Positions 1-64,000 of a stretch of DNA of 64,000 nucleotides are shown here, one piece after another. Each line of letters starts with the position of its first letter. Positions within the stretch are counted from its first letter, which is position 1. This stretch comes from Cutibacterium namnetense (GTDB lineage: Bacteria; Actinomycetota; Actinomycetes; Propionibacteriales; Propionibacteriaceae). Below the pieces are notes generated by a model. The model saw only the letters and a list, made by a program, of their open reading frames with translations, searched no databases and was not told where the DNA came from. The DNA lies in NCBI RefSeq assembly GCF_001642025.1, contig NZ_LWHO01000008.1:62001-126000 (forward strand), in the 5' to 3' direction. The translations under genes were made by a program, and so were the position numbers.

Positions 1-67
1 TTATCGCCGCTCGCGTCGGCAGTCCTCACCCGTGGCCCGGCCGCCCGCTTTGGGCCAGACAATCCCG

Positions 68-1597
68 TCAATTCGCCGCTGTTACGAAAGCCCATAGTTT
101 CGGGACCCGCCAGACGATGAGATATCCCGCGATTACCAGCGGCAGGCACACATATGGCGACCAATACCACTGCATCATGGTGAGTATGGCGGTAGCGACG
201 ACGCCACCAATGACGACGTCGCGGTGGGTCCGTCGCAACTGAACCGAGGCGAGCAATGCCAGCGGACCGATGAGATACCAGGGCTGCAAGGACGCCCCAA
301 AAGCAGCAAAAACAATCATGACGCCCGCCTGCAGTCGAAGCGGGCTGCCAATTTGGCCGGTGCCGGCATTATCCAAGTCACGGCTACGCGATGTAATTCG
401 GCCCAGTCCAAGGCGACACGGCGGAATGGGGCCCCACCGCACCCAACACCAGATCATGGCAGCGACGGTAAGCACCAGGCTGACGCCAGTCGCCGGCCCA
501 ACCAGCTTGTCCAACGGGACGCCTCCGCTACCTCGCAAAATCTGTACGACGAACGCAATCGGAGAGTCACTGGTAACTGACACCGGGCTACCGGCCGTGC
601 TATTGAGCCATCCCAGGCCTAACCCATGGATGGCGGAAATCCCGCCGAATACAGCTAGGGCGGGAATTGCACCAGCTGCGATGCGAGCGAATAGCGCCGA
701 CCAGCAATTGCGCGTTGACCACTGACGGCCACCATGACGCACCGCATTGACGTGGACCAGAGCGACGACGCCAACCCCGGCCAACACGCCGGGCTGCTTG
801 ACGCTCCCAGCCAGGCCGACGAGCGCCCCGCCAAAAACGAGCCCGAGCCATCCGCGGCCAATCAACGCCAGGCGTACTGCCACAACGAGTGCGCTGAGGG
901 ACAAACCCACCTGAAGTCCATCATTGTGCATGCCCCCGACCGCACTCAACGTCGTCAATGGACAACACACTGCCAGCCACAGGGCATGATCGGGGTCAGT
1001 TCCGGCGTAGCGTGCTAAGCGAGGGACGGCCCACACCATGAGTGCAATGCCGATAACAGCGGGCACTCGCATAAGCATCACTGACCGCATAGGATCCGCG
1101 TGAGCAATCTTCACCATAGCTGCTTGAATCCACAATGATCCCGGAGGATACACCGCCGTCGTTTCTTGCCACGGCGTGTCGACAGCCTTGCCGAGAGCCT
1201 CAGCCAGACCTTGCGGGACGAGGTATGGGTCCATCCCCTGGGTGAGAATCCAGCCTTGAGCCGCGTAGGCCCATCCATCTTGACTCAACAACGGCGGGCT
1301 AAAGACCAGTGGCAGGGACCAGACGATCAGAATCAGTACGCGGCGTCCCACAAGTTTGCGAGACCGCAACCACGCGATGATCATGACGATCAATCCGGCG
1401 ATACCGCCGAGGGCCACTACCACACCGATCGGACGCACATGCGCAGGCATCCCGCCCTGAGGAGAACCCCACCCCCACAACGTCACCATCAGAGAGCCAA
1501 CAAACCCCACCGTCAACACCTCAACCAGACGTCGCCAATCTGGTTGGCTATGCGCCAGGACAGGCTGAGATTCGTAAGAGGAAGCGGTCGCGGTCAT
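68..1597 (-). CDS. MptB-like polyprenol-phosphomannose-dependent mannosyltransferase
   Basis: Polytopic membrane protein of about 509 residues with a dozen or so hydrophobic segments. After the first few helices it has an extracytoplasmic loop with SQDGWAYAAQG and YPPGSLW, typical of GT-C mannosyltransferases of the MptB/GT87 type, in which the loop Asp is the presumed catalytic base. Such enzymes move mannose from polyprenyl-phosphomannose onto lipomannan-type glycans outside the membrane. The first in-frame codons are GTG GTG ATG; I chose the ATG. It is the first complete gene of the window and is divergent from the symporter gene. The acceptor glycan cannot be read from sequence; the family call is fairly sure, the exact linkage is not. 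Confidence 0.8.
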   Translation of the reverse strand: MTATASSYESQPVLAHSQPDWRRLVEVLTVGFVGSLMVTLWGWGSPQGGMPAHVRPIGVVVALGGIAGLIVMIIAWLRSRKLVGRRVLILIVWSLPLVFSPPLLSQDGWAYAAQGWILTQGMDPYLVPQGLAEALGKAVDTPWQETTAVYPPGSLWIQAAMVKIAHADPMRSVMLMRVPAVIGIALMVWAVPRLARYAGTDPDHALWLAVCCPLTTLSAVGGMHNDGLQVGLSLSALVVAVRLALIGRGWLGLVFGGALVGLAGSVKQPGVLAGVGVVALVHVNAVRHGGRQWSTRNCWSALFARIAAGAIPALAVFGGISAIHGLGLGWLNSTAGSPVSVTSDSPIAFVVQILRGSGGVPLDKLVGPATGVSLVLTVAAMIWCWVRWGPIPPCRLGLGRITSRSRDLDNAGTGQIGSPLRLQAGVMIVFAAFGASLQPWYLIGPLALLASVQLRRTHRDVVIGGVVATAILTMMQWYWSPYVCLPLVIAGYLIVWRVPKLWAFVTAAN

Positions 1598-1876
1598 CAC
1601 CACTCAGCGTAGGGGAAACATCCCGTACGGCGTCGCGAAGAAGCGCCAGTGTCGAAGGTTTTGGGCCGCCTGACACACCCACCCGCTAAGGTATCCGAGG
1701 CGGTTTTGCTCCGCCACAGGCGCGACCCTGCCCGCGGTCATGGCGATGACTGGGTGGCCGCGCCCGCCGAGTCGCCGGTGCCTGTACGCGCTGAGATCGG
1801 TCATCACAGATGGCTGGTACCGCACCGTCGTGTTGCCGGGCTTGGTGTCCCATGTCGTCAACGGATAGGACCATTC

Positions 1877-3616
1877 GTGCCACTTGGCATCCTGTCATCA
1901 CCCGTTCCCGCAGGCCTCGAGACCCTTGTTCCGGCTCCACTGAGCTTGGATCAGGCCATCGACAATTTCGTCTCCCCCATTGCTACCGCCATTTCTGACG
2001 CGGTGTTCTGGGCCATACCGTTGCCAGGGGGAAATGAGTTCCCGCTCATTCTGGCTTGGTTGCTCGGAGCCGGCGTGTTCTTCACCATCTACCTCGGCTT
2101 CCAGCAGCTGCGTCCAGCATCGATCCGTCACTCCGGCCACGTGATGCGGGGCCACTTCTCCCGTCACACCGATCCCGGTGACGTCACCAGCTTCCAGGCC
2201 CTCGCAACTGAGTTGTCAGGCACCGTCGGCCTGGGGAACATCGCCGGTGTCGCCATCGCGATCGCGACCGGCGGCCCGGGAGCCTCGTTCTGGATCGCCG
2301 CGGCCGGGTTAGTGGGTATGAGCGTCAAAATGTCTGAGGCCACGCTCGGCGTGAAGTTCCGCGTCCTCAATGAGGACGGAACCACCTCTGGCGGCCCGAT
2401 GTACTACCTGCGTGACGGTCTTGCGTCGATCGGCAAACCCAAACTGGGCCGCGTCCTTGCTGCCCTCTTCGCTATCTGCACCGCCTTCGGCGTCATTGGC
2501 GCTGGCAACATGTTCCAGTCCAACCAAGCTGCGTATCAGCTCGCGATGTTCGCCGGCGGTCCAGACTCCTGGATCGGCACTCACATGTGGGTCGTCGGCT
2601 TGGTCTTCGCGATCCTCGTCGGGATCGTCATCGTCGGCGGTGCTTCCAAGATCGGCGCCGCAACCTCCAAGATTGTGCCGTTCATGGGCATCCTCTACGT
2701 CATCATGTGTCTGGCGGTCATTGGTGCCAACATTTCCCAAGTCGGCAGTGCCTTTGAGGCCATCTGGTCCGGCGCCTTCACCGGCCACGGCGTCGCCGGA
2801 GGAATCCTCGGAGTACTGATCGTCGGTGTCCAACGTGCGGCCTTCTCGAATGCGGCCGGTGTCGGTACCGCTGGCATCGCCCATTCTGCGGTGAAGACGC
2901 GCCGACCAGCCCAAGAAGGCTTCGTTGCTATGTGGGAGCCTTTCATCGACTCAGTCGTCATCTGCACCATGACGGCCATCACTATCATCATCACCGGGGT
3001 CTACCGGAACGGTGGCGCCGATGGCGTGCAGATGACCGCCCAGGCGCTGAAGACCGTTGCCCCGTGGTTCAGCTCCCTACTGACGCTAGCCGTGGTGCTG
3101 TTCGCATTCTCGACGATGCTGTCGTACTCGTTCTACGGCAAGAAGGCCGTGGGCTACCTGTTCGGCAATTCGAATACCGCCGAGCGCATCTACAACGCCC
3201 TCTTCCTTATCCTGCTGGTGATCGGGGCTGCGACAAATATGACCTCGATTCTTGGTCTGGCCGACGCCATGCTCTTCCTCATGGCGGTGCCGAACGTGCT
3301 GGGAATGTACTTTTTAGCGCGCGTCGTCGCTCGTGAAATCAAGGGGCACCGTGAGCGTGTCGACGCCGGAGTCATCCCGCAGGTCCCCGAGGATGCCCAA
3401 GTCGGCATGATGGTCGCCAACGAGGCGACCCCAGAACAACTCGAGAATGCCGATGTCGAGTACGCCCTGCGTGCCGCAGCCCAGGATGCTCTTAGTGAGG
3501 AGCTTCAGTTGGGACACACCGCCCCAGATACCGAACGCGACTACCTGCAGCACCTGCCGGAAGACCATGAGATTTTCAACACCATGGACCGGGAAGGTAA
3601 GCCGCTCCAAGACTGA
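1877..3616 (+). CDS. Alanine/glycine:cation symporter (AGCS family)
   Basis: Sodium-coupled amino-acid carrier of about 579 residues with some ten membrane segments. The family signature region is present near the N-terminal third (ELSGTVGLGNIAGVAIAI, followed by ATGGPGASFW), and GGPMYYLRDGL follows. The last 80 or so residues are a hydrophilic acidic cytoplasmic tail. The reading frame is open back to 1649, but the upstream part is Arg/Pro-rich and not membrane-like; a GTG at 1877 is preceded by AGGA with 6-base spacing, so I take that as the start. It imports alanine and/or glycine with Na+ (family knowledge). The gene is single, divergent from the mannosyltransferase and convergent with groEL. 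Confidence 0.87.
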   Translation: MPLGILSSPVPAGLETLVPAPLSLDQAIDNFVSPIATAISDAVFWAIPLPGGNEFPLILAWLLGAGVFFTIYLGFQQLRPASIRHSGHVMRGHFSRHTDPGDVTSFQALATELSGTVGLGNIAGVAIAIATGGPGASFWIAAAGLVGMSVKMSEATLGVKFRVLNEDGTTSGGPMYYLRDGLASIGKPKLGRVLAALFAICTAFGVIGAGNMFQSNQAAYQLAMFAGGPDSWIGTHMWVVGLVFAILVGIVIVGGASKIGAATSKIVPFMGILYVIMCLAVIGANISQVGSAFEAIWSGAFTGHGVAGGILGVLIVGVQRAAFSNAAGVGTAGIAHSAVKTRRPAQEGFVAMWEPFIDSVVICTMTAITIIITGVYRNGGADGVQMTAQALKTVAPWFSSLLTLAVVLFAFSTMLSYSFYGKKAVGYLFGNSNTAERIYNALFLILLVIGAATNMTSILGLADAMLFLMAVPNVLGMYFLARVVAREIKGHRERVDAGVIPQVPEDAQVGMMVANEATPEQLENADVEYALRAAAQDALSEELQLGHTAPDTERDYLQHLPEDHEIFNTMDREGKPLQD

Positions 3617-3623
3617 CACACCG

Positions 3624-3653
3624 AGACGTAGGGGGCACAATGCGCCTACGTCT
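3624..3653 (+). terminator. Possible hairpin after the AGCS gene
   Basis: AGACGTAGG pairs with CCTACGTCT around a 12-base loop, starting 8 bases after the symporter stop. There is no T-run, so it may be only part of the terminator signal; the palindrome at 3721-3756 is stronger. Confidence 0.4.
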
Positions 3654-3720
3654 GCATGGCCCTTGAGGTACCTCCTCAAGTGGCGCAGACCTGCAACGAC
3701 AACGGCGCCTGTGACACCAC

Positions 3721-3756
3721 AATGGGCCCCAGAACCTCGAGGTTCTGGGGCCCATT
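3721..3756. terminator. Perfect 36-bp palindrome, likely bidirectional terminator
   Basis: AATGGGCCCCAGAACCTC is followed directly by its exact reverse complement, an 18+18 palindrome. It lies between the convergent symporter gene and groEL, 24 bases beyond the groEL stop. A hairpin of this strength would stop transcription from both sides. Confidence 0.8.
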
Positions 3757-3780
3757 ACTGATTGAATCAGTGAGTCAGCC

Positions 3781-5379
<1,599 letters not shown>

Positions 5380-5387
5380 TCAGCGCC

Positions 5388-5684
5388 TCACTTCTCGACG
5401 ACGGCGAGGATGTCGCGGGCGTTGAGGAGCAGGTACTCCTGGCCGTCGTACTTGACCTCGGTGCCGCCGTACTTGGAGAAGATGACGACGTCACCCTCCT
5501 TAACGTCCATGGGAACGCGGGTGCCCTTGTCGTCGACGCGACCGGGGCCCGCGGAGATGACCTTTCCCTCCTGCGGCTTCTCCTTAGCGGTGTCCGGAAT
5601 GACGAGTCCGGAAGCGGTGGTCTGCTCGGCCTCGAGAGGCTGGACGAGGACGCGGTCCTCGAGCGGCTTGATCGTGGTTGCCAC
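5388..5684 (-). CDS. groS: Co-chaperonin GroES (10 kDa)
   Basis: 98 residues starting [20 protein letters not shown]. It has the family mobile loop ([19 protein letters not shown]) and the C-terminal strand [15 protein letters not shown]. It caps the GroEL ring. A GAAAGGGG-type ribosome site precedes the ATG. It is first in the groES-groEL operon; two CIRCE operators lie 106-179 bases upstream. Confidence 0.98.
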
Positions 5685-5789
5685 GTCAAGACCCCTTTCT
5701 ACTGAAGACGGATTATGTCGTTGTCTCTCGCCAGGGGTTGCGAGCCCCGAGCGCGACGGACCATCGGCGTCGCGGGTGCCTCAGATCCG

Positions 5790-5816
5790 TTGGCACACTC
5801 ACCACGAGAGTGCCAA
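5790..5816 (-). promoter_or_regulatory. CIRCE operator (HrcA site), proximal
   Basis: TTGGCACAC, nine bases, GAGTGCCAA. This is the CIRCE arrangement (consensus TTAGCACTC-N9-GAGTGCTAA) with one mismatch between the half-sites. It lies upstream of groES and predicts HrcA repression with heat-shock release. Confidence 0.9.
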
Positions 5817-5836
5817 CCACGAAAGTACACCCGTCG

Positions 5837-5863
5837 TTGGCACTCAGGCAACGGGAGTGCCAG
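5837..5863 (-). promoter_or_regulatory. CIRCE operator (HrcA site), distal
   Basis: TTGGCACTC, nine bases, GAGTGCCAG. It is a second CIRCE element, 20 bases beyond the first, with one deviating terminal base. Two operators suggest tight or cooperative HrcA control of groES-groEL. Confidence 0.9.
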
Positions 5864-5890
5864 AAATGACCCTCCGAGAATCGGCGCACA

Positions 5891-6865
5891 TCAATGCGAA
5901 CCGTGGTTTTTCCAGAAGTCATCAGGATCTGACGGAGTCTGCTGGCCCGGCTGCGAGCCCTGATGCGGGGTCGGGTTCGGGCCGGCCTGGGGCGCATTCG
6001 TCGCGTCACCCGAGGCAGTATCCCAAGACTGATTAGCCCAGGGCTGACCCGGCCCCTGTTGCCTCGGATATTGGTTCGGATACTGGTAGGGAGGCTGCAC
6101 GTGAGGGTCGCCCTGGTAAAGCTGACCGTTCCACTGCTGCGGCTGCCCCTGTGGCTGCCCGTCGCCTGGGTACTGCATGGTCCACGGAACGCCACCATTG
6201 TCCGGTTGCCCGGGCTTGTGGTTCTTTTCCTTGTTAAGGACGACCACAACAACGCCGATAATGGCGAGGACGCCGAGGGCGACAACGATCCAAACCCACG
6301 TCGGTATGCCGTTGGAGCGCTTACTCGTTGCGGTCAGCCCCGAACTGGAGAACAAGTCTTTCGGATCGGTCCACGTAACGGTGTTCCCGTCGACCTTACT
6401 CGATCCAGAATGGCTGAGGACCTTGCCTGGGAAGGTCACGGAAACCTTAAAGTCGCTGAACATACTCGCGTCAATAGCTTGGTCAGAGCGCCCACCATCG
6501 CGGAACAAGTCCGAGGTCATCCTGAAAGACACCTCTTTTTTGTCGAAGGTGGCTTGCATGCCGCGGTCTTTGTTGAGGTCAGCAGCGGTGGTGTCCCCAG
6601 CAACGATGCACCCGACGTAATCCTTGTCCTCGAACTTCTCGATCTTGTTGCCCGAGCCGGTACCGGCGGACCCCATCGAGTTGTTGCAGTTGGAAAGCTC
6701 AGTGGCGAGGCGGTCACTGTACGCGCTGGCTATTGACTTGGAGACACCAACCGTGCTTTTGAGATGGATGTGGTTCTCATCCTTGATCTCCATGGCAGTG
6801 TCAAATTTTACGCACCCGGCAAGTAACAAGAGGGGGGCGAGAACTAAAACGAGACAGCGTCTCAT
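5891..6865 (-). CDS. LppM-like lipoprotein with C-terminal membrane helix and Pro/Gln tail
   Basis: Exported lipoprotein of about 324 residues. MRRCLVLVLAPLLLLAGC is a lipoprotein signal with lipobox LAGC. The ectodomain shares CxKFxxxxxIKDExHI and KVSVTFPGKVLSHSGSSK with the neighbouring paralogue, as in LppM-domain proteins. A membrane helix follows (WVWIVVALGVLAIIGVVVVV), then a roughly 110-residue Pro/Gln/Gly-rich hydrophilic tail. So it is anchored at both ends of the ectodomain, with the tail predicted in the cytoplasm. The frame can open earlier at GTG 6892 or ATG 6886; I chose the ATG giving a clean signal peptide. In mycobacteria LppM concerns envelope glycolipids; the role here is unknown. 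Confidence 0.72.
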   Translation of the reverse strand: MRRCLVLVLAPLLLLAGCVKFDTAMEIKDENHIHLKSTVGVSKSIASAYSDRLATELSNCNNSMGSAGTGSGNKIEKFEDKDYVGCIVAGDTTAADLNKDRGMQATFDKKEVSFRMTSDLFRDGGRSDQAIDASMFSDFKVSVTFPGKVLSHSGSSKVDGNTVTWTDPKDLFSSSGLTATSKRSNGIPTWVWIVVALGVLAIIGVVVVVLNKEKNHKPGQPDNGGVPWTMQYPGDGQPQGQPQQWNGQLYQGDPHVQPPYQYPNQYPRQQGPGQPWANQSWDTASGDATNAPQAGPNPTPHQGSQPGQQTPSDPDDFWKNHGSH

Positions 6866-6979
6866 GTGACGCGAAACACTCAGCATGAACACATGGAATC
6901 ACGGACGGGGGCAGTAACGGTAGATCCGTACCACCCGTTTCTGACTACTCACGGCACACGGAATGTCTAGAAGCGGTAA

Positions 6980-7795
6980 CTAGGCCCCGCGCACACCTCC
7001 ATTAGCGTCCCGGTGCCGCTCCCCACCACGCGAGCAGACCTGCCACCTGTTATTAATAATCACTGCAGCCACGGCACCACCAATAGCCAGCACCACTAAT
7101 GCACCGACAACCCACACCCAGCCGGGAAGGCCACTCTGACTCTTGCCTGACGCCGTCAAACCACCGGTTGAGAGAAGATCGTTGACGTCGGTCCACGTCG
7201 CAGTGTTCCCGTCAACTTTGCTCGATCCAGAGTGGCTGAGGACCGTGCCGGGGAAGGTCACCGACACCTTAAAATCTTTGATGCCGGCCATGTCACTGAT
7301 GTCAGAGGGGTCAACACCCGGCACAGAGTCAGACAGGTCTGACCCGTCAAAGTGGAACCGAATCGTCTCGTCATCGAAAGCAATGTCGACCGGGACGCCT
7401 GCCTTGTGCCCTCGCGGCGAGCCTGCAGACGGATTCACACCGCTACTAGGCCGGGGGGATCGAGCAGCGATGTCGGCTGCCGTCACGGTGCCAGTAATGG
7501 TGCAGCCGGCGTACGTGCCGTCGTCGAATGGCTTGGCCTTCACCTTGCCTCTCAGACTGGCACTCGGTGGAGTCAACCCGGAGCAGCCGCGAAGTCGCTT
7601 GATAAGTTTTTTGGACTGATCACTTCCATCCCCATTGGTGCCAGATTTGAGGACCCCGAAGGCGACGGCGACGTCGATATGGTCTTCGTCCTTAATGACG
7701 AAACCAGCATTGAACTTCCCGCAGCCGGATAGCAGGACGAGCGGAGCCAACAGCACGGCAAGGAGATATCTCGCCCGGCACCAAGTGGTCAACAT
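6980..7795 (-). CDS. LppM-like lipoprotein, tandem paralogue
   Basis: 271 residues with the same plan as its downstream neighbour: a signal peptide ending in lipobox LSGC, an ectodomain starting KFNAGFVIKDEDHI, the shared VLSHSGSSKVDGNT block, and a membrane helix (WVWVVGALVVLAIGGAVAAV). The tail after the helix is only about 20 residues and Arg-rich, in contrast to the long Pro/Gln tail of the paralogue. The ectodomain carries an extra Ser/Pro/Gly-rich insertion. The two genes lie head to tail with about 115 bases between them, so they are a local duplication. Function unknown. Confidence 0.72.
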   Translation of the reverse strand: MLTTWCRARYLLAVLLAPLVLLSGCGKFNAGFVIKDEDHIDVAVAFGVLKSGTNGDGSDQSKKLIKRLRGCSGLTPPSASLRGKVKAKPFDDGTYAGCTITGTVTAADIAARSPRPSSGVNPSAGSPRGHKAGVPVDIAFDDETIRFHFDGSDLSDSVPGVDPSDISDMAGIKDFKVSVTFPGTVLSHSGSSKVDGNTATWTDVNDLLSTGGLTASGKSQSGLPGWVWVVGALVVLAIGGAVAAVIINNRWQVCSRGGERHRDANGGVRGA

Positions 7796-7807
7796 AGACT
7801 CATAACA

Positions 7808-8998
7808 TCACACCTGGCCTGCCCCAATCATGCCGCATGGCAGCCTTACGCGATCACATACCAGCGCCTTGGCACTTCCGGTCGTCGGGGTGCAGATAAA
7901 CGTTACGCAATTCGGCCCCGAAGGCTTAAGCTTGCGCCGCCATATCACGGGGTCCACCTCGACGCCGCGTTTCTTGATCTCTACGGTTCCGACGTGGTGC
8001 TTACGGACCCAGGAACGCAACGCTTTGACGTCAAGAGGCAGGACTTCCTTCACGGCGAACCACGTCAGCCACGGCGAGGCGACGGGTTCGTCTGCGGTGA
8101 GGTAGGCGATACCCTCCGACACTGCGTGCAGCGATTCATCGATCGCTGAGAGGCTGCCGGCACGGATGGCGGCGGCGTGAGGTTCAGCCACAAAGGGGCC
8201 AAGTTCACCAGGTGCAGGGGCAGGACACCTCCCGGGGAGTTCTTCTATTCCCACCGGGCCAATCAGCACTGCTCGGTCCCCCGGCCACTGGTCTGCGAAC
8301 CCGGACCACACCGTCGCCTCAACCAAGTCTCCACGGTGTCCGACATAGGTGACGGGCAGATCTGGCAGCTGGGAGCGATCGACACCAGGCCCTAGTTTGA
8401 CGACCGCGGGCACCGATTTGAGCACGCTCGCAACAAATGACCATGGCGGCTGCACATCTTCTAGCCGCCAGGTTCTCCCCCGGCTCGTGCGCCGAGCCGG
8501 ATCGAGCATGACGACTGTGTTGGCCCCCTTGGGGACGTCAGCGAAGACCGCGGTAGCGTCAGCACACATCACCTGCGCTTCGGGCAGATTGTGGCGCGCT
8601 AGCTCGGCTGTTACCGGATCAACCTCGACGGCTGTCACCTCAAGGCCGGCATCAAGGCACGCTCGTGCATCTGCCCCGCAGGCGCAGCCAAGATCAACAA
8701 CGTGGGTGAATCCGGCGTCTTTAAGGCGATCTGCACGCCATCGCGACACATCTCCCCGGGTGGCTTGCTCCAGACCATCACGAGTCCACAACATCGACGC
8801 TGCAGCCGGTCCGATCTTCGCAACAGCCCGACGCCTCAGGCTGATTTGGTCAAGTACTGCTGCGGCGAGATCGGCATCTATGTGACGACGCAGCCTGGTG
8901 GCAGCCACCAACGAGTCGGGATCAGCTTCGACACTCGCTAGGTCAAGAGCTTCGCGTCCCTCGTCGCTAACTAGACGCCGTGCCACAGTGCGATCCAC
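7808..8998 (-). CDS. Class I SAM-dependent methyltransferase with THUMP-like C-terminus
   Basis: 396 residues. The N-terminal part is helical; a Rossmann methyltransferase core follows with motif I VVDLGCACGADA, the acidic loop TAVEVDPVTAEL and a DPAR motif (VVMLDPARR). The C-terminal 100 residues (from LPLDVKALRSWVRKHHVG to the end) match the THUMP-like domain found in this actinobacterial family. Probably an RNA methyltransferase acting in the cytoplasm; the target base cannot be told. The start is GTG 8998. It lies 12 bases from the start of the upstream lipoprotein gene on the same strand. Confidence 0.75.
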   Translation of the reverse strand: MDRTVARRLVSDEGREALDLASVEADPDSLVAATRLRRHIDADLAAAVLDQISLRRRAVAKIGPAAASMLWTRDGLEQATRGDVSRWRADRLKDAGFTHVVDLGCACGADARACLDAGLEVTAVEVDPVTAELARHNLPEAQVMCADATAVFADVPKGANTVVMLDPARRTSRGRTWRLEDVQPPWSFVASVLKSVPAVVKLGPGVDRSQLPDLPVTYVGHRGDLVEATVWSGFADQWPGDRAVLIGPVGIEELPGRCPAPAPGELGPFVAEPHAAAIRAGSLSAIDESLHAVSEGIAYLTADEPVASPWLTWFAVKEVLPLDVKALRSWVRKHHVGTVEIKKRGVEVDPVIWRRKLKPSGPNCVTFICTPTTGSAKALVCDRVRLPCGMIGAGQV

Positions 8999-9096
8999 GT
9001 TGCCACTCTAGAGGTACTTTCTGACGATGTGGGTAGAATCCGGGGTCGAGACATCGGAATGCACCGTTTTCCGCACGAGGAGCAACCAGTACTGTC

Positions 9097-9675
9097 GTGG
9101 CCATCACCACTTACGAGAATCGACCGAGATTTACCCAGCGCCTGCAATCCCAGGAGTCGAAGAACACGACTTCCGGGGAGGATCCGTCGCGCCGTTCAGC
9201 AGGGTGGTACATCCATCACTTCATCGGTTCGGCATTCCAGTTGGGCGCCATGGCGACGACCTATTACGCGTCACGCACCGAGCCTCTCAACTGGGACGCC
9301 CACACCAACGTCAGCTGGGCGCTGCTCTTCATTGCGATCATCGTGGCCCCTGCCCTGCTGACCTTCGTGGAATCCTTCGTTGAACCGGACGGTTCCGGGC
9401 AGGACGCCGTCACTGCAGTCGCCATGATGCTGGCTCTGGGCGGCATTATGGTGATGGGAATCCTTGCGGGTACCCCACTCGTGACAACACCGGTACCGTT
9501 CTCAATCCTGCTGCCGGTAAGCCTTGCGCTCGCAGCGATTGCGCCGTACAGCCTGCCCGGGGGTAACCCGCGAGCAGACAGTATGTTCGCAGAGACCCAC
9601 TATGGAGCGTGGAGTTCTCGCTGGACGGCTCCAGTGGTTTGCCTGATCCTGTGGATCATCGGGTTAGCCGGCTGA
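9097..9675 (+). CDS. Small integral membrane protein of unknown function
   Basis: 192 residues with about four to five hydrophobic helices after a hydrophilic, Gln/Arg-rich N-terminus of some 35 residues. Visible segments are WALLFIAIIVAPALLTFVES, the Met/Gly-rich MMLALGGIMVMGILAG, and a Pro/Leu-rich stretch. No catalytic or transport motif was recognised. The start is a GTG at 9097; a GAGGAG lies further upstream than ideal, so the start is tentative. It is divergent from the methyltransferase and convergent with the ABC importer. Confidence 0.6.
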   Translation: MAITTYENRPRFTQRLQSQESKNTTSGEDPSRRSAGWYIHHFIGSAFQLGAMATTYYASRTEPLNWDAHTNVSWALLFIAIIVAPALLTFVESFVEPDGSGQDAVTAVAMMLALGGIMVMGILAGTPLVTTPVPFSILLPVSLALAAIAPYSLPGGNPRADSMFAETHYGAWSSRWTAPVVCLILWIIGLAG

Positions 9676-9702
9676 TCAAAATTAACGCCCGCAACTCACG
9701 GA

Positions 9703-10455
9703 TCACGCGGTTATCACTGGACGAACAACGGGAATGCCATCGTCGTTGAGCACCCGGGCACGAAACCCATAGGCGCGCTCCAACACGTCCGGGGTGAGGA
9801 CCTCCGAGGGCGCCCCTTCGGCGTGCACGCCACCCTCGTGTAACAGCACCAGGCGGTCACAGTAACAGGCAGCCAGGTTCAGGTCGTGGAGGGCCACGAT
9901 TGCCATCTTGGGCCCGCCGTCAACGGCTCTGCGCACTAGGCGCAACACCTCAATCTGATTGTGCAGATCCAGTGCGGAGGTGGGTTCGTCGAGCAGCAAG
10001 ATCTGGGGATCGCGAACCATCATCTGCGCCAATGCCACCAATTGCCGCTGACCGCCGGACAGTTGGGAAATGAACCGGTGGGCGATGTGCGCGATGCCGA
10101 CGCGCTCCAAGATAGTGGCAGCACGCTCCACCGTCGTCTTGCTCCTGCTGCGGGCTGAGGTTAAGACCGACTCAAGGACGGTCAGGGATGCGGTGGCAAG
10201 TACGTCCTGGGGAAGGTAGCCCACGACGTTTCGCAGTTGAGATTCGTTGATATGGCCACCGTCATCACTGATGATCACCTCCCCCGAGGTGGGAGTCTTC
10301 AGCCCGGCGATGGTCTTGATGAGCGTTGACTTTCCCGCTCCGTTGGGCCCGAGCAGCCCAGTGACTGTCCCCCGTTCCAGCGGGCCGAGGCTCACCCCAT
10401 CGAGCACGTGATGCCGGCCATAGGACAAACGCAGGTTAGCTAAGCGGACGTTCAC
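9703..10455 (-). CDS. ABC transporter ATPase, iron-siderophore/haem type (FepC-like)
   Basis: 250 residues. Walker A GLLGPNGAGKSTLIKTIAG, signature SQLSGGQRQLVALAQ, Walker B ILLLDEPTSAL and the H-loop ALHDLNLA are all present. The architecture and the pairing with a FecCD-type permease mark it as the energy subunit of an iron-complex importer. Its GTG start overlaps the permease stop by 4 bases (GTGA), the last gene of a lipoprotein-permease-ATPase operon transcribed from a DtxR-like box. Confidence 0.9.
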   Translation of the reverse strand: MNVRLANLRLSYGRHHVLDGVSLGPLERGTVTGLLGPNGAGKSTLIKTIAGLKTPTSGEVIISDDGGHINESQLRNVVGYLPQDVLATASLTVLESVLTSARSRSKTTVERAATILERVGIAHIAHRFISQLSGGQRQLVALAQMMVRDPQILLLDEPTSALDLHNQIEVLRLVRRAVDGGPKMAIVALHDLNLAACYCDRLVLLHEGGVHAEGAPSEVLTPDVLERAYGFRARVLNDDGIPVVRPVITA

Positions 10456-11546
10456 GATGCCCTCCCGAAGACACGATGCCGGGTGAGGATAAGGGACACG
10501 AACACTGGCACACCCACCAGCGCGGTAATGATCCCAATAGGTATCGCCACCCCAGGGATGATGGTGATCGATAGGGCATGGGCGGTGGCCAGCAGGAAGG
10601 CTCCAGTAGCCGCAGAAGCAGGGGCGAAGAATCGCTGTTCCTCACCGACCAGGATGCGGGCGACATGGGGACCGACCAGACCAATGAATCCGATGACCCC
10701 GGCAAAGGCGACGGTCACCGCTGCCAGTAGTGACGCCAGAATGAGAATCTGCAACCGGAGCCGGGGTACGTTCACCCCCATGGCGGCGGCACGCTCATCG
10801 CCGAGTCTCAGCGCGGTCAGCTGCCCGGAGTGTTTCATCGTGATGGGAATGGCGATAGCCAGGACGGCCGCGATGATGGCATTCGAGGTCCACGTGGCCC
10901 GCTGCAGGGAGCCCATCGTCCAGAAGACGATCTGTTGGAGAGCCTCCGGGGTGGCTCGGTATTGCAAGAGGGCCAGGAGCGCATGGAATCCAAAGACCAG
11001 GGCAATACCGAGCAGGATCATGGACTCCCGGCCATCTTCACGACGGCGCGAGACACCAGCAACGATAGCGACCGCAATAAGGGATGCCACCGCTGCGCAG
11101 ACCGCCACGTTGAATTGTGCGTTGGGAATGATCGTCCACCCCAAGACGATAGAGGCGGCCGCCCCAAAAGCCGCCGCTGCAGAGATCCCCAATGTGAAGG
11201 GCTCCGCCAGCGGATTGTCCAGGATCGTCTGCATGTGAGCACCTGCAAGCGAGAGGCACACCCCGATGAGTACCGCCATTACCGAGGACGGAATACGTAA
11301 TTGCCACAACACCATCCGGGTCTGAGCATCCACCGTAGCGGGATTGATCAGTGCCCTCATCAGCTGGGGAAGAGTGATATCCACGGGACCAACCACGATG
11401 GTGATGAGGAAGGCAGCCACCGCAATGATCGACAGCAGGACAATCGCCCAGCATTTCCAACGGGCACGCCGGTAATATTCCCTCACCACGGCCACCATTC
11501 CGGCAGCAGGATCCTCCCGAACGAGGGAAACGTCAGTGTCACTCAC
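10452..11546 (-). CDS. FecCD-family ABC permease for iron complex or haem
   Basis: 364 residues with about ten membrane helices. It contains the family blocks LRIPSSVMAVLIGVCLSLAG, NPLAEPFTLGISAAAAFGAA and VAFAGVIGFIGLVGPHVAR. A cytoplasmic N-terminal extension of about 35 residues precedes the first helix. The start is GTG, directly after the binding-protein stop. It should form the dimeric channel of the importer with the ATPase. Confidence 0.9.
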   Translation of the reverse strand: MSDTDVSLVREDPAAGMVAVVREYYRRARWKCWAIVLLSIIAVAAFLITIVVGPVDITLPQLMRALINPATVDAQTRMVLWQLRIPSSVMAVLIGVCLSLAGAHMQTILDNPLAEPFTLGISAAAAFGAAASIVLGWTIIPNAQFNVAVCAAVASLIAVAIVAGVSRRREDGRESMILLGIALVFGFHALLALLQYRATPEALQQIVFWTMGSLQRATWTSNAIIAAVLAIAIPITMKHSGQLTALRLGDERAAAMGVNVPRLRLQILILASLLAAVTVAFAGVIGFIGLVGPHVARILVGEEQRFFAPASAATGAFLLATAHALSITIIPGVAIPIGIITALVGVPVFVSLILTRHRVFGRAS

Positions 11547-11553
11547 GCCGGAT

Positions 11554-12723
11554 TCACTTCTTCAGCGTCACGAAGAACACGCCGCGGTAGCCAAAAGGCA
11601 AATAGTCATCATGGAATTTAGCGAAATCCTTCGTTGGGTCGACACCCTTGAATTGCTTCGGATGCTGCCAAGCCGCGAACTGCTCAAGTGCGAAAACATT
11701 AAAGGGAGAGTCGTAGAATTGATGATAGACGGCGTGCATCTTTCCATCCTTTGGGGCCTTGAGCAAGGAAAATCCCGGGGTCTTGAGCAGGCCAGCCAAG
11801 GTCTTCTGGGCAACGTCATCGGTGGCGTTATAGCCAAGTTCGACATGGGGAACAGACTCTGACTTCTTCGGATCCTTAGCCCACGAGCCACCGGTGGCAA
11901 TGATGTGATCGGGCTGAGTTGCCACGACCTTCTCGGGGGTGACATCACCCGCGGGTGTCCGGAGGAGATCCGCCCCAAGGTTGTGCCCCCCGGCGGCAGT
12001 AACGACATCCCCTAGATTGAGATTCGCATAGGTGGAGCAACAGTCCTTAAGCCCCGCAGCACGCCACAGGAAGGTGCGAGGTTTGTCACCCTCCCGGGAG
12101 ATTCTTCGCGACACGTCATCGACCTTCGCTTGATAGAACTTATTGAACTCGCTGGCCCGGGCAACAGCCTTTCCGCCAAAGATTTGACCGAGCGTCGACA
12201 TTGATTTCGTAGTGTTTTCTAGCGGCTTCCTCCGGAAATCGATGAAAACGTACGGGAGCTTGGCCTGATCCATTTTCTGAAGGAATCCTGCCTTCTCGGC
12301 AGGCTCCTTCTGATCTAGCGTCATAACCACCGCATCAGGCTTAAACGACAGCATATTCTCCACGGTGACGTCACCCTTAGCGACGCTGCCAATCGTCGGA
12401 AGTGTGCTCACCCGTGGACGAGCCTGTTGTAGTGCGGACTCGAAGCTAGGGGCCGCTTGGTGGAGGTCTGCACCGATAGCTACCACATTCTTGGCCGGAT
12501 CCTGCTTGTTAAGAATGCTAGTCGCCATCAGCGCACGCCCCTCAGCCAAAAGAACGCGTTGCGGCTGGGCGTCGAAGGAGACCGTGCGCCCTGCGACGTC
12601 GGTGACCTTCAGGGCTGGAGCATGGCCACCTGACTCTTTCTCCTGGACGCCACCAGCGCAGGCGCCAAGGCCTAGCGCAAGGGCGACTGTGGCTACGGTG
12701 CCGAGAGTTCTTGTGACATTCAT
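11554..12723 (-). CDS. Iron-complex or haem substrate-binding lipoprotein (FecB/BtuF fold)
   Basis: About 389 residues. A signal peptide with lipobox LGAC follows the ATG at 12723, which I prefer to the upstream GTG because it gives a normal lipoprotein signal. The mature part has the PBP class III layout: VTDVAGRTVSFDAQPQRVLL at the N-terminus, MLSFKPDAVVM mid-chain and QPDHIIATGGSW later. It also carries LKDCCSTYANLN, a Cys pair unusual in this family. It captures an Fe-siderophore, haem or similar ligand outside the membrane and hands it to the permease. A DtxR-like box sits 52 bases upstream. Confidence 0.85.
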   Translation of the reverse strand: MNVTRTLGTVATVALALGLGACAGGVQEKESGGHAPALKVTDVAGRTVSFDAQPQRVLLAEGRALMATSILNKQDPAKNVVAIGADLHQAAPSFESALQQARPRVSTLPTIGSVAKGDVTVENMLSFKPDAVVMTLDQKEPAEKAGFLQKMDQAKLPYVFIDFRRKPLENTTKSMSTLGQIFGGKAVARASEFNKFYQAKVDDVSRRISREGDKPRTFLWRAAGLKDCCSTYANLNLGDVVTAAGGHNLGADLLRTPAGDVTPEKVVATQPDHIIATGGSWAKDPKKSESVPHVELGYNATDDVAQKTLAGLLKTPGFSLLKAPKDGKMHAVYHQFYDSPFNVFALEQFAAWQHPKQFKGVDPTKDFAKFHDDYLPFGYRGVFFVTLKK

Positions 12724-12774
12724 GGTAGTGGCGGGCCTTCCTGTAGGGCGCACAGCGACGATACAAAGTGGACA

Positions 12775-12793
12775 TAAGGTTAGCTTTACCTAA
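12775..12793 (-). promoter_or_regulatory. DtxR/IdeR-type iron box
   Basis: TAAGGTTAGCTTTACCTAA, a 19-bp imperfect palindrome close to the DtxR consensus TTAGGTTAGGCTAACCTAA. It lies just upstream of the binding-lipoprotein gene, so the importer operon should be repressed by an iron-loaded DtxR-like protein. Confidence 0.8.
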
Positions 12794-12848
12794 ATCTCAG
12801 CGCAAGCATGACGCCGGAAGCCCCCGGCACCCTCCGGCATCAGGAGGT

Positions 12849-13340
12849 CTACACGGAGTACGACCATCCAATCGGTCGACCATCGTAGTAGGGCAGACAG
12901 CCGTGGAACTGCGGGACATCGGGATCAAAAACCAGCGGCAGAAAGTAGCGGTCCCCCTCCCACATCGGTAACTCGTCGAGCGAGTCGACGCGCTCCCAGG
13001 TCAGTGGCCCTTCCTCGTTAGCGTCAGGGATGGTATCGCCGATGGGATGCCAGGAGTCGACGAGGAAGATAAACCCAAAATGATCCTCCCCACGACGACC
13101 GAATCCAGGCCATGAGACGGTGCCACGCAGCCTCATGGCATCGACCTCGATACTGGCCTCTTCGCGCAGCTCGCGCTTCATACCGGCGACGACGTCCTCC
13201 CCCGGCTCAACTTTGCCTCCCAGCCCGTTGTACTTGCCGAGCTGCTCATCGCCAGGACGTGCAATGCGATGCACCATGAGGACGCGCTCGGCATCGGGGT
13301 GCATGACGAAACCAAGGGTGGTGAGGATTGGGGTCATCAT
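12849..13340 (-). CDS. Nudix hydrolase (MutT/8-oxo-dGTP type)
   Basis: 163 residues. The Nudix box is complete: G(KVEPG)EDVVAGMKRELREEA fits G-x5-E-x7-REUXEE. The flanking GKYNGLGGKVEPGE and the HFGFIF strand resemble 8-oxo-dGTP diphosphatases, which clean the nucleotide pool of oxidised purines. The substrate is inferred from this likeness only. GAGAGGA precedes the ATG. It is a single gene on the strand of the iron importer. Confidence 0.85.
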   Translation of the reverse strand: MMTPILTTLGFVMHPDAERVLMVHRIARPGDEQLGKYNGLGGKVEPGEDVVAGMKRELREEASIEVDAMRLRGTVSWPGFGRRGEDHFGFIFLVDSWHPIGDTIPDANEEGPLTWERVDSLDELPMWEGDRYFLPLVFDPDVPQFHGCLPYYDGRPIGWSYSV

Positions 13341-13761
13341 GAGGACATCCTCTCAGGACGACGGAGACGAGTGGCAAGAGACGGGCAGCCTCGACGAGTC
13401 ACGACAGCTTATCTGGGACCCTTGGCGCTTGATGTCTACATGGCTGCGCGTCCTTGTACCGGTCCAGCAATTCGTGGGCCACGCGTTATCCTGATGCTGC
13501 GCGTCTGACTGCCGGACGATGGCGGGATAATCTACTGATGGGTCCTGAATCCTACCCCCTCCGCTCCCGGACTCTGTGCTCGATACGAGGTCACGGCCGA
13601 GCTGGCCTTGCGTAACCCGCTAGGTGTAGATGCCATGTTCCATCTCCCCTGACGTCTCCCGAACACCCGCGGCACTAGCAGCCCGAAGGTGCTCAGTGTT
13701 CAGCGATCCCTATGCGGATAGAGGGTTGACGAGCGCTACGTATATGCGCATAGTTATGTAC
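13341..13761. other. Gene-poor interval upstream of the EXLDI gene
   Basis: About 420 bases between the Nudix gene and the EXLDI gene. Short open frames run through it (for instance from ATG 13339 to 13494), but none has a recognisable product. It ends in the promoter described next. It marks the left edge of a decayed accessory patch. Confidence 0.5.
13726..13754 (+). promoter_or_regulatory. Promoter of the EXLDI gene, probably giving a leaderless mRNA
   Basis: TTGACG (13726-13731), a 17-base spacer and CATAGT (13749-13754). A start about 7 bases downstream would fall at or next to the ATG at 13762. No ribosome-binding sequence precedes that ATG, which fits leaderless translation. The 10-bp palindrome TATGCGCATA (about 13743-13752) overlaps the -10 region and could be an operator. 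Confidence 0.5.
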
Positions 13762-14268
13762 ATGCCTAGTAGAAACGTGTACGTCGCGGAAGACGACGTG
13801 AACCTGTTCACCAAAGCCAGTGAGATCGCTGGCGGTCTGTCTGCGGCCGTCGCGGAGGCGCTCCGCGACTACGTGAAGAAGCATCAGCGAGCGAATGAGG
13901 GCTACGAGGAAATCGAGCTCGCGCTGCGCACTGACGAGGTCGACCACAGGGTCACCTTCATGGGACGGCGTCTGGTTCGCGTCAGGCAACCAGTCCCAGA
14001 AGGAACCCGCATCGACACCGTCTATCAGACGGCCAAGAACCAGCTGGCTGTCGCCACCAAGATCCAAAGGAAGCTACCCAACTGGTCCGCAGGCCAGGAG
14101 AACATCTGGTCACACCCCGAAACCTGGGACCGCGACTTCTGGACCACTGGAGACAAGACGCTGGTCGTATGCCCCGATACCGAACACCTGCGTCAGACAC
14201 ACGCTGTTTTGGCTGAACGCGTCGAATCAGCCCTCTCCATCCCCCCTCTAGAAGTTTTGGATATCTGA
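13762..14268 (+). CDS. EXLDI-family protein
   Basis: 168 residues ending in EVLDI, the C-terminal signature that names the EXLDI family. The N-terminus MPSRNVYVAEDDVNLFTKA followed by GGLSAAVAEALRDYVKKHQ looks like a small ribbon-helix-helix-type head. The remainder has conserved-looking LVRVRQ and Trp-rich segments. Family members are often encoded next to ABC transporters, as here: the ATPase start lies 2 bases after this stop. The role is unknown; regulation of the adjacent transporter is a reasonable guess. The gene itself appears intact although its partners are broken. Confidence 0.75.
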   Translation: MPSRNVYVAEDDVNLFTKASEIAGGLSAAVAEALRDYVKKHQRANEGYEEIELALRTDEVDHRVTFMGRRLVRVRQPVPEGTRIDTVYQTAKNQLAVATKIQRKLPNWSAGQENIWSHPETWDRDFWTTGDKTLVVCPDTEHLRQTHAVLAERVESALSIPPLEVLDI

Positions 14269-14269
14269 G

Positions 14270-15237
14270 ATGCGTTCGCCAATCGCAAACCGTACATCCT
14301 CGGTGCCAGCACTCTCTATTGCGCAGCTCACGAAGAAGTACGTCGTTCATGGCAGGTATGAAATCCCGGCACTATGCGGGTTTCCCTAGATCTCTACCCC
14401 GGTGAAATGATAGGGCTTTTCGGACCCAATGGGGCTGGGAAGACTACTCTCGTCAGAATCGTTGCCGGTCTTCTCTCCGCTGACTCCGGTGACGTGGCGT
14501 GGGGATCATCTGAGGGGCATTCCTGCTTGGGTTATGTGTCCCAGAAGGGTGGGCTCCAATACGGCCTCACATGCCGGGAAGAGATGACCTTCCACGCCCA
14601 ATGTTTCGGGCAGTCGGCCCGGCAAGCACGCGCGAGCGTCGACGCCGTTGCAGCGATGCTGAACTGCGGCTATCTCATGGACTGGAATGTTGGCCGACTA
14701 TCCGGTGGCCAGAAGAGGGTCGTCGAGGTTGGTCTTGCACCGGTGGGGCATCCATCTGTGGTCTTACTCGACGAACTGACCCTGGGCCTCAATCCTGCGA
14801 CCCGACTGTCTCTGTGGCAGACGGTTCAGGCCGCTCGACACGAGACACGCGCCGCTTTCCTAATCACGACCCACTACATCGACGAGGTGGCCGACCATCT
14901 ATCCAATGTCAGTGTGTTGAACCACGGCTCGATAGTCGCCAGCGGTTCCCCCACAGCAATTCGCGAGCAATACGCGTTGGGAGAGGTGGTCGTCACCGTT
15001 GGGGGAAGCATTACCGAGCGCACCGTCAACCTATTAACCGACTCTTTCCCTGACACAACGCAAGACGACGATCGGATCCGCATCCGGTCAAAGCACCCCA
15101 ACCGCGACGCGGCTGTGGTCAGTAGCATCCTTGCAACCAACGCCATCGAGATGACTTCAATCGCCACCCGTGATGCGTCCCTTGAAGAGGCGTTCTTGGC
15201 GATCACGACAACCCCCGGGAAGGAGCAGCTTTCATGA
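14270..15237 (+). pseudogene. ABC-2 exporter ATPase, frameshifted near its N-terminus
   Basis: From ATG 14270 (directly after the EXLDI stop) the frame reads MRSPIANR...YEIPALCGFP and then stops. The true continuation VSLDLYPGEMIGLFGPNGAG lies one frame over, so a single base, probably a G in the G-run near 14380, has been lost. The rest is a well-kept drug/lipid-exporter ATPase: Walker A GPNGAGKTT, signature RLSGGQKRVVEV, Walker B VVLLDELTLGL, H-loop TTHYIDEV. A downstream ATG at 14374 could give a product lacking the first strand. The stop overlaps the permease start (ATGA). Either a recent pseudogene or a sequencing error in a G-run. Confidence 0.8.
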
Positions 15238-15348
15238 AAGCCTGTTTTCACGCTACCTGACGTTGACGCTGAGGGCGCGAGGTGACTTCACCTTGACCTT
15301 CGCGCAGCCTCTCGTCTATCTCGCCCTCTTCGGTCCACCGGTGATGGG
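15234..15348 (+). pseudogene. ABC-2 permease, N-terminal stub
   Basis: ATG 15234 starts MKA and then shifts frame. The shifted frame reads LFSRYLTLTLRARGDFT and AQPLVYLALFGP, the conserved N-terminus and first membrane helix of ABC-2 permeases. The homology ends at about 15348, where transposase-derived sequence on the other strand begins. The permease is lost beyond this point, so the exporter cannot work. Confidence 0.75.
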
Positions 15349-15354
15349 GTGGCG

Positions 15355-15504
15355 TTAGGCCTGCGATGGGGCTGTGAGGACCGGTCCTGCATGGTAATGC
15401 TCGGCCCACCCTGCAACCTCAGCGATAGGCACGCCACCGTCGGCGACAAGCTCGGCAACGATCAAGCGATGCCTCGGGATCAGTACTGCGTTAGCGTGAG
15501 ACAT
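15355..15504 (-). pseudogene. IS481-type transposase N-terminal remnant
   Basis: MSHANAVLIPRHRLIVAEL is the usual N-terminus of actinobacterial IS481-family transposases. The later WAEHYHAG resembles the end of the helix-turn-helix region, but the helices between are deleted. A Gly/Arg-rich leader typical of such elements precedes the ATG. Only about 49 residues remain and the DDE core is absent. Confidence 0.65.
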
Positions 15505-15641
15505 CAGAGGGCCTTCCTGGTTGAACGGGTTCTGTCGCAAGTCCCACCCAACCAGTAAGGCCCTCCCCTACCCACACGCTCGAATCGCAATCCTTCAACC
15601 AACCTGTACGGTCAGTACACCTGATATCGGTGCGGTTTCTG

Positions 15642-16240
15642 TCACGCGAGCGGGACGAGACGCCGCCGGTCATGGTGGCTGCCCATAGGTGTTTCGCGGA
15701 TCGCTCCGATGGAGTTGCCGGTGAATCGGCTCCAGCCACCGATCTCGACCGCCAGAGCGAACCCGGTCAACGTGGAGATCCCGCGCAAGCAGCCCGGCCG
15801 GTGAACGGTGCCGGTCCAGGGACTGTCGGCATCCATGGCCGCGATCGTGACAACGGAGTCGTAGCCCTCGTCGAACGTGGCTTGGACCAGTGGCAAGCCG
15901 AAGCGCTGCCGTCGCACCCAGGCATCGTGGGCACCGGCCCAAGCCTGCCCGTCCGAGTAGACAATCTCATGCCTCAACAACCAATTCGACAGGCGGTGAC
16001 GAGCCGGCATCAGGTCACTGCAGCAGTTCCTCGCAGGCCCTCACCAGGTCACGGGCGGCTTAAGTGAGCTCATCAGGGACCGTCACTGTAGATGACCGCA
16101 GCCGGGCCCGGCAGGGTCGTGATCCACGCCGTCACTTCAGTCAGGTCGGAGCAACGTCTAGCTCTGAAGATTTCTCCGGTCTGGACATCCATCGCATGCG
16201 CCACCACGCTGCGGGCGGGCAGATCCATGTCGGCAGGGAA
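15642..16240 (-). pseudogene. IS110-family transposase remnant, degraded
   Basis: Pieces of an IS110 transposase occur in order on the minus strand. SVVAHAMDVQTGEIFRAR and WITTLPGPAAVIYSDGP belong to the N-terminal DEDD domain and end at a stop. AARDLVRACEELLQ follows with another stop and frame change. MPARHRLSNWLLRHEIVYS is next, then CLRGISTLTGFALAVEIG and WSRFTGNSIG from the C-terminal Transposase_20 part, which breaks off. The central part with most catalytic residues is missing. It abuts the end of pepC, and no terminal repeats were found. Confidence 0.75.
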
Positions 16241-16241
16241 C

Positions 16242-17576
16242 TCAGATCATGTCCCACTCAGGCAACACAATGGGCTCCTGGTCGCAGGCTTTGGCAATGT
16301 CATCGGACACCCGGGAACGGGGCACGATGACCTCGTAGACGTATTCATCGAACCACGAGTCGTTCATCGTGAAGAATCCCTTGCGGCCCACCTCGTCACC
16401 CCAGGAGTTCTCAACCCTCCAGCGCACCGGGACATCGTCAACCAGATCAACCCCGACGAAGGTCATGGCGTGAGTGCCACCGGATTCACGCAACCGCAAC
16501 CTTTCAGCCTTCGACATGTCCATGTCGATGCCGTAGAGGGCCTCGTAGTCATGCAGCTTCGCATCCCAGATGCCCAGGTCTTTGTCGAATTGCTTCTTGA
16601 CATCGCAGGAGAACCACACCGGCTCACCGTCAGCAATTGACTCGACAATGGTCTTCTTAAGGAGATCAAGGCCCACCGACAGATGCCAATATGGGGTGCC
16701 ACCCTCCATGTACGGGGTGTGCTCGTGGACGTAGGTGCGGCCCACCGGGTGTTCTTCGCGCGGGTCATGGGCGAGGGCCACCCACGGGTCGAAGGCTTGT
16801 GGCACGATCTCATGGGCATACTTCAGCGGGGTGTAGGTGCCCTTGCGGTGGAAGTTCTTATCCTTGTCGCGGTACTGCCACATGAAGCTGGTAGGCGGAG
16901 TCCCCAGGTGGATCGCCAAAATCCGCCACACCGCGTTCAGGGCCTCGTTGCGCACTGCCTCCATGTGGGCCGACCCTTCAGCCGGGTCAGAGTTCGTGGC
17001 CGCCTCCCGAATGCGCCCGATAGCCCGACGCAGTACCGTCGCAAGTGCCTGATTCATCTGAGCAGTATTTCCTGCAGACTCTGTGTCAGGCATCGCCCGT
17101 GACGGCACCAACCCATATTTCGCGACGATGTCAGTGAACTGGAACCACCAGCCGCCGTCCTCACTCGGGTAGTCCATGATGGAGCGCACCTCCTCCTCGC
17201 TGGCATCACGGGAGGCAGTAGCGGTAGCACGCGACAGGGTGTGGTTGGCCTTTTCGAGCTTGTCGAAAAACGCGATGTAATTCTGCGAAAACTGGAAGTC
17301 ATCAACTTTAAGCTCATCAATGACTTTGGCGCGCAGCACATTAAGTCCAGCGAATTCCCAGCACCGTCCGGAATGCTTCTGGTCGGTTACCTTCCAGGAA
17401 TCGAGCCGCTGAGAGGTCGTCTCGTCAACACTATTGACGAGGGTGCGGTCCAGACTGACAGTATCAGCACCGGTACCTGTCACAGCATTCTGCACCAGCC
17501 GTCCAACGGCGTCATTGGTGAAGGACTCCGCGCGAAGCGTACTAAAACTGGCGTCAAGAACGAAGGGTTCACTCAT
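16242..17576 (-). CDS. pepC: Aminopeptidase C / bleomycin hydrolase (peptidase C1B)
   Basis: 444 residues, the normal family length. The papain-like triad is visible: Cys72 in QKHSGRCWEFAG, His369 in GGTHAMTFVGVD and Asn390 in VENSWGDE. It is a cytoplasmic thiol aminopeptidase that trims peptides and can inactivate bleomycin-type compounds (family knowledge). It is a single gene between the IS110 remnant and tsaD, on the same strand as both. No signal peptide. Confidence 0.95.
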   Translation of the reverse strand: MSEPFVLDASFSTLRAESFTNDAVGRLVQNAVTGTGADTVSLDRTLVNSVDETTSQRLDSWKVTDQKHSGRCWEFAGLNVLRAKVIDELKVDDFQFSQNYIAFFDKLEKANHTLSRATATASRDASEEEVRSIMDYPSEDGGWWFQFTDIVAKYGLVPSRAMPDTESAGNTAQMNQALATVLRRAIGRIREAATNSDPAEGSAHMEAVRNEALNAVWRILAIHLGTPPTSFMWQYRDKDKNFHRKGTYTPLKYAHEIVPQAFDPWVALAHDPREEHPVGRTYVHEHTPYMEGGTPYWHLSVGLDLLKKTIVESIADGEPVWFSCDVKKQFDKDLGIWDAKLHDYEALYGIDMDMSKAERLRLRESGGTHAMTFVGVDLVDDVPVRWRVENSWGDEVGRKGFFTMNDSWFDEYVYEVIVPRSRVSDDIAKACDQEPIVLPEWDMI

Positions 17577-17706
17577 TCCTCATCCGCTCCTATCTCTCAA
17601 TAATGTCTCACAGAATGGCACAGTAGAGCACTGTTACGAGCGACGTTAGGGCCAACAGCTTAAGGCCACATATTCGCATCTTCGACGATCCCTACCACCC
17701 CGAAAT

Positions 17707-18750
17707 TCAGACAAGCACCGTCTCGATGGGCAATCCTGAATCAGCCGAAATGTCCAAGGCCGACGCCGGCAGCCCCGCTTTGACAACCTGCACACCTAAG
17801 GCCGCGATCATGGCCCCATTGTCGGTGCATAGCCCCGGACGCGGGCGTCGCAACTCCACCCCTGCAGCCTCCATCCGCTCAGCGAGCAAAGCGCGCAGTC
17901 GCGAGTTCGCCGCGACTCCCCCGCCGATGAGGAAGTGCTCGAGGCCATACTCCTGGCACATGTCGACGGCTTTCGCAGTGAGAACGTCGGCAACAGCCTC
18001 CTGAAAACTGGCAGCAACGTCGGCGATGCGGAAGTCGACTCCGTCACGCTGCTGGGTCTCCACCCACCGACTCACCGCCGTCTTGAGGCCGGAGAAGGAG
18101 TAGTCGAAGCGATGTTTAACCATGTCGTGGCGAGCCGTCAGTCCGCGTGGGAAACGAATCGCTGTCGGGTCCCCCTCGGCGGCAGCCTTATCAATGACCG
18201 GCCCACCCGGGTACGGCAGGCCAAGCACGCGGGCCACTTTGTCGTAGGCCTCACCAGCAGCGTCATCGATCGTCGAGCCGACCTCAATAATGTCTGTGGC
18301 GATGTCGTTTACCCGCAGCAAGCTGGTATGGCCGCCTGAGACGAGCAAAGCGCCGCATGGCATCGGCAGCTCACCGTGCTCAAGCAGGTCGACGGCGACA
18401 TGTCCAGCCAGATGGTTGACGCCGTACAGAGGCTTGTTGAGCCAGCTTGCTAAAGCTTTGGCCGCCGACAGGCCGACGACGAGTGCCCCAGCCAGGCCTG
18501 GCCCAGCCGTCACGGCAACGCCATCGAGATCGGATAGATCCACCCCCGCAGTCGCGGTAGCTTTTTCCAGGACGGGGACGATGGCCTCCAGATGAGCGCG
18601 CGAGGCGACCTCGGGGACGACCCCGCCGAATCGCACGTGCTGTTCCATCGACGAGGCGACCTCGTTGGCGAGCAAGTCATTGCCCCGGACGATGCCAACT
18701 CCGGTCTCGTCGCACGATGACTCGATGCCCAGGATGAGCGGTTCACACAT
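17707..18750 (-). CDS. tsaD: tRNA N6-adenosine threonylcarbamoyltransferase TsaD
   Basis: 347 residues starting [19 protein letters not shown]; the frame is open further upstream but that part lies inside rimI. The Kae1/TsaD metal-binding HLAGH motif ([10 protein letters not shown]) and the ATPase segments [10 protein letters not shown] and [11 protein letters not shown] are present. It catalyses the last step of t6A37 formation in ANN-decoding tRNAs together with TsaB and TsaE. Last gene of the tsaE-tsaB-rimI-tsaD operon; its start overlaps the end of rimI by 8 bases. Confidence 0.96.
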
Positions 18751-19210
18751 GGTTCTCCTCGGGTGGGGTTGTGGTCTCGGTGTGGGACAAGTCGACGGAC
18801 ATGACGAGGGCGTCGATCCCGCCGCCGTAGTAGTTGTGACGCTGCGAAATCGTCTCGAAGCCGAAGCGTCGGTAGAGAGAGATGGCCGGATAATTATCGC
18901 GGCGGACCTCAAGCATCATGGCGCGGCATCCCCGGCAAACCGCCCAGTCCAGGCCACCGGAGAGCAGCGCGACAGCCAAGCCCCGCCCACGCGCCGCTGG
19001 AGTAACCATGATCCGGTCGAGATCGGCGACGTCGAAACCGTGGAAGGTCGCGGCGGCAGCAACCTCGTCGTCCCCAGCAACCAAGGTGAGGCGGTGGTCG
19101 GCGGCAGCGATCTCCTCGGCCCAGGAGGCACGCGACCATGGTGGGTCAAAGCTCGCTTGCTCAACGGCCATGACGGCGTCGAGGTCGGCCACGCTGGCAC
19201 GCCTAATCAT
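18743..19210 (-). CDS. rimI: Ribosomal protein S18-alanine N-acetyltransferase RimI
   Basis: 155 residues with a GNAT fold. The acetyl-CoA loop [16 protein letters not shown] and the C-terminal [19 protein letters not shown] are those of RimI. It acetylates the N-terminus of a ribosomal protein, S18 in E. coli. ATG 19210 overlaps the tsaB stop. The rimI gene commonly sits between tsaB and tsaD, as here. Confidence 0.92.
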
Positions 19211-19869
19211 CACCTGAGACCGGGCAAGGTGAGGCGGGTCGGGGTCAAGGTGGCCTTGCGAGTCGTCGGAACGGTGGCGTCGGGGTCACGCAAGTACAGC
19301 GGCTCCAGCCCGACATCGGTCATGGTCTGCCACGATGCCGCAAGTACCCCGGCGTCTAGCTGCTCCGGCGATCCCGGGGTCGGCGTCAGGCCGCGGACGA
19401 GGCATCCCGGACCACCGATGGGCAGATCCTTCGGCACGTCCTCAGGGCGAGTGACATTGGGGCCGTCAAGACGATTCGCTGAAGCGTCGTAGCGAGCCCA
19501 ATACAGCTCATGGCGACGAGCGTCAGTACATACCACGAACTCCCCATCGACCCCAGCCCATTGCCGGGCCAGGATGTCGAGGGAACATACCGGGTGCGGG
19601 GTAAGACCGGCCAGGTGTGCCAGTACCCTTCCGGTCGCCACGCCAACGCGCAGGCCCGTGTAGGGGCCCGGGCCGACCCCGATCGCCACCTCACCAATAT
19701 CGGTCAGGGCAATCCCGGCCTCCTCGCAGCCACGCTGGATGAGGGGCATGAGCTGCTCGGCATGGGCGCGCGGGTCGTCGTAGTGCAGGCTGACGAGCAC
19801 CTCGGATCCGCGCGCCAAACCGACGCTGACGGCCGTCGAAGTGTCGATTCCCAGAACAATGGCGTTCAT
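19210..19869 (-). CDS. tsaB: tRNA threonylcarbamoyladenosine complex subunit TsaB
   Basis: 219 residues. It has the ASKHA-like N-terminus VLGIDTSTAVSVGLARG and the GVGPGPYTGLRVGVATGR block typical of TsaB. It is the scaffold partner of TsaD in t6A synthesis. ATG 19869 overlaps the tsaE stop. The C-terminal domain is short and of the actinobacterial type. Confidence 0.95.
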   Translation of the reverse strand: MNAIVLGIDTSTAVSVGLARGSEVLVSLHYDDPRAHAEQLMPLIQRGCEEAGIALTDIGEVAIGVGPGPYTGLRVGVATGRVLAHLAGLTPHPVCSLDILARQWAGVDGEFVVCTDARRHELYWARYDASANRLDGPNVTRPEDVPKDLPIGGPGCLVRGLTPTPGSPEQLDAGVLAASWQTMTDVGLEPLYLRDPDATVPTTRKATLTPTRLTLPGLR

Positions 19870-20759
19870 CAGTTGTTGTCTCCGGTCTGGTCGCAAGAAA
19901 TGGTGTCGAGGGGATCAGACAGCGGCGACAGATCGACGCCTTGCCAGCGCGGCCCGAAGCCCTCCAAATAAACCACCCGAGTCTCGTCGGCGGGGTCCTC
20001 GCTGCGACGGATGTCAATGTCGAGGTGGGAACCACCGAGGCCCTCAGCGATGCCGGCTCCCCACTCAATGAGGGTGACCGCCTGGTCCATAGTCTCGTCG
20101 AGGTCCAGGTCGATGAGCTCGGCGGCCGAGCCGAGACGGTAGGCGTCGACGTGGACGAGCCCCGGCCGTCCTTCGGCACCGGCGTGGCGCCGAGCCAAGA
20201 CGAAGGTCGGGGAGATAACCGGCCCCTCAACGCCGAGCCCCACCCCAATCCCCTGGGCCAAAGTGGTCTTGCCAGCGCCGAGATCCCCGCAGGCCAGCAC
20301 AACGTCACCGGCTTGCAGCTCCCTGGCTAGGGCGGCTCCAAAAGTGTGCATGGCATCGGAGGTGGGGATGACGACTCGGGTGGGCAGTACGCGGACCCAA
20401 TCGCCGTCACGGTGGTAGGCCGGGCCGGGACAAGTCGTCAAACAGGAGACGACGAGGGTGCGTGCCTCCAGCTCCGTGGCGATCTGTTCACACCCACCGA
20501 TGAGGGCTGTCACGACGTCGACATCGCCAGGAGCAGCCAAGGCCAGGTCGGCAACCTCGGCGTGACCACCGCCATCAACGAGGTGGGCGAGGCCGGCGAT
20601 CCGCGAGCCGTGACGCGCGACAATTCCAATGCCCTGGGTCAGCCAAGTTGAGACAGTCGTTACTTCCAGATCAAGGGCACGCGCGAGGTCCGAAGCGTCC
20701 TGCGAAACTGCGACGGCGAGTTCTGGAGCCGACTCTTGCGAGCTGATCTGTTCTTCCAC
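19869..20759 (-). CDS. tsaE: TsaE ATPase fused to an N-terminal GNAT-like domain
   Basis: About 296 residues. The C-terminal half is TsaE: Walker A CGDLGAGKTTLAQGIG, then SPTFVLARRH, HVDAYRLG and LIEWGAGI. It drives TsaB-TsaD turnover in t6A synthesis. The N-terminal 130 residues are additional: GIGIVARHGSRIAGLAHLVD and AEVADLALAAPGD look like a weak acetyltransferase (GNAT) fold. The frame is open to 20963, but the far upstream part overlaps the divergent nuclease gene. I place the start tentatively at GTG 20759, with no clear ribosome site. First gene of the t6A operon. Confidence 0.82.
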   Translation of the reverse strand: MEEQISSQESAPELAVAVSQDASDLARALDLEVTTVSTWLTQGIGIVARHGSRIAGLAHLVDGGGHAEVADLALAAPGDVDVVTALIGGCEQIATELEARTLVVSCLTTCPGPAYHRDGDWVRVLPTRVVIPTSDAMHTFGAALARELQAGDVVLACGDLGAGKTTLAQGIGVGLGVEGPVISPTFVLARRHAGAEGRPGLVHVDAYRLGSAAELIDLDLDETMDQAVTLIEWGAGIAEGLGGSHLDIDIRRSEDPADETRVVYLEGFGPRWQGVDLSPLSDPLDTISCDQTGDNN

Positions 20760-20932
20760 AAAAGACCAGGATAGTCGCCGAACCTCCCGTTGGCCTCGTC
20801 GTCGCGAGTCCTCTGGCAGGAGCACAGGTGATCGCTTCAAGTCTTCTGCCTGGGCGGCCCTGTGGTGTAGCGTCCACGACCATGTCGCCAGCGATGCCAC
20901 GCTGGCCAGCAAGACTGTAGGAAGGTGACGAT

Positions 20933-21571
20933 ATGGCGTCGACGCCGCAACGGAGATGGGCATGGTTGCTGGTCCTCATCGTCGCATCGTTGGTGATCGT
21001 CGGGGTGTACCGCAAAGCTGTTCCACAAGAAGGGTCGACAGCCTATGGCCAGGCCGCAGCGGCTCTCAGCGACCTCCCCGTGAAGGGACGTGCGCCGATG
21101 ACCGGCTATTCGCGGGACCAATTCGGCCCGGCGTGGAGCGACAACTCCGACTCAGCCCTGACTCGTCCCTGGGGCCATAACGGTTGCGGCACCCGCGACG
21201 ACGCTTTGGCCCGCGACCTCGTCGGAGCCAAGCTAAAGTCCGGCAGCCGGTGCCGAGTCGTCTCCGGCGAATTACACGACCCTTACACGGGACGGAAAAT
21301 CGCATGGAGACGCGGTCGCGAAACTTCGGCTGTCGTGCAGATCGACCACGTCGTCGCGCTCGGAAACGCCTGGGTCACAGGTGCTCAGCAACTACCCATG
21401 GACCGGCGTCAGGCGCTAGCAAACGACCCCCTCAATCTGCTAGCCGTCGAAGGACGGGCCAACCAGAACAAGGGGGCCGGGGATGCGGTGACATGGCTGC
21501 CGCCAAACAAGTCATACCGCTGTGACTACGTATCTCGCCAGATCGCTGTCAAGCGAAAGTACCATCTCTGA
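20933..21571 (+). CDS. Exported HNH-type nuclease-like protein (DUF1524)
   Basis: 212 residues. One N-terminal hydrophobic segment (WAWLLVLIVASLVIVGVY) acts as signal or anchor. The domain has the DUF1524 pattern: VQIDHVVALGNAW with the active-site Asp-His, ANDPLNLLAVEGRANQNKG, then WLPPNKSYRC. The histidine-metal core is intact, so nuclease activity outside the membrane is plausible. AGGAAGG precedes the ATG. Divergent from tsaE and convergent with the helicase gene. Possible roles are extracellular DNA use or competition; neither is shown. Confidence 0.82.
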   Translation: MASTPQRRWAWLLVLIVASLVIVGVYRKAVPQEGSTAYGQAAAALSDLPVKGRAPMTGYSRDQFGPAWSDNSDSALTRPWGHNGCGTRDDALARDLVGAKLKSGSRCRVVSGELHDPYTGRKIAWRRGRETSAVVQIDHVVALGNAWVTGAQQLPMDRRQALANDPLNLLAVEGRANQNKGAGDAVTWLPPNKSYRCDYVSRQIAVKRKYHL

Positions 21572-21649
21572 GTCACTTCGGCGGAGCGCAACGCGATGAT
21601 TCGGGTGCTCTCGACTTGCCCAAATCATGCGTTGCCTGGCCGGTGACTC
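21570..21649. repeat. 80-base imperfect inverted repeat between convergent genes
   Basis: GAGTCAC at the left pairs with GTGACTC at the right. Inside them GCAACGCGATGATT pairs, with one bulge, to AATCATGCGTTGC, and a GGG/CCC pair sits near the apex. It fills the gap between the nuclease and helicase stops and overlaps the nuclease stop. It may be a bidirectional terminator or a small dispersed element. Confidence 0.6.
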
Positions 21650-21655
21650 AATTAC

Positions 21656-23782
21656 TCACCAAGTGTCGTTTCCGGAGCGACCGTATTTAGCCTCAATGTC
21701 GCGGCGCTCGCGACCACGGAAATTGCGTCCGCGGGAATCATGCCCACGATCACGGTGATCACGAGAATCGTGACTGCGGGGACGACCCCCGTCAAATCCA
21801 CGCCCACCGCGGTTGTACCCGCCCTTGCCGCGACGTGGCTTCCCGTCACGGGCCTTCTTGCCACGCTGCTGCTTGGGAGCGACGAGAGCCTCATAATCCT
21901 TCTCGTCAATGGGGGCGCCCAAGGCCGGGCTGCATCCAGCCACCTCAGCGACGTGGTCGTCACCGAGCATCACCTGGGCCTCTACCGGCTTCACCCCGGC
22001 TTGACGGTACAAACGAGCCATAGTGCGACGCTGATGCGGCAAAACAAGAGAGACGACCGCCCCGTCATGCCCGGCACGCGCAGTACGACCGGACCGGTGC
22101 AGGTAATCCTTGGAGTTCATCGGCGGATCGACTTGCAACACCAGAGTGACGTCATCGACGTCAATCCCGCGGGCCGCGACGTCAGTAGCAACCAGGACCG
22201 GAAGCGAACCTTCCTTAAACGACCCCAACACGCGGGCGCGGGCGCCCTGGGTTAAGCCGCCGTGCAGAGCGCCAGCCATGACACCAGCCTCACGCATCTG
22301 CTCGGCCATTCGGGAGGCACCGCGCTGGGTTCGGGCGAAGACGATGGTGTGACCGCTACGGTTAGCGATCTCACACATCAGTCCTACCTTCTCGTGAGGC
22401 TTGATCTGGAAAGCGTGATGAGTCATCGTCGAGACCGATCCCGTATCGGAATCGACCTCGTGGGTAACCGGCTCGTGCATATAGCGTTTGACGAGCTTGT
22501 TGACAGCACCGTCGAGGGTGGCAGAGAACAGTAAGCGCTGCCCGTCTGCGGGAACAGCATCGAGGATCGCGCCAACGGCCTCCATAAATCCAAGCTCAGC
22601 CATATGGTCGGCTTCGTCGAGGACAGTCACGACGGTACCGGAAAGGTCGGCGTCACCGGTCTCCAACAGGTCAACCAGACGTCCTGGGGTGGCGACGACA
22701 AGGTCGACCCCCTTCTTGAAAGCCTTGGTCTGCGGGCCATAGCTCATACCACCCGCGATAAGGATGGTCGATAGTCCCATTGAGGAGGCCAGCGGGGATA
22801 GCACGTCAGCAATCTGCATAGCCAGCTCGCGAGTGGGAGAAAGGATGAGGGCTCGAGGCCGCTTATCCTCACGCGGGGTGGCAGACAAACGCGACAGCAG
22901 CGGGACACCGAAGGCCAACGTCTTACCCGAACCCGTCGAGGCCCGGCCCAGCACGTCACGCCCAGCGATGGCATCAGGAATAGCGGCGATCTGGATGCGG
23001 AACGGATCGGTAATGCCAGTCTTAGCCAAAGCGGCGACGATTTCGTCGGGCACACCAAGAGCCGAGAAACCGCCCTCGTGGTCGATACCGGTAACGTCGA
23101 GATCGGTTAGCTCAGTGGCCTTCCAATCCATATTGTCGGCGTCGTCGTGGCCCTCGTGGGAGAAATCGTTGCCACGATGATCCGAACGGTCTGACCATCG
23201 GCCATCCCGGCGATCGTCGCGCCAGTTGTTACGGCTTTCGCGCCGATCCTGGGAATCCCGGCGATCGAAGCCATGGCCGCCGCCACGCCTATCCCAGTGG
23301 TGGTCACGGTCGCGGCGCTGTCCACGACGGTCCTCGCGATCCCACGAGGATCCGGGACGGTCATCGCGCTTCCAGTCACGGTTGCCGTAATTTCCCGGTC
23401 GTCGCGACTTATGAGGGCGGAACTCGCCGTCATCGGACCACCGGCGGTCATCGTGACGTCCGTCGCGCCGATCCCAGTCACGTCGACGATCCGAGTCGCG
23501 GCGGTCGTAACGACGGTCATTGCGGCGATCAGACCATTCATTATGGTCGCGTCGATCTGGGGAGAAACGACGATCCTTACCACCGCCAACAGCATCGGGA
23601 CGCGCGTCTTCACGAGGGGTCCACGCCTCGAAGTTGCGACCTTGGGAATCCGTGCGCTCGGTACGGACCCCTCCCCTGGTGCGTGGCTTGTGTCCGCGAG
23701 CGGCTCGCTCAGCTGCGGTCCAACGGCGCTTCGGGGTGCCGTCAGCCTTAAAGGACTTGGAATTGCGTTTTTTGTTGCTCAA
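21656..23782 (-). CDS. DEAD-box RNA helicase with long Arg/Asp-rich N-terminal region
   Basis: 708 residues from a TTG start with an AGGGA-type site upstream. Residues 60-215 are extremely rich in Arg and Asp, in repeated DRR/RRD units, and predicted disordered. The helicase core runs from about 225 to 600: Q-motif, Walker A ASTGSGKT (281-288), VLDEADHMAELGF, FSATLDG and the C-terminal HRSGRTARAGHDG. The last 60 residues are an RG-rich tail. It unwinds structured RNA, perhaps in ribosome assembly or cold response, as for DeaD/RhlE relatives. Single gene. Confidence 0.9.
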   Translation of the reverse strand: MSNKKRNSKSFKADGTPKRRWTAAERAARGHKPRTRGGVRTERTDSQGRNFEAWTPREDARPDAVGGGKDRRFSPDRRDHNEWSDRRNDRRYDRRDSDRRRDWDRRDGRHDDRRWSDDGEFRPHKSRRPGNYGNRDWKRDDRPGSSWDREDRRGQRRDRDHHWDRRGGGHGFDRRDSQDRRESRNNWRDDRRDGRWSDRSDHRGNDFSHEGHDDADNMDWKATELTDLDVTGIDHEGGFSALGVPDEIVAALAKTGITDPFRIQIAAIPDAIAGRDVLGRASTGSGKTLAFGVPLLSRLSATPREDKRPRALILSPTRELAMQIADVLSPLASSMGLSTILIAGGMSYGPQTKAFKKGVDLVVATPGRLVDLLETGDADLSGTVVTVLDEADHMAELGFMEAVGAILDAVPADGQRLLFSATLDGAVNKLVKRYMHEPVTHEVDSDTGSVSTMTHHAFQIKPHEKVGLMCEIANRSGHTIVFARTQRGASRMAEQMREAGVMAGALHGGLTQGARARVLGSFKEGSLPVLVATDVAARGIDVDDVTLVLQVDPPMNSKDYLHRSGRTARAGHDGAVVSLVLPHQRRTMARLYRQAGVKPVEAQVMLGDDHVAEVAGCSPALGAPIDEKDYEALVAPKQQRGKKARDGKPRRGKGGYNRGGRGFDGGRPRSHDSRDHRDRGHDSRGRNFRGRERRDIEAKYGRSGNDTW

Positions 23783-24136
23783 TGGGGTCTTCCCTCATGA
23801 TCAGCGGACTCCTCGGCCAGGGGCGACCTACACCACCGCGCGCAAAAAGGCGCAGTGTCACTGCACGGGGTCGCGGAATCTAACCGCAGCACGTCGGACC
23901 CAAAGCGGGTCTCGGTGATGGAATCCTGGATGGCTGTCTGTCTCGATGGCTGGGCGAATAGCTGCTGTGCAGGTGAATGCAGTGAAACCGGAGCCGGTGA
24001 CCCCGCCATGCCCTGAGGGCACATCGAGCAACTGAAACGCATCATAGGCTCGAACGAATCGAGCCGTTGCCAACGCGGGTACTCTACGCCAACCAGGCGA
24101 CATTGGCGAAATCGACCACATTCCCGAAGGAACGAG
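23783..24136. other. Interval without a recognised gene
   Basis: 354 bases between the helicase start and the permease stop. A minus-strand open frame (23858-24121, 87 codons) crosses it but has no recognisable domain and no clear ribosome site. The interval must hold the helicase promoter and perhaps the end of the permease transcript. Confidence 0.5.
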
Positions 24137-26476
24137 CTAGTCGCTGATAGTCGTGTTCCACGAGTAGGGACGGTGGATGGCGGCCCCAATAACCGAACCG
24201 ACCATGACCGATCCTGCAAGCGCAGCCAGAACCCACCATCCGCCGTGGACCAAGTCCATGGTGCCGGGCATGATTCGGCTCGTAGCCAGCAGGGCGAGCA
24301 GCGACCCCACAATGCCAGCGACCACCGCGACGACACACGTCATGGCGACCTCGAAGAAGATCACACTGTCGACCCAGCGCGGTGTTAGTCCGAGGCGTCG
24401 CAGGTACGCAGTGAGTCGCCTCTGAGCCAAGCGCTCGTCTCGGGCCAGGGAACCAATCATGATGATCGTGATAATGGTGAACAGCCCGGTAGCCACGAGG
24501 GTCGCCGTGGGCAGGGGAACCTTGGGTGCGATTCGTGGAGCCATGACATAAGAGGGGTCGATGCGGTGTGTCGTGGCCCAGTGGTAGGCGATGTCCTCCT
24601 GGTTTGGGCTCAGACCGACATATAGGAACCCTTTACTCACCGACGAGCCACTTGGCTTAGCTGGTGAGGCATCCCCATGCCCGATGACCTTAATCTGCCC
24701 AAGCCAGCCAAGATCTCGCGGCACGGTGATATCGGTGTTGGGAGCTTGCTCATCGGTGGTGACCCGCAGGCTTCCGGCCGCTTGCAACTGACGACGCTGA
24801 CCATCAGTCAGGGGGAAAATACTGGCGACGTCGTCGACGTCATGAAAGGCCCACCACGCCACAGAATTGCCAGTGCGGTCGTTGCTGGAACCATATGCCA
24901 TCGGCACCTTGCGGGCACCATGCAAGTCATCGTCGAACTGTGTGACGAGGTTGCCAGGCAGACGGGGGGAGAACCCCGGCTCTGTCAGGAAGTAGGCCAT
25001 ACCGTGCGGGATACCTGTGGAACTGGTGGCGTTCATCTGTGCGAACAGTGAGGCAACAATAAGCAGACCTGTAGCAGTAGCAGCAATGAGACCTGCTGTA
25101 AGTCCAGCGAACAGTCCGTGCCATGACCCCCGGCGGCGAAGGGCACGAGACGCGGCCAGCCTACGGCCGGGTGGGACTTCGCGTCCTGAGACCAAGGTCA
25201 GTAACCACGGTGCCACCAGTCCTGCCGCCAACGACGAGGCCACGGAAACAATGGCCACCGAAATCAGCGAGGCTTTCGCTGCCGCTGAAGCCCATACCAA
25301 GAGGGCGCAGGCAACGATGGCGCCGCCCCAAGCCAACAGACGGGCCATTTTCACATTGATGCGTGTGCCATGAACCTTGCGTTCCCGCTGACTGCTCGGG
25401 GTCGCCATGACGACGGCGGTCAAGACGGCGGCAACCAGGCAGGTGAGGGCGCTAATAGTAGGCAATGAGATAGGCGAGAGTGGGTTATCGGAGAAACGGG
25501 CCAGCAGTGGCCGAATAGCTATGACAAGCAGCTCGCCGGCGACGAGGCTTGCTGCCGCAGTGGCGACGCTCATGAACAAGGTGATGACTCGCAGCGACAG
25601 AGCCAGTTTGCGGCGCGGCACACCCATAGCAGTAAGGGGCGCGATGATTCGGCGTGCCGACGTCGTAGCGGCCGCAGCAGCCAAACCAGCTCCCAAACCG
25701 GCGACGAGGAACCACGCCAGATACTGCTCGACGATCTTCTTCCCAGATAGCGGTGCAGATTCTTTGGAGAGGAGCTGATTCCTGGTCGTACATGCATCAG
25801 AATCGACAGGATCAGAGCCCAAATCGTCATTAATCTTACTGCACGTGGCAGCTGGATCAGACGAGGTGAAGAAAACAAGAAGGTTTCCACTCACCCCGGA
25901 TATTTTGGCCTGTTTCTGAGTCAGGGGCCACGCCTGCCATGTTCCAGGATGAGCCAGGATCTCGCGAGATGATTTATCAAACGTTGCTCCAACCGTCCCA
26001 ACGATAGAAAGACGATAGTCCCCGGGTTCCAGGATAAGATTTTTTCTGCCACTAATCTCTTGCCTCAAGGATGAGTTAATAACCACTTCAGAGGACTTCG
26101 TAGGCCATCTTCCCGAGATTAGATTATATTTTCCCTCAGTATGTGCGCCCGGCACGCTAGATTCCTGATAGTGCACCTCCTCAGGAAAACCCTTCACGGA
26201 AACTTGAGTTTCAAGATATGGCGTGGCTTGGCGGACATTCCACCGATGAATGGGCAGGGTAGGAGATGATGATCCAGCAAATATCGAAAACCCCGGACTT
26301 ACCAAGCCATCGGCTGCCCCGAGCGTCGATTTCACCGATTGTTCCGAACTCAGGCTGATGGAACGATTTACTCCAAGGCTAACGGTCATGATGAGTAAAG
26401 CAGTAGCCAACGGAATCATGCGCAACCAGCTTTTCCGAGAGCGCAACACCAAAGCAGCTAGATTCCACATCCACAT
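24137..26476 (-). CDS. MacB/FtsX-like ABC transporter permease
   Basis: 779 residues. An N-terminal helix is followed by a large extracytoplasmic region of about 220 residues. Then comes a group of helices (AWFLVAGLGAGLAAAAATTS onward), a second extracytoplasmic region of about 160 residues, and a final group of three helices. This is the doubled FtsX layout of exporters that move lipoproteins, peptides or signals. The 5' third is clearly lower in GC than the flanks. ATG 26476 overlaps the ATPase stop. With the ATPase and the small secreted protein upstream it forms a three-gene unit; the layout recalls bacteriocin-associated exporters such as those of lactococcin 972, but no sequence link is claimed. 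Confidence 0.75.
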   Translation of the reverse strand: MWMWNLAALVLRSRKSWLRMIPLATALLIMTVSLGVNRSISLSSEQSVKSTLGAADGLVSPGFSIFAGSSSPTLPIHRWNVRQATPYLETQVSVKGFPEEVHYQESSVPGAHTEGKYNLISGRWPTKSSEVVINSSLRQEISGRKNLILEPGDYRLSIVGTVGATFDKSSREILAHPGTWQAWPLTQKQAKISGVSGNLLVFFTSSDPAATCSKINDDLGSDPVDSDACTTRNQLLSKESAPLSGKKIVEQYLAWFLVAGLGAGLAAAAATTSARRIIAPLTAMGVPRRKLALSLRVITLFMSVATAAASLVAGELLVIAIRPLLARFSDNPLSPISLPTISALTCLVAAVLTAVVMATPSSQRERKVHGTRINVKMARLLAWGGAIVACALLVWASAAAKASLISVAIVSVASSLAAGLVAPWLLTLVSGREVPPGRRLAASRALRRRGSWHGLFAGLTAGLIAATATGLLIVASLFAQMNATSSTGIPHGMAYFLTEPGFSPRLPGNLVTQFDDDLHGARKVPMAYGSSNDRTGNSVAWWAFHDVDDVASIFPLTDGQRRQLQAAGSLRVTTDEQAPNTDITVPRDLGWLGQIKVIGHGDASPAKPSGSSVSKGFLYVGLSPNQEDIAYHWATTHRIDPSYVMAPRIAPKVPLPTATLVATGLFTIITIIMIGSLARDERLAQRRLTAYLRRLGLTPRWVDSVIFFEVAMTCVVAVVAGIVGSLLALLATSRIMPGTMDLVHGGWWVLAALAGSVMVGSVIGAAIHRPYSWNTTISD

Positions 26477-27168
26477 CAGTGGACGCCCTCCAGGTGGCCG
26501 TCAACCAATTCGCAGGATCGGTGCGCATACTCCTTGGCAGTAGGGTCATGAGAAGAGAGCACGACGGTGCGACCCTCGCCATCCTCAGCAAGTTCGCGCA
26601 GCAGCTCGAAGACCAGCTGGGAATTGCGCCGATCGAGCTGACCGGTTGGCTCGTCGGCCAACAGAATCGCGCGATCTCCAGCGATGGCGCGGGCTATCCC
26701 GACCCGTTGGGCCTCACCCCCGGATAGTTGTCGAGGATAGCGACCCTGGAGGTGGGCGATCCCAACCCGTTCGAGAGCCTCGGTCGCCATAGTGCGGGAA
26801 CGAGAGCCGAATCCACGCACCCGAAGGATGAGTTCAACATTCTCCCGCGCCGTGAAATCGGCGATGAGGGAGTGCTCTTGGAAGATCATTCCGATTCGAT
26901 TAAGGCGCATATCGTCACGCTCGGGCGTCGACAGGGAATAAATGTCGCTCCCTTCAACGAACACCGTGCCCGACGTCGGCCTCAATAGCCCCGACACGAT
27001 GTTGAGCAATGTCGTCTTCCCTGATCCGCTCACGCCATGTAGCAGGGTCATTACCCCCGGCGGCATGGAGACGGTAACATCGTCCAGGGCGAGATTGCGA
27101 TTGTGCGCGGTCGAGAAATTATGGGACACCCCAGATATCCTGATGACCTCACCGCCAGCAGCTACCAT
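26476..27168 (-). CDS. ABC transporter ATPase (LolD/MacB type)
   Basis: About 230 residues from ATG 27168. Walker A HGVSGSGKTTLLNIVSGLL, signature RQLSGGEAQRVGIARAI, Walker B ILLADEPTGQLD and H-loop SSHDP are intact. The DEPTGQLD form is usual for the LolD/MacB group that works with FtsX-like permeases. The frame opens up to 27336, but earlier starts overlap the small secreted-protein gene; TAAGG lies about 10 bases before the chosen ATG. It powers the downstream permease. Confidence 0.85.
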   Translation of the reverse strand: MVAAGGEVIRISGVSHNFSTAHNRNLALDDVTVSMPPGVMTLLHGVSGSGKTTLLNIVSGLLRPTSGTVFVEGSDIYSLSTPERDDMRLNRIGMIFQEHSLIADFTARENVELILRVRGFGSRSRTMATEALERVGIAHLQGRYPRQLSGGEAQRVGIARAIAGDRAILLADEPTGQLDRRNSQLVFELLRELAEDGEGRTVVLSSHDPTAKEYAHRSCELVDGHLEGVH

Positions 27169-27220
27169 CTTTCCATTGACCTTACTGTTGACGGCGATGT
27201 GACTCGGGGAGAAAGCCGAC

Positions 27221-27571
27221 TCAACACCCGCGCCCCAAGGCAAAGGATGATGCTTGATTGTCGTCATACCACCAGAAATAGGGGTCATTCGTATGAGGAG
27301 CATAATCCCAGCAATGACCTCGCTGATTTGCATCATACCAAAATGCAGCCGACCAGTTCGTCTGGTTCTTAACCGAACTTAGGGCATCATTGTTGCCTCG
27401 ACTTATATTCCAACTTCCAGTCGTTGTTCGATATCCGATACGCGCCTTGTAATGCGGATCAGCGAACAATTCAAGAGAACCGGAATGAGCCGCAGGGGCC
27501 GCAACGGCAAAGCTTCCCCCTAACATGGCAGCGAGAACTCCTGCACTCACTAATTTGGACAATCGAATCAT
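27221..27571 (-). CDS. Small secreted beta/gamma-crystallin-like protein
   Basis: 116 residues from ATG 27571, with GAGGAG 6 bases upstream. Residues 1-28 are a Sec signal (MIRLSKLVSAGVLAAMLGGS, then AVAAPAA). The mature part of about 88 residues has two Greek-key-like halves. Each half carries the [DN][DN]xx[ST]S calcium-clamp motif of beta/gamma-crystallins: NDALSS at 61-66 and DNQASS at 104-109. FWYDANQRG fits the aromatic-x6-Gly element. Two cysteines (87, 116) could form a disulfide. The fold resembles the secreted peptidase-inhibitor I36 group. It is the first gene of a unit with an ABC ATPase and a MacB-like permease. Function unknown: inhibitor, bacteriocin or signal are all possible. 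Confidence 0.6.
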   Translation of the reverse strand: MIRLSKLVSAGVLAAMLGGSFAVAAPAAHSGSLELFADPHYKARIGYRTTTGSWNISRGNNDALSSVKNQTNWSAAFWYDANQRGHCWDYAPHTNDPYFWWYDDNQASSFALGRGC

Positions 27572-27815
27572 AACGACTCCTCGTTGAGTAAGTTTTTGAG
27601 CCATCCGCAATCTGTCGACCACTTGGCGTCAGCATATCCTACATATATCTGGCGGGGCGGGGACAACAAGGCTCGCACACAGCCCCCGCAAGTGGTGGGG
27701 TGGCGCACCTCGGACATCTTTGCCCACCAACCGCAGGTGATCTCGTTGCTCCACGTTCACCACTACGACACCGCAACCCCACCAAGGCGTCGTATGTCCC
27801 GGCTACCATGAAATT

Positions 27816-28955
27816 GTGCGTGTTGCGATCATCACTGAGTCATTCCTCCCCCTGGTCAATGGAGTGACGAACTCGGTGCTGCGGATTCTGGAGCACCTAC
27901 GGCGTCACGGCCATGAGGCCCTCGTGCTCGCCCCCGGTGATGCCCAGACGCCGCGCGAGTACGCCGGATTCCCCGTCATTCCACTAGCCTCCCTGCACTG
28001 GCCGGGCTACCAAGACGTACGTGTCTCCACCAGCCCGCAGTGGACGATGGAGCGTTACCTGTCAGAGTTCGAGCCTGACGTCGTGCATCTGGCTGGGCCA
28101 TTCATGATTGGGTACAAGGGCGCCATGGCGGCAGCCTCCCTCGGTATACCCATAGTGGCGATTTATCAGACCGACATCCCGTCCTACGCAGGCCGCTATG
28201 GACTCGGCAAGCTCGAGTTCTACGGCTGGTACCGCGTGCGTCAAATCCACTCCCTCGCTGTGGCGACCTACGCACCCTCCACCTTCTCTCGTGACCAACT
28301 CGTCAGCCATGGCGTACCTCGGGTGGGCATCTGGGGACGCGGCGTTGACAAAGTGCGATTCCACCCGTCGAAGCGCTCTCAGCAGCTGCACGACGAATGG
28401 GCTCCCAACGGCGAGGTGGTCGTCGGGTATATGGGGCGTCTAGCTGCCGAGAAACGGGTCGCCGATATGGCCAACCTCGCCGACATCCCTCACACCCGGC
28501 TCGTCATCGTCGGAAATGGTCCAGCTCGCGCCGAGGTGGAAAAGCAGCTTCCTCATGCCATTTTCACCGGCGGTCTCGGCGGGGAGGATCTTCCCCGCGC
28601 CGTCGCCAGCATGGACGTATTCTGCGCGACAGGCGAGCTGGAAACCTTCTGCCAGGCCGTTCAAGAAGCTAAGGCTTGTGGCGTCCCGGTCATTAGTCCA
28701 CGCAAGGGCGGTCCCATCGACCTCATTGACCCGTCTCGCACTGGATGGCTTTATGAGGCCGGGGACATGACAGACTTCCGCTCACGCGTCGTCGATCTCG
28801 TCGGTGACGACTACAAGCGGCGCGCCATGGGTGTGGCGGCACGAGCCTCGATCGAGAATCGCACCTGGGAGAACCTGTGCAGCGAACTCGTCGAACATTA
28901 TGAAGAAGCAATCCGGCTAGCCGGGCGCTCAACGAGGATTCGTGCCACCCTCTGA
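27816..28955 (+). CDS. GT4 glycosyltransferase, probable GDP-mannose-dependent mannosyltransferase
   Basis: 379 residues with a GT-B fold. The N-terminus ITESFLPLVNGVTNSVLR and the C-terminal ELETFCQAVQEAKACGVPVI (E-x7-E donor site) are those of GT4 enzymes related to MgtA/PimB mannosyltransferases. It is cytoplasmic or membrane-associated and probably builds mannosylated glycolipids. The start is GTG 27816. It is convergent with the NAD(P)HX repair gene. Confidence 0.82.
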   Translation: MRVAIITESFLPLVNGVTNSVLRILEHLRRHGHEALVLAPGDAQTPREYAGFPVIPLASLHWPGYQDVRVSTSPQWTMERYLSEFEPDVVHLAGPFMIGYKGAMAAASLGIPIVAIYQTDIPSYAGRYGLGKLEFYGWYRVRQIHSLAVATYAPSTFSRDQLVSHGVPRVGIWGRGVDKVRFHPSKRSQQLHDEWAPNGEVVVGYMGRLAAEKRVADMANLADIPHTRLVIVGNGPARAEVEKQLPHAIFTGGLGGEDLPRAVASMDVFCATGELETFCQAVQEAKACGVPVISPRKGGPIDLIDPSRTGWLYEAGDMTDFRSRVVDLVGDDYKRRAMGVAARASIENRTWENLCSELVEHYEEAIRLAGRSTRIRATL

Positions 28956-28995
28956 CATTCCTTTCGAACGCCTACCCGAATCTTTCTGATCAGTC

Positions 28996-29026
28996 CTGAT
29001 CAGTCCTTGGAGCAAGGGCTGATCAG
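28996..29026. terminator. Hairpin between convergent genes
   Basis: CTGATCAGTCCTT pairs with AAGGGCTGATCAG around a short loop, with one mismatch. It overlaps the last codons of the repair-enzyme gene and lies 40 bases after the glycosyltransferase stop. Confidence 0.5.
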
Positions 29027-30468
29027 CGTGACAGAACCGTTGTGATCGTTCCGGGCAGCAATTCGGCAATTTGGTCCGGAGCGTACGGCCCAGGCATCGA
29101 AATGGCCGTGGCGGCCTGCATCCCGGCAGCGCACAGAGCCGCTCTGTCAGCAGGTAGTCCGGCAGCCATGAGAGTGCCGCACATCCCAGCCAAAACGTCA
29201 CCAGACCCAGCTTGAGCGGTCCATGCGGGCCCAGGAAGAGCGGCACGAACCACCCCATCAGGTCGGGCAACCCATTGGATAGACCCTTTGAGTAGGACGG
29301 TCGCGCCGAACCTCCGGGCCGCACGGACCGCAGACCCACGCGGGTCCTCTTCGACCTGACTACGCTCTACCCACAGCATTCGAGCCAACTCCCCGGCATG
29401 GGGCGTGAGCAGACATCCCTCCGGCAACTGGGCTGGGAGAAAGTCCAGGGCATCAGCGTCGATCACCATAGGAACGCCTTCAGCCACCCGTTGAGAGAAT
29501 CGGTTGGCGTTGTCATCGTGAGCGTCCCAACCAGATCCAACAACCCAGGATTGGACGCGTCCCTCACCAATAACAACGGACGGAGCCCGGCTCAGCAAGA
29601 AGGCCATGATGGCGCCGGGTCCGGAAAATCGCACCATTCCTGGCCCGGTGCGCAGCGCTCCAAGAACGCCAAGCACAGCCGCCCCCGGAAACCTCTCGGA
29701 TCCGGTATCGATGCCGACGACCCCGCGGGAGTATTTGTCGTCGCGCGCGCCGGGGACCGGCCACAGCGATGCCATCTCAGTGAGGTCGCAGTACTCGTCG
29801 ACACCATCGAGAGGCCTGTCATCATCGTCGACAAGGTCAAGGCCGATGTCATGAACCTCCAACTCGCCGCAATAGCGGGCGGCCGGGTGAGCAATATGAC
29901 ACCACTTGAGGCTGGAAAAAGTAATGGTGTGAGCGGCATGAACACAGGACTCCACCTCACCAGAATCCGCATCCAGACCCGATGGCACATCGATTGCGAG
30001 CAGCGGGATCCCGCGAGTACGCAACCAGGTGTCGATTCGCTCTAGGGACTGCGGAATACCTGGCCGGCCCCCAATCCCTAGGACAGCGTCAATCGCGAGA
30101 TCGTATGAGTGGCTGGTGACCTCTCCGAGCGAGACACGGATGCAACCAGCGTCAAGCGCAGCAGCCATGCCAGCCTTGTGCGGCTGACCCATCACCTGGG
30201 CCAGTTCGACCCGCCACCCACGCTGCGCCAAAGCCGCGGCCGCGAACAGTCCATCACCGCCGTTATTCCCGCTACCAACCAGGACGAGAACGCACTGGGA
30301 CGCTGCCCAATCAGGCATAAGGTCATCAACGACGCCGCCGAGCAGAAGCTCTTGAGCTTTTCGCGCGACAGCATGAGCGGCAATGTCCATGAGGTCTTGT
30401 CCCGGGTGGGTATCGAACCACCTCTGCTCGGCTGCCCGAGTGGCCTCGGCGGTGCAGACAATTGCCAT
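29023..30468 (-). CDS. nnr: Bifunctional NAD(P)H-hydrate epimerase / ADP-dependent dehydratase
   Basis: 481 residues from ATG 30468. The N-terminal epimerase half (YjeF_N) has VLVGSGNNGGDGLFAA and LAIDVPSGLDADSGEV. The C-terminal dehydratase half has LLTPHAGELARML and the late QAGSGDVLAGMCGTLMA. Together they repair NADHX and NADPHX, the damaged hydrates of NAD(P)H. Cytoplasmic. It lies downstream of acpS, an arrangement common in actinobacteria. Confidence 0.93.
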   Translation of the reverse strand: MAIVCTAEATRAAEQRWFDTHPGQDLMDIAAHAVARKAQELLLGGVVDDLMPDWAASQCVLVLVGSGNNGGDGLFAAAALAQRGWRVELAQVMGQPHKAGMAAALDAGCIRVSLGEVTSHSYDLAIDAVLGIGGRPGIPQSLERIDTWLRTRGIPLLAIDVPSGLDADSGEVESCVHAAHTITFSSLKWCHIAHPAARYCGELEVHDIGLDLVDDDDRPLDGVDEYCDLTEMASLWPVPGARDDKYSRGVVGIDTGSERFPGAAVLGVLGALRTGPGMVRFSGPGAIMAFLLSRAPSVVIGEGRVQSWVVGSGWDAHDDNANRFSQRVAEGVPMVIDADALDFLPAQLPEGCLLTPHAGELARMLWVERSQVEEDPRGSAVRAARRFGATVLLKGSIQWVARPDGVVRAALPGPAWTAQAGSGDVLAGMCGTLMAAGLPADRAALCAAGMQAATAISMPGPYAPDQIAELLPGTITTVLSR

Positions 30469-30557
30469 GACGATTCCCTTCAGCCCCATCCGAGGCCCTC
30501 GCTGCAGATCGGTACTCATTCAACCACGGCAGAAGGGCCGGGTTGGACACGTGCGAC

Positions 30558-30905
30558 TCAACCCTCGCAGACCACCATCGCCACCGCGGCACCGGCGTCG
30601 TGGGCCAACGAGAGATGGACCCTACGCACGCCGAGCTCCTCGGCGCGTCGAGCCAGCGACCCACGAAGCTCGAACCTTACCGCACCACCGTCAGCGACCA
30701 CCTCGCAGTCCTGCCAAGAAAGCCCCTCTCCCCCGCTCAACGCCTTGTACAGGGCCTCCTTGGCCGCAAATCGGGCTGCCTGAGAGTGCGCCGGCAGCGC
30801 AGCCTCAGCACGCGTGAGCACCTTGCGGGCCACCCCAGGGTGGCGTCGTACCGCAGCCTGCCACCTAGCGATGTCGCAGACGTCCACCCCGATTCCGATG
30901 ACCAT
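30558..30905 (-). CDS. acpS: Holo-[acyl-carrier-protein] synthase AcpS
   Basis: 115 residues. The family motifs VIGIGVDVCDIARW (first metal ligand Asp) and RFAAKEALYKAL (metal-binding Glu) are present, with HLSLAHDAGAAVAMVV near the end. It transfers 4'-phosphopantetheine from CoA to acyl carrier protein. Cytoplasmic. It sits between glmS and nnr on the same strand with short gaps, so probably one transcript. Confidence 0.95.
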   Translation of the reverse strand: MVIGIGVDVCDIARWQAAVRRHPGVARKVLTRAEAALPAHSQAARFAAKEALYKALSGGEGLSWQDCEVVADGGAVRFELRGSLARRAEELGVRRVHLSLAHDAGAAVAMVVCEG

Positions 30906-30944
30906 GAGGACAAGATTAGGGGGCCGTCAGCCCCGAGCGCCTAC

Positions 30945-32792
30945 TCACTCCACCGTGACGGACTTGGCCAGATTCCGTGGCTGATCGACGTCGTGGCCCT
31001 TGGCGGTGGCCAGTTCACAGGCGAAAGCCTGCAGCGGCACTGCCGCTACCAGCGGCTGGAGCAAGGTCGAGCAGGCCGGCAGCCCGACGAAGGTGTCAGC
31101 ATACGGTTTGACGTCATCGTCGCCTCGCTCGGCAAGCACGATCGTCCTCGCACCACGGGCACGGATTTCCTGGATGTTGGAGACCACCTTGTCGTGAAGT
31201 TGATCTCGCCCCTGCGGTGGCACAACAACAAAGACCGGGGTGCCCTCCTCGATGACAGCGATGGGGCCGTGCTTGAGCTCGCCAGCAGCAAAGCCCTCGG
31301 CATGCATATAGGCGATCTCCTTGAGCTTGAGAGCACCCTCGAGTGCCACCGGGTAACCGACGTGGCGGCCGAGGAAGAAGACCGCTTCCTCTTCTTTCGC
31401 CATCACACGAGCCAACTCGTAAACCGGTTCGATCTCGTCGAGAACCTCCTGAATCTTGCCAGGCATCTGGTCGAGCTCGGACATCACGCCGCGGATTTCG
31501 TCTCCGTACTTCATGCCACGCACCTGGGCCAGGTAGAGGCCCAGCAGGTAGCAGGCGACCACCTGGGTGAGGAACCCCTTGGTTGAAGCCACGCCAATCT
31601 CGGGGCCAGCGTGGGTGTAGATGACAGCGTCGGACTCGCGGGGAATCGTCGCGCCGTTGGTGTTGCAGATCGCAATGACCTTGGCATGTTGCTCGCGAGC
31701 GTGCCGGATGGCCATGAGGGTATCGGCCGTCTCACCAGACTGGGAAATTGTCACAACGAGCGTCGTGGGGTCGATGATCGGGTCGCGGTAGCGGAACTCG
31801 CTGGCCAGATCAACCTCGCAGGCGACCCTCGTCCAGTGCTCGATGGCGTACTTGGCAACCATGCCGGCGTAGTACGCCGACCCACATGCGACGACCACGA
31901 TCTTGGTGATACGGCGCAACTCTTCCGGCGAGATGCGCACCTCGTCAAGGACTAACTCGCCACGGTCAGACCAACGGCCCAACAGAGTGTCAGCCACGGC
32001 GCGCGGCTGCTCGAAGATCTCCTTGCGCATGAACCAGTCGTGACCCTGCTTCTCGGCCGCTGACAGGTCCCAGTCGACGTGGTACGGGTGGGCTTGGCCC
32101 GGATTGCCCTCGAAGTCGGTGACGGTGACGTCGTCGGGAGTGAGCACAACGACCTGATCCTGACCGAGTTCGAGGGCCTTGCGGGTGTGTTCGATGAACG
32201 CCGCTACGTCAGAGGCGAGGAAGTTCTCCCCCTGCCCCAGCCCGACGACGAGCGGAGAGTTGCGACGAGCGGCCACCACCGTGTCGGGGGCGTCTGGGCT
32301 GACAGCCACCAGTGTGAAGGCTCCTTCGAGCCGTGACGCTACTGCCCCCATGGCCTCTACCAGCGAGGAACCCTGCTGCATCTCCAAGGCAAGCATATGA
32401 GCGGCAGTCTCAGTGTCAGTCTCCGACGAAAAGGTGATGCCCTGATCCTCAAGCTCTGCGCGCAGTGCGGCGAAGTTCTCGATAATGCCGTTGTGAACGA
32501 CGGCGACGCGCCCGTCGAAGGAAAGGTGAGGGTGGGCGTTCTCATCGGTCGGGGCACCGTGGGTGGCCCACCGGGTGTGACCGATACCCTGGTTGGACTC
32601 CGGGAGCGGATGAGCGGCCAGTTCCTCCTCGAGGTGAGCCAGCTTGCCTGACTTCTTGGCTCGGCACAGGCTCCCGTCCGCCACGACCGCCAAACCAGCC
32701 GAGTCATATCCTCGGTACTCGAGACGTCGGAGTCCGTCGATGATGACACGTTCAGCCTGTCGATGGCCGCAGTAACCAACAATTCCGCACAT
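30945..32792 (-). CDS. glmS: Glutamine--fructose-6-phosphate aminotransferase GlmS
   Basis: 615 residues beginning MCGIVGYCG, so Cys2 becomes the N-terminal nucleophile of the glutaminase domain. The GATase part (GIGHTRWATHGAPTDENAHP) is followed by two SIS domains (VACGSAYYAGMVAKY, TISQSGETADTLMAI). The protein ends DQPRNLAKSVTVE, the standard C-terminus. It makes glucosamine-6-phosphate, the entry to peptidoglycan and amino-sugar synthesis. Earlier in-frame ATGs exist, but the Cys at position 2 fixes the start. glmM, the next enzyme, lies 4 kb away. Confidence 0.97.
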   Translation of the reverse strand: MCGIVGYCGHRQAERVIIDGLRRLEYRGYDSAGLAVVADGSLCRAKKSGKLAHLEEELAAHPLPESNQGIGHTRWATHGAPTDENAHPHLSFDGRVAVVHNGIIENFAALRAELEDQGITFSSETDTETAAHMLALEMQQGSSLVEAMGAVASRLEGAFTLVAVSPDAPDTVVAARRNSPLVVGLGQGENFLASDVAAFIEHTRKALELGQDQVVVLTPDDVTVTDFEGNPGQAHPYHVDWDLSAAEKQGHDWFMRKEIFEQPRAVADTLLGRWSDRGELVLDEVRISPEELRRITKIVVVACGSAYYAGMVAKYAIEHWTRVACEVDLASEFRYRDPIIDPTTLVVTISQSGETADTLMAIRHAREQHAKVIAICNTNGATIPRESDAVIYTHAGPEIGVASTKGFLTQVVACYLLGLYLAQVRGMKYGDEIRGVMSELDQMPGKIQEVLDEIEPVYELARVMAKEEEAVFFLGRHVGYPVALEGALKLKEIAYMHAEGFAAGELKHGPIAVIEEGTPVFVVVPPQGRDQLHDKVVSNIQEIRARGARTIVLAERGDDDVKPYADTFVGLPACSTLLQPLVAAVPLQAFACELATAKGHDVDQPRNLAKSVTVE

Positions 32793-32971
32793 GGCAAGAA
32801 ACGTACATGAACCATGAGCGTTTCCGCGAACTGAAACGCCTGAACGTTTGAACATCATCCAACACGCCCGATTGCACATCTGCCCCAATTCGCCGCCTGA
32901 CGCCTCTCGTGACCCCGTTGATTCATAGCGTCAAACCCGCATCCTGCATCAACGCAAGATATGGAGAAAAC

Positions 32972-33991
32972 ATGAACAGATCAAAGAGGATTGCTGCGGC
33001 CTTGACCTCGCTGACGACCGTCGTGGCCACCGCCTTCGCGACCTTCTCAGCCACCCCCGCACACGCCGCTGACAGCGACACGTCAGTTCCACCAGAAATC
33101 ACGATGCCCGGCAGCCCGGATGGCATTCCATCTGCCGGCGACGGCCCGACGAAGCTATTCACCTACCCTGCTTCTGTGTACGCCTTGGTCCACCCTGGCA
33201 CTAACCCGCAGGGAGCCAACAACTTCAGCTGCAAGCCGAGCGAAGGACACAACCCCGTCGTCCTGCTTCCCGGCACCAACTCCGACGCCTACGCATCGTG
33301 GTCGATGTACGCCCCGAAGCTCACCAAACTCGGCTACTGCGTCTTCTCCCCCAACTTCAACGGTCTGAAGATGCTGCCGAACTTCGCCTACACCGGTGAC
33401 ATCCGCGTGTCTGCGAAGGCTGTGTCCGGCTTCGTCGACCGTGTCCTCAAGGCCACCGGATCCAAAAAGGTCGACCTTATCGGATGGTCCCAGGGCGGCG
33501 GCCCGTTGCCGAACTACTACATCACCAAGCTCGGCGGAGACAAGAAAGTCGGCAAGCTCATCGCCCTTGCCCCGTCGAACCACGGCGTGGGACCCCGGGC
33601 TGTCTCAAAGTTCCTCAACGAGTCTGTCTCCGAGGCACAGCACAAAAAGATCGAGGCCACCTTCGCCAAGGCCAGCATCGCCAGCTATGAGCAGCAACTC
33701 GGCTCCTCCAACTTCAACAAGGAGCTCTACGGCAACGGCCCGGTGACCCGCCCCGGCATCAAGTACACGGTCATCGAAGGCCGCTACGACGACATCGTGG
33801 TGCCATTCACCAACGCCTTCTTGAACGAGCCGGGTGTCAAGAACATCCTCGTCCAGAACACTTGCAGCGACGATCACGCCAGCCACGTCAACTTCACCTA
33901 CGACGAGAACGTCTACCAGATGGCCGTCAATGCTCTGGACCCCGATCACGCACAACCAGTGACATGCGTATTCCAGCCGTTCATCGGCTAA
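32972..33991 (+). CDS. Secreted triacylglycerol lipase (GehA type), copy 1
   Basis: 339 residues, the length reported for the Cutibacterium acnes GehA-type lipase. A Sec signal ends near TPAHAAD (about 33). The alpha/beta-hydrolase triad is visible: Ser173 in GWSQGG, Asp273/274 in RYDDIVVP and His302/305 in DHASHVNF. Cys87 and Cys123 may form a disulfide, and Cys298 is also present. It releases fatty acids from sebum triglycerides outside the cell. ATGGAGAAAAC precedes the ATG. It is followed by a terminator and by a second lipase of the same family. Whether this copy is gehA or gehB cannot be told here. Confidence 0.9.
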   Translation: MNRSKRIAAALTSLTTVVATAFATFSATPAHAADSDTSVPPEITMPGSPDGIPSAGDGPTKLFTYPASVYALVHPGTNPQGANNFSCKPSEGHNPVVLLPGTNSDAYASWSMYAPKLTKLGYCVFSPNFNGLKMLPNFAYTGDIRVSAKAVSGFVDRVLKATGSKKVDLIGWSQGGGPLPNYYITKLGGDKKVGKLIALAPSNHGVGPRAVSKFLNESVSEAQHKKIEATFAKASIASYEQQLGSSNFNKELYGNGPVTRPGIKYTVIEGRYDDIVVPFTNAFLNEPGVKNILVQNTCSDDHASHVNFTYDENVYQMAVNALDPDHAQPVTCVFQPFIG

Positions 33992-34016
33992 TCATCTGAT
34001 ACCGCCCCATCCCGAC

Positions 34017-34045
34017 TGTGGGGCCTTCATATCGAGGGCCCCACA
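34017..34045 (+). terminator. Hairpin after lipase copy 1
   Basis: TGTGGGGCC pairs exactly with GGCCCCACA around an 11-base loop, followed by CTTCGTCG. It separates the transcripts of the two lipases, at least partly. Confidence 0.7.
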
Positions 34046-34119
34046 CTTCGTCGTGAGGCCAGCATCACCCCCCTGCCGGCGCAGTGACCAACAACTGCGG
34101 ATACATCCTAAGGAGATCC

Positions 34120-35133
34120 ATGAAGAAAAACTGGTTACTCACGACCCTCTTTGCCACGGTGGCGATTGCCATGAGCACAACGACCACCGCCTTCGCCAGT
34201 CCACCTGCCGACATCACCCCCGACCATCCAGGCGGGGTTAGCGCACCTCACAGCCCCGACGGAATCCCCTCCAGTATCGAGGGGCCAAGCATGCCCAGTT
34301 GGACCTCTGCAATCAGGTTTGCGGAAAAGCACCCCGGTGCCAAGGTTCCGGGCACCAACGACTTCACCTGCAAGCCAAGGAAGGGCACCCACCCTGTCGT
34401 GCTCATCCCGGGCACCTCCGAAGACGCCTTCATCACGTGGTCGTACTACGGACCCCGCCTCAAAGCAGCCGGATTCTGCGCCTACACGTTCAACTACAAC
34501 CCAGAAACACATCCGCTGGTGGAAGCTGCACAGACCAGCGGCAACATCTACTCGACCGCAGCCTTCATGGCCCACTTCGTCGATAAGGTACTCAAGGCGA
34601 CCGGCGCTCAGAAGGTCGACCTCATCGGCCATTCACAAGGCGGCGGACCCCTGCCGCGCGCGTACATCAAATATTACGGAGGAGCGAAGAAGGTCCATCA
34701 TCTGGTTGGTTTAGTTCCTTCCAACACAGGAACAAGCCTCCTCGGCCTGGAGAAGCTCGTCAACGATAGTGGAAATCCACTCAGCACTGTCCTCAATGCT
34801 GCCGCACAGTTTCGAAACCTGGGATCCCTGCCCCAACAGTTGCGGGGCTCCACATTCCTCAAGGAACTCAACGCGGATGGAATGACCGTCCCCGGTATTA
34901 AGTACACCGTCATCGCCACCCGGTACGACAACCGAGTATTTCCGTGGAACAGCACCTTCATCAATGAGCCCGGGGCCAAGAACATTGTCATCCAAGACGT
35001 CTGCCCTTTGGACCTCAGCGCCCACACGAATATCCCCTATGACCCGATGACCCTCCAGGTTGTCCTCAACGCCTTGGATCCCGAGCGGGCCACCCCGGTT
35101 ACCTGCACGTTCCGCCCATTCATGCCCAGGTAG
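34120..35133 (+). CDS. Secreted triacylglycerol lipase (GehA type), copy 2
   Basis: 337 residues. The Sec signal ends near TTTAFASPPA. The same family blocks as in copy 1 are present: DGIPSSIEGPS, PVVLIPGTSEDAF, Ser172 in GHSQGGGPLP, YDNRVFPW and a late Asp/His region (DLSAHTNIP). It differs from copy 1 around the nucleophile (GHSQG against GWSQG) and in the lid-like middle part, so substrate range may differ. AGGAGA lies 5 bases before ATG 34120. It is a head-to-tail duplicate, old judging by divergence. Confidence 0.9.
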   Translation: MKKNWLLTTLFATVAIAMSTTTTAFASPPADITPDHPGGVSAPHSPDGIPSSIEGPSMPSWTSAIRFAEKHPGAKVPGTNDFTCKPRKGTHPVVLIPGTSEDAFITWSYYGPRLKAAGFCAYTFNYNPETHPLVEAAQTSGNIYSTAAFMAHFVDKVLKATGAQKVDLIGHSQGGGPLPRAYIKYYGGAKKVHHLVGLVPSNTGTSLLGLEKLVNDSGNPLSTVLNAAAQFRNLGSLPQQLRGSTFLKELNADGMTVPGIKYTVIATRYDNRVFPWNSTFINEPGAKNIVIQDVCPLDLSAHTNIPYDPMTLQVVLNALDPERATPVTCTFRPFMPR

Positions 35134-35151
35134 ATCGCAAACAAGACACCC

Positions 35152-35194
35152 GATGGGCACGTTTTTCGCAGGGCTACTCGAAAACGTGCCCATC
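35152..35194 (+). terminator. Hairpin after lipase copy 2
   Basis: GATGGGCACGTTTT pairs perfectly with AAAACGTGCCCATC around a 15-base loop. Both arms include a T/A run, so it can serve as a Rho-independent terminator. Confidence 0.8.
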
Positions 35195-35268
35195 ATGTCT
35201 AACCCACGCTCCCAACGTCGCAGCGCAGTGAAGTACAGTCACTACGATCAACCATTCGGAGGCGCCCG

Positions 35269-36252
35269 ATGAACCTGACCCCCACCACCCCCGTCGACGA
35301 CGACAACACCGAGCCGGGGCCGTTTATCGAACTGTCTCGAGAATCATGGGCTGCGCTTTCGGACTCGACAGAGATCGATGTCGACGAAGCCACCCTGGAC
35401 CGCATCCGTGGTCTCGGCGATCCCACCAGCCACCGCGACGTTGTCGAGGTGTACCGCCCCCTGACTCAACTCATCCACCTGTACTGCATGCACACTGGCG
35501 CCCTGTTCGACGCCTCCAATAACTTTCTACAACTCACCCGCCACGGCATGAAACGCACCCCTTTTGTCATTGGGATCGCCGGGTCTGTGGCAGTTGGCAA
35601 GTCAACCGTGGCGCGTCTGCTGCGCGAACTGTTGGGATGTTCCCCGCGCCGGCCCGTCGTGGACCTCGTGACGACCGACGGATTCCTTTACCCCAACCAG
35701 GTACTCGAAGAACGCGGACTGCTTTCACGCAAGGGATTCCCCGAATCCTACGACCGCAAAGCCCTGCTGAAATTCGTCGTCGACGTCAAATCCGGGATGC
35801 CTGAGGTCACCGCCCCGGTGTACTCTCACGTCACCTACGACATCGTTGCGGGCCAACAGCTCGTCGTCCGCCAGCCCGACATCCTCATCATTGAGGGGCT
35901 TAACGTTCTGCAACCGCCCCGACGGCACAGTGACGGGACGATGGGACTGGCTCTGAGCGACTTCTTCGATTTCTCGGTATACGTTGATGCCGAGGAAGCC
36001 GACATCATTCGGTGGTACATCAACCGGTTCCTCACCCTGCGGCAAACCGCGTTCACTGATCCTCGCTCTTTCTTTGGCGAGTACGCACGAATGCCCGACG
36101 ATGAGGCCATCGCCATCGCTAAGGAGATCTGGGACACTATCAACGGCCCAAACCTAGTGCAGAACGTGCTGCCCACCCGCGGTCGGGCTACCGCGATCTT
36201 GCATAAGGGCCCCGACCACGAGGTCCGCAATGTGTGGATCAGGAAGGTCTGA
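35269..36252 (+). CDS. coaA: Type I pantothenate kinase CoaA
   Basis: 327 residues with P-loop GIAGSVAVGKSTVARLL, then VTTDGFLYPN and KGFPESYD, the standard CoaA motifs. LIIEGLNVLQ follows. It phosphorylates pantothenate, the first and regulated step of CoA synthesis; cytoplasmic. Start ATG 35269. Single gene between the lipases and glmM, convergent with glmM. Confidence 0.96.
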   Translation: MNLTPTTPVDDDNTEPGPFIELSRESWAALSDSTEIDVDEATLDRIRGLGDPTSHRDVVEVYRPLTQLIHLYCMHTGALFDASNNFLQLTRHGMKRTPFVIGIAGSVAVGKSTVARLLRELLGCSPRRPVVDLVTTDGFLYPNQVLEERGLLSRKGFPESYDRKALLKFVVDVKSGMPEVTAPVYSHVTYDIVAGQQLVVRQPDILIIEGLNVLQPPRRHSDGTMGLALSDFFDFSVYVDAEEADIIRWYINRFLTLRQTAFTDPRSFFGEYARMPDDEAIAIAKEIWDTINGPNLVQNVLPTRGRATAILHKGPDHEVRNVWIRKV

Positions 36253-36290
36253 GTCAGTCCCGTCTCGCCGGGCCTATCCCTCAGTCATCC

Positions 36291-36335
36291 CGCCGCCCCG
36301 ACGTCTGACCCGGATAGGTCTGCGTCGGGACGGCG
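36291..36335. terminator. Imperfect hairpin between coaA and glmM
   Basis: CGCCGCCCCGACG faces CGTCGGGACGGCG with a single bulged base across a 19-base loop, between the convergent stops. A further pair CCTATCC/GGATAGG overlaps it. No long T-run on either side. Confidence 0.45.
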
Positions 36336-36355
36336 ACGAAAAATCTCTCTGACGC

Positions 36356-37708
36356 TCACAACGCCAGACTGGTCTTAACGATGTCGGCCAGCTCGGAGCA
36401 CATCTGATCAGCCTCGTCCTGGCTACCGGCTTCGACCATGACCCGCACGACTGGCTCAGTACCCGACGGACGCAGCACCACTCGACCCGTGTCACCGAGC
36501 TTCTGATTAGCGTCGGCAACCGCCTTGTTAACGTCTGGATCGATACCAGCTCGCAACTTATCGACGCCACGCACATTAATGAGGGCCTGCGGCAGACGGG
36601 TCATCACCGAGGCCAGTTCCTTAAGGGTCTTGCCAGTACGGGCGACGCGGGCAGCCAGGTGCAAACCGGTGAGAACACCGTCACCAGTGGTTGCGAATTC
36701 ACTCATAATGACGTGCCCGGACTGCTCCCCACCCAGCGAGAACCCATTAGCGTTCATCGACTCAAGGACGTAACGGTCACCAACCTTGGTCTGATCGACG
36801 TGAATGTCATGCTGGCGCATCGCGATGATAAGGCCAAGGTTGCTCATGATCGTCGCGACTACGGTGTTGGAGGCTAGACGGTGGTCCTCCTGCAGGGCCA
36901 ACGCGAGAATCGCGATGATGTGATCCCCATCGACGATATTGCCCTCATGGTCGACAGCCAGACAACGGTCAGCGTCGCCGTCGAAGGCCAATCCCATGTC
37001 AGCTCCGACCTCGACGACCTTGGCCTGCAGCTTCTCCGGGTGAGTAGAGCCACACCGCTCATTGATATTAAGGCCATCCGGCTGGTCATGGATCGCGACG
37101 ACCTCGGCCCCCTGGGCGGCGAAGGCAGCCGTTGCCGTGTGGAAGGAGGCACCATTGGCGGTGTCTAAGACGATCTTCATCCCCTTGAGGGTGTCCTGCT
37201 GGCGCAGCGAGCGCACCAAGTGATCGACGTAGGTGTCGACGGCCTGCGGGGTGTAGCGGATGCGACCGACCTTGTCGCCAATAGGGCGAGCCCACGGCTC
37301 ACCCATACGCTGCTCGATGGCGTCCTCAAGGTCGTCGGGAAGTTTCACACCACCGCGGGAGAAGAACTTGATGCCGTTGTCAGGCATGGGGTTGTGAGAT
37401 GCCGAGAGCATGACGCCTAAATCAGTGCGGTACTCATTGACGAGGTAGGCCGCCGCAGGGGTCGGGATCACGCCGACGCGCAACACGTCGACACCAGCGC
37501 TAGCCAGCCCAGCGCAGACAGCGGCCTCGAGGAACTCGCCAGATGCGCGAGGATCGCGTGCTACCAGCGCGGTGGGCTGGCGGTGCCCGAAAGCACCCGC
37601 CTCACCCAGAACGTGGGCAGCCGCGACCGAAAGGTCGAGGGCCAACTCGGCGGTGAGGTCCTGGTTAGCCACACCGCGCACTCCGTCAGTTCCAAATAGT
37701 CGTGCCAC
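36356..37708 (-). CDS. glmM: Phosphoglucosamine mutase GlmM
   Basis: 450 residues starting [18 protein letters not shown]. The phosphoserine loop is [19 protein letters not shown], the metal loop [14 protein letters not shown], and the substrate loop [23 protein letters not shown] binds the phosphate at the end. It converts glucosamine-6-P to glucosamine-1-P for UDP-GlcNAc. It lies downstream of rplM-rpsI on the same strand but behind a terminator, as in many actinobacteria. Confidence 0.97.
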
Positions 37709-37805
37709 GAGGACCCACTGTACCCACCACCTGTATCAGCCGGGCAGAACACCCGCTGTGGAACAGGATTCCGGCTGCTTGTAGGACCGCTAGCCTCCAT
37801 AAATA

Positions 37806-37849
37806 AAACTCGGGGCGGCCCTCCATCGCAGGAGAGCCGCCCCGAGTTT
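37806..37849 (-). terminator. Rho-independent terminator of rplM-rpsI
   Basis: AAACTCGGGGCGGC pairs perfectly with GCCGCCCCGAGTTT. On the minus strand the stem is followed by TTATTT, extending a T-run. It lies 12 bases after the rpsI stop. Confidence 0.85.
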
Positions 37850-37861
37850 CTGGGAAACAGA

Positions 37862-38383
37862 TCAACGCTTCGAGTACTGCGGAGCCTTACGGGCCTTCTT
37901 GAGTCCAGCCTTCTTGCGCTCCTTGACGCGGGCGTCACGGGTCAGCATGCCGGCCTTCTTGAGGGCCGGGCGCGAGGCCTCGGCGTCAACATTGTTCAGG
38001 GCGCGGGCAATGCCCAGACGCAGCGCACCAGCCTGACCGGTGACGCCGCCGCCACCGATGCGGGCGATGACGTCGTAGGCGCCCTCGACACCAGCAGTAG
38101 CGAAGGGGTCGGTCACGATCTGCTGGTGGACCTTATTCGGGAAGTACTCGTCCAGGGTTCGACCGTTGATCTTCCACTGGCCGGAGCCGGGAATGATGCG
38201 GACGCGGGCGATAGCTTCCTTGCGACGGCCGGTGGCGGCACCGGCGGCAATCATGGCGGGGCGCTTGGACTCACCAGCGGCCACGGTCGGGTTGGAATCG
38301 GTGCGGTAGGCGATCTCACGGTCGCCCTCGGTGAACGGGGTGACCTCGGTGTTCTCGAGGTTCTCGGTTGGGGTGTCAGTCAC
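37862..38383 (-). CDS. rpsI: 30S ribosomal protein S9
   Basis: About 173 residues, longer than the usual 130 because of an N-terminal acidic extension of some 45 residues, common in actinobacteria. The S9 core reads [36 protein letters not shown], and ends RKAPQYSKR, whose Arg reaches the P-site tRNA. Two close GTG codons (38389 and 38383) are possible starts; GAAGGA spacing favours the second. Second gene of the rplM-rpsI operon. Confidence 0.96.
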
Positions 38384-38405
38384 TGTCACAATCCTTCGTG
38401 GGCGA

Positions 38406-38849
38406 TCACTGGGCGATCTGGGTGATCTCGTAAGGCTGCGGGTTCTGCGCAGCGTGCGGATGCTCAGGGCCGCCGTACACCTTCAGCTTCTTGAGCTGCT
38501 GACGCGACAGCTTGTTCTTGGGCATCATGCCCCACACCGCGCGCTCCACGGCGCGACGCGGGTCCTTTTCAAGCATCTCGCCGATGCTGGTGACGCGTAG
38601 GCCACCCGGGCGCCCGGAGTGGTCGTAACGCAGCGAGTCAGTGGCCTTCTTGCCAGTCAGCGCAATCTTGGAGGCGTTGACGACGACGACGAAGTCACCG
38701 GTGTCGATGTGGGGGGCGTACTGCGGCTTGTGCTTGCCGCGCAGGAGGTTGGCAACGGTGGTAGCCAGACGACCCAGAACGATGTCCTCGGCGTCAATGA
38801 CGTACCAGTTGCGCTGCACCTCGCCGGCTTTGGGGCTATAGGTGGTCAC
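38406..38849 (-). CDS. rplM: 50S ribosomal protein L13
   Basis: 147 residues from GTG 38849 with GAGAAGG upstream. Family blocks: [30 protein letters not shown] and [20 protein letters not shown]. It is an early-assembly protein of the large subunit. The frame is open further upstream, but that part is unlike L13. First gene of the rplM-rpsI operon. Confidence 0.97.
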
Positions 38850-39113
38850 AGGTACCTTCTCGAACTCGGTCCCATGCGTGAAGTCACGCACAGGGATCTT
38901 GCAACATGGTGGTGCTCTGCGGGCGATTCCTTCACTCAACGGCGTGACACGCCGGAGACCGGAACCGCATCACGACATCGCTGTGTCGGACAGACGGAGC
39001 GACCGCGGCGGTCAACTCCCGTTTGCTCGAGGGCAACGTGAGCATTTTACACACTCACCAGACAAAGAGCGAATTGCCGAACGGTAATCGGCCCCTGGCC
39101 GGCTCTTCCCCGG

Positions 39114-42100
39114 TCAGCGCCCACTGAGAGGCATCCTCACCGGCCGAGCTGATCCGGGCCCGGGCACAACGGCGGGACTACCACTCGCGCAAGCAGATGG
39201 TCCGGGTGATCCACCGGGACCATCCGGGACTCCACCGCGGCCCACTTCCACCATGACACTTCGTGTCACCGTGTTGCCAAACAGGTCGCTCGCCTCCACC
39301 ACAATCCGATGGTTGCCCACCGATCTCGGCGATCCCGAGAGGGTGGCGGCCAAGGAGGTCAGTCCGTTCGCTGACATGTCGTTGGTCCAGCGCAGCCCGG
39401 CAGGCAATGCACCGCGAAGTCGCCAGGACACCGGCTGCTGGCTGGACACCGAGATCCTTACCGGAGTGATCGGGTCTGAGACCATCACCCGTTGCCGCTG
39501 GAGCCCGACCACGGTGAATCGGGGAGCGGTGGCAGGACGCACCAGATCGTTATTCTTGACCGCGAAACGCTGGGTGGTCGTGTTGCCGGCATAGTCGGTC
39601 ACCGTCATAACAAGGGTTCCCTGAGACGAGGGAAAGGAATGGAAAGCAGACGGGTCGTCAGTCGTCGGGCCAGCGCCCCATCCCCCACGCACCGATCCGC
39701 CGCGACGAATCGTCGTGAGTTTCCTGGCAGTGCCGCCCGTCCCCTTCCACGTGATCTGGAGGCCGTACCAGTCGGGTGAAGTGAGATTCCTCATGTGGAA
39801 TCCTGACCGCTTCTTCTCCACGACAATGTCATCGAGGGTCACCGGCGCGGCCCACGAGTCATGAGTGCGACCACGGTAGCTCAGCCCCAGCCCATGACCG
39901 GTCGTCACCGTGAGGTCGTAGGGATGCCCCTCGCGCACCGGAACCGGCACCGCGGCGTGCCCCGCAGCGCAGGGCACGTCAAGGCCGTAGGGCTGGTTGT
40001 CGATGTCGCCCTTCGCGATGTCAACGAGGTGGACGTCGACCCGACATATCGACGCCCTCGCACCCGCGGCGTCCCACGTGACATCGAGCATTCCCGGCCT
40101 GGCAGCATCAGTGAGCAGCTTCGACGCCGTCGCAGCCTCGGCCACCTTAATGTGGCGAGGCTGGGCGGAGTAGTCGTAGCTCACCGTCGAGGGGGCTGAC
40201 ATCTGACCGTCATGGCCCACCGCACGCACCCTGAAGGTGACCTTCCCGGTCGTCCCCGGCACTGCCTTGAGATAGGCGAGATCGGTGTAGCCGGAGGCCA
40301 GATGGACGATCCTGCCGTTCGGACCCATCGACTCGACGACATACTCAGCGACCTCGTCGAACGGCGCGGCTTGCCAGGATAGGACGGCCTGCCCGTCGTC
40401 GTACACCGTGTCAAGATGCACTTTGCGCGGCGCCGCAGGTGCCCTCGAACCGTCACGCACCGAGATGGCACCGACATTCATCTGGTAGTCGGAGGCAGCT
40501 TCGAACTGCAATCCGAGGGTGGTCAGCGTCCGGCCTGCAAACCGGCCCAGGTGGAGCGTAGCGGTACGCCAGCCACCTTTAACATCGCTGCCGGGTACGT
40601 CAACCGTGACGACGCGACCGGGATCGTCAGCGAAAACGAGGGCGGCCCGCATGGTGCCGTGGTCCTTCGAGCTCTTGCGGAAGGTGATGGGCATGCTCGT
40701 GTCGGCTGTCATGGCCAACCGGGTTTTGAACAGCCGCAACGTCGTCGGTCTGCTCATCGTCCCGTGGACGACGAGGGAAGACCCGCCGCGCCAGGCCCCG
40801 ACCTGACGGTACGGCAGCCTGACCGGAGCACCATGAACGTCCTTGCGCCGCTCTGAGGAACCATAGTCAAAGTCAACCGAGGGGCGTGTCCCATCGGTGT
40901 CGATCCACCACTGCCAGCTTGGCAGGATCGACTGAGCGTCCATGTCGGTCCACGATGCATCAGCCGAGACGTCGCCCGCCGAATACCACTTCATGCCGTG
41001 CCCGGTATTGAAGTCAGTGTAGAAGTGCTTCCCGCCGATGACCGAGCGGGCCGGGGTGAAGTCGGCGACTCCTACCCAGGAAGACGAGTCTGCCACGCCG
41101 ACGTCCGGACGGGAATGGCCAGGATGGGAGCCGGTGTCCTTCGGGTTTGACGTCACTCCTGAGAAGTACATCCGCTCACGCTCAGCCACCATCCACTGGT
41201 AGGGGTCCTGCTGGAACAGTGGCACGTCCTTGTGCGCGTCCTTGGGCTTGACCGCATCGGCCAGTCCTCGTTGGTACATGTCGCTAGGGGTAAAAAGGGC
41301 AACGGAGGCTTTGGGGCTGTGATTCCGCCTCGACTTGTACAGGTTCGGCAGTTCGGTCGCGGTCCGATGCTTGCCATTGAACCCCGCTTGGTTCGCCTCG
41401 ACCCCGAAGAATAAGGACTGGTATGGGTCATACCCTTCGGCCTTGGCCGCTTCGATCGACTGAGCCTGAGTCCCCGGCCAGCTGTAGTTGAGGAACACTG
41501 AGTTCATGATCCTGCCGTGGTCTAGCAGCCCAGCCTTGGCCGAGGACCACGTACCTGGAGAGTTCGTGTACCACTGGGTGTAGAGCCCTTTCGACGTGAG
41601 ATAGCTCATGAACGGCTTGAACCTCGCGTCTTGAAGACTGCCTTCCTCTTCATTGAGGAAATACCCGTCGTATCCGAAGCACTTGGCCATCTCGACCAAT
41701 TTTTCGGCGATGACATACCCCTGGGATTTGGGATCTTTATCGAAGGCTTCTTTAAAGGTCAGCCCAGGACGGAAAGCCGGGTCAAAGTATATTGTCGCGA
41801 TGGACTTGACACCGTTGCGATGGGCGGCATTGGTGTATGCGGGATGAGGGATGTCCACGACGCCGAACTCGAAGTTGCGCGTCCGCCAGTCACTGGTGGC
41901 GGGGTCGTAGAGCGACTGTGGGGTCCATGCGGTCGCTGACCCATGCCAAGGGCTCCAGTAATCGGCATACTGCCAAAAGTTGAGGACGTTGTGGGCGAAC
42001 CCGTCATTGGCACGGAAATTCCCGAAGAAGGAGTTTCCATAATCGCCTTGCATGAGCATGACCTGAGCCTTGGCATCTAGTTCCGGTCGGATCTGGGTGG

Positions 42101-42338
42101 ACGGGTCGCCAGCGATACGGGGTTGCAGGGGCACCTCGGCGCGCAGGTACCGGGCGTAAGGATCGGTCTGAGGGCGCCATGTTCGGATGTCTTGAAGTCG
42201 ATGCCCAGCGTTGCGAGGTTGGGCCGGTGCCAGGGCATGAGCTCCCACGGGTGCGACGGAGTCATCGGCGACAGCAGGGGATGTTAGGGCCGCGAGCCCC
42301 ACCAGGGCAGCGACCCCGGCGATGAGCGCTCGTTTCAC
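39114..42338 (-). CDS. Secreted endo-beta-N-acetylglucosaminidase (GH85) with accessory domains
   Basis: About 1,074 residues from GTG 42338 with AAGGA 7 bases upstream. A Sec signal ends near TSPAVADD. The GH85 domain covers roughly 80-450: FNFWQYADYW-like region, then GYDGYFLNEEEG, where Asn229 and Glu231 fit the catalytic N-x-E pair. A carbohydrate-binding-like beta domain follows (about 480-640), then a fibronectin-III-like stretch and Ig-like repeats to the end. There is no LPXTG sorting signal, so it is probably released. It should cut the chitobiose core of host N-glycans. Single gene. Confidence 0.85.
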   Translation of the reverse strand: MKRALIAGVAALVGLAALTSPAVADDSVAPVGAHALAPAQPRNAGHRLQDIRTWRPQTDPYARYLRAEVPLQPRIAGDPSTQIRPELDAKAQVMLMQGDYGNSFFGNFRANDGFAHNVLNFWQYADYWSPWHGSATAWTPQSLYDPATSDWRTRNFEFGVVDIPHPAYTNAAHRNGVKSIATIYFDPAFRPGLTFKEAFDKDPKSQGYVIAEKLVEMAKCFGYDGYFLNEEEGSLQDARFKPFMSYLTSKGLYTQWYTNSPGTWSSAKAGLLDHGRIMNSVFLNYSWPGTQAQSIEAAKAEGYDPYQSLFFGVEANQAGFNGKHRTATELPNLYKSRRNHSPKASVALFTPSDMYQRGLADAVKPKDAHKDVPLFQQDPYQWMVAERERMYFSGVTSNPKDTGSHPGHSRPDVGVADSSSWVGVADFTPARSVIGGKHFYTDFNTGHGMKWYSAGDVSADASWTDMDAQSILPSWQWWIDTDGTRPSVDFDYGSSERRKDVHGAPVRLPYRQVGAWRGGSSLVVHGTMSRPTTLRLFKTRLAMTADTSMPITFRKSSKDHGTMRAALVFADDPGRVVTVDVPGSDVKGGWRTATLHLGRFAGRTLTTLGLQFEAASDYQMNVGAISVRDGSRAPAAPRKVHLDTVYDDGQAVLSWQAAPFDEVAEYVVESMGPNGRIVHLASGYTDLAYLKAVPGTTGKVTFRVRAVGHDGQMSAPSTVSYDYSAQPRHIKVAEAATASKLLTDAARPGMLDVTWDAAGARASICRVDVHLVDIAKGDIDNQPYGLDVPCAAGHAAVPVPVREGHPYDLTVTTGHGLGLSYRGRTHDSWAAPVTLDDIVVEKKRSGFHMRNLTSPDWYGLQITWKGTGGTARKLTTIRRGGSVRGGWGAGPTTDDPSAFHSFPSSQGTLVMTVTDYAGNTTTQRFAVKNNDLVRPATAPRFTVVGLQRQRVMVSDPITPVRISVSSQQPVSWRLRGALPAGLRWTNDMSANGLTSLAATLSGSPRSVGNHRIVVEASDLFGNTVTRSVMVEVGRGGVPDGPGGSPGPSACASGSPAVVPGPGSARPVRMPLSGR

Positions 42339-42454
42339 GGTGTTCCTTTCTACGATGAAAGTACCGCTCAATAGTAAATCGCTTTAGCTCACCGCGGAAG
42401 ACAGTCCAAGCCCCCGGATTCGACGGCCGCCCCGCCACCATATCGAGTCATGTG

Positions 42455-42473
42455 TTAGATTAGGCTCACCTAA
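42455..42473 (+). promoter_or_regulatory. DtxR/IdeR-type iron box
   Basis: TTAGATTAGGCTCACCTAA, 19 bp, two differences from the DtxR consensus TTAGGTTAGGCTAACCTAA. It sits 17 bases before the ATG of the DUF2470 gene, so this gene should be iron-repressed. Confidence 0.85.
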
Positions 42474-42490
42474 GGCTAAAGGATGTGACA

Positions 42491-43396
42491 ATGACTGCTC
42501 CACGACACGGTGACACCTCCGACAACTCCGGCGCCCAGAAGGACACGGATCGAATCGCATCAACCTTGTCGCAGCGCTGCTCCTCCTTGGCTCGCCGCAT
42601 CCTTAGCGGTGCCGGTATGGCAACAATGGTGGCCCACAGCATGATCTCCGCTCATGAAAGCCCCGAGGAGTGGACCTGCGATCTCCAAGCCCACGGCATC
42701 ACGGCGTCAGGACGTTTCCTCGTCGCCCTGCGCTCCCACCCCACCCAGGCCCTGTGCCAAGTCCCGGCTGGACTGCCCACCGATGTTCGTCTGGAAATCT
42801 CTAAGGATGCCCCGGAACCGGCCATCCGCCTCCTGGCAGCCTCCCTCCATGTGCTCGCAACAGTCACCTGGTTGACTCCCGACCAGATCGACCACCTGTT
42901 GGCCACGGACGTGCTGCCGAGCGAGGTGTCGATCATCGCTGGATTCGACGACGCACTCATCGGGGTCATCGCCCCGCATCGCGCAATCCTTCACGACGCC
43001 ATGGGCAGCACCGAGATCGACATCCCTGCCCTCATTAACGACATTCCCGCCGACGAAGTTTTCCCATCTGCCGAGGACGAGCTCTCCGCCCTGGACATCG
43101 TCGCCTCACTCGGCAACCTCCACCTCTCGCAGCTGTGCGACGGGGTACGCAAGAAAACTGTGCTCGGCTGCAGCTGCTGGTCTCGCGCGACTCACCACGC
43201 GTGCCCGCATACCGTGGGCCGGGTATTCTGCGCTGACATCGATCGCACCGGGCTGACCCTCATGTACGTCAACCCTGACCAAACGGGTGCGATGTTCATA
43301 CCCCTAGAGCAGGACGCCACGTCCCTTACCGAGCTGAAGGCCGCTGTGGCCCGGCTCCCCCTGAGCTCGGATCCGGTACGCCCTACGCGTGTCTGA
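42491..43396 (+). CDS. Iron-regulated DUF2470-domain protein
   Basis: 301 residues, no signal peptide, from ATG 42491 with AAAGGA 7 bases before it (an earlier GTG at 42485 is too close to that site). The N-terminal half is alpha/beta with a WTCDLQAHGITASGRFLVAL strand pair like split-barrel flavin/haem proteins. The C-terminal 90 residues match DUF2470 (GLTLMYVNPDQTGAMFI near the end), a domain found in HugZ-like haem-utilisation proteins. A cluster GCSCWSRATHHACPH between them has three Cys and three His. The iron box upstream suggests a role in haem or iron use. Exact function unknown. Confidence 0.75.
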   Translation: MTAPRHGDTSDNSGAQKDTDRIASTLSQRCSSLARRILSGAGMATMVAHSMISAHESPEEWTCDLQAHGITASGRFLVALRSHPTQALCQVPAGLPTDVRLEISKDAPEPAIRLLAASLHVLATVTWLTPDQIDHLLATDVLPSEVSIIAGFDDALIGVIAPHRAILHDAMGSTEIDIPALINDIPADEVFPSAEDELSALDIVASLGNLHLSQLCDGVRKKTVLGCSCWSRATHHACPHTVGRVFCADIDRTGLTLMYVNPDQTGAMFIPLEQDATSLTELKAAVARLPLSSDPVRPTRV

Positions 43397-43414
43397 CAAC
43401 CGGATCCCGAGGTA

Positions 43415-43448
43415 GCGTGGGCCCTCTCTCCCCCGAGGGGGCCCACGC
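43415..43448. terminator. Terminator hairpin between convergent genes
   Basis: GCGTGGGCCC pairs perfectly with GGGCCCACGC around a 14-base loop, 19 bases after the DUF2470 stop and 80 bases before the DUF1540 stop. Confidence 0.75.
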
Positions 43449-43527
43449 CTGAACCACGGCGGTCAGTTGCGCCGGAGGCGATACCTGATGGCTATCCGTG
43501 CAGAAACAGCAGATGCCTGTACGCGAC

Positions 43528-43806
43528 TCAGCGAGTCTCGTAAGCGGTGCAGGTCGCGGTATCGCTAACTGCGACCTCCTGGGCAGTGCACATGAGCTTG
43601 TCATTGTGAACGCACTCCATGCGCTGGCACGCGCCAACGCGACCATTGGCCGAAGACAGCCCGGCGCGAGCATCGAGATGGGTAACAGTTGCGCAAGTGG
43701 GTAGCCCAGAAGCCCCACCGACGGTCATCGCGAAGGCGGTGCAGCCGGAGTCGTTAAAAGCGCAATCGGTAACGGAACAAGAAACAACGGGAGTTGCGGT
43801 AGGCAT
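43528..43806 (-). CDS. Small Cys-rich DUF1540 protein
   Basis: 92 residues from ATG 43806 with AAAGG upstream. It holds two Cys-rich repeats: VSCSVTDCAFN followed by GCTAFAM, and GACQRMECVHN followed by MCTAQEVAV. Each has the CxxxxC-x-N/H-x-C spacing of DUF1540, a presumed metal-binding domain. A spare Cys pair lies in CATV and CTAYE. Cytoplasmic. Function unknown; metal or redox sensing is a guess. Single gene. Confidence 0.8.
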   Translation of the reverse strand: MPTATPVVSCSVTDCAFNDSGCTAFAMTVGGASGLPTCATVTHLDARAGLSSANGRVGACQRMECVHNDKLMCTAQEVAVSDTATCTAYETR

Positions 43807-44102
43807 GTCGAGACCTTTCATAAAATGACCACCGCGTGCCTGACGTTTTCAACGATAAGCACTGGAAATACCACCCGCAAGCAAGGCTAGGCTGATCTCA
43901 GATCCCTTGCCAGCAAGGAATGCCGCCTGGAATCAGAGAAGATCGATCTCTTCTTTCCCACGCTCTTTCCGACCTCACTTTCCACAATGCCACCAATTCC
44001 AAAACATTCATGTTCACCAACTCCTGAGGGGGATTGCTGTTCCATCACCTCGTCCAGCGAACCCACAGCGTCACTCAGAGCCATCGACTATCATTCGAGC
44101 CC

Positions 44103-44942
44103 GTGCGACCCGACTCCGCTCCCCCCGATCCGTCCCAGCCCGCCGACGCCTCCCCCGCCCAGGACCGCCGCCACCAGCCGGGGCTGGGGGTCGAAGTGTC
44201 AGCCGGGGCACATCGCTCGGGTGACCGGGTCCGGCGCGGCGTCGTCTCCTTCGTGCGCCGATCCCCCCGGATGAACGTCTCCCAACAACGGGCCATGAAC
44301 ACCTTGGCCAGCACATACCTGATCGACGTCCCCCGCGACGCCACCAGTACTTCGGTCGCACCCGGGTCCCGTCTGGATCTCCCCGCGATATTCGGTCGCA
44401 CCGCCCCGCTCACCGTGGAAATCGGCATCGGATCTGGCGACGTGCTGGCAACGCTGGCGGCCGCCCATCCCGAGCGAGACTTCATTGGTTTCGAGGTCTA
44501 TCTACCCTCCATCGCGACGACCCTGAACAAACTCGAGAACGCTGGTGCAAGCAACGCCCGGATCATCATGGCTGACGCCACAGCAGGGCTGGAGCACCTC
44601 TTCGGACCCGACGACCTCGATGAACTGTGGACCTTCTTCGCTGACCCATGGCACAAGAAGCGTCACCACAAGCGTCGCATCGTCAACCCCGACACGGCCC
44701 GGCTGGTGACGTCGCGGCTGCGTCCGGGCGGTCTGTGGCGTCTAGCAACCGACTGGGATGACTACGCCCACTGGATGCTCGAGGTGCTCTCGGCCGAGCC
44801 ATTACTCGAGCCGATCGACGCCGGGCCGGACGGATTTAGCCCGCGCTGGTCCGAACGTCCGGTGACCCGCTACGAGAACAAGGGGTTGACGGCCGGACGG
44901 ACCGTCCATGACCTCACCTGGCGTCGCGTGGAGCAGCCATGA
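44103..44942 (+). CDS. trmB: tRNA (guanine-N7-)-methyltransferase TrmB
   Basis: About 279 residues. Motif I VEIGIGSGDVLATLAAAHP, the FIGFEVYLPSIATTLNKLE block and the diagnostic FFADPWHKKRHHKRRIVNPD are all TrmB. It makes m7G46 in the variable loop of tRNAs. The start is unclear: the homologous RRGVVSFVRRSPRM segment needs a start upstream of ATG 44271; a GTG at 44103 and a TTG at 44034 are both possible. ATGA overlap with truA downstream. Confidence 0.88.
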   Translation: MRPDSAPPDPSQPADASPAQDRRHQPGLGVEVSAGAHRSGDRVRRGVVSFVRRSPRMNVSQQRAMNTLASTYLIDVPRDATSTSVAPGSRLDLPAIFGRTAPLTVEIGIGSGDVLATLAAAHPERDFIGFEVYLPSIATTLNKLENAGASNARIIMADATAGLEHLFGPDDLDELWTFFADPWHKKRHHKRRIVNPDTARLVTSRLRPGGLWRLATDWDDYAHWMLEVLSAEPLLEPIDAGPDGFSPRWSERPVTRYENKGLTAGRTVHDLTWRRVEQP

Positions 44943-45778
44943 CCCGCTGGCGCCTAGACATTGCCTACGATGGGGCGAATTTCTCCGGATGGGCCGCACA
45001 GCCCGACCGTCGCACCGTCCAAGGCGAGCTAGAGACATGGATCCCTCGGGTGTTGCGGATTGACGAACCCACCCCGCTGACGGTGGCCGGGCGAACTGAC
45101 GCTGGCGTTCATGCCCGCGGCCAGGTGGCCCATGTCGACCTCCCCGACAACGTCGACACCTCGGCGATGCTGCGTCGGCTCTCCCGGGCCCTTGACCCTG
45201 ACGTCGTCGTCAAATCAGTACGCCCCGTTCCCAGCACGTTCGACGCCCGGTTCTCGGCGCTGTGGCGTCGCTACGTTTACCGCCTGTGGGACGAGTCCTC
45301 CCGCCCTGACCCGGTGACGCGCTTCCATGTGGCACCCGTGCGGGGACACCTCGACCTCAACCGCCTCAACACCGCCGGCACCTCCCTTCTCGGGCTGCGC
45401 GACTTCGCCGCCTTCTGCAAACACCGCGAGGGTGCCACAACAATCCGTACCCTCCTCGACTGCCACGCTGAACGGCTCGACAACCCGTGCGGCACCATCG
45501 AGGTGACCGTCCGCGCCGACGCGTTTTGCCACTCCATGGTGAGATCCCTCGTTGGGGCTCTCACCGCAGTCGCCTCAGGGCGGCGCGGCCAAGACTGGCT
45601 CGACGAGGTCGCCGCCTCCACCTCGCGGGCATCATCGGTGCTCGTCATGCCGGCCTGCGGACTCACCCTCGAGGAGGTCGGCTACCCCACCGACGAGAAC
45701 CTTGCCGAGCGCGCCGCCCAGGCCCGTTCCCGTCGAAGCCACGACGACATCTGCGAACCCTGTTGGGAGGACCGATGA
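44939..45778 (+). CDS. truA: tRNA pseudouridine synthase A (TruA)
   Basis: 279 residues. The catalytic Asp lies in VAGRTDAGVHARGQVAH. LDIAYDGANFSGWAAQP at the start and MVRSLVGALTAVASGR near the end are also standard. It modifies U38-U40 in the anticodon arm of tRNA. ATG 44939 overlaps trmB, and its stop overlaps the next gene. Confidence 0.96.
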   Translation: MTRWRLDIAYDGANFSGWAAQPDRRTVQGELETWIPRVLRIDEPTPLTVAGRTDAGVHARGQVAHVDLPDNVDTSAMLRRLSRALDPDVVVKSVRPVPSTFDARFSALWRRYVYRLWDESSRPDPVTRFHVAPVRGHLDLNRLNTAGTSLLGLRDFAAFCKHREGATTIRTLLDCHAERLDNPCGTIEVTVRADAFCHSMVRSLVGALTAVASGRRGQDWLDEVAASTSRASSVLVMPACGLTLEEVGYPTDENLAERAAQARSRRSHDDICEPCWEDR

Positions 45779-46395
45779 GCCAATCCAGCCGCGACGACCA
45801 CTCGCCCACGCATTACTTCACCACCCCAGAAGGGCCGGTCAAGACCCGCACTATCACCGTAAATATCCGGGATGATTCCATGCCGATGACGACGGCCGGT
45901 GGGGTGTTCTCGGGGGCTCGGCTCGATCCCGGAACCGCTGTCCTCATGAGATCGGTGACCCCGCCACCGTCCGACGGCACGTTCCTCGACCTCGGCTGCG
46001 GGTACGGCCCGATCGCCTGTGCGCTGGCCCGGGCCTGCCCTGGATCCCAGGTCATCGCCGTCGACGTCAACGACCTAGCCATCGACTTGACGACCCGCAA
46101 CGCCAAAGCCCTCGGGGTCGGCGGGCGCGTCCACGCCTGTCGCCCAGAGGAGGTCGACCCTGACCTCCGTTTCGACGAGATCTGGTCAAACCCGCCGATC
46201 CGGGTGGGCAAGGCGGTCCTACACGAGATCTTGACTACGTGGCTGACGCGTCTAAGCGACGAGGGGGTCGCTCACCTCGTCGTTGGGAAAAACCTCGGCG
46301 CAGATTCTCTCACCCGCTGGCTGTGTGAGCAGGGGTTCAATGCGGCCCGGATCGCTTCCGCGAAAGGGTTCCGGGTCATCGACGTCGACGCCTGA
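45775..46395 (+). CDS. Class I methyltransferase, RsmC-like small domain
   Basis: 206 residues. Motif I FLDLGCGYGPIACALARA, then VIAVDVNDLAIDL, and IWSNPPIRVG, the NPP(I/F) motif of N2-guanine rRNA methyltransferases of the RsmC/MTS type. It probably methylates a ribosomal or transfer RNA guanine. It starts at ATG 45775, overlapping truA, so trmB-truA-this gene are translationally coupled. Confidence 0.85.
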   Translation: MSQSSRDDHSPTHYFTTPEGPVKTRTITVNIRDDSMPMTTAGGVFSGARLDPGTAVLMRSVTPPPSDGTFLDLGCGYGPIACALARACPGSQVIAVDVNDLAIDLTTRNAKALGVGGRVHACRPEEVDPDLRFDEIWSNPPIRVGKAVLHEILTTWLTRLSDEGVAHLVVGKNLGADSLTRWLCEQGFNAARIASAKGFRVIDVDA

Positions 46396-46469
46396 CCTGG
46401 TCATAAACTGAAATGGTGCCAATGGAAAGCCAAGCCGTACCTCACGACGCCTGGAACCGGCGCTGAACC

Positions 46470-47732
46470 GTGTCCAGATTGGTGACGAGGACGCCCGACC
46501 CGGTCGTCGAGATTGCGGTAGCGAGCGCCCCAGACAATACCAGGACCGTCCACCCGTGGTCGTGGTGGGCCTGGGCGGCAGGCTGCGGTATCGCCATCAG
46601 CCTCACCAATAATCCGCTTCTCGTCGTCCTCATCACCGGAGCCGTCGCCCTCGTCGTTGCTTTGCGGCGCACTGACGAGCCGTGGGCCCAGTCCGCAGGG
46701 GTCTATGCCGGTATGGCCCTCACAGTCCTCATCATTCGCGTGTTCTTTCAGATTCTTATGGGTGGTAACGGCAGAGGGACGGTGCTCTTCCGTCTTCCCG
46801 AAGTGTCCCTGCCCGACTGGGCGGCCGGGATTCGCCTCGGCGGGCCGGTAACTGCTGAGGGGCTAGCCGCCACCAGTTACGACGCCCTCCGACTAGCCGG
46901 AATGCTGGCCTGCTTTGGTGCCGCAAACTCCTTGGCCAACCCCAGACGCGTCCTTAAATCCGTGCCGGCGGCACTACATGACATTTCGGTGGCCGTCGTC
47001 ATCGCGCTATCGGTGTTTCCCCAACTCATCGCCTCGGCACAGCGGGTCCGACGAGCCCGACGCCTGCGCGGAGACACCAGAACAGGGATTGGCACCCTGG
47101 CGGCCGTGCTCGTCCCAGTGCTGGAGGACTCAGTGGAGATGTCGATGTCCCTAGCCCGTGGGATGGAGTCTCGTGGATACGGGCGCACCCGTGACAACCG
47201 TCGCGTCCGCCCTGGAACCAGCGTTCTGCTCGTAGTGTCTGTGATGGCGCTGACCCTCGGATGCTACGGCGTGCTCGCCAACCCGACCGGGGCCTTCGCC
47301 GCCAATCCGTCAACCTGCGCCCCCGGCAGCCTATGTTCGTGGTTCCTGGCCGACCGGATGGGTCAGCACATCGGCATCGTGCTCATTATCGCCGGGATCA
47401 TCGGCTCGGTCATCGGGCTACGGATCTCGGGACGACGCCTCCAGGTGAGTCGGTACCGCCCTGACCCATGGACCTGGCAGGCGACGGCGTCATGCCTGTG
47501 CGGAGCAGCCGTGGTAGTCGCCATGATCTGGCTGTCTCGAACCAGCCCCAAGGCCATCACCGTCTCCACCTCGCCAGTGCTTTGGCCACCGCTGGAACCG
47601 GCGATGCTCCTCCTCGCGATAACGGCCGCTTTACCTGGGATTTTCACCCCTGCACCCCAAAGATCTACCCAGGCTGACCCAGAGCAGGCCGCGTCGTGGA
47701 CACCCCGAAAAGATGAGGTACCCCAGTCATGA
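46470..47732 (+). CDS. ECF transporter transmembrane subunit T (EcfT)
   Basis: 420 residues, longer than most EcfT proteins because of extra C-terminal helices. About eight membrane segments. The cytoplasmic coupling helices with Ala-Arg-Gly-type motifs appear as RRARRLRGDTRTG and SLARGMESRGYGRT. It links the ATPases to the substrate-binding S subunit. The start is GTG 46470. The next gene overlaps its stop (ATGA). Confidence 0.88.
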   Translation: MSRLVTRTPDPVVEIAVASAPDNTRTVHPWSWWAWAAGCGIAISLTNNPLLVVLITGAVALVVALRRTDEPWAQSAGVYAGMALTVLIIRVFFQILMGGNGRGTVLFRLPEVSLPDWAAGIRLGGPVTAEGLAATSYDALRLAGMLACFGAANSLANPRRVLKSVPAALHDISVAVVIALSVFPQLIASAQRVRRARRLRGDTRTGIGTLAAVLVPVLEDSVEMSMSLARGMESRGYGRTRDNRRVRPGTSVLLVVSVMALTLGCYGVLANPTGAFAANPSTCAPGSLCSWFLADRMGQHIGIVLIIAGIIGSVIGLRISGRRLQVSRYRPDPWTWQATASCLCGAAVVVAMIWLSRTSPKAITVSTSPVLWPPLEPAMLLLAITAALPGIFTPAPQRSTQADPEQAASWTPRKDEVPQS

Positions 47733-49384
47733 GCGATGTCATCACCGTGTCGAACGTGTCGATAACCCACCCGGGGGCCTCGACTCCGATCTTCAGGAAT
47801 ATTGACCTCACCGTCAAGGAAGGGGACCTGACCCTAGTCGCCGGGCGCACTGGCACCGGCAAATCGACCCTGCTGGGGACTCTCAACGGGATCGTCCCGC
47901 ACTTCACTGGCGGGCGCCTCGACGGCACTGTGACAGTCGCCGGGCGCGACACCCGCACCCACCGCCCCCGGGAACTAGCCGACGTCGTCGGTGTGGTCGG
48001 GCAGAACCCGGTCGCCGGGTTCGTTACCGACACCGTGGAGGACGAGATCGCCTACGGCATGGAGCAGCTGGGGATCTCGCCGTCCGTGATGCGCAAGAGA
48101 GTCGAAGAAACCCTGGACCTCATGGGGATCGCCGATCTGCGTCACAGAGCCTTACTGAGCCTGTCTGGCGGCCAACAACAGCGGGTAGCCATCGCCGCCG
48201 TTCTGGCCGCCCAACCTCGCATCCTTGTGCTCGACGAACCGACCAGCGCCCTCGATCCCACAGCAGCCCAGGACGTACTTGCCTCTATTACCACACTGGT
48301 CCATGACGTCGGCTTAACCGTGGTCCTCGCCGAGCATCGCCTAGAACGCGTTATGCATGCCGCCGACGCCGTCTGGTGGCTACCCGGTGATGGTTCGGTG
48401 GTCCAGGGACGTCCCGAGGACGTGTTAGCTCGCGCCGATGTCGTCCCGCCATTGGTTGCCCTGAGTCGCACCATGGGATGGTCGGCTGTCCCGCTATCAG
48501 TGCGTGAAGCTCGTCGTCGGGTCGGTCCGCATCCGGACCTCCCACGTGCTCCGCGTCCCTCCGAGGCGATGACCTGGCGAGGCGGCGGCACCGAGGTACT
48601 GCGTTTGGAAACTCTTGGAGTCAATTACGGCCAAGTCCGCGCCGTCGACGCCATGACGATCACCGTGGACCGTGGCACCATCACCTGCCTCATGGGGCGA
48701 AATGGATCAGGTAAGTCGTCCCTGATGTGGGCGATCCAGGGGGCGACGAAGTCCTCAGGCACAGTGCTGGTTAACCACGACGGTTCCTGGGCCGACCCCC
48801 GCAAGGCCGACGCCGCTACCGCCCGACAGATGGTGAGCCTCGTCCCGCAGTCAGCCTCCGACCTGCTCTACTTACCGACCGTCGCGCAGGAGTGTGCCCA
48901 GGCTGACAAGGAGTCCGAAGTGCCTGAGGGCACCACGCGGGCTATCTTGTCCCGTCTCAAGGTAGAACTGCCGGAAGATCGCAATCCCCGGGACATGTCA
49001 GAAGGCCAGCGACTGGCCCTCGTCCTGGCAATTCAGCTGTCCAGCCACCCCGACGTTCTTCTCCTCGACGAGCCGACCCGCGGTCTCGACTACGCCATGA
49101 AGAACGAGCTCACACGAATCGTCCGGGATATTGCCGCCGGCGCTACCGGGGAACCAGCAGCGGTGCTACTGGCCACCCATGACGTGGAATTCGCCGCAAC
49201 AACGACAGATCGCACCATCGTCATGGCCACCGGCCAAGTAGTTGCCGACGGATCCACGCGCTCAGTGTGCACCTCCTCGCCTGGGTTCAGTCCACAAATC
49301 GCCAAGGTCTTTCATCCGGCCGACGTCATGACGATTGCCGACGTCGAGAGGCTTGTGAGCATCCCGGCAGGAAGCCACCGATGA
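47729..49384 (+). CDS. ECF transporter ATPase, two fused A domains
   Basis: 551 residues with two nucleotide-binding domains in one chain. The first has Walker A GRTGTGKSTLL, signature LSLSGGQQQRVAIA and Walker B ILVLDEPTSAL. The second has GRNGSGKSSLM and VLLLDEPTRGL, but a shortened signature, MSEGQRLALV, in place of SGGQ. The asymmetry suggests one regular and one weak site. ATGA overlaps on both sides (T before, S after). Cytoplasmic motor of the ECF importer. Confidence 0.93.
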   Translation: MSDVITVSNVSITHPGASTPIFRNIDLTVKEGDLTLVAGRTGTGKSTLLGTLNGIVPHFTGGRLDGTVTVAGRDTRTHRPRELADVVGVVGQNPVAGFVTDTVEDEIAYGMEQLGISPSVMRKRVEETLDLMGIADLRHRALLSLSGGQQQRVAIAAVLAAQPRILVLDEPTSALDPTAAQDVLASITTLVHDVGLTVVLAEHRLERVMHAADAVWWLPGDGSVVQGRPEDVLARADVVPPLVALSRTMGWSAVPLSVREARRRVGPHPDLPRAPRPSEAMTWRGGGTEVLRLETLGVNYGQVRAVDAMTITVDRGTITCLMGRNGSGKSSLMWAIQGATKSSGTVLVNHDGSWADPRKADAATARQMVSLVPQSASDLLYLPTVAQECAQADKESEVPEGTTRAILSRLKVELPEDRNPRDMSEGQRLALVLAIQLSSHPDVLLLDEPTRGLDYAMKNELTRIVRDIAAGATGEPAAVLLATHDVEFAATTTDRTIVMATGQVVADGSTRSVCTSSPGFSPQIAKVFHPADVMTIADVERLVSIPAGSHR

Positions 49385-50193
49385 GCAGTAGGCAGCACGT
49401 CGCCGTCCGCACCTCAGCGACATCTCGGGTGCTGCTCATCGCCACCGCCGTTATGGGGCTGCTGGCCTTCTGCTGGCCGCTCTTCCTCAATCCGGGAAGC
49501 GCCGCCGACTATGAGACGCGCACCCCATTTCTCTTCGCCGCGATCCTGCCCGTGGTGTTGGCGGTGGTGGTCTCCCAACTCAGTTCGGACGGGATCGACG
49601 TCAAGGCCCTCGCCATGATCGGTGTCCTCACCGCGTGCGGGGCAGCACTACGTACCCTCAGCCCGTCGCTGGCGGGGATTTCCTTCGTCTTCATCCTCAT
49701 GATTACCGGGGCACGAGTGTTCGGTGCAGCCTTCGGTTTCGTCCTCGGCACCACCACAATGTTCGCATCCGCCCTACTCACCGCAGGTTTCGGGCCGTGG
49801 CTGCCCTACCAGATGATCGCCTCTGGGTTCGTCGGGTTGGGAGCGGGGCTGCTCCCCCGCGCGCGGGGAAGAGCCGAGATCGCCTGGCTGTGTGGTTGGG
49901 GATTCGTCTCAGCCTTCCTCTACGGATGGTTGATGGACTTCGCTTTCTGGCCCTTTAACCTCGGCACCAGCACCCAGCTGTCCTTCGACCCGCACGCGTC
50001 CCCACTGACGAACCTGTGGCATTTCGTGTTGTTCAACTTGGCGACGTCCATGGGATGGAATCTGGGACGTGCACTCACCAACGTGGTTTGCCTGGCGCTG
50101 TTAGGAGGCCCGGTCCTCCGAGTACTACGGCGGGCCTCCCGACGTGCCCAGTTCATGCCGGATGCAGTCCATACCAGCCCCGACGAAAGCTAA
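49381..50193 (+). CDS. ECF transporter substrate-specific subunit S
   Basis: 270 residues from ATG 49381, with six or so membrane helices. The N-terminal helix is MGLLAFCWPLFLNPG. Conserved-looking segments are RTLSPSLAGISFVFILMI and WLPYQMIASGFVGLGAGLLP, followed by WGFVSAFLYGWLMDF. S subunits bind the vitamin or metal. The substrate cannot be told: no riboswitch and no biosynthetic neighbour were recognised. It completes a T-AA'-S operon. Confidence 0.82.
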   Translation: MSSRQHVAVRTSATSRVLLIATAVMGLLAFCWPLFLNPGSAADYETRTPFLFAAILPVVLAVVVSQLSSDGIDVKALAMIGVLTACGAALRTLSPSLAGISFVFILMITGARVFGAAFGFVLGTTTMFASALLTAGFGPWLPYQMIASGFVGLGAGLLPRARGRAEIAWLCGWGFVSAFLYGWLMDFAFWPFNLGTSTQLSFDPHASPLTNLWHFVLFNLATSMGWNLGRALTNVVCLALLGGPVLRVLRRASRRAQFMPDAVHTSPDES

Positions 50194-50194
50194 C

Positions 50195-50956
50195 CTACAT
50201 TTCCGCCAGTGCGTCTGGCCCCTCGGGCAGGATCTGCCCGCCATCCACCACGATGGACTGACCGGTCACATAGCGCGCCCCATCCGACGCGAGGTACGCC
50301 ACCGCTTCACCGATATCCTTGGCCTCACCAAGCATCCCCAGCGGCACGGCCTTCGCCATCTCAGCGAGGTAGTCATCGCCGAGCGCTTCCAGACCTGGGG
50401 TTACGACGTTGCCCGGCATCACTGCATTGATGGTGATCTTGTCGCCCGCCAGCTCCATCGCGGCCGAGCGGATGAATCCCATCTGTGCCGCCTTGGTGGC
50501 ACCGTAGTGCGACCATCCTGGATAACCGGTGATGTTGCCGGTAATCGACGATGTAACCACGATGCGTCCGCGACCAGACTCACTCAGGGCTGGCGTGGCC
50601 GCTTGCACCATATGCACCATGCCCTTGACATTCACGTCAAAGATGAAGTCAATTTGGTCATCGCCAAGATCGGCGAGACGAACTTGGGGATACACACCAG
50701 CGTTAGCAACGAGCACGGACAGGCCACCAAACTCGGCAGCAACATCATTCACCACACGGATGCAGGCTTTCTTGTCCCGCACGTCGAGTTGGTAAACATC
50801 GAGTCCATCGGCGCGCGCCTGCGCACACCTTTCCTCGGTCACACCGGTCACGGCGACACGGGCACCGTGGAATGTGAGTACCTCCGCGATTCCGCGACCG
50901 ATTCCAGCGGTCCCACCGCTCACCAGCGCGGTACGACCAGCAAGCAGTCCAGTCAT
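50195..50956 (-). CDS. Short-chain dehydrogenase/reductase (FabG-like)
   Basis: 253 residues from ATG 50956 with GGAGG 9 bases upstream. The nucleotide-binding TALVSGGTAGIGRG, the VANAGVYP stretch, Ser in VVTSSITG and the YGATKAA active site are intact. The C-terminus INAVMPGNVVTPG and YVTGQSIVVDGGQ is as in 3-oxoacyl-ACP reductases and related alcohol dehydrogenases. Substrate not predictable. Convergent with the ECF S gene (1 base between stops). Confidence 0.88.
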   Translation of the reverse strand: MTGLLAGRTALVSGGTAGIGRGIAEVLTFHGARVAVTGVTEERCAQARADGLDVYQLDVRDKKACIRVVNDVAAEFGGLSVLVANAGVYPQVRLADLGDDQIDFIFDVNVKGMVHMVQAATPALSESGRGRIVVTSSITGNITGYPGWSHYGATKAAQMGFIRSAAMELAGDKITINAVMPGNVVTPGLEALGDDYLAEMAKAVPLGMLGEAKDIGEAVAYLASDGARYVTGQSIVVDGGQILPEGPDALAEM

Positions 50957-51050
50957 TGTCACTCCTCCAACATCGTTGATCGCAGGAGACACACGTATGG
51001 TAGCAAGCTGGCGTGGAAACACCGCGAATCGGTGTCCCCGACCGGGCACG

Positions 51051-52664
51051 TCACCCCACCGGGGTGATCTTCGTCAGCACCTTGTCCCAGGTGCGGTCGA
51101 GACGTCGTCCGCCTACTACGATCCCGAAGTGCAGCACCAGGAAGGACCATCCCAGCCCGCCAACGAAAGCCAGCAGGATGCTCCACCATGCATTTTCCTC
51201 CATCGCCACCAGCACCACGAGGGCAATCATGGGGATCGCAACAGGAATCCCTGCCACCATACCGAGAAGGCCCCCGAGGCACCCGGCACCGGCCGACGAT
51301 CCTGAGTTAAACCCGCTGCCCTTGCGGTTCTCCGCAACCCGCATTGGATTGACGACCCCCATCCAGGAGCCGATCCCGGTCGAGAGCAGGAGAGCCCCTA
51401 ACGCCTCTGTCATCACCACCGGCAGCAGCTCCCACTGGCCGCACCACCCCGTGATAACGACAGCCAGCACCAGGCTGACCGGCATCGTGACGAGGAGAAC
51501 AGCAATCGCGCGACCGCGTCGATCCTCTTCCCCCGTGACCGACGCCTCGATGTGGTGCCACAGCGCCGTTCCGTCGTAGCTGATGAGTGACCCGACGTAC
51601 ATCGGCGTCGCAATGAGCATTACGGCAAACGGGATCGCGGTGACGATGAGAGCCGCCTGCGGGCTACGCACCTCGTCCCCGCCATTGACGAGCATCGGGA
51701 CAGCGGCCAGCAGCGGGACGAGGAAAATGTCGAGGAGCAGGGACACCATTCGGGGATCCCGCTTGAGGTACCTCAGGGTGCGTCCAGCAATCACCCCCGT
51801 CGGGGTGGCCGACATCATCCGGTCGATCCGATTCGCCGCTTTCACCTTCGCAGCGCTTGCGCCGTCCCCGACCGGGGCTACGAGGCGACGCGCGACGATG
51901 GCCTGCCACGCCCACACCATAACGGCCACCGCGGCGATACTGACGATGAGCTTAATAACGAAAGCTAGCCAGGAACCGCGGGCAGCCTCCCACGGCATTG
52001 ACCATGCCCAGCCCAGCGGGGTCCATCCGACGATCCGCCCCGCGCTGACCGGAATCCTGTGGGTGACTGGGTCGGCCTTCATCACAACCTGCATCCCAAC
52101 GCCAAGACCGCAGCACAACAGCGCGACAAGGACCATCGTGGCCTCACGAAACCGCCGCTTGGCCATCACGATCGACATCGCTGCCAGCAGGAGGTTCGAT
52201 GCGATCAGGGCAGCTGCCCATCCCAGCAAGTCACCAAGCACAGCGGCCACGATCGGGGCAGCCCCGGCACTCGACCACGCGAAGATATGTGAGACCGACG
52301 CCACAAGAGTGACGATCCCTCCCCAGCCCAACAGCCCGACGACAACGAAAGCGGGCATGAGCTCCCCCGCCCGCCGCGAAAAGACCGCGTATCGCGACGG
52401 ATCTGTGTAGGTAGGCTGAGCGCCGAAAAGCACCGGCACGATGACCCAAAAGACGATGAGCGACGCCCCGGCCACGGCGGTGCTGGCACCGCGCGCATCG
52501 ATGCCGAGTTGCCCGGCTGCCCGCACATAGGCGAAGTAGTTTCCGCCGAGAAACAAGGACATGAGAACCAGGAGGATGAGTCCGAAGATCTCGGCCGGCT
52601 TAGCACCTTTGCGAAGGGGAGCCAGGGTGGTGCTCCACTGGTGCTTTAGGACCTGCGCAACCAC
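51051..52664 (-). CDS. ABC exporter permease, large membrane protein
   Basis: 537 residues with about twelve hydrophobic segments and no clear soluble domain. It begins at GTG 52664 inside the end of the ATPase gene (19-base overlap). No closer family motif was recognised than ABC-2-type exporters; the paired ATPase supports this. What it exports is unknown. Confidence 0.75.
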   Translation of the reverse strand: MVAQVLKHQWSTTLAPLRKGAKPAEIFGLILLVLMSLFLGGNYFAYVRAAGQLGIDARGASTAVAGASLIVFWVIVPVLFGAQPTYTDPSRYAVFSRRAGELMPAFVVVGLLGWGGIVTLVASVSHIFAWSSAGAAPIVAAVLGDLLGWAAALIASNLLLAAMSIVMAKRRFREATMVLVALLCCGLGVGMQVVMKADPVTHRIPVSAGRIVGWTPLGWAWSMPWEAARGSWLAFVIKLIVSIAAVAVMVWAWQAIVARRLVAPVGDGASAAKVKAANRIDRMMSATPTGVIAGRTLRYLKRDPRMVSLLLDIFLVPLLAAVPMLVNGGDEVRSPQAALIVTAIPFAVMLIATPMYVGSLISYDGTALWHHIEASVTGEEDRRGRAIAVLLVTMPVSLVLAVVITGWCGQWELLPVVMTEALGALLLSTGIGSWMGVVNPMRVAENRKGSGFNSGSSAGAGCLGGLLGMVAGIPVAIPMIALVVLVAMEENAWWSILLAFVGGLGWSFLVLHFGIVVGGRRLDRTWDKVLTKITPVG

Positions 52665-53488
52665 GTGAGCCCCTCCCCCGTGTTGGCGTTCCCACCGACC
52701 AGTTCGACGAACCTATCCTGCAGCGACTTGCCCTGACGGACCTCGTCGAGGGTCCCGATCGCGTGAAGGTGCCCCTGCGCGATGACGGCCACCGAGTCGC
52801 ATAGGGACTCGACAAGCTCCATGACATGGCTAGAGATGATGACCGTCCCGCCACCGGCAACGAAGCGGCGCAAAATAGACCGAATCGTTTGACCCGATAC
52901 TGGATCGACGGACTCGAGGGGCTCGTCGAGAACGAGGACGGCAGGATCGGCAACGATGGCGCAGGCCAAACCGATTTTCTTGGTCATACCGGCGGAGTAG
53001 TCGCAGACCAGAGTGTCCGCAGATTCCGTCAGTCCAAGAGCATCTAGGAGCCCGTCGACGCGTTCATTGACAGTGGCCTCGTCGAGACGGTGCAGTATCC
53101 CACAAAAGCGGAGCAGCTCTCGCCCGGAAAGACGGTCGAAGGTCTTCATTCCGTCAGGCAGGACGCCCATCTGAGCCTTAGCCGCAGCCGGATCGGCCCA
53201 GACGTCATGGCCAAGTACCTCCACCCGGCCGGCGTCGGGACGCAACAGCCCGGTGACCATTGACAAAGTCGTCGTTTTACCGGCGCCGTTGGGGCCGACG
53301 AACCCGAACATCGATCCCCGCGGAACCCACATCGTGAGGTTGTCAACGGCGACCTTGGCCCCAAACCGTTTGGTCAGCCCCTCGATCATGACCGCAGGTT
53401 GTCCCGGTGACCGGGTCTGCGCAGGAACGGGAGCGGCTGTCTGCGGAATGGCCCGGAATTCGGTGGCGTCATCACTCATAGTACTCAT
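52646..53488 (-). CDS. ABC exporter ATPase
   Basis: 280 residues. Walker A FGFVGPNGAGKTTTLSMVTG, signature DYSAGMTKKIGLACAI (SAGM in place of SGGQ), Walker B VLVLDEPLESVDP, H-loop SSHVMELVE. The SAGM signature and DEPLESV are variants seen in some ABC-2 exporters. A hydrophilic N-terminal leader of about 35 residues precedes the domain. GTG 53491 and ATG 53488 are both possible starts. It overlaps its permease gene. Confidence 0.87.
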   Translation of the reverse strand: MSTMSDDATEFRAIPQTAAPVPAQTRSPGQPAVMIEGLTKRFGAKVAVDNLTMWVPRGSMFGFVGPNGAGKTTTLSMVTGLLRPDAGRVEVLGHDVWADPAAAKAQMGVLPDGMKTFDRLSGRELLRFCGILHRLDEATVNERVDGLLDALGLTESADTLVCDYSAGMTKKIGLACAIVADPAVLVLDEPLESVDPVSGQTIRSILRRFVAGGGTVIISSHVMELVESLCDSVAVIAQGHLHAIGTLDEVRQGKSLQDRFVELVGGNANTGEGLTWLRRS

Positions 53489-54178
53489 CACGTCATCTCA
53501 AAAGGTCAAGCTTACAAGTCGCCTTCAGAAAAATCTATACCGATTCAGGCCAATCCCCCTAAACTCGATACAGCTTATTTAATCCTGGACGACCAGAACA
53601 CCCGACAATACATAGCACCCCACATTACACAGCCTCACAGTTTGCCGTCAAAGCGCTTTCAGCAACGCTGCCATTAGTCATGTTAATGCCGATGCGACGA
53701 GCACTGCTGCCGCGAGAGACACAGGAAGGCGAACCTAAGGTAGCCACCTCCCAGAATCATCGGATCATTGCCGACATCACAGCATCAGTTACGATAAGAG
53801 GGGAGGAATTCAAGAGGATATTGAATCCTCATCAATACCCGTACACATCAGCCCGTAGTGCACTATTCAAGAAATAAGAGGTCAGCGTAAGCAAATCGTC
53901 CACCCCGAATCAACGCGACCTTCGAGGATTTATCGAAAACGTAGCACGGCCGCCATCGCCGCCATCACCCTTACCCGTTGGCGATCGTGCGAACACGCCC
54001 CGAGCCCACGCCCCAAGGATCGCGGCCAGACCAGACAATTCGTCGACAGCACGTGAAAAATCTCGCAATCGCGGGAATGATGGAGACAAGTTCGTTGTTG
54101 TATCGAACAAGCAAGCGGCCCTGCCAGGGGCCACGTCATGACGGACGTCGTGACGTATCTCGCTCCACAGGAGGAAGA
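53489..54178. other. Long intergenic region upstream of sodA
   Basis: About 690 bases between divergent genes, with visibly more A/T than the flanks in its first half. A 65-codon open frame (53680-53877) has no recognisable domain or ribosome site. The sodA reading frame stays open back to 53978, but that part does not look coding. The region holds the sodA and exporter promoters; nothing else was recognised. Confidence 0.5.
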
Positions 54179-54796
54179 ATGGCTGTTTACACCCTTCCCG
54201 ATCTCGACTACGACTACGGCGCACTGGAGCCCCACATCTGTGGGAAGATCATGGAACTACACCATGACAAGCACCACAACACCTACGTTCAGGGTGCTAA
54301 CACCGCCCTAGACAAGCTGGCTGAAGCCCGCGAGAAGGGCGACTTCGGAGCCATCAACAAGCTTGAGAAGGACCTGGCCTTTAACCTCGGTGGCCACATC
54401 AATCACTCCGTGTTCTGGAAGAACATGTCCCCCAACGGAGGCGAGCGTCCGGAAGGCAACGAGCTCGCCGCCGCCATCGACGAGTTCTTCGGCTCCTTCG
54501 GCAGCTTCAAGAAGCAGTTTGAGGAGACGGCCAAGGGCGTCCAGGGCTCCGGCTGGGGCATGCTCGTGTGGGATGTAATGGGGCAGCGCCTCAACACCAT
54601 GCAGCTGTTCGACCACCAGGGCAATCTGCCGTCGACCCAGATCCCGATCGTCCAGCTCGATATGTGGGAGCACGCCTACTACCTGCAGTACCAGAACATG
54701 AAAGCCGATTACGTCAGCGCTTGGTGGAACGTCGTCAACTGGGCTGACGCCGAACAGAGGTTCACCAAGGCTCGTTCCATCACCGATCTGTTCTGA
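54179..54796 (+). CDS. sodA: Superoxide dismutase (Fe/Mn)
   Basis: 205 residues starting [20 protein letters not shown]. The metal ligands are His28 (ELHHDKHH), His76 ([10 protein letters not shown]), Asp161 and His165 ([12 protein letters not shown]). GGAGGA lies just before ATG 54179, which also matches the family N-terminus. It disproportionates superoxide in the cytoplasm. Propionibacterial SODs are known to work with Fe or Mn; the sequence alone does not decide. Single gene with its own terminator. Confidence 0.97.
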
Positions 54797-54829
54797 TCTG
54801 TAGACCTGAACCGACACATCCTTCACCGT

Positions 54830-54863
54830 CATTGGCCGCGTCCACGCCCGGACGCGGCCAATG
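54830..54863 (+). terminator. Terminator hairpin after sodA
   Basis: CATTGGCCGCGTCC pairs perfectly with GGACGCGGCCAATG around a 6-base loop, 34 bases after the sodA stop. Confidence 0.8.
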
Positions 54864-55038
54864 ATCTGCCCAGACCGGATCGACATGTCCCACGAGCCAT
54901 GCCCGACGGCAGGATCGTGCACCCGAACTGAGCGCTTGAACTCACACTCCCACATACCGCTGATACCTTCGACTGCGCGTGAGGCACTGACGCCCCGCGC
55001 CCACCGAGAGGTGGCTCGTCCACATGACGGAGCCGTCC

Positions 55039-58000
55039 ATGCGCAAAGCCGAGCATCGCCATTCCGTGTCCAGGACGGTGGCCGCACTGACCGCAGCCAC
55101 CTGTGCCTTGACCTCCCTTGTCGCCACACCTCATACAGCTGCGGCGACGCCGCCGTCACAGGCGCCGAGGGCGACGCCATCGGTGCCTTACACTTTCCCA
55201 GGCAACGATGGCAGACCCCACAAGGTCACTTGGGACAAGCACTCGTTCACCATCGACGGCACCCGGTTATCGATCTGGTCCGGAGAGCTGCACTACTGGC
55301 GCCTCCCCTCCCAACAAGCGTGGCGCGACGTCATGCGTAAGGCCCGCGCAAACGGCTTCAACGCCATCTCGTTGTATTTCTTCTGGGGACTGCACCAGGA
55401 GTCCATCAACGGCAAGTTCGACTTCTCCGGCATCAAGGACATCGACAAGCTACTCACCATCGCTGAAGAAGAGGGTCTGTACGTCATCGCCCGACCCGGC
55501 CCCTACATCAACGCCGAAGTCTCCATGGGCGGTCTGCCCGCCACCATGAGCAACCAGCCCGGGCCACTGCGTGGCACCGCAAACCTCGCGCGCTCGAAAC
55601 AGTGGCTGCACGCCTTCGACACCATCGCCCGCAAGCACCAGGTGACGACCGGCGGCGGTTCCCTGCTCATGTACCAGGTCGAGAACGAGCTACTCGACGA
55701 GAGCTCCGACCGATCCACCTTCCTCAAAGCACTGACGCGCTACGTCAGGGCCGACGGCATCACAGTCCCGCTGTTCACCAACGACTACTCCATGGCCGGA
55801 CACTTCTCCGACACCTCAAAATACGGCACCGACTTCTACGCCTACGACTCCTACCCACTGGGTTTCACATGCAACGGCAAACGCAACGCCCTGAGCGACC
55901 ATGAAGCCGAGTTCCGGGCGATGGCCCCCGCCACCCCTCAATTCATTACCGAAGCCCAGGGCGGAGCCTTCACCCCGTGGGGAGCTCCCTTTACCCCCGC
56001 CACCTGCGCCACGTTCGCCGATCCCGCATTCACCCGACAATGGGGCGTCTCCACCATCGGCAATGGCGTCACGGCATTCAACTACTACATGCTCGAGGGC
56101 GGGACGAACTGGGGATGGACAGGAGCCCCCGCTTCCGGCTTCACCTCCTACGACTACGGTGCCGCCCTCAACGAAGAACGCACCCTCACCGACAAAGTCG
56201 CGGTGCAAAAAGAGATCGGTTACTTCCAGCGCGCCCTGCCATGGCTGGCAGCCACCAATCCGGTGAACGCCCCCGAGCCCACAGACGTCAAGGGCTCCCC
56301 CGTCCACGCGTACCAGCGCACTATCAATGGAACCGGGCCACGCTTCATCGGCTTCCGGTTGGGCGACTCCAACGCGACGACCGACACCACTTTCACCACC
56401 CCGCTCGATCTTGACTCCGACGGCTCCGCCAACCGTCAGCACGTCGTCGACGACCGGGATCCCGCTATCTCGTACCAGGGTTCGTGGGTGCGACGCAGCG
56501 ATCCCGGCGCCTCGGGCAGAACTGTGACGGTCTCGTCGCGCAAGGGGGACACGGCAACCTTCGCTTTCAACGGCACCGGTATCTCTGTCGTCTCCGGCAC
56601 CGGCACCAATCACGGCATGGTCTCCCTTCGCATCGACGACGGCGCCCCGGTCGAAGCGACCGGTCACGTCGACTCCGACCAAAATCGCCCTGCCCAGAAA
56701 GTACTCCACGATTTCACCGGCTTGTCCGGCGGGCACCACACCCTCACCGTCACCAATCTCGGCAAGGCGGCGCAGGGCGGGACGGGCACCATCGTCAGCC
56801 TCGACGCCCTGCACGTCACCGACGGCTCAGCGGCGAACGCCCCCGGCAAGAAGGCCTCGGCCCGGCAGTGGGACCGTATCCCGCAGGACACCTCCACGAC
56901 CCTCCGTCTGCACGGCCGTGACACTCTCATGATGGCCGCCGATTTCCCCATCGGCAAACACCACGTGCTCTACACCACCTCCCAGCCATTCGGTGCCCCG
57001 GTCGTCACCTCCGGACGCGGCACCGTCGAATACCTCGTCGGTCACCGCGGCGACTCCGGTGAGACCGTCCTGCAGTTCAAGGCAGGACCTTCCAAGCCCA
57101 CGGTTCGCGGCTCCGGCATACGGACTGTCTGGAATGCGACCACCGGTCAGCTCCGCCTCAACTACACCCACACCGGCACCCCGCTCGACATCCGCGTCGG
57201 TGAGGGCAACGACGCCTTGACCTTGCGCGTCATCGATCGTCAGAGCGCCCGCACCACCTGGCAACTCGAGAGCACCCGGAACGGTCACACGGTGCACACC
57301 GACGTCGAGGGCGCCTACCTCGCTGGCCAGGCCGTCACGAACGGCAGCACCGTCGCCCTGACCGGCCAGATGACCAAGCCCGGTACCGTCTCCGTCATCC
57401 CGGATGCCGCCATCACCTCGGCAAGCTGGAACGGCCAGACTCTGCCACGCCTCACCGACGCTCCAGTACCCGGCCCGGCCGCCGTTTCTGCCCCCACCCT
57501 GCACTGGGTCTCCAAGGCAGGGGCCCCGGAGGCCGCCAAAGGCTACGACGACTCGACGTGGAAGGTGGCCAGCGCCACCACAGGACGCACACCATGGCAG
57601 AAGCCGACGCTCGGCGGCACTGCCCTGGACTCGAACCTCCTCGGTTTCCACGAGGGTTCGGTCTGGTACCGCGCTCATTTCACCGCAGGTACGACACGTA
57701 CGCTCAAGCTCAACGCCAACGGCGCTCAGGGCGCACCCAAGCCCAGTGGCGTCGACCCAGCCTCCATGCAGGTCTGGATCAACGGCACCTACGCCGGTGC
57801 TTATCGCGCGATCGGAAACACGACGAGCATCGAGCTCCCCTCCTCGGTCAAGGCCGGTGATCCGGTCGTCCTCGCCGTCGTCGTCCACAACCTCGGCCAG
57901 AACCTCGACTGGTCCGATAACGGGTTGTCGCGTCAGTCCCGCGGCCTCAATTCCGCCAGTCTGCCTGCGAAGGGGGCGGTCACCTGGCGGGTTCGTGGTG

Positions 58001-61000
58001 CCCTGAGCACCGAGCAGACCGGCGACACCGCTCGGACGATGTACAACAACGGTGGCCTATATGGCGAGCGCGCCGGATGGTATCTGCCAGGCATGCCCGA
58101 CAAGGACTGGTCGACAGCCACGACGATGACCGCCGACCATCCAGGTATTCGCTGGTACCGCTCCACCTTCAACCTGGCGGTGCCCACCGGTCAGGACACC
58201 ACCTTCCAGGTGGTCGTCAAGCCTTCCGGCAACGGCAGGGGCCCCGCAGGGGTGGGCGCCGACCATTCTCAGGCAACGATTTTCGTCAACGGCTGGAACA
58301 CCGGCGTCTACGTCGGTGACGTCGGACCACAGACCCGCTTCGTCATCCCCGCCGGGTTCATCGACCCTCACGGTCCAAACACCATCGCTGTCGCCGTGGC
58401 TGCCAAGGAGGCAGGTTCCGGTCCTACGTCGATCACCGTCGAGCCGACCCATTCAGTCACCGGCTCCCTCGTCGGGGCCCTCAACAAGGCACCGGCTTAC
58501 AGCCCACGGACGCCCGACCCCACCACAGGTGCCGTGCCGTCCTTGGTGCCACTGCCCGCCTCCCTCAAGGTCGACGGGGGCGCACCCTTCACCCTCAAAG
58601 ACTCCACCGTCATCGTCGCCAAAGGTCAGGCCAGCGACAGCGCCAAGTTCCTGGCAGCGATCCTGCGTCGCTCCACCGGTTTCCCCCTGCCAATCGTCCC
58701 GAGTAGCAGCGGTCACGACTCGTTCATCAGCCTGACCGTCGACCCACACACCAGAATCGGCACGTACACCCGACAGGAAGAGGCATACTCGCTCGTCTCA
58801 CGGACCGGATCTATCGCCGCCCGGGCTGTGACGGACCATGGTCTCTTCGACGCCGTCCAGACGATCCGACAGCTCTTCCCGCCGCTCATCGAGTCCACCC
58901 GGCCCATGATGCGGTCATGGACGGCCCCAGCCGTCACGATCACCGACGCCCCACGGTTCAGTTACCGCAGTGTCCAGCTTGATCCGGCACGTTCCTTCCT
59001 GACCGTTGCCGAGGTCAAGAAAGAACTCGACGTCATGGCAGCCCACAAGATGTCGGTATTGCACATGCACCTGGCCGACGACCAGGGCTGGCGAATCCAA
59101 ATCACCAACAAGGGCCGCAAGCCCGGTGACGTCCTCGACTACACACGACTCACCTCGGTGTCGGGGCACACCGCAATGGACACCCAGGAACACGGTTACC
59201 GCGACGAGCTGGGCCGCACCGGGTTCTACACTCAGCAGCAGTACCGCAGCATCGTCGCCTATGCCGCCGCTCGACACATTATGGTGGTCCCCGAGATTGA
59301 CTCGCCGGCCCATTCCAACGCAATGTTGCACGCCTTCCCCGAACTCAACAGTGCTAACTCGCATCCGGAGGCTACGGTTTACGGGACAGTGCCGCAGAAC
59401 GGCACCAGCGCCGTCGGGTACTCCTCCTTGGACGTCGACAATCCCAAAACCTGGACGGCTCTCGCGCACATCTTCGGGCAGATCGCCCAAATGACCCCTG
59501 GCCCGTATCTCCACGTCGGCGCCGACGAATCCCACTCGACCCCACACGACCAGTACGTCAGATTCGTCACCCGGGTGGTCAACCTCGTCCATGGCCTCGG
59601 CAAAAAGCCGGTTGGCTGGAACGAGTACTCCATCGGCGGTGTGACCGCGGGCGACGCCATCCAGTACTGGGTCGGTGATACCGAGAACACCCGTCGCGCC
59701 GTCAGGGAGAGGGGAGCCAAACTCATCATCTCGAAGAGCGACGCCGCCTATCTGGACCAGAAGTACACTCCCGACACCGCGATCGGTCTTGTCTGGGCCT
59801 CAAACGGCCACGGTGGGCTGCGCACCTACTACGACTGGGATCCTGCGAGTGTCATCCCTAAAACCACCGACAATGACATCCTCGGGTTAGAGGGACCGCA
59901 GTGGTCGGAGACCATTCGCAATGGCAGCCAGTCACAGTATCTGGCTTTCCCCCGCGCCCTCGCCCATGCCGAGATCGGCTGGACACCGCAGTCGCGCAGA
60001 TCGGTCGGCGGCTTCCTCAACCGTATGGCCGACGACGGTGCACGCCTGCTGGCCATGCAGTCGAACTTCTACGACACCCCTGAGGTTAGATGGGCCAGCG
60101 ATGCTGCCGGCACCCCGAGCGTCACCGCACCGGGTCGCCGCAGTGAGGTCACCCTCGCAACCCTGGCAGCGCCAGGAACGAAGGCCTCCCCGGACGGCTC
60201 GTCGGTGACCGCCGACTCCACCGCGGACGCCGATGGCACGTCCGCCTCGACGATCACGGGTTGCCTCACCGCAACCGTCGACCTGGGAGCCGAAGGTGGC
60301 GTCCAGAAGGTACGGTTCGTCGACCAGCATCGGCGTGGTCTGCTAACCGCAGGAGGGCGGTATGACCTGCGCATCTGGCACACCTGGAGCCACACCGGCA
60401 CCTTCCCGATCACGGTGAACCTGTCGGACGGACGGGTCCTGGCCACCTCGGTGACGGTTCGCGACGCAGTCCCGGCACAACCCACCGGCCCTGTCGTAGA
60501 CCCCTGTGACAAACCGACTGTCTCCTTCCCCTCCGGCAGCTCTGTCCGCGACGACTCACGACTCGGCGTCTCGTTCACGCACCTGACACCGAACACGTGG
60601 GTCGACGTCCTCATCGATGGCACCAGGATCGGCACGGTGCACACGGACGCCTCCGGTTCGGGCACCCAGGATGTCCCCATTGCCTATCAGACCCCCAGCG
60701 GAGGGCACCTGCTGCGCATCGCTGGACCCGACGGACGTTTCGTGGAGAAGGTGTTCACGGTCACGTCCAAGACGCCGCCGTTCCCCAACGCCATCACGCA
60801 CGGAGTCACCGCTAAGGCTTCCAGTGAGGCAAGCAACGAGACCGCTCCCAATGGCCGAGCTGCGGCCGCCGTTGACGGTAATCCGGACACGTTCTGGCAC
60901 TCTCGCTGGCAGGCACCCGTTGCGACCTATCCGCACACCTTGACCGTCGACCTCGGTCACGAATACGCATTGTCGGCGATGAGGTGGGTCTCCCGCCAGG

Positions 61001-61326
61001 GCAATCCCAACGGCCGAGTCAAGACCCTCGTCCTGGAGTTCTCAACCAACGGTTCCCATTGGACCGGCAGACAACCAGTCACTTTGCCCTCTAGCTCTTA
61101 CCCGACGATCGTCAGCCTCCCGATACCGGCGGACGCACGGTACGTGCGAATCACGATGACCTCACCTCAGGACGCCTCCCAGCCCTTAGCGGCGATCGGT
61201 GAGGTGACCTTCGGCGGCCTCGCGAACGGCCATGCTGATCAGCCCGGGCACGAGCCGACGGCGCACACGTGGACCCCGCCGGCTCACTGTAAAGCGACCC
61301 CCGAACCTTCTCCCACGGGGCGCTAG
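55039..61326 (+). CDS. Secreted GH35 beta-galactosidase / GH20 beta-N-acetylhexosaminidase fusion
   Basis: About 2,095 residues. ATG 55039 (GGAG 6 bases upstream) gives a Sec signal ending near TPHTAAA; an ATG at 55024 is also in frame. Residues 55-400: GH35 domain with acid/base Glu217 (YQVENELL) and likely nucleophile Glu305 (FITEAQGG). Residues 450-1160: beta-sandwich domains. Residues 1170-1310: GH20b-like domain (SLKVDGGAPFTLKDSTVIVA). Residues 1310-1690: GH20 barrel with HMHLADDQGW and the catalytic Asp1496-Glu1497 in HVGADESH. Near 1920-2060: a discoidin/F5-8C-like domain. No LPXTG. It should strip Gal and GlcNAc/GalNAc from host glycans. Confidence 0.88.
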   Translation: MRKAEHRHSVSRTVAALTAATCALTSLVATPHTAAATPPSQAPRATPSVPYTFPGNDGRPHKVTWDKHSFTIDGTRLSIWSGELHYWRLPSQQAWRDVMRKARANGFNAISLYFFWGLHQESINGKFDFSGIKDIDKLLTIAEEEGLYVIARPGPYINAEVSMGGLPATMSNQPGPLRGTANLARSKQWLHAFDTIARKHQVTTGGGSLLMYQVENELLDESSDRSTFLKALTRYVRADGITVPLFTNDYSMAGHFSDTSKYGTDFYAYDSYPLGFTCNGKRNALSDHEAEFRAMAPATPQFITEAQGGAFTPWGAPFTPATCATFADPAFTRQWGVSTIGNGVTAFNYYMLEGGTNWGWTGAPASGFTSYDYGAALNEERTLTDKVAVQKEIGYFQRALPWLAATNPVNAPEPTDVKGSPVHAYQRTINGTGPRFIGFRLGDSNATTDTTFTTPLDLDSDGSANRQHVVDDRDPAISYQGSWVRRSDPGASGRTVTVSSRKGDTATFAFNGTGISVVSGTGTNHGMVSLRIDDGAPVEATGHVDSDQNRPAQKVLHDFTGLSGGHHTLTVTNLGKAAQGGTGTIVSLDALHVTDGSAANAPGKKASARQWDRIPQDTSTTLRLHGRDTLMMAADFPIGKHHVLYTTSQPFGAPVVTSGRGTVEYLVGHRGDSGETVLQFKAGPSKPTVRGSGIRTVWNATTGQLRLNYTHTGTPLDIRVGEGNDALTLRVIDRQSARTTWQLESTRNGHTVHTDVEGAYLAGQAVTNGSTVALTGQMTKPGTVSVIPDAAITSASWNGQTLPRLTDAPVPGPAAVSAPTLHWVSKAGAPEAAKGYDDSTWKVASATTGRTPWQKPTLGGTALDSNLLGFHEGSVWYRAHFTAGTTRTLKLNANGAQGAPKPSGVDPASMQVWINGTYAGAYRAIGNTTSIELPSSVKAGDPVVLAVVVHNLGQNLDWSDNGLSRQSRGLNSASLPAKGAVTWRVRGALSTEQTGDTARTMYNNGGLYGERAGWYLPGMPDKDWSTATTMTADHPGIRWYRSTFNLAVPTGQDTTFQVVVKPSGNGRGPAGVGADHSQATIFVNGWNTGVYVGDVGPQTRFVIPAGFIDPHGPNTIAVAVAAKEAGSGPTSITVEPTHSVTGSLVGALNKAPAYSPRTPDPTTGAVPSLVPLPASLKVDGGAPFTLKDSTVIVAKGQASDSAKFLAAILRRSTGFPLPIVPSSSGHDSFISLTVDPHTRIGTYTRQEEAYSLVSRTGSIAARAVTDHGLFDAVQTIRQLFPPLIESTRPMMRSWTAPAVTITDAPRFSYRSVQLDPARSFLTVAEVKKELDVMAAHKMSVLHMHLADDQGWRIQITNKGRKPGDVLDYTRLTSVSGHTAMDTQEHGYRDELGRTGFYTQQQYRSIVAYAAARHIMVVPEIDSPAHSNAMLHAFPELNSANSHPEATVYGTVPQNGTSAVGYSSLDVDNPKTWTALAHIFGQIAQMTPGPYLHVGADESHSTPHDQYVRFVTRVVNLVHGLGKKPVGWNEYSIGGVTAGDAIQYWVGDTENTRRAVRERGAKLIISKSDAAYLDQKYTPDTAIGLVWASNGHGGLRTYYDWDPASVIPKTTDNDILGLEGPQWSETIRNGSQSQYLAFPRALAHAEIGWTPQSRRSVGGFLNRMADDGARLLAMQSNFYDTPEVRWASDAAGTPSVTAPGRRSEVTLATLAAPGTKASPDGSSVTADSTADADGTSASTITGCLTATVDLGAEGGVQKVRFVDQHRRGLLTAGGRYDLRIWHTWSHTGTFPITVNLSDGRVLATSVTVRDAVPAQPTGPVVDPCDKPTVSFPSGSSVRDDSRLGVSFTHLTPNTWVDVLIDGTRIGTVHTDASGSGTQDVPIAYQTPSGGHLLRIAGPDGRFVEKVFTVTSKTPPFPNAITHGVTAKASSEASNETAPNGRAAAAVDGNPDTFWHSRWQAPVATYPHTLTVDLGHEYALSAMRWVSRQGNPNGRVKTLVLEFSTNGSHWTGRQPVTLPSSSYPTIVSLPIPADARYVRITMTSPQDASQPLAAIGEVTFGGLANGHADQPGHEPTAHTWTPPAHCKATPEPSPTGR

Positions 61327-61570
61327 AGACGAGGGCTCCTTTCATGATGCACGCGTAACCAGCGGTGTCCACATTTGACCGGGGTGCCCGGGGCGGGCCT
61401 CGCATCACCCTCGAATCTCAGCGCCGCGACCCCCATTACCAGTACGGTGAATAGACGGGCCGGAACCTCAGTAACGGTCCTAGAACCACGGAACGGCGTA
61501 TTGATCGACCGGCGGGTCCGCTCTACATCGCTTCGTGGTGTACTGTCCGCCACCGGAAGGGGCTGCCACA

Positions 61571-62944
61571 ATGGCCGCCAACACCCCGCTCACGAACACC
61601 ACCAGCTTGACGCCCGACACACGATCCGCGTCGGCACCGATCTCTGCCGAATCCAGACGATTCCTCCGCCACGTCACAGCGGCCACCGCTTTCGGCGGCG
61701 GGCTCGACGGCTTCGACTTGGGCGTCATCAGCGTCGTCATTTTGCACATCAATCAAGATCTCGGGCTCACTGCCGCCATGGAGGGTCTCGTCGGTGCTGC
61801 GAGCCTGCTGGGCATTTTCATCGGTGCCCCGCTCTTCGGCTACCTCACCGATAAGTTCGGGCGCCGCAAGATGTTCCTCGTCGACATTATTGCTTTCATC
61901 GCTATCGGCGTCGGGCAGGCCTTCGCTATGAGTGGAGTCTCGCTAGCGATTCTCAGATTCCTATTAGGCATGGCCATCGGTGCCGAGTACTCAATCGGAG
62001 CACCGATGCTTTCAGAGTTCGTTCCGGCTCGGGAACGCGGATCGAAGCTAGCCTTCCTCGAACTGTGCTGGCGCATCGGCTTCCTCATCGCTGTCTTACT
62101 GGGGTACGCGCTGCTGTGGTCCGGGGTGTCATGGAAGGTCATCTTGGCCACTTCAGTCGTCCCAGCCCTCATTGTGCTAGGCCTGCGAATTGGTCTCCCG
62201 GAATCCCCGCGTTGGTTGCTGCGTCACGGCCACGAGGCCGAAGCGCGTGCGATCGTCGAAAAGCACATGGGTCCGGCGTTTTTCGCCGCTGAGAAGCTCG
62301 GCGAGGAGTCGGTGGACGGAGACGGTTACCGCAAACTGTTCCGCAAGGGTCAACGGCGGCGCACGGTCTTCGTCTGTATTTTCTGGACGTGCATCGTTAC
62401 CCCATATTTCGCGATCTTCACCTACGCCCCGAGGGTGCTGGAATCCCTCAATGTGAAGTCTCAAGCTGGCGGCACAATGCTCTCTAACACCATTGGCGTC
62501 GTTGGCGCGGCCATCGGCCTACTGGCGATCGATCGCATCGGCCGCCGGCGCATGCTCATCGGGCCGTTCTGGGTGCAGACTGCAGTTCTTCTCGTTGTTG
62601 GGCTGTGGACCACCGCGCCGTCGTGGGTGCTGGTAGTGGGCTTGGCGCTCTTCGCCTTGGTCAACTCCTACAGCGACATTCTTACTGCGGTGTACCCCGC
62701 GGAGATCTTCGACACCGACATCCGATCCAGTGGTGTGGGGTTCGGGTCAGCAGTCAGCCGCATCGGTGCCTTCCTCGGCACCTACCTGCTACCCATTGGC
62801 ATGGGGACAATCGGAATCAAGTGGTGCATGGTCATCGCGGCAAGCCTATGCGTCGTTGGCGCTGTGACCGGCCAAATGATGGCACCTGAGACCATGCACC
62901 GTCCCCTGACGAAGACAGCAACCGGAGAGTTGTCTCAGGCCTGA
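61571..62944 (+). CDS. MFS transporter, sugar/acid porter type
   Basis: 457 residues with twelve membrane helices from ATG 61571 (GGAAGG 8 bases upstream). It has GYLTDKFGRRKMF in loop 2-3, LPESPRWLLRHG before the central loop and RIGRRRML in loop 8-9. These are sugar-porter or aromatic-acid symporter signatures. An Asp sits in the first helix (GGLDGFDLGVIS). The substrate is unknown; the neighbouring glycosidase makes a sugar possible. Confidence 0.85.
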   Translation: MAANTPLTNTTSLTPDTRSASAPISAESRRFLRHVTAATAFGGGLDGFDLGVISVVILHINQDLGLTAAMEGLVGAASLLGIFIGAPLFGYLTDKFGRRKMFLVDIIAFIAIGVGQAFAMSGVSLAILRFLLGMAIGAEYSIGAPMLSEFVPARERGSKLAFLELCWRIGFLIAVLLGYALLWSGVSWKVILATSVVPALIVLGLRIGLPESPRWLLRHGHEAEARAIVEKHMGPAFFAAEKLGEESVDGDGYRKLFRKGQRRRTVFVCIFWTCIVTPYFAIFTYAPRVLESLNVKSQAGGTMLSNTIGVVGAAIGLLAIDRIGRRRMLIGPFWVQTAVLLVVGLWTTAPSWVLVVGLALFALVNSYSDILTAVYPAEIFDTDIRSSGVGFGSAVSRIGAFLGTYLLPIGMGTIGIKWCMVIAASLCVVGAVTGQMMAPETMHRPLTKTATGELSQA

Positions 62945-62950
62945 TCCCGG

Positions 62951-62985
62951 ACCGGCCAGTTAGGCCGACAGCCCGAATGGCCGGT
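62951..62985. terminator. Possible hairpin between convergent genes
   Basis: ACCGGCC pairs with GGCCGGT across a 21-base loop. It starts 7 bases after the MFS stop and runs into the end of the next gene. Confidence 0.3.
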
Positions 62986-63574
62986 ACATCCAGCTCGGGA
63001 TTCCCGCTCCCGTCAGCCAGGACTTCCATACGGTGGCGATGACGATCGGGGCCAGAGCGACAGTGGTATCAATGCTGTTGAGCCGGGTGCGGTCGAGCAC
63101 CTCGGTGACGGGGACAAAGGCGACGCTGCCCGCGGTGTTACCTGGGCGCGAAGCGCAGACGTCGAGCTCCTTGCCCTGGTGTATCACCCGGAGCCAGCTG
63201 TGTCCGGTGTGGTACCACGGGTGGTGTTCTAGGCGGACCCGTGCGGCATGAACTGGACGAACCTGAAACCCGAGCTGCTCAAGTATCTGTCCCAGCACCA
63301 TGTTGTATTGACCCGAATGGCCATGGCCAGCCTCTAGCGAGGCTGCGGGGCTGAGCCACAGGTGCCAACACGAATAGTGGGTGTACATCCGATAGACGAG
63401 ACCGGTGGCCTCGTTAACCAGATCCCAACCCGTCTTCCCGGACGCCCGGCAAGCAGCGACAACGTCGTCGACGGTGTGCATAGATCGCTGGGCCGGCTCC
63501 GGACCGGGGGCCGCCAGGATGACGGGGGTGATGGCAGCCGCCACGCCGGCCAGCACAAGTGGGATCTTCTTCAT
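62960..63574 (-). CDS. Exported transglutaminase-like protein of unknown function
   Basis: 204 residues from ATG 63574 (AGGAG 5 bases upstream). A Sec signal precedes APGPEPAQRS. The pattern GHSGQYNMVLGQIL, then TGHSWLRV, then KELDVCAS resembles the Cys-His-Asp core of transglutaminase-like folds, but the position expected for Cys looks like Ser (GHSGQ). So it may be inactive or a variant. It starts inside the stop of a glycosyltransferase gene (ATGA), so it is coupled to it; a role in cell-envelope glycan work is possible. Low certainty on the fold. Confidence 0.6.
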   Translation of the reverse strand: MKKIPLVLAGVAAAITPVILAAPGPEPAQRSMHTVDDVVAACRASGKTGWDLVNEATGLVYRMYTHYSCWHLWLSPAASLEAGHGHSGQYNMVLGQILEQLGFQVRPVHAARVRLEHHPWYHTGHSWLRVIHQGKELDVCASRPGNTAGSVAFVPVTEVLDRTRLNSIDTTVALAPIVIATVWKSWLTGAGIPSWMYRPFGLSA

Positions 63575-64000
63575 CACTGCTCCTGGGAGTCGTCGATCGG
63601 GGCGAGGGGGTCGTGGGTGTATCGCCGCGCGTTGCGCCGGTCCTCGAAACGCTGCTTCCAGTAGGGCCGGGCACCGGGAGTCGCAGCGAGCTCGGAATGG
63701 ATCGCCAGCATGGCCTCCACACTGGCGTCCCAGGTGAACTGCTCAGCTCGCCGTCGCGCCGCGTCCCGCAGTTCTGGGCCAAGTCTGGCCGCCAGGCGTT
63801 GGGTGGCGTCGGCCAGGCCCTCGGCGTCGGGGCTGCCGGCCTCCCCACTCGTCACGTCGACGATCTCGTGGGCGCCACCCCGGTTCGCGGTAACGACTGG
63901 GGTGCCGCAGGCGAGAGCCTCTAGGGAAGCTAGCCCGAAAGTTTCTGCGGGACACACCGACATTGAGATATCGGCTGCGGCGAAACGTCGGGCGACTTCT
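63574..64000 (-). CDS. GT4 glycosyltransferase, C-terminal part (runs off window)
   Basis: Only the last 141 residues are in the window. The donor-sugar site is recognisable: SVCPAETFGLASLEALACG, then TPVVTANRGGAHEIV, the E-x7-E motif of GT-B family 4 enzymes. The N-terminal acceptor domain lies beyond 64000, so acceptor and sugar are unknown. Its stop overlaps the start of the transglutaminase-like gene. Confidence 0.88.
   Translation of the reverse strand, partial: EVARRFAAADISMSVCPAETFGLASLEALACGTPVVTANRGGAHEIVDVTSGEAGSPDAEGLADATQRLAARLGPELRDAARRRAEQFTWDASVEAMLAIHSELAATPGARPYWKQRFEDRRNARRYTHDPLAPIDDSQEQ

What the first reader, a model, noticed from the sequence alone, without database searches (positions are those of the whole stretch)
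24137..27571. Three-gene unit: secreted double-clamp crystallin-like peptide with its own ABC exporter
A 116-residue Sec-secreted protein with two [DN][DN]xx[ST]S calcium-clamp motifs (NDALSS, DNQASS) and two Cys is followed on the same strand by a LolD/MacB-type ATPase and a 779-residue FtsX-like permease. The order and sizes recall peptide-plus-immunity-exporter cassettes such as lactococcin 972, yet the peptide is of the beta/gamma-crystallin (I36-like) type. The 5' part is lower in GC than the flanks, hinting at acquisition. It could be a bacteriocin with self-protection, a secreted inhibitor or a signalling pair.
Basis: partly seen in the sequence, partly recalled or inferred. Interest (0 to 1): 0.75.

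Follow-up and report, generated by a model that had tools for sequence, protein, structure and literature searches.

The report
Crystallin-like secreted peptide with ABC transporter
A skin-type bacterium carries a three-gene cassette, found across its family, that makes a small secreted protein with the fold of eye-lens crystallins plus a membrane pump of a kind that often removes toxins, and the protein is repeatedly switched off or lost while the pump is kept, which suggests an undescribed kind of antagonistic peptide with built-in self-protection.

Summary
On the minus strand, 27571 to 24137 encodes a 116-residue Sec-type secreted protein, a LolD/FtsE-like ATPase and a 779-residue FtsX-like permease, tightly packed. 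The mature protein is predicted with good confidence as a βγ-crystallin (pLDDT 88; best structural Z 12.8) with both calcium-clamp motifs in place. It is a real unit. In 197 Propionibacteriaceae genomes all 16 strong relatives of the peptide sit directly upstream of such an ABC pair, against 0 of 33 other I36/crystallin proteins. The permease is a 10-helix type VII ABC protein, closest in fold to E. coli YbbP. It is not lactococcin 972: real Lcn972 loci occur in the same genera with an unrelated permease and another gene order. In Cutibacterium a paralogous cassette is 98-100% identical between species whose flanking DNA is 80-88% identical, so it moved recently as a unit. Its peptide gene has a poly-G run of 6, 7 or 8 in the signal-peptide codons, giving off/on/off frames. 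Seven Cutibacterium loci have a broken peptide and intact ABC genes; two show ABC damage. Best reading (about 0.5): a secreted antagonistic peptide with ABC self-protection. No activity was tested; signalling or partner-subunit roles remain open.

The parts
27221..27571 (-). Secreted βγ-crystallin-like peptide, 116 aa; signal peptide about residues 1-28 (27488-27571), mature part 27224-27487
   Evidence: ORF and AGGAG Shine-Dalgarno sequence; AlphaFold2 model pLDDT 88; PDB matches Z 12.8; profile hit to clostrillin 7.8e-6; Pfam I36 0.00078, just under the cut-off
27374..27391 (-). First calcium-clamp motif NDALSS
   Evidence: position corresponds to the first clamp of microbial βγ-crystallins
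27245..27262 (-). Second calcium-clamp motif DNQASS
27516..27520 (-). Short G5 run in the signal-peptide codons (CCCCC on the + strand); the orthologue in genome G003 has a 1-nt frameshift beside it, and paralogous cassettes carry G6/G7/G8 in their signal-peptide codons
26476..27168 (-). ABC ATPase, LolD/FtsE/MacB type (start at 27228 also possible); Walker A GVSGSGKT, LSGGE signature, DEPT
24137..26476 (-). FtsX-like permease, 779 aa, 10 transmembrane helices, two outer domains (about 43-243 and 485-655); type VII ABC fold
   Evidence: Pfam PF02687, two stretches; AlphaFold2 model; best PDB match YbbP 9ge7/9ge6, then MacB, LolCE, BceAB

Best explanation
The three genes form an antagonism and self-protection cassette. 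The peptide is made with a Sec signal sequence, exported by the general secretion pathway and released as an 88-residue, probably disulfide-bonded and calcium-stabilised βγ-crystallin domain that acts on the envelope of closely related bacteria. The ATPase and the 10-helix type VII permease work by mechanotransmission at the outer face of the membrane and remove the peptide, or free its target, thereby protecting the producer and any carrier of the ABC genes alone. The cassette spreads between Cutibacterium species by recombination, and the peptide gene is often switched off or deleted (poly-G slippage and deletion in the signal-peptide codons) while the ABC genes are kept. Shown here: the fold by prediction, the signal sequence, the conserved three-gene linkage, interspecies transfer of the paralogous cassette, and peptide loss with ABC retention. 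Inferred: killing activity, the target, immunity function, calcium binding and the disulfide.
For: Linkage: 16 of 16 strong relatives versus 0 of 33 other I36 proteins. Three paralogous cassettes lie in one genome, and peptide and permease distances correlate across 12 loci (r 0.68, Mantel p 5e-5). The mature peptide is under purifying selection (dN/dS 0.07-0.11). Seven Cutibacterium loci have a disrupted peptide and intact ABC genes, against two with ABC damage, although the ABC genes are about nine times longer (binomial p 3e-6). In one of those two (G007-A) the signal peptide also carries two Arg in its hydrophobic core. Loss of a toxin with retention of immunity is a usual asymmetry in bacteriocin loci; in C. 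[quoted passage not shown] The cassette was exchanged between species (98-100% versus 80-88% in flanks). Type VII ABC systems are known self-protection devices: YknWXYZ against SDP (PMC4887032, PMC5985334) and BceAB against bacitracin (PMC5985334). The peptide carries its own Sec signal and so does not need the ABC pair for export.
Against: No activity data. Across genera the peptide is better conserved than the permease (for example 78% versus 30% between G003-C and G386), unlike a fast-diversifying toxin. All seven loci outside Cutibacterium have intact peptides, so the loss pattern rests on one genus. One locus (G001-D) has an intact peptide beside an ATPase with an in-frame stop. Each species is represented by one assembly, so some frameshifts could be sequencing errors.
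Confidence: 0.5

Rival explanations
1. The peptide is the extracytoplasmic partner subunit of the type VII ABC complex, as TesA is for YbbAP, EnvC for FtsEX or LolA for LolCDE; the complex removes or presents a lipid or other hydrophobic compound.
For: The best structural match of the permease is YbbP, whose published partner is a secreted enzyme (PMC12646458). The operon is tight and the peptide well conserved across genera.
Against: The ABC genes stay intact in seven loci where the peptide is gone or frameshifted, which an obligate partner would not allow. ABC relatives without any detectable peptide exist in G031, G415, G422 and G049.
Confidence: 0.17
2. A signalling or sensing pair: the peptide is an extracellular cue and the ABC pair its sensor, as BceAB senses bacitracin.
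For: BceAB is among the structural matches. The distances of peptide and permease correlate. Switchable expression (poly-G) would suit a public signal.
Against: No histidine kinase or regulator is conserved beside the units. BceAB needs a two-component system (PMC5985334).
Confidence: 0.12
3. A secreted peptidase inhibitor (family I36) or host-interaction protein; the ABC pair is a neighbour with a separate role.
For: 11 of 12 family members match PF03995 (best 1.2e-10). I36 includes the Streptomyces metalloproteinase inhibitor SMPI (own knowledge).
Against: Other I36 proteins are not linked to ABC pairs (0 of 33), so the linkage is special to this group and not a neighbour effect. The window protein is under the Pfam cut-off.
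Confidence: 0.11
4. The ABC pair is the dedicated exporter of the peptide.
For: Gene order and co-inheritance.
Against: The peptide begins with a Sec-type signal sequence (basic start, hydrophobic core, Ala-rich end). ABC genes persist without it. Type VII systems act on the outer side of the membrane (PMC12646458, PMC5985334).
Confidence: 0.05

Closest known systems
Lactococcin 972 family bacteriocins (PF09683) with TIGR01654 permease and TIGR03608 ATPase
   Same: Small Sec-secreted peptide with a permease of about 700-800 aa and a LolD-like ATPase behind it; present in the same genera
   Different: Unrelated peptide family; permease without detectable relation (hhalign probability 0.3%); order peptide-permease-ATPase instead of peptide-ATPase-permease; our ATPase fits FtsE/LolD better than TIGR03608
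Microbial βγ-crystallins such as clostrillin (3i9h, 3so1), flavollin (3hzb), hahellin (2kp5)
   Same: Predicted two-Greek-key fold and two [ND][ND]xx[ST]S clamps
   Different: Secreted single domain with a conserved Cys pair, in an operon with an ABC transporter
Peptidase inhibitor family I36 (PF03995; SMPI)
   Same: Profile match of 11 of 12 members, similar size, secreted
   Different: Generic I36 proteins show no ABC linkage; inhibitory function unknown here
Type VII ABC systems YbbAP-TesA and BceAB
   Same: 10 transmembrane helices, separate ATPase, outer domains between helices 1-2 and 7-8 as in YbbP (PMC12646458)
   Different: The gene beside it encodes a crystallin-like peptide, no TesA or BceS; sequence identity in the structural matches only 11-17%
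SDP toxin and YknWXYZ efflux of Bacillus
   Same: Endogenous secreted toxin countered by a MacB-type ABC system (PMC4887032)
   Different: SDP is a different, short peptide toxin (own knowledge); YknWXYZ includes an adaptor and is not encoded beside the toxin (own knowledge)
Crystallin-fold antimicrobial proteins (plant MiAMP1; yeast killer toxin WmKT and Streptomyces SKLP from own knowledge)
   Same: Same fold class; MiAMP1 1c01 appears in the structure search
   Different: Not known to have an ABC self-protection pair (own knowledge)

Membership tests
βγ-crystallin superfamily | Two Greek-key motifs forming one βγ-crystallin domain | tested here: met
   AlphaFold2 model pLDDT 88, eight strands; Z 12.8 to 3hzb, 12.6 to clostrillin; profile hit 7.8e-6
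βγ-crystallin superfamily | Two clamp motifs [ND][ND]xx[ST]S (microbial calcium-binding type) | tested here: met
   NDALSS and DNQASS in the window protein; some relatives have only one or none
βγ-crystallin superfamily | Calcium binding | not testable with these tools
   needs purified protein
Peptidase inhibitor family I36 (PF03995) | Pfam gathering score 21.1 | tested here: inconclusive
   19.8-20.0 bits alone; 21.3 in the genome frame search; 11 of 12 members match at E up to 1
Peptidase inhibitor family I36 (PF03995) | Inhibits a peptidase | not testable with these tools
   no assay
Lactococcin 972 bacteriocin system | PF09683 peptide | tested here: not met
   only PF03995 matches; PF09683 has no match in this genome
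Lactococcin 972 bacteriocin system | TIGR01654-type permease | tested here: not met
   no match to that model; hhalign against Lcn972 permeases of the same family 0.3%
Lactococcin 972 bacteriocin system | TIGR03608 ATPase over its cut-off | tested here: not met
   157 bits against a cut-off of 254.85; FtsE, LolD and DevA models score higher. The Lcn972 ATPase of G002, tested alike, also misses the cut-off but has TIGR03608 as its top model
Type VII ABC (FtsX/MacB/YbbP) transporters | FtsX permease domain and type VII fold with separate ATPase | tested here: met
   PF02687 over cut-off; Foldseek 3.2e-13 to YbbP, then MacB, LolCE, BceAB
Bacteriocin with dedicated ABC immunity (functional class) | Secreted peptide inhibits relatives and ABC pair protects | not testable with these tools
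   only indirect: peptide loss with ABC retention
Phase-variable gene (paralogous cassette, locus B) | Homopolymer tract in the coding start whose length differs between otherwise near-identical copies | tested here: met
   G6/G7/G8 in three copies of the paralogous cassette, the only coding indel between them. The window copy has only G5.
Phase-variable gene (paralogous cassette, locus B) | Reversible switching within one strain | not testable with these tools
   needs reads or many strains; published C. acnes homopolymer variation followed clades (PMC4746626)

The most novel reading that the evidence does not exclude
A new class of bacteriocin with the βγ-crystallin fold, protected by a YbbAP/BceAB-like type VII ABC pair, exchanged between Cutibacterium species as a cassette and switched by poly-G slippage in the signal-peptide codons.
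Probability: 0.35. Interest if true: 0.82.

Novelty: new variant of a known kind. Interest (0 to 1): 0.62.

Why it matters
βγ-crystallins are common in bacteria, but few have a known role. A defined operon that pairs one with a type VII ABC transporter gives a testable function. If it is a bacteriocin system, it adds a new peptide fold to antagonism among skin and dairy propionibacteria, explains a family of orphan FtsX-like transporters, and gives a natural case of toxin loss with immunity retention and possible phase variation, open to direct test in the many sequenced Cutibacterium strains.

Tried and rejected
Lactococcin 972 membership: rejected. Generic I36 neighbourhood as an explanation: rejected (0 of 33). 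Plasmid or phage origin: no match to the peptide in 72,556 plasmids or 50,697 phages. Wider spread: no further genome in a 396-genome phylum sample at 1e-6; only a few weak class hits with no such ABC unit. The genome-contig scan found five named loci. No sigma-70-like promoter was found in 23780-27850, and terminator-like sites barely exceed shuffles. Literature searches for crystallin or I36 proteins with bacteriocins found nothing relevant; subscription papers are not held, so novelty in print is not proven. Weak profile hits to one very large toxin-complex protein (E 0.007-0.11) were judged chance or a shared local motif and not followed. The island indel_60 of C. acnes (two ABC genes and a putative thiazolylpeptide bacteriocin, PMC4746626) is similar in layout but could not be matched to our loci. 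A check of which permease part diverges fastest gave only a mild excess in the first outer domain between the two closest orthologues (78% against 85-90%) and none in distant pairs.

Full report
WHAT IS THERE. On the minus strand a 116-residue ORF (27221-27571) starts with ATG behind an AGGAG site. It has an N-terminal basic and hydrophobic signal sequence ending near APAAHS, and then an 88-residue domain with two Cys and the motifs NDALSS and DNQASS. It is followed by an ABC ATPase (stop 26476-26478) and, overlapping that stop, a 779-residue FtsX-like permease (24137-26476). The peptide gene and the first outer domain of the permease are about 50% GC against 62-63% in the flanks.

THE PEPTIDE IS A CRYSTALLIN. 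An alignment of 12 mature peptides gave an AlphaFold2 model with pLDDT 88. It has eight strands. The whole domain matches microbial βγ-crystallins with Z up to 12.8 over 81 residues, and a sequence profile finds clostrillin at 7.8e-6. Both clamps are kept in most relatives, although some have one or none. Pfam I36 is matched by 11 of 12 members; the window protein itself scores just under the cut-off.

IT IS A UNIT. In 197 Propionibacteriaceae genomes the profile finds 16 strong relatives (E up to 1e-20), all directly upstream of a LolD-type ATPase and an FtsX-like permease on the same strand, even at about 30% identity. Of 33 other I36 proteins none has such a unit; one has an unrelated ATPase on the other strand, beside a permease of the iron-uptake kind. 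Within one genome (G003) three different cassettes lie at three places. The distances of peptide and permease correlate across 12 loci (r 0.68, p 5e-5). Outside the family the profile finds nothing comparable in 396 genomes of the phylum.

THE TRANSPORTER. The permease model (pLDDT 74) has ten membrane helices with outer domains between helices 1-2 and 7-8. Its best solved match is E. coli YbbP (3.2e-13), then MacB, LolCE, HrtB and BceAB. YbbP has this same topology (PMC12646458). These type VII systems do mechanical work on the outer side of the membrane; known cases remove antimicrobial peptides or toxins (BceAB, YknWXYZ; PMC5985334, PMC4887032).

NOT LACTOCOCCIN 972. Real Lcn972 peptides (PF09683) occur in the same genera. 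They are followed first by a TIGR01654-like permease and then by the ATPase. Profile comparison of those permeases with ours gives 0.3% probability. So the resemblance is one of layout.

EVOLUTION. The paralogous cassette beside menA (locus B) is 98-100% identical in nearly every 200-nt block between G001 (C. porci) and G003, from just before the peptide to the permease end, while the flanks are mostly 80-88% identical. Its permease dS is 0.02 against 0.72 for menA. The cassette therefore crossed species recently as one block. Among G003, G000 and G001 the only coding indel is at a poly-G run in the signal-peptide codons: G7 in G003 (open), G6 in G000 and G8 in G001 (both frameshifted). In G006 a deletion of about 255 nt starts at that run. 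The orthologue of the window peptide in G003 is frameshifted in its signal peptide, beside a G5 run. At the window locus, G001 keeps a 26-residue permease remnant and G002, G004, G005 and G006 show no trace of the unit; G008 has a remnant elsewhere.

PEPTIDE LOST, ABC KEPT. Of 12 Cutibacterium loci, seven have a broken or missing peptide with intact ABC frames (G003-A, G000-B, G001-B, G006-B, G000-C, G007-C, G004-D). Two show ABC damage (G007-A permease, whose peptide signal sequence also carries two Arg in its core; G001-D ATPase, one in-frame stop). By length the ABC genes should be hit about nine times as often (binomial p 3e-6). The mature peptide is nevertheless under purifying selection in locus A (dN/dS 0.07-0.11). 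This pattern fits a costly secreted effector and a transporter useful without it, that is, toxin and immunity. It does not fit a dedicated exporter or an obligate partner subunit.

LIMITS. One assembly per species; homopolymer length may contain sequencing error, although other work validated such tracts in six C. acnes genomes by Sanger sequencing and found their variation to follow clades rather than rapid switching (PMC4746626). The peptide is more conserved than the permease between genera, which is unusual for a bacteriocin. All loci outside Cutibacterium keep intact peptides. No activity, target or calcium binding has been measured. Confidence in the antagonism and self-protection reading is therefore about one half.

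Noticed in passing
window 20936-21571 (+): A probably secreted 211-aa nuclease-like protein with a GmrSD C-terminal domain (PF07510, 3.6e-15), two genes from the unit.
   Followed up: partly
L015 versus L014 (G000 and G003 around menA): About 10 kb including the cassette is 99-100% identical between two species that differ by about 11% at the window locus and about 10-20% just outside: a recent exchange between species.
   Followed up: partly
L149 2386-5668 (G000 contig 2) and L150 4245-7642 (G007): Third cassette type with ABC genes intact but peptide degenerate or frameshifted.
   Followed up: yes
L156, L155, L159, L160: Lactococcin 972 loci in Cutibacterium; in G003 (L156) and G007 (L159) the permease reading frame appears broken into pieces.
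   Followed up: partly
L107, L108: Other I36 proteins in the family sit beside a lipoprotein-like gene instead (MKQSSMMP... and a relative), possibly a second, different crystallin gene set.
   Followed up: no
L088, L089, L090, L096: Relatives of the ABC pair without a detectable crystallin peptide upstream; the substrate is unknown.
   Followed up: partly
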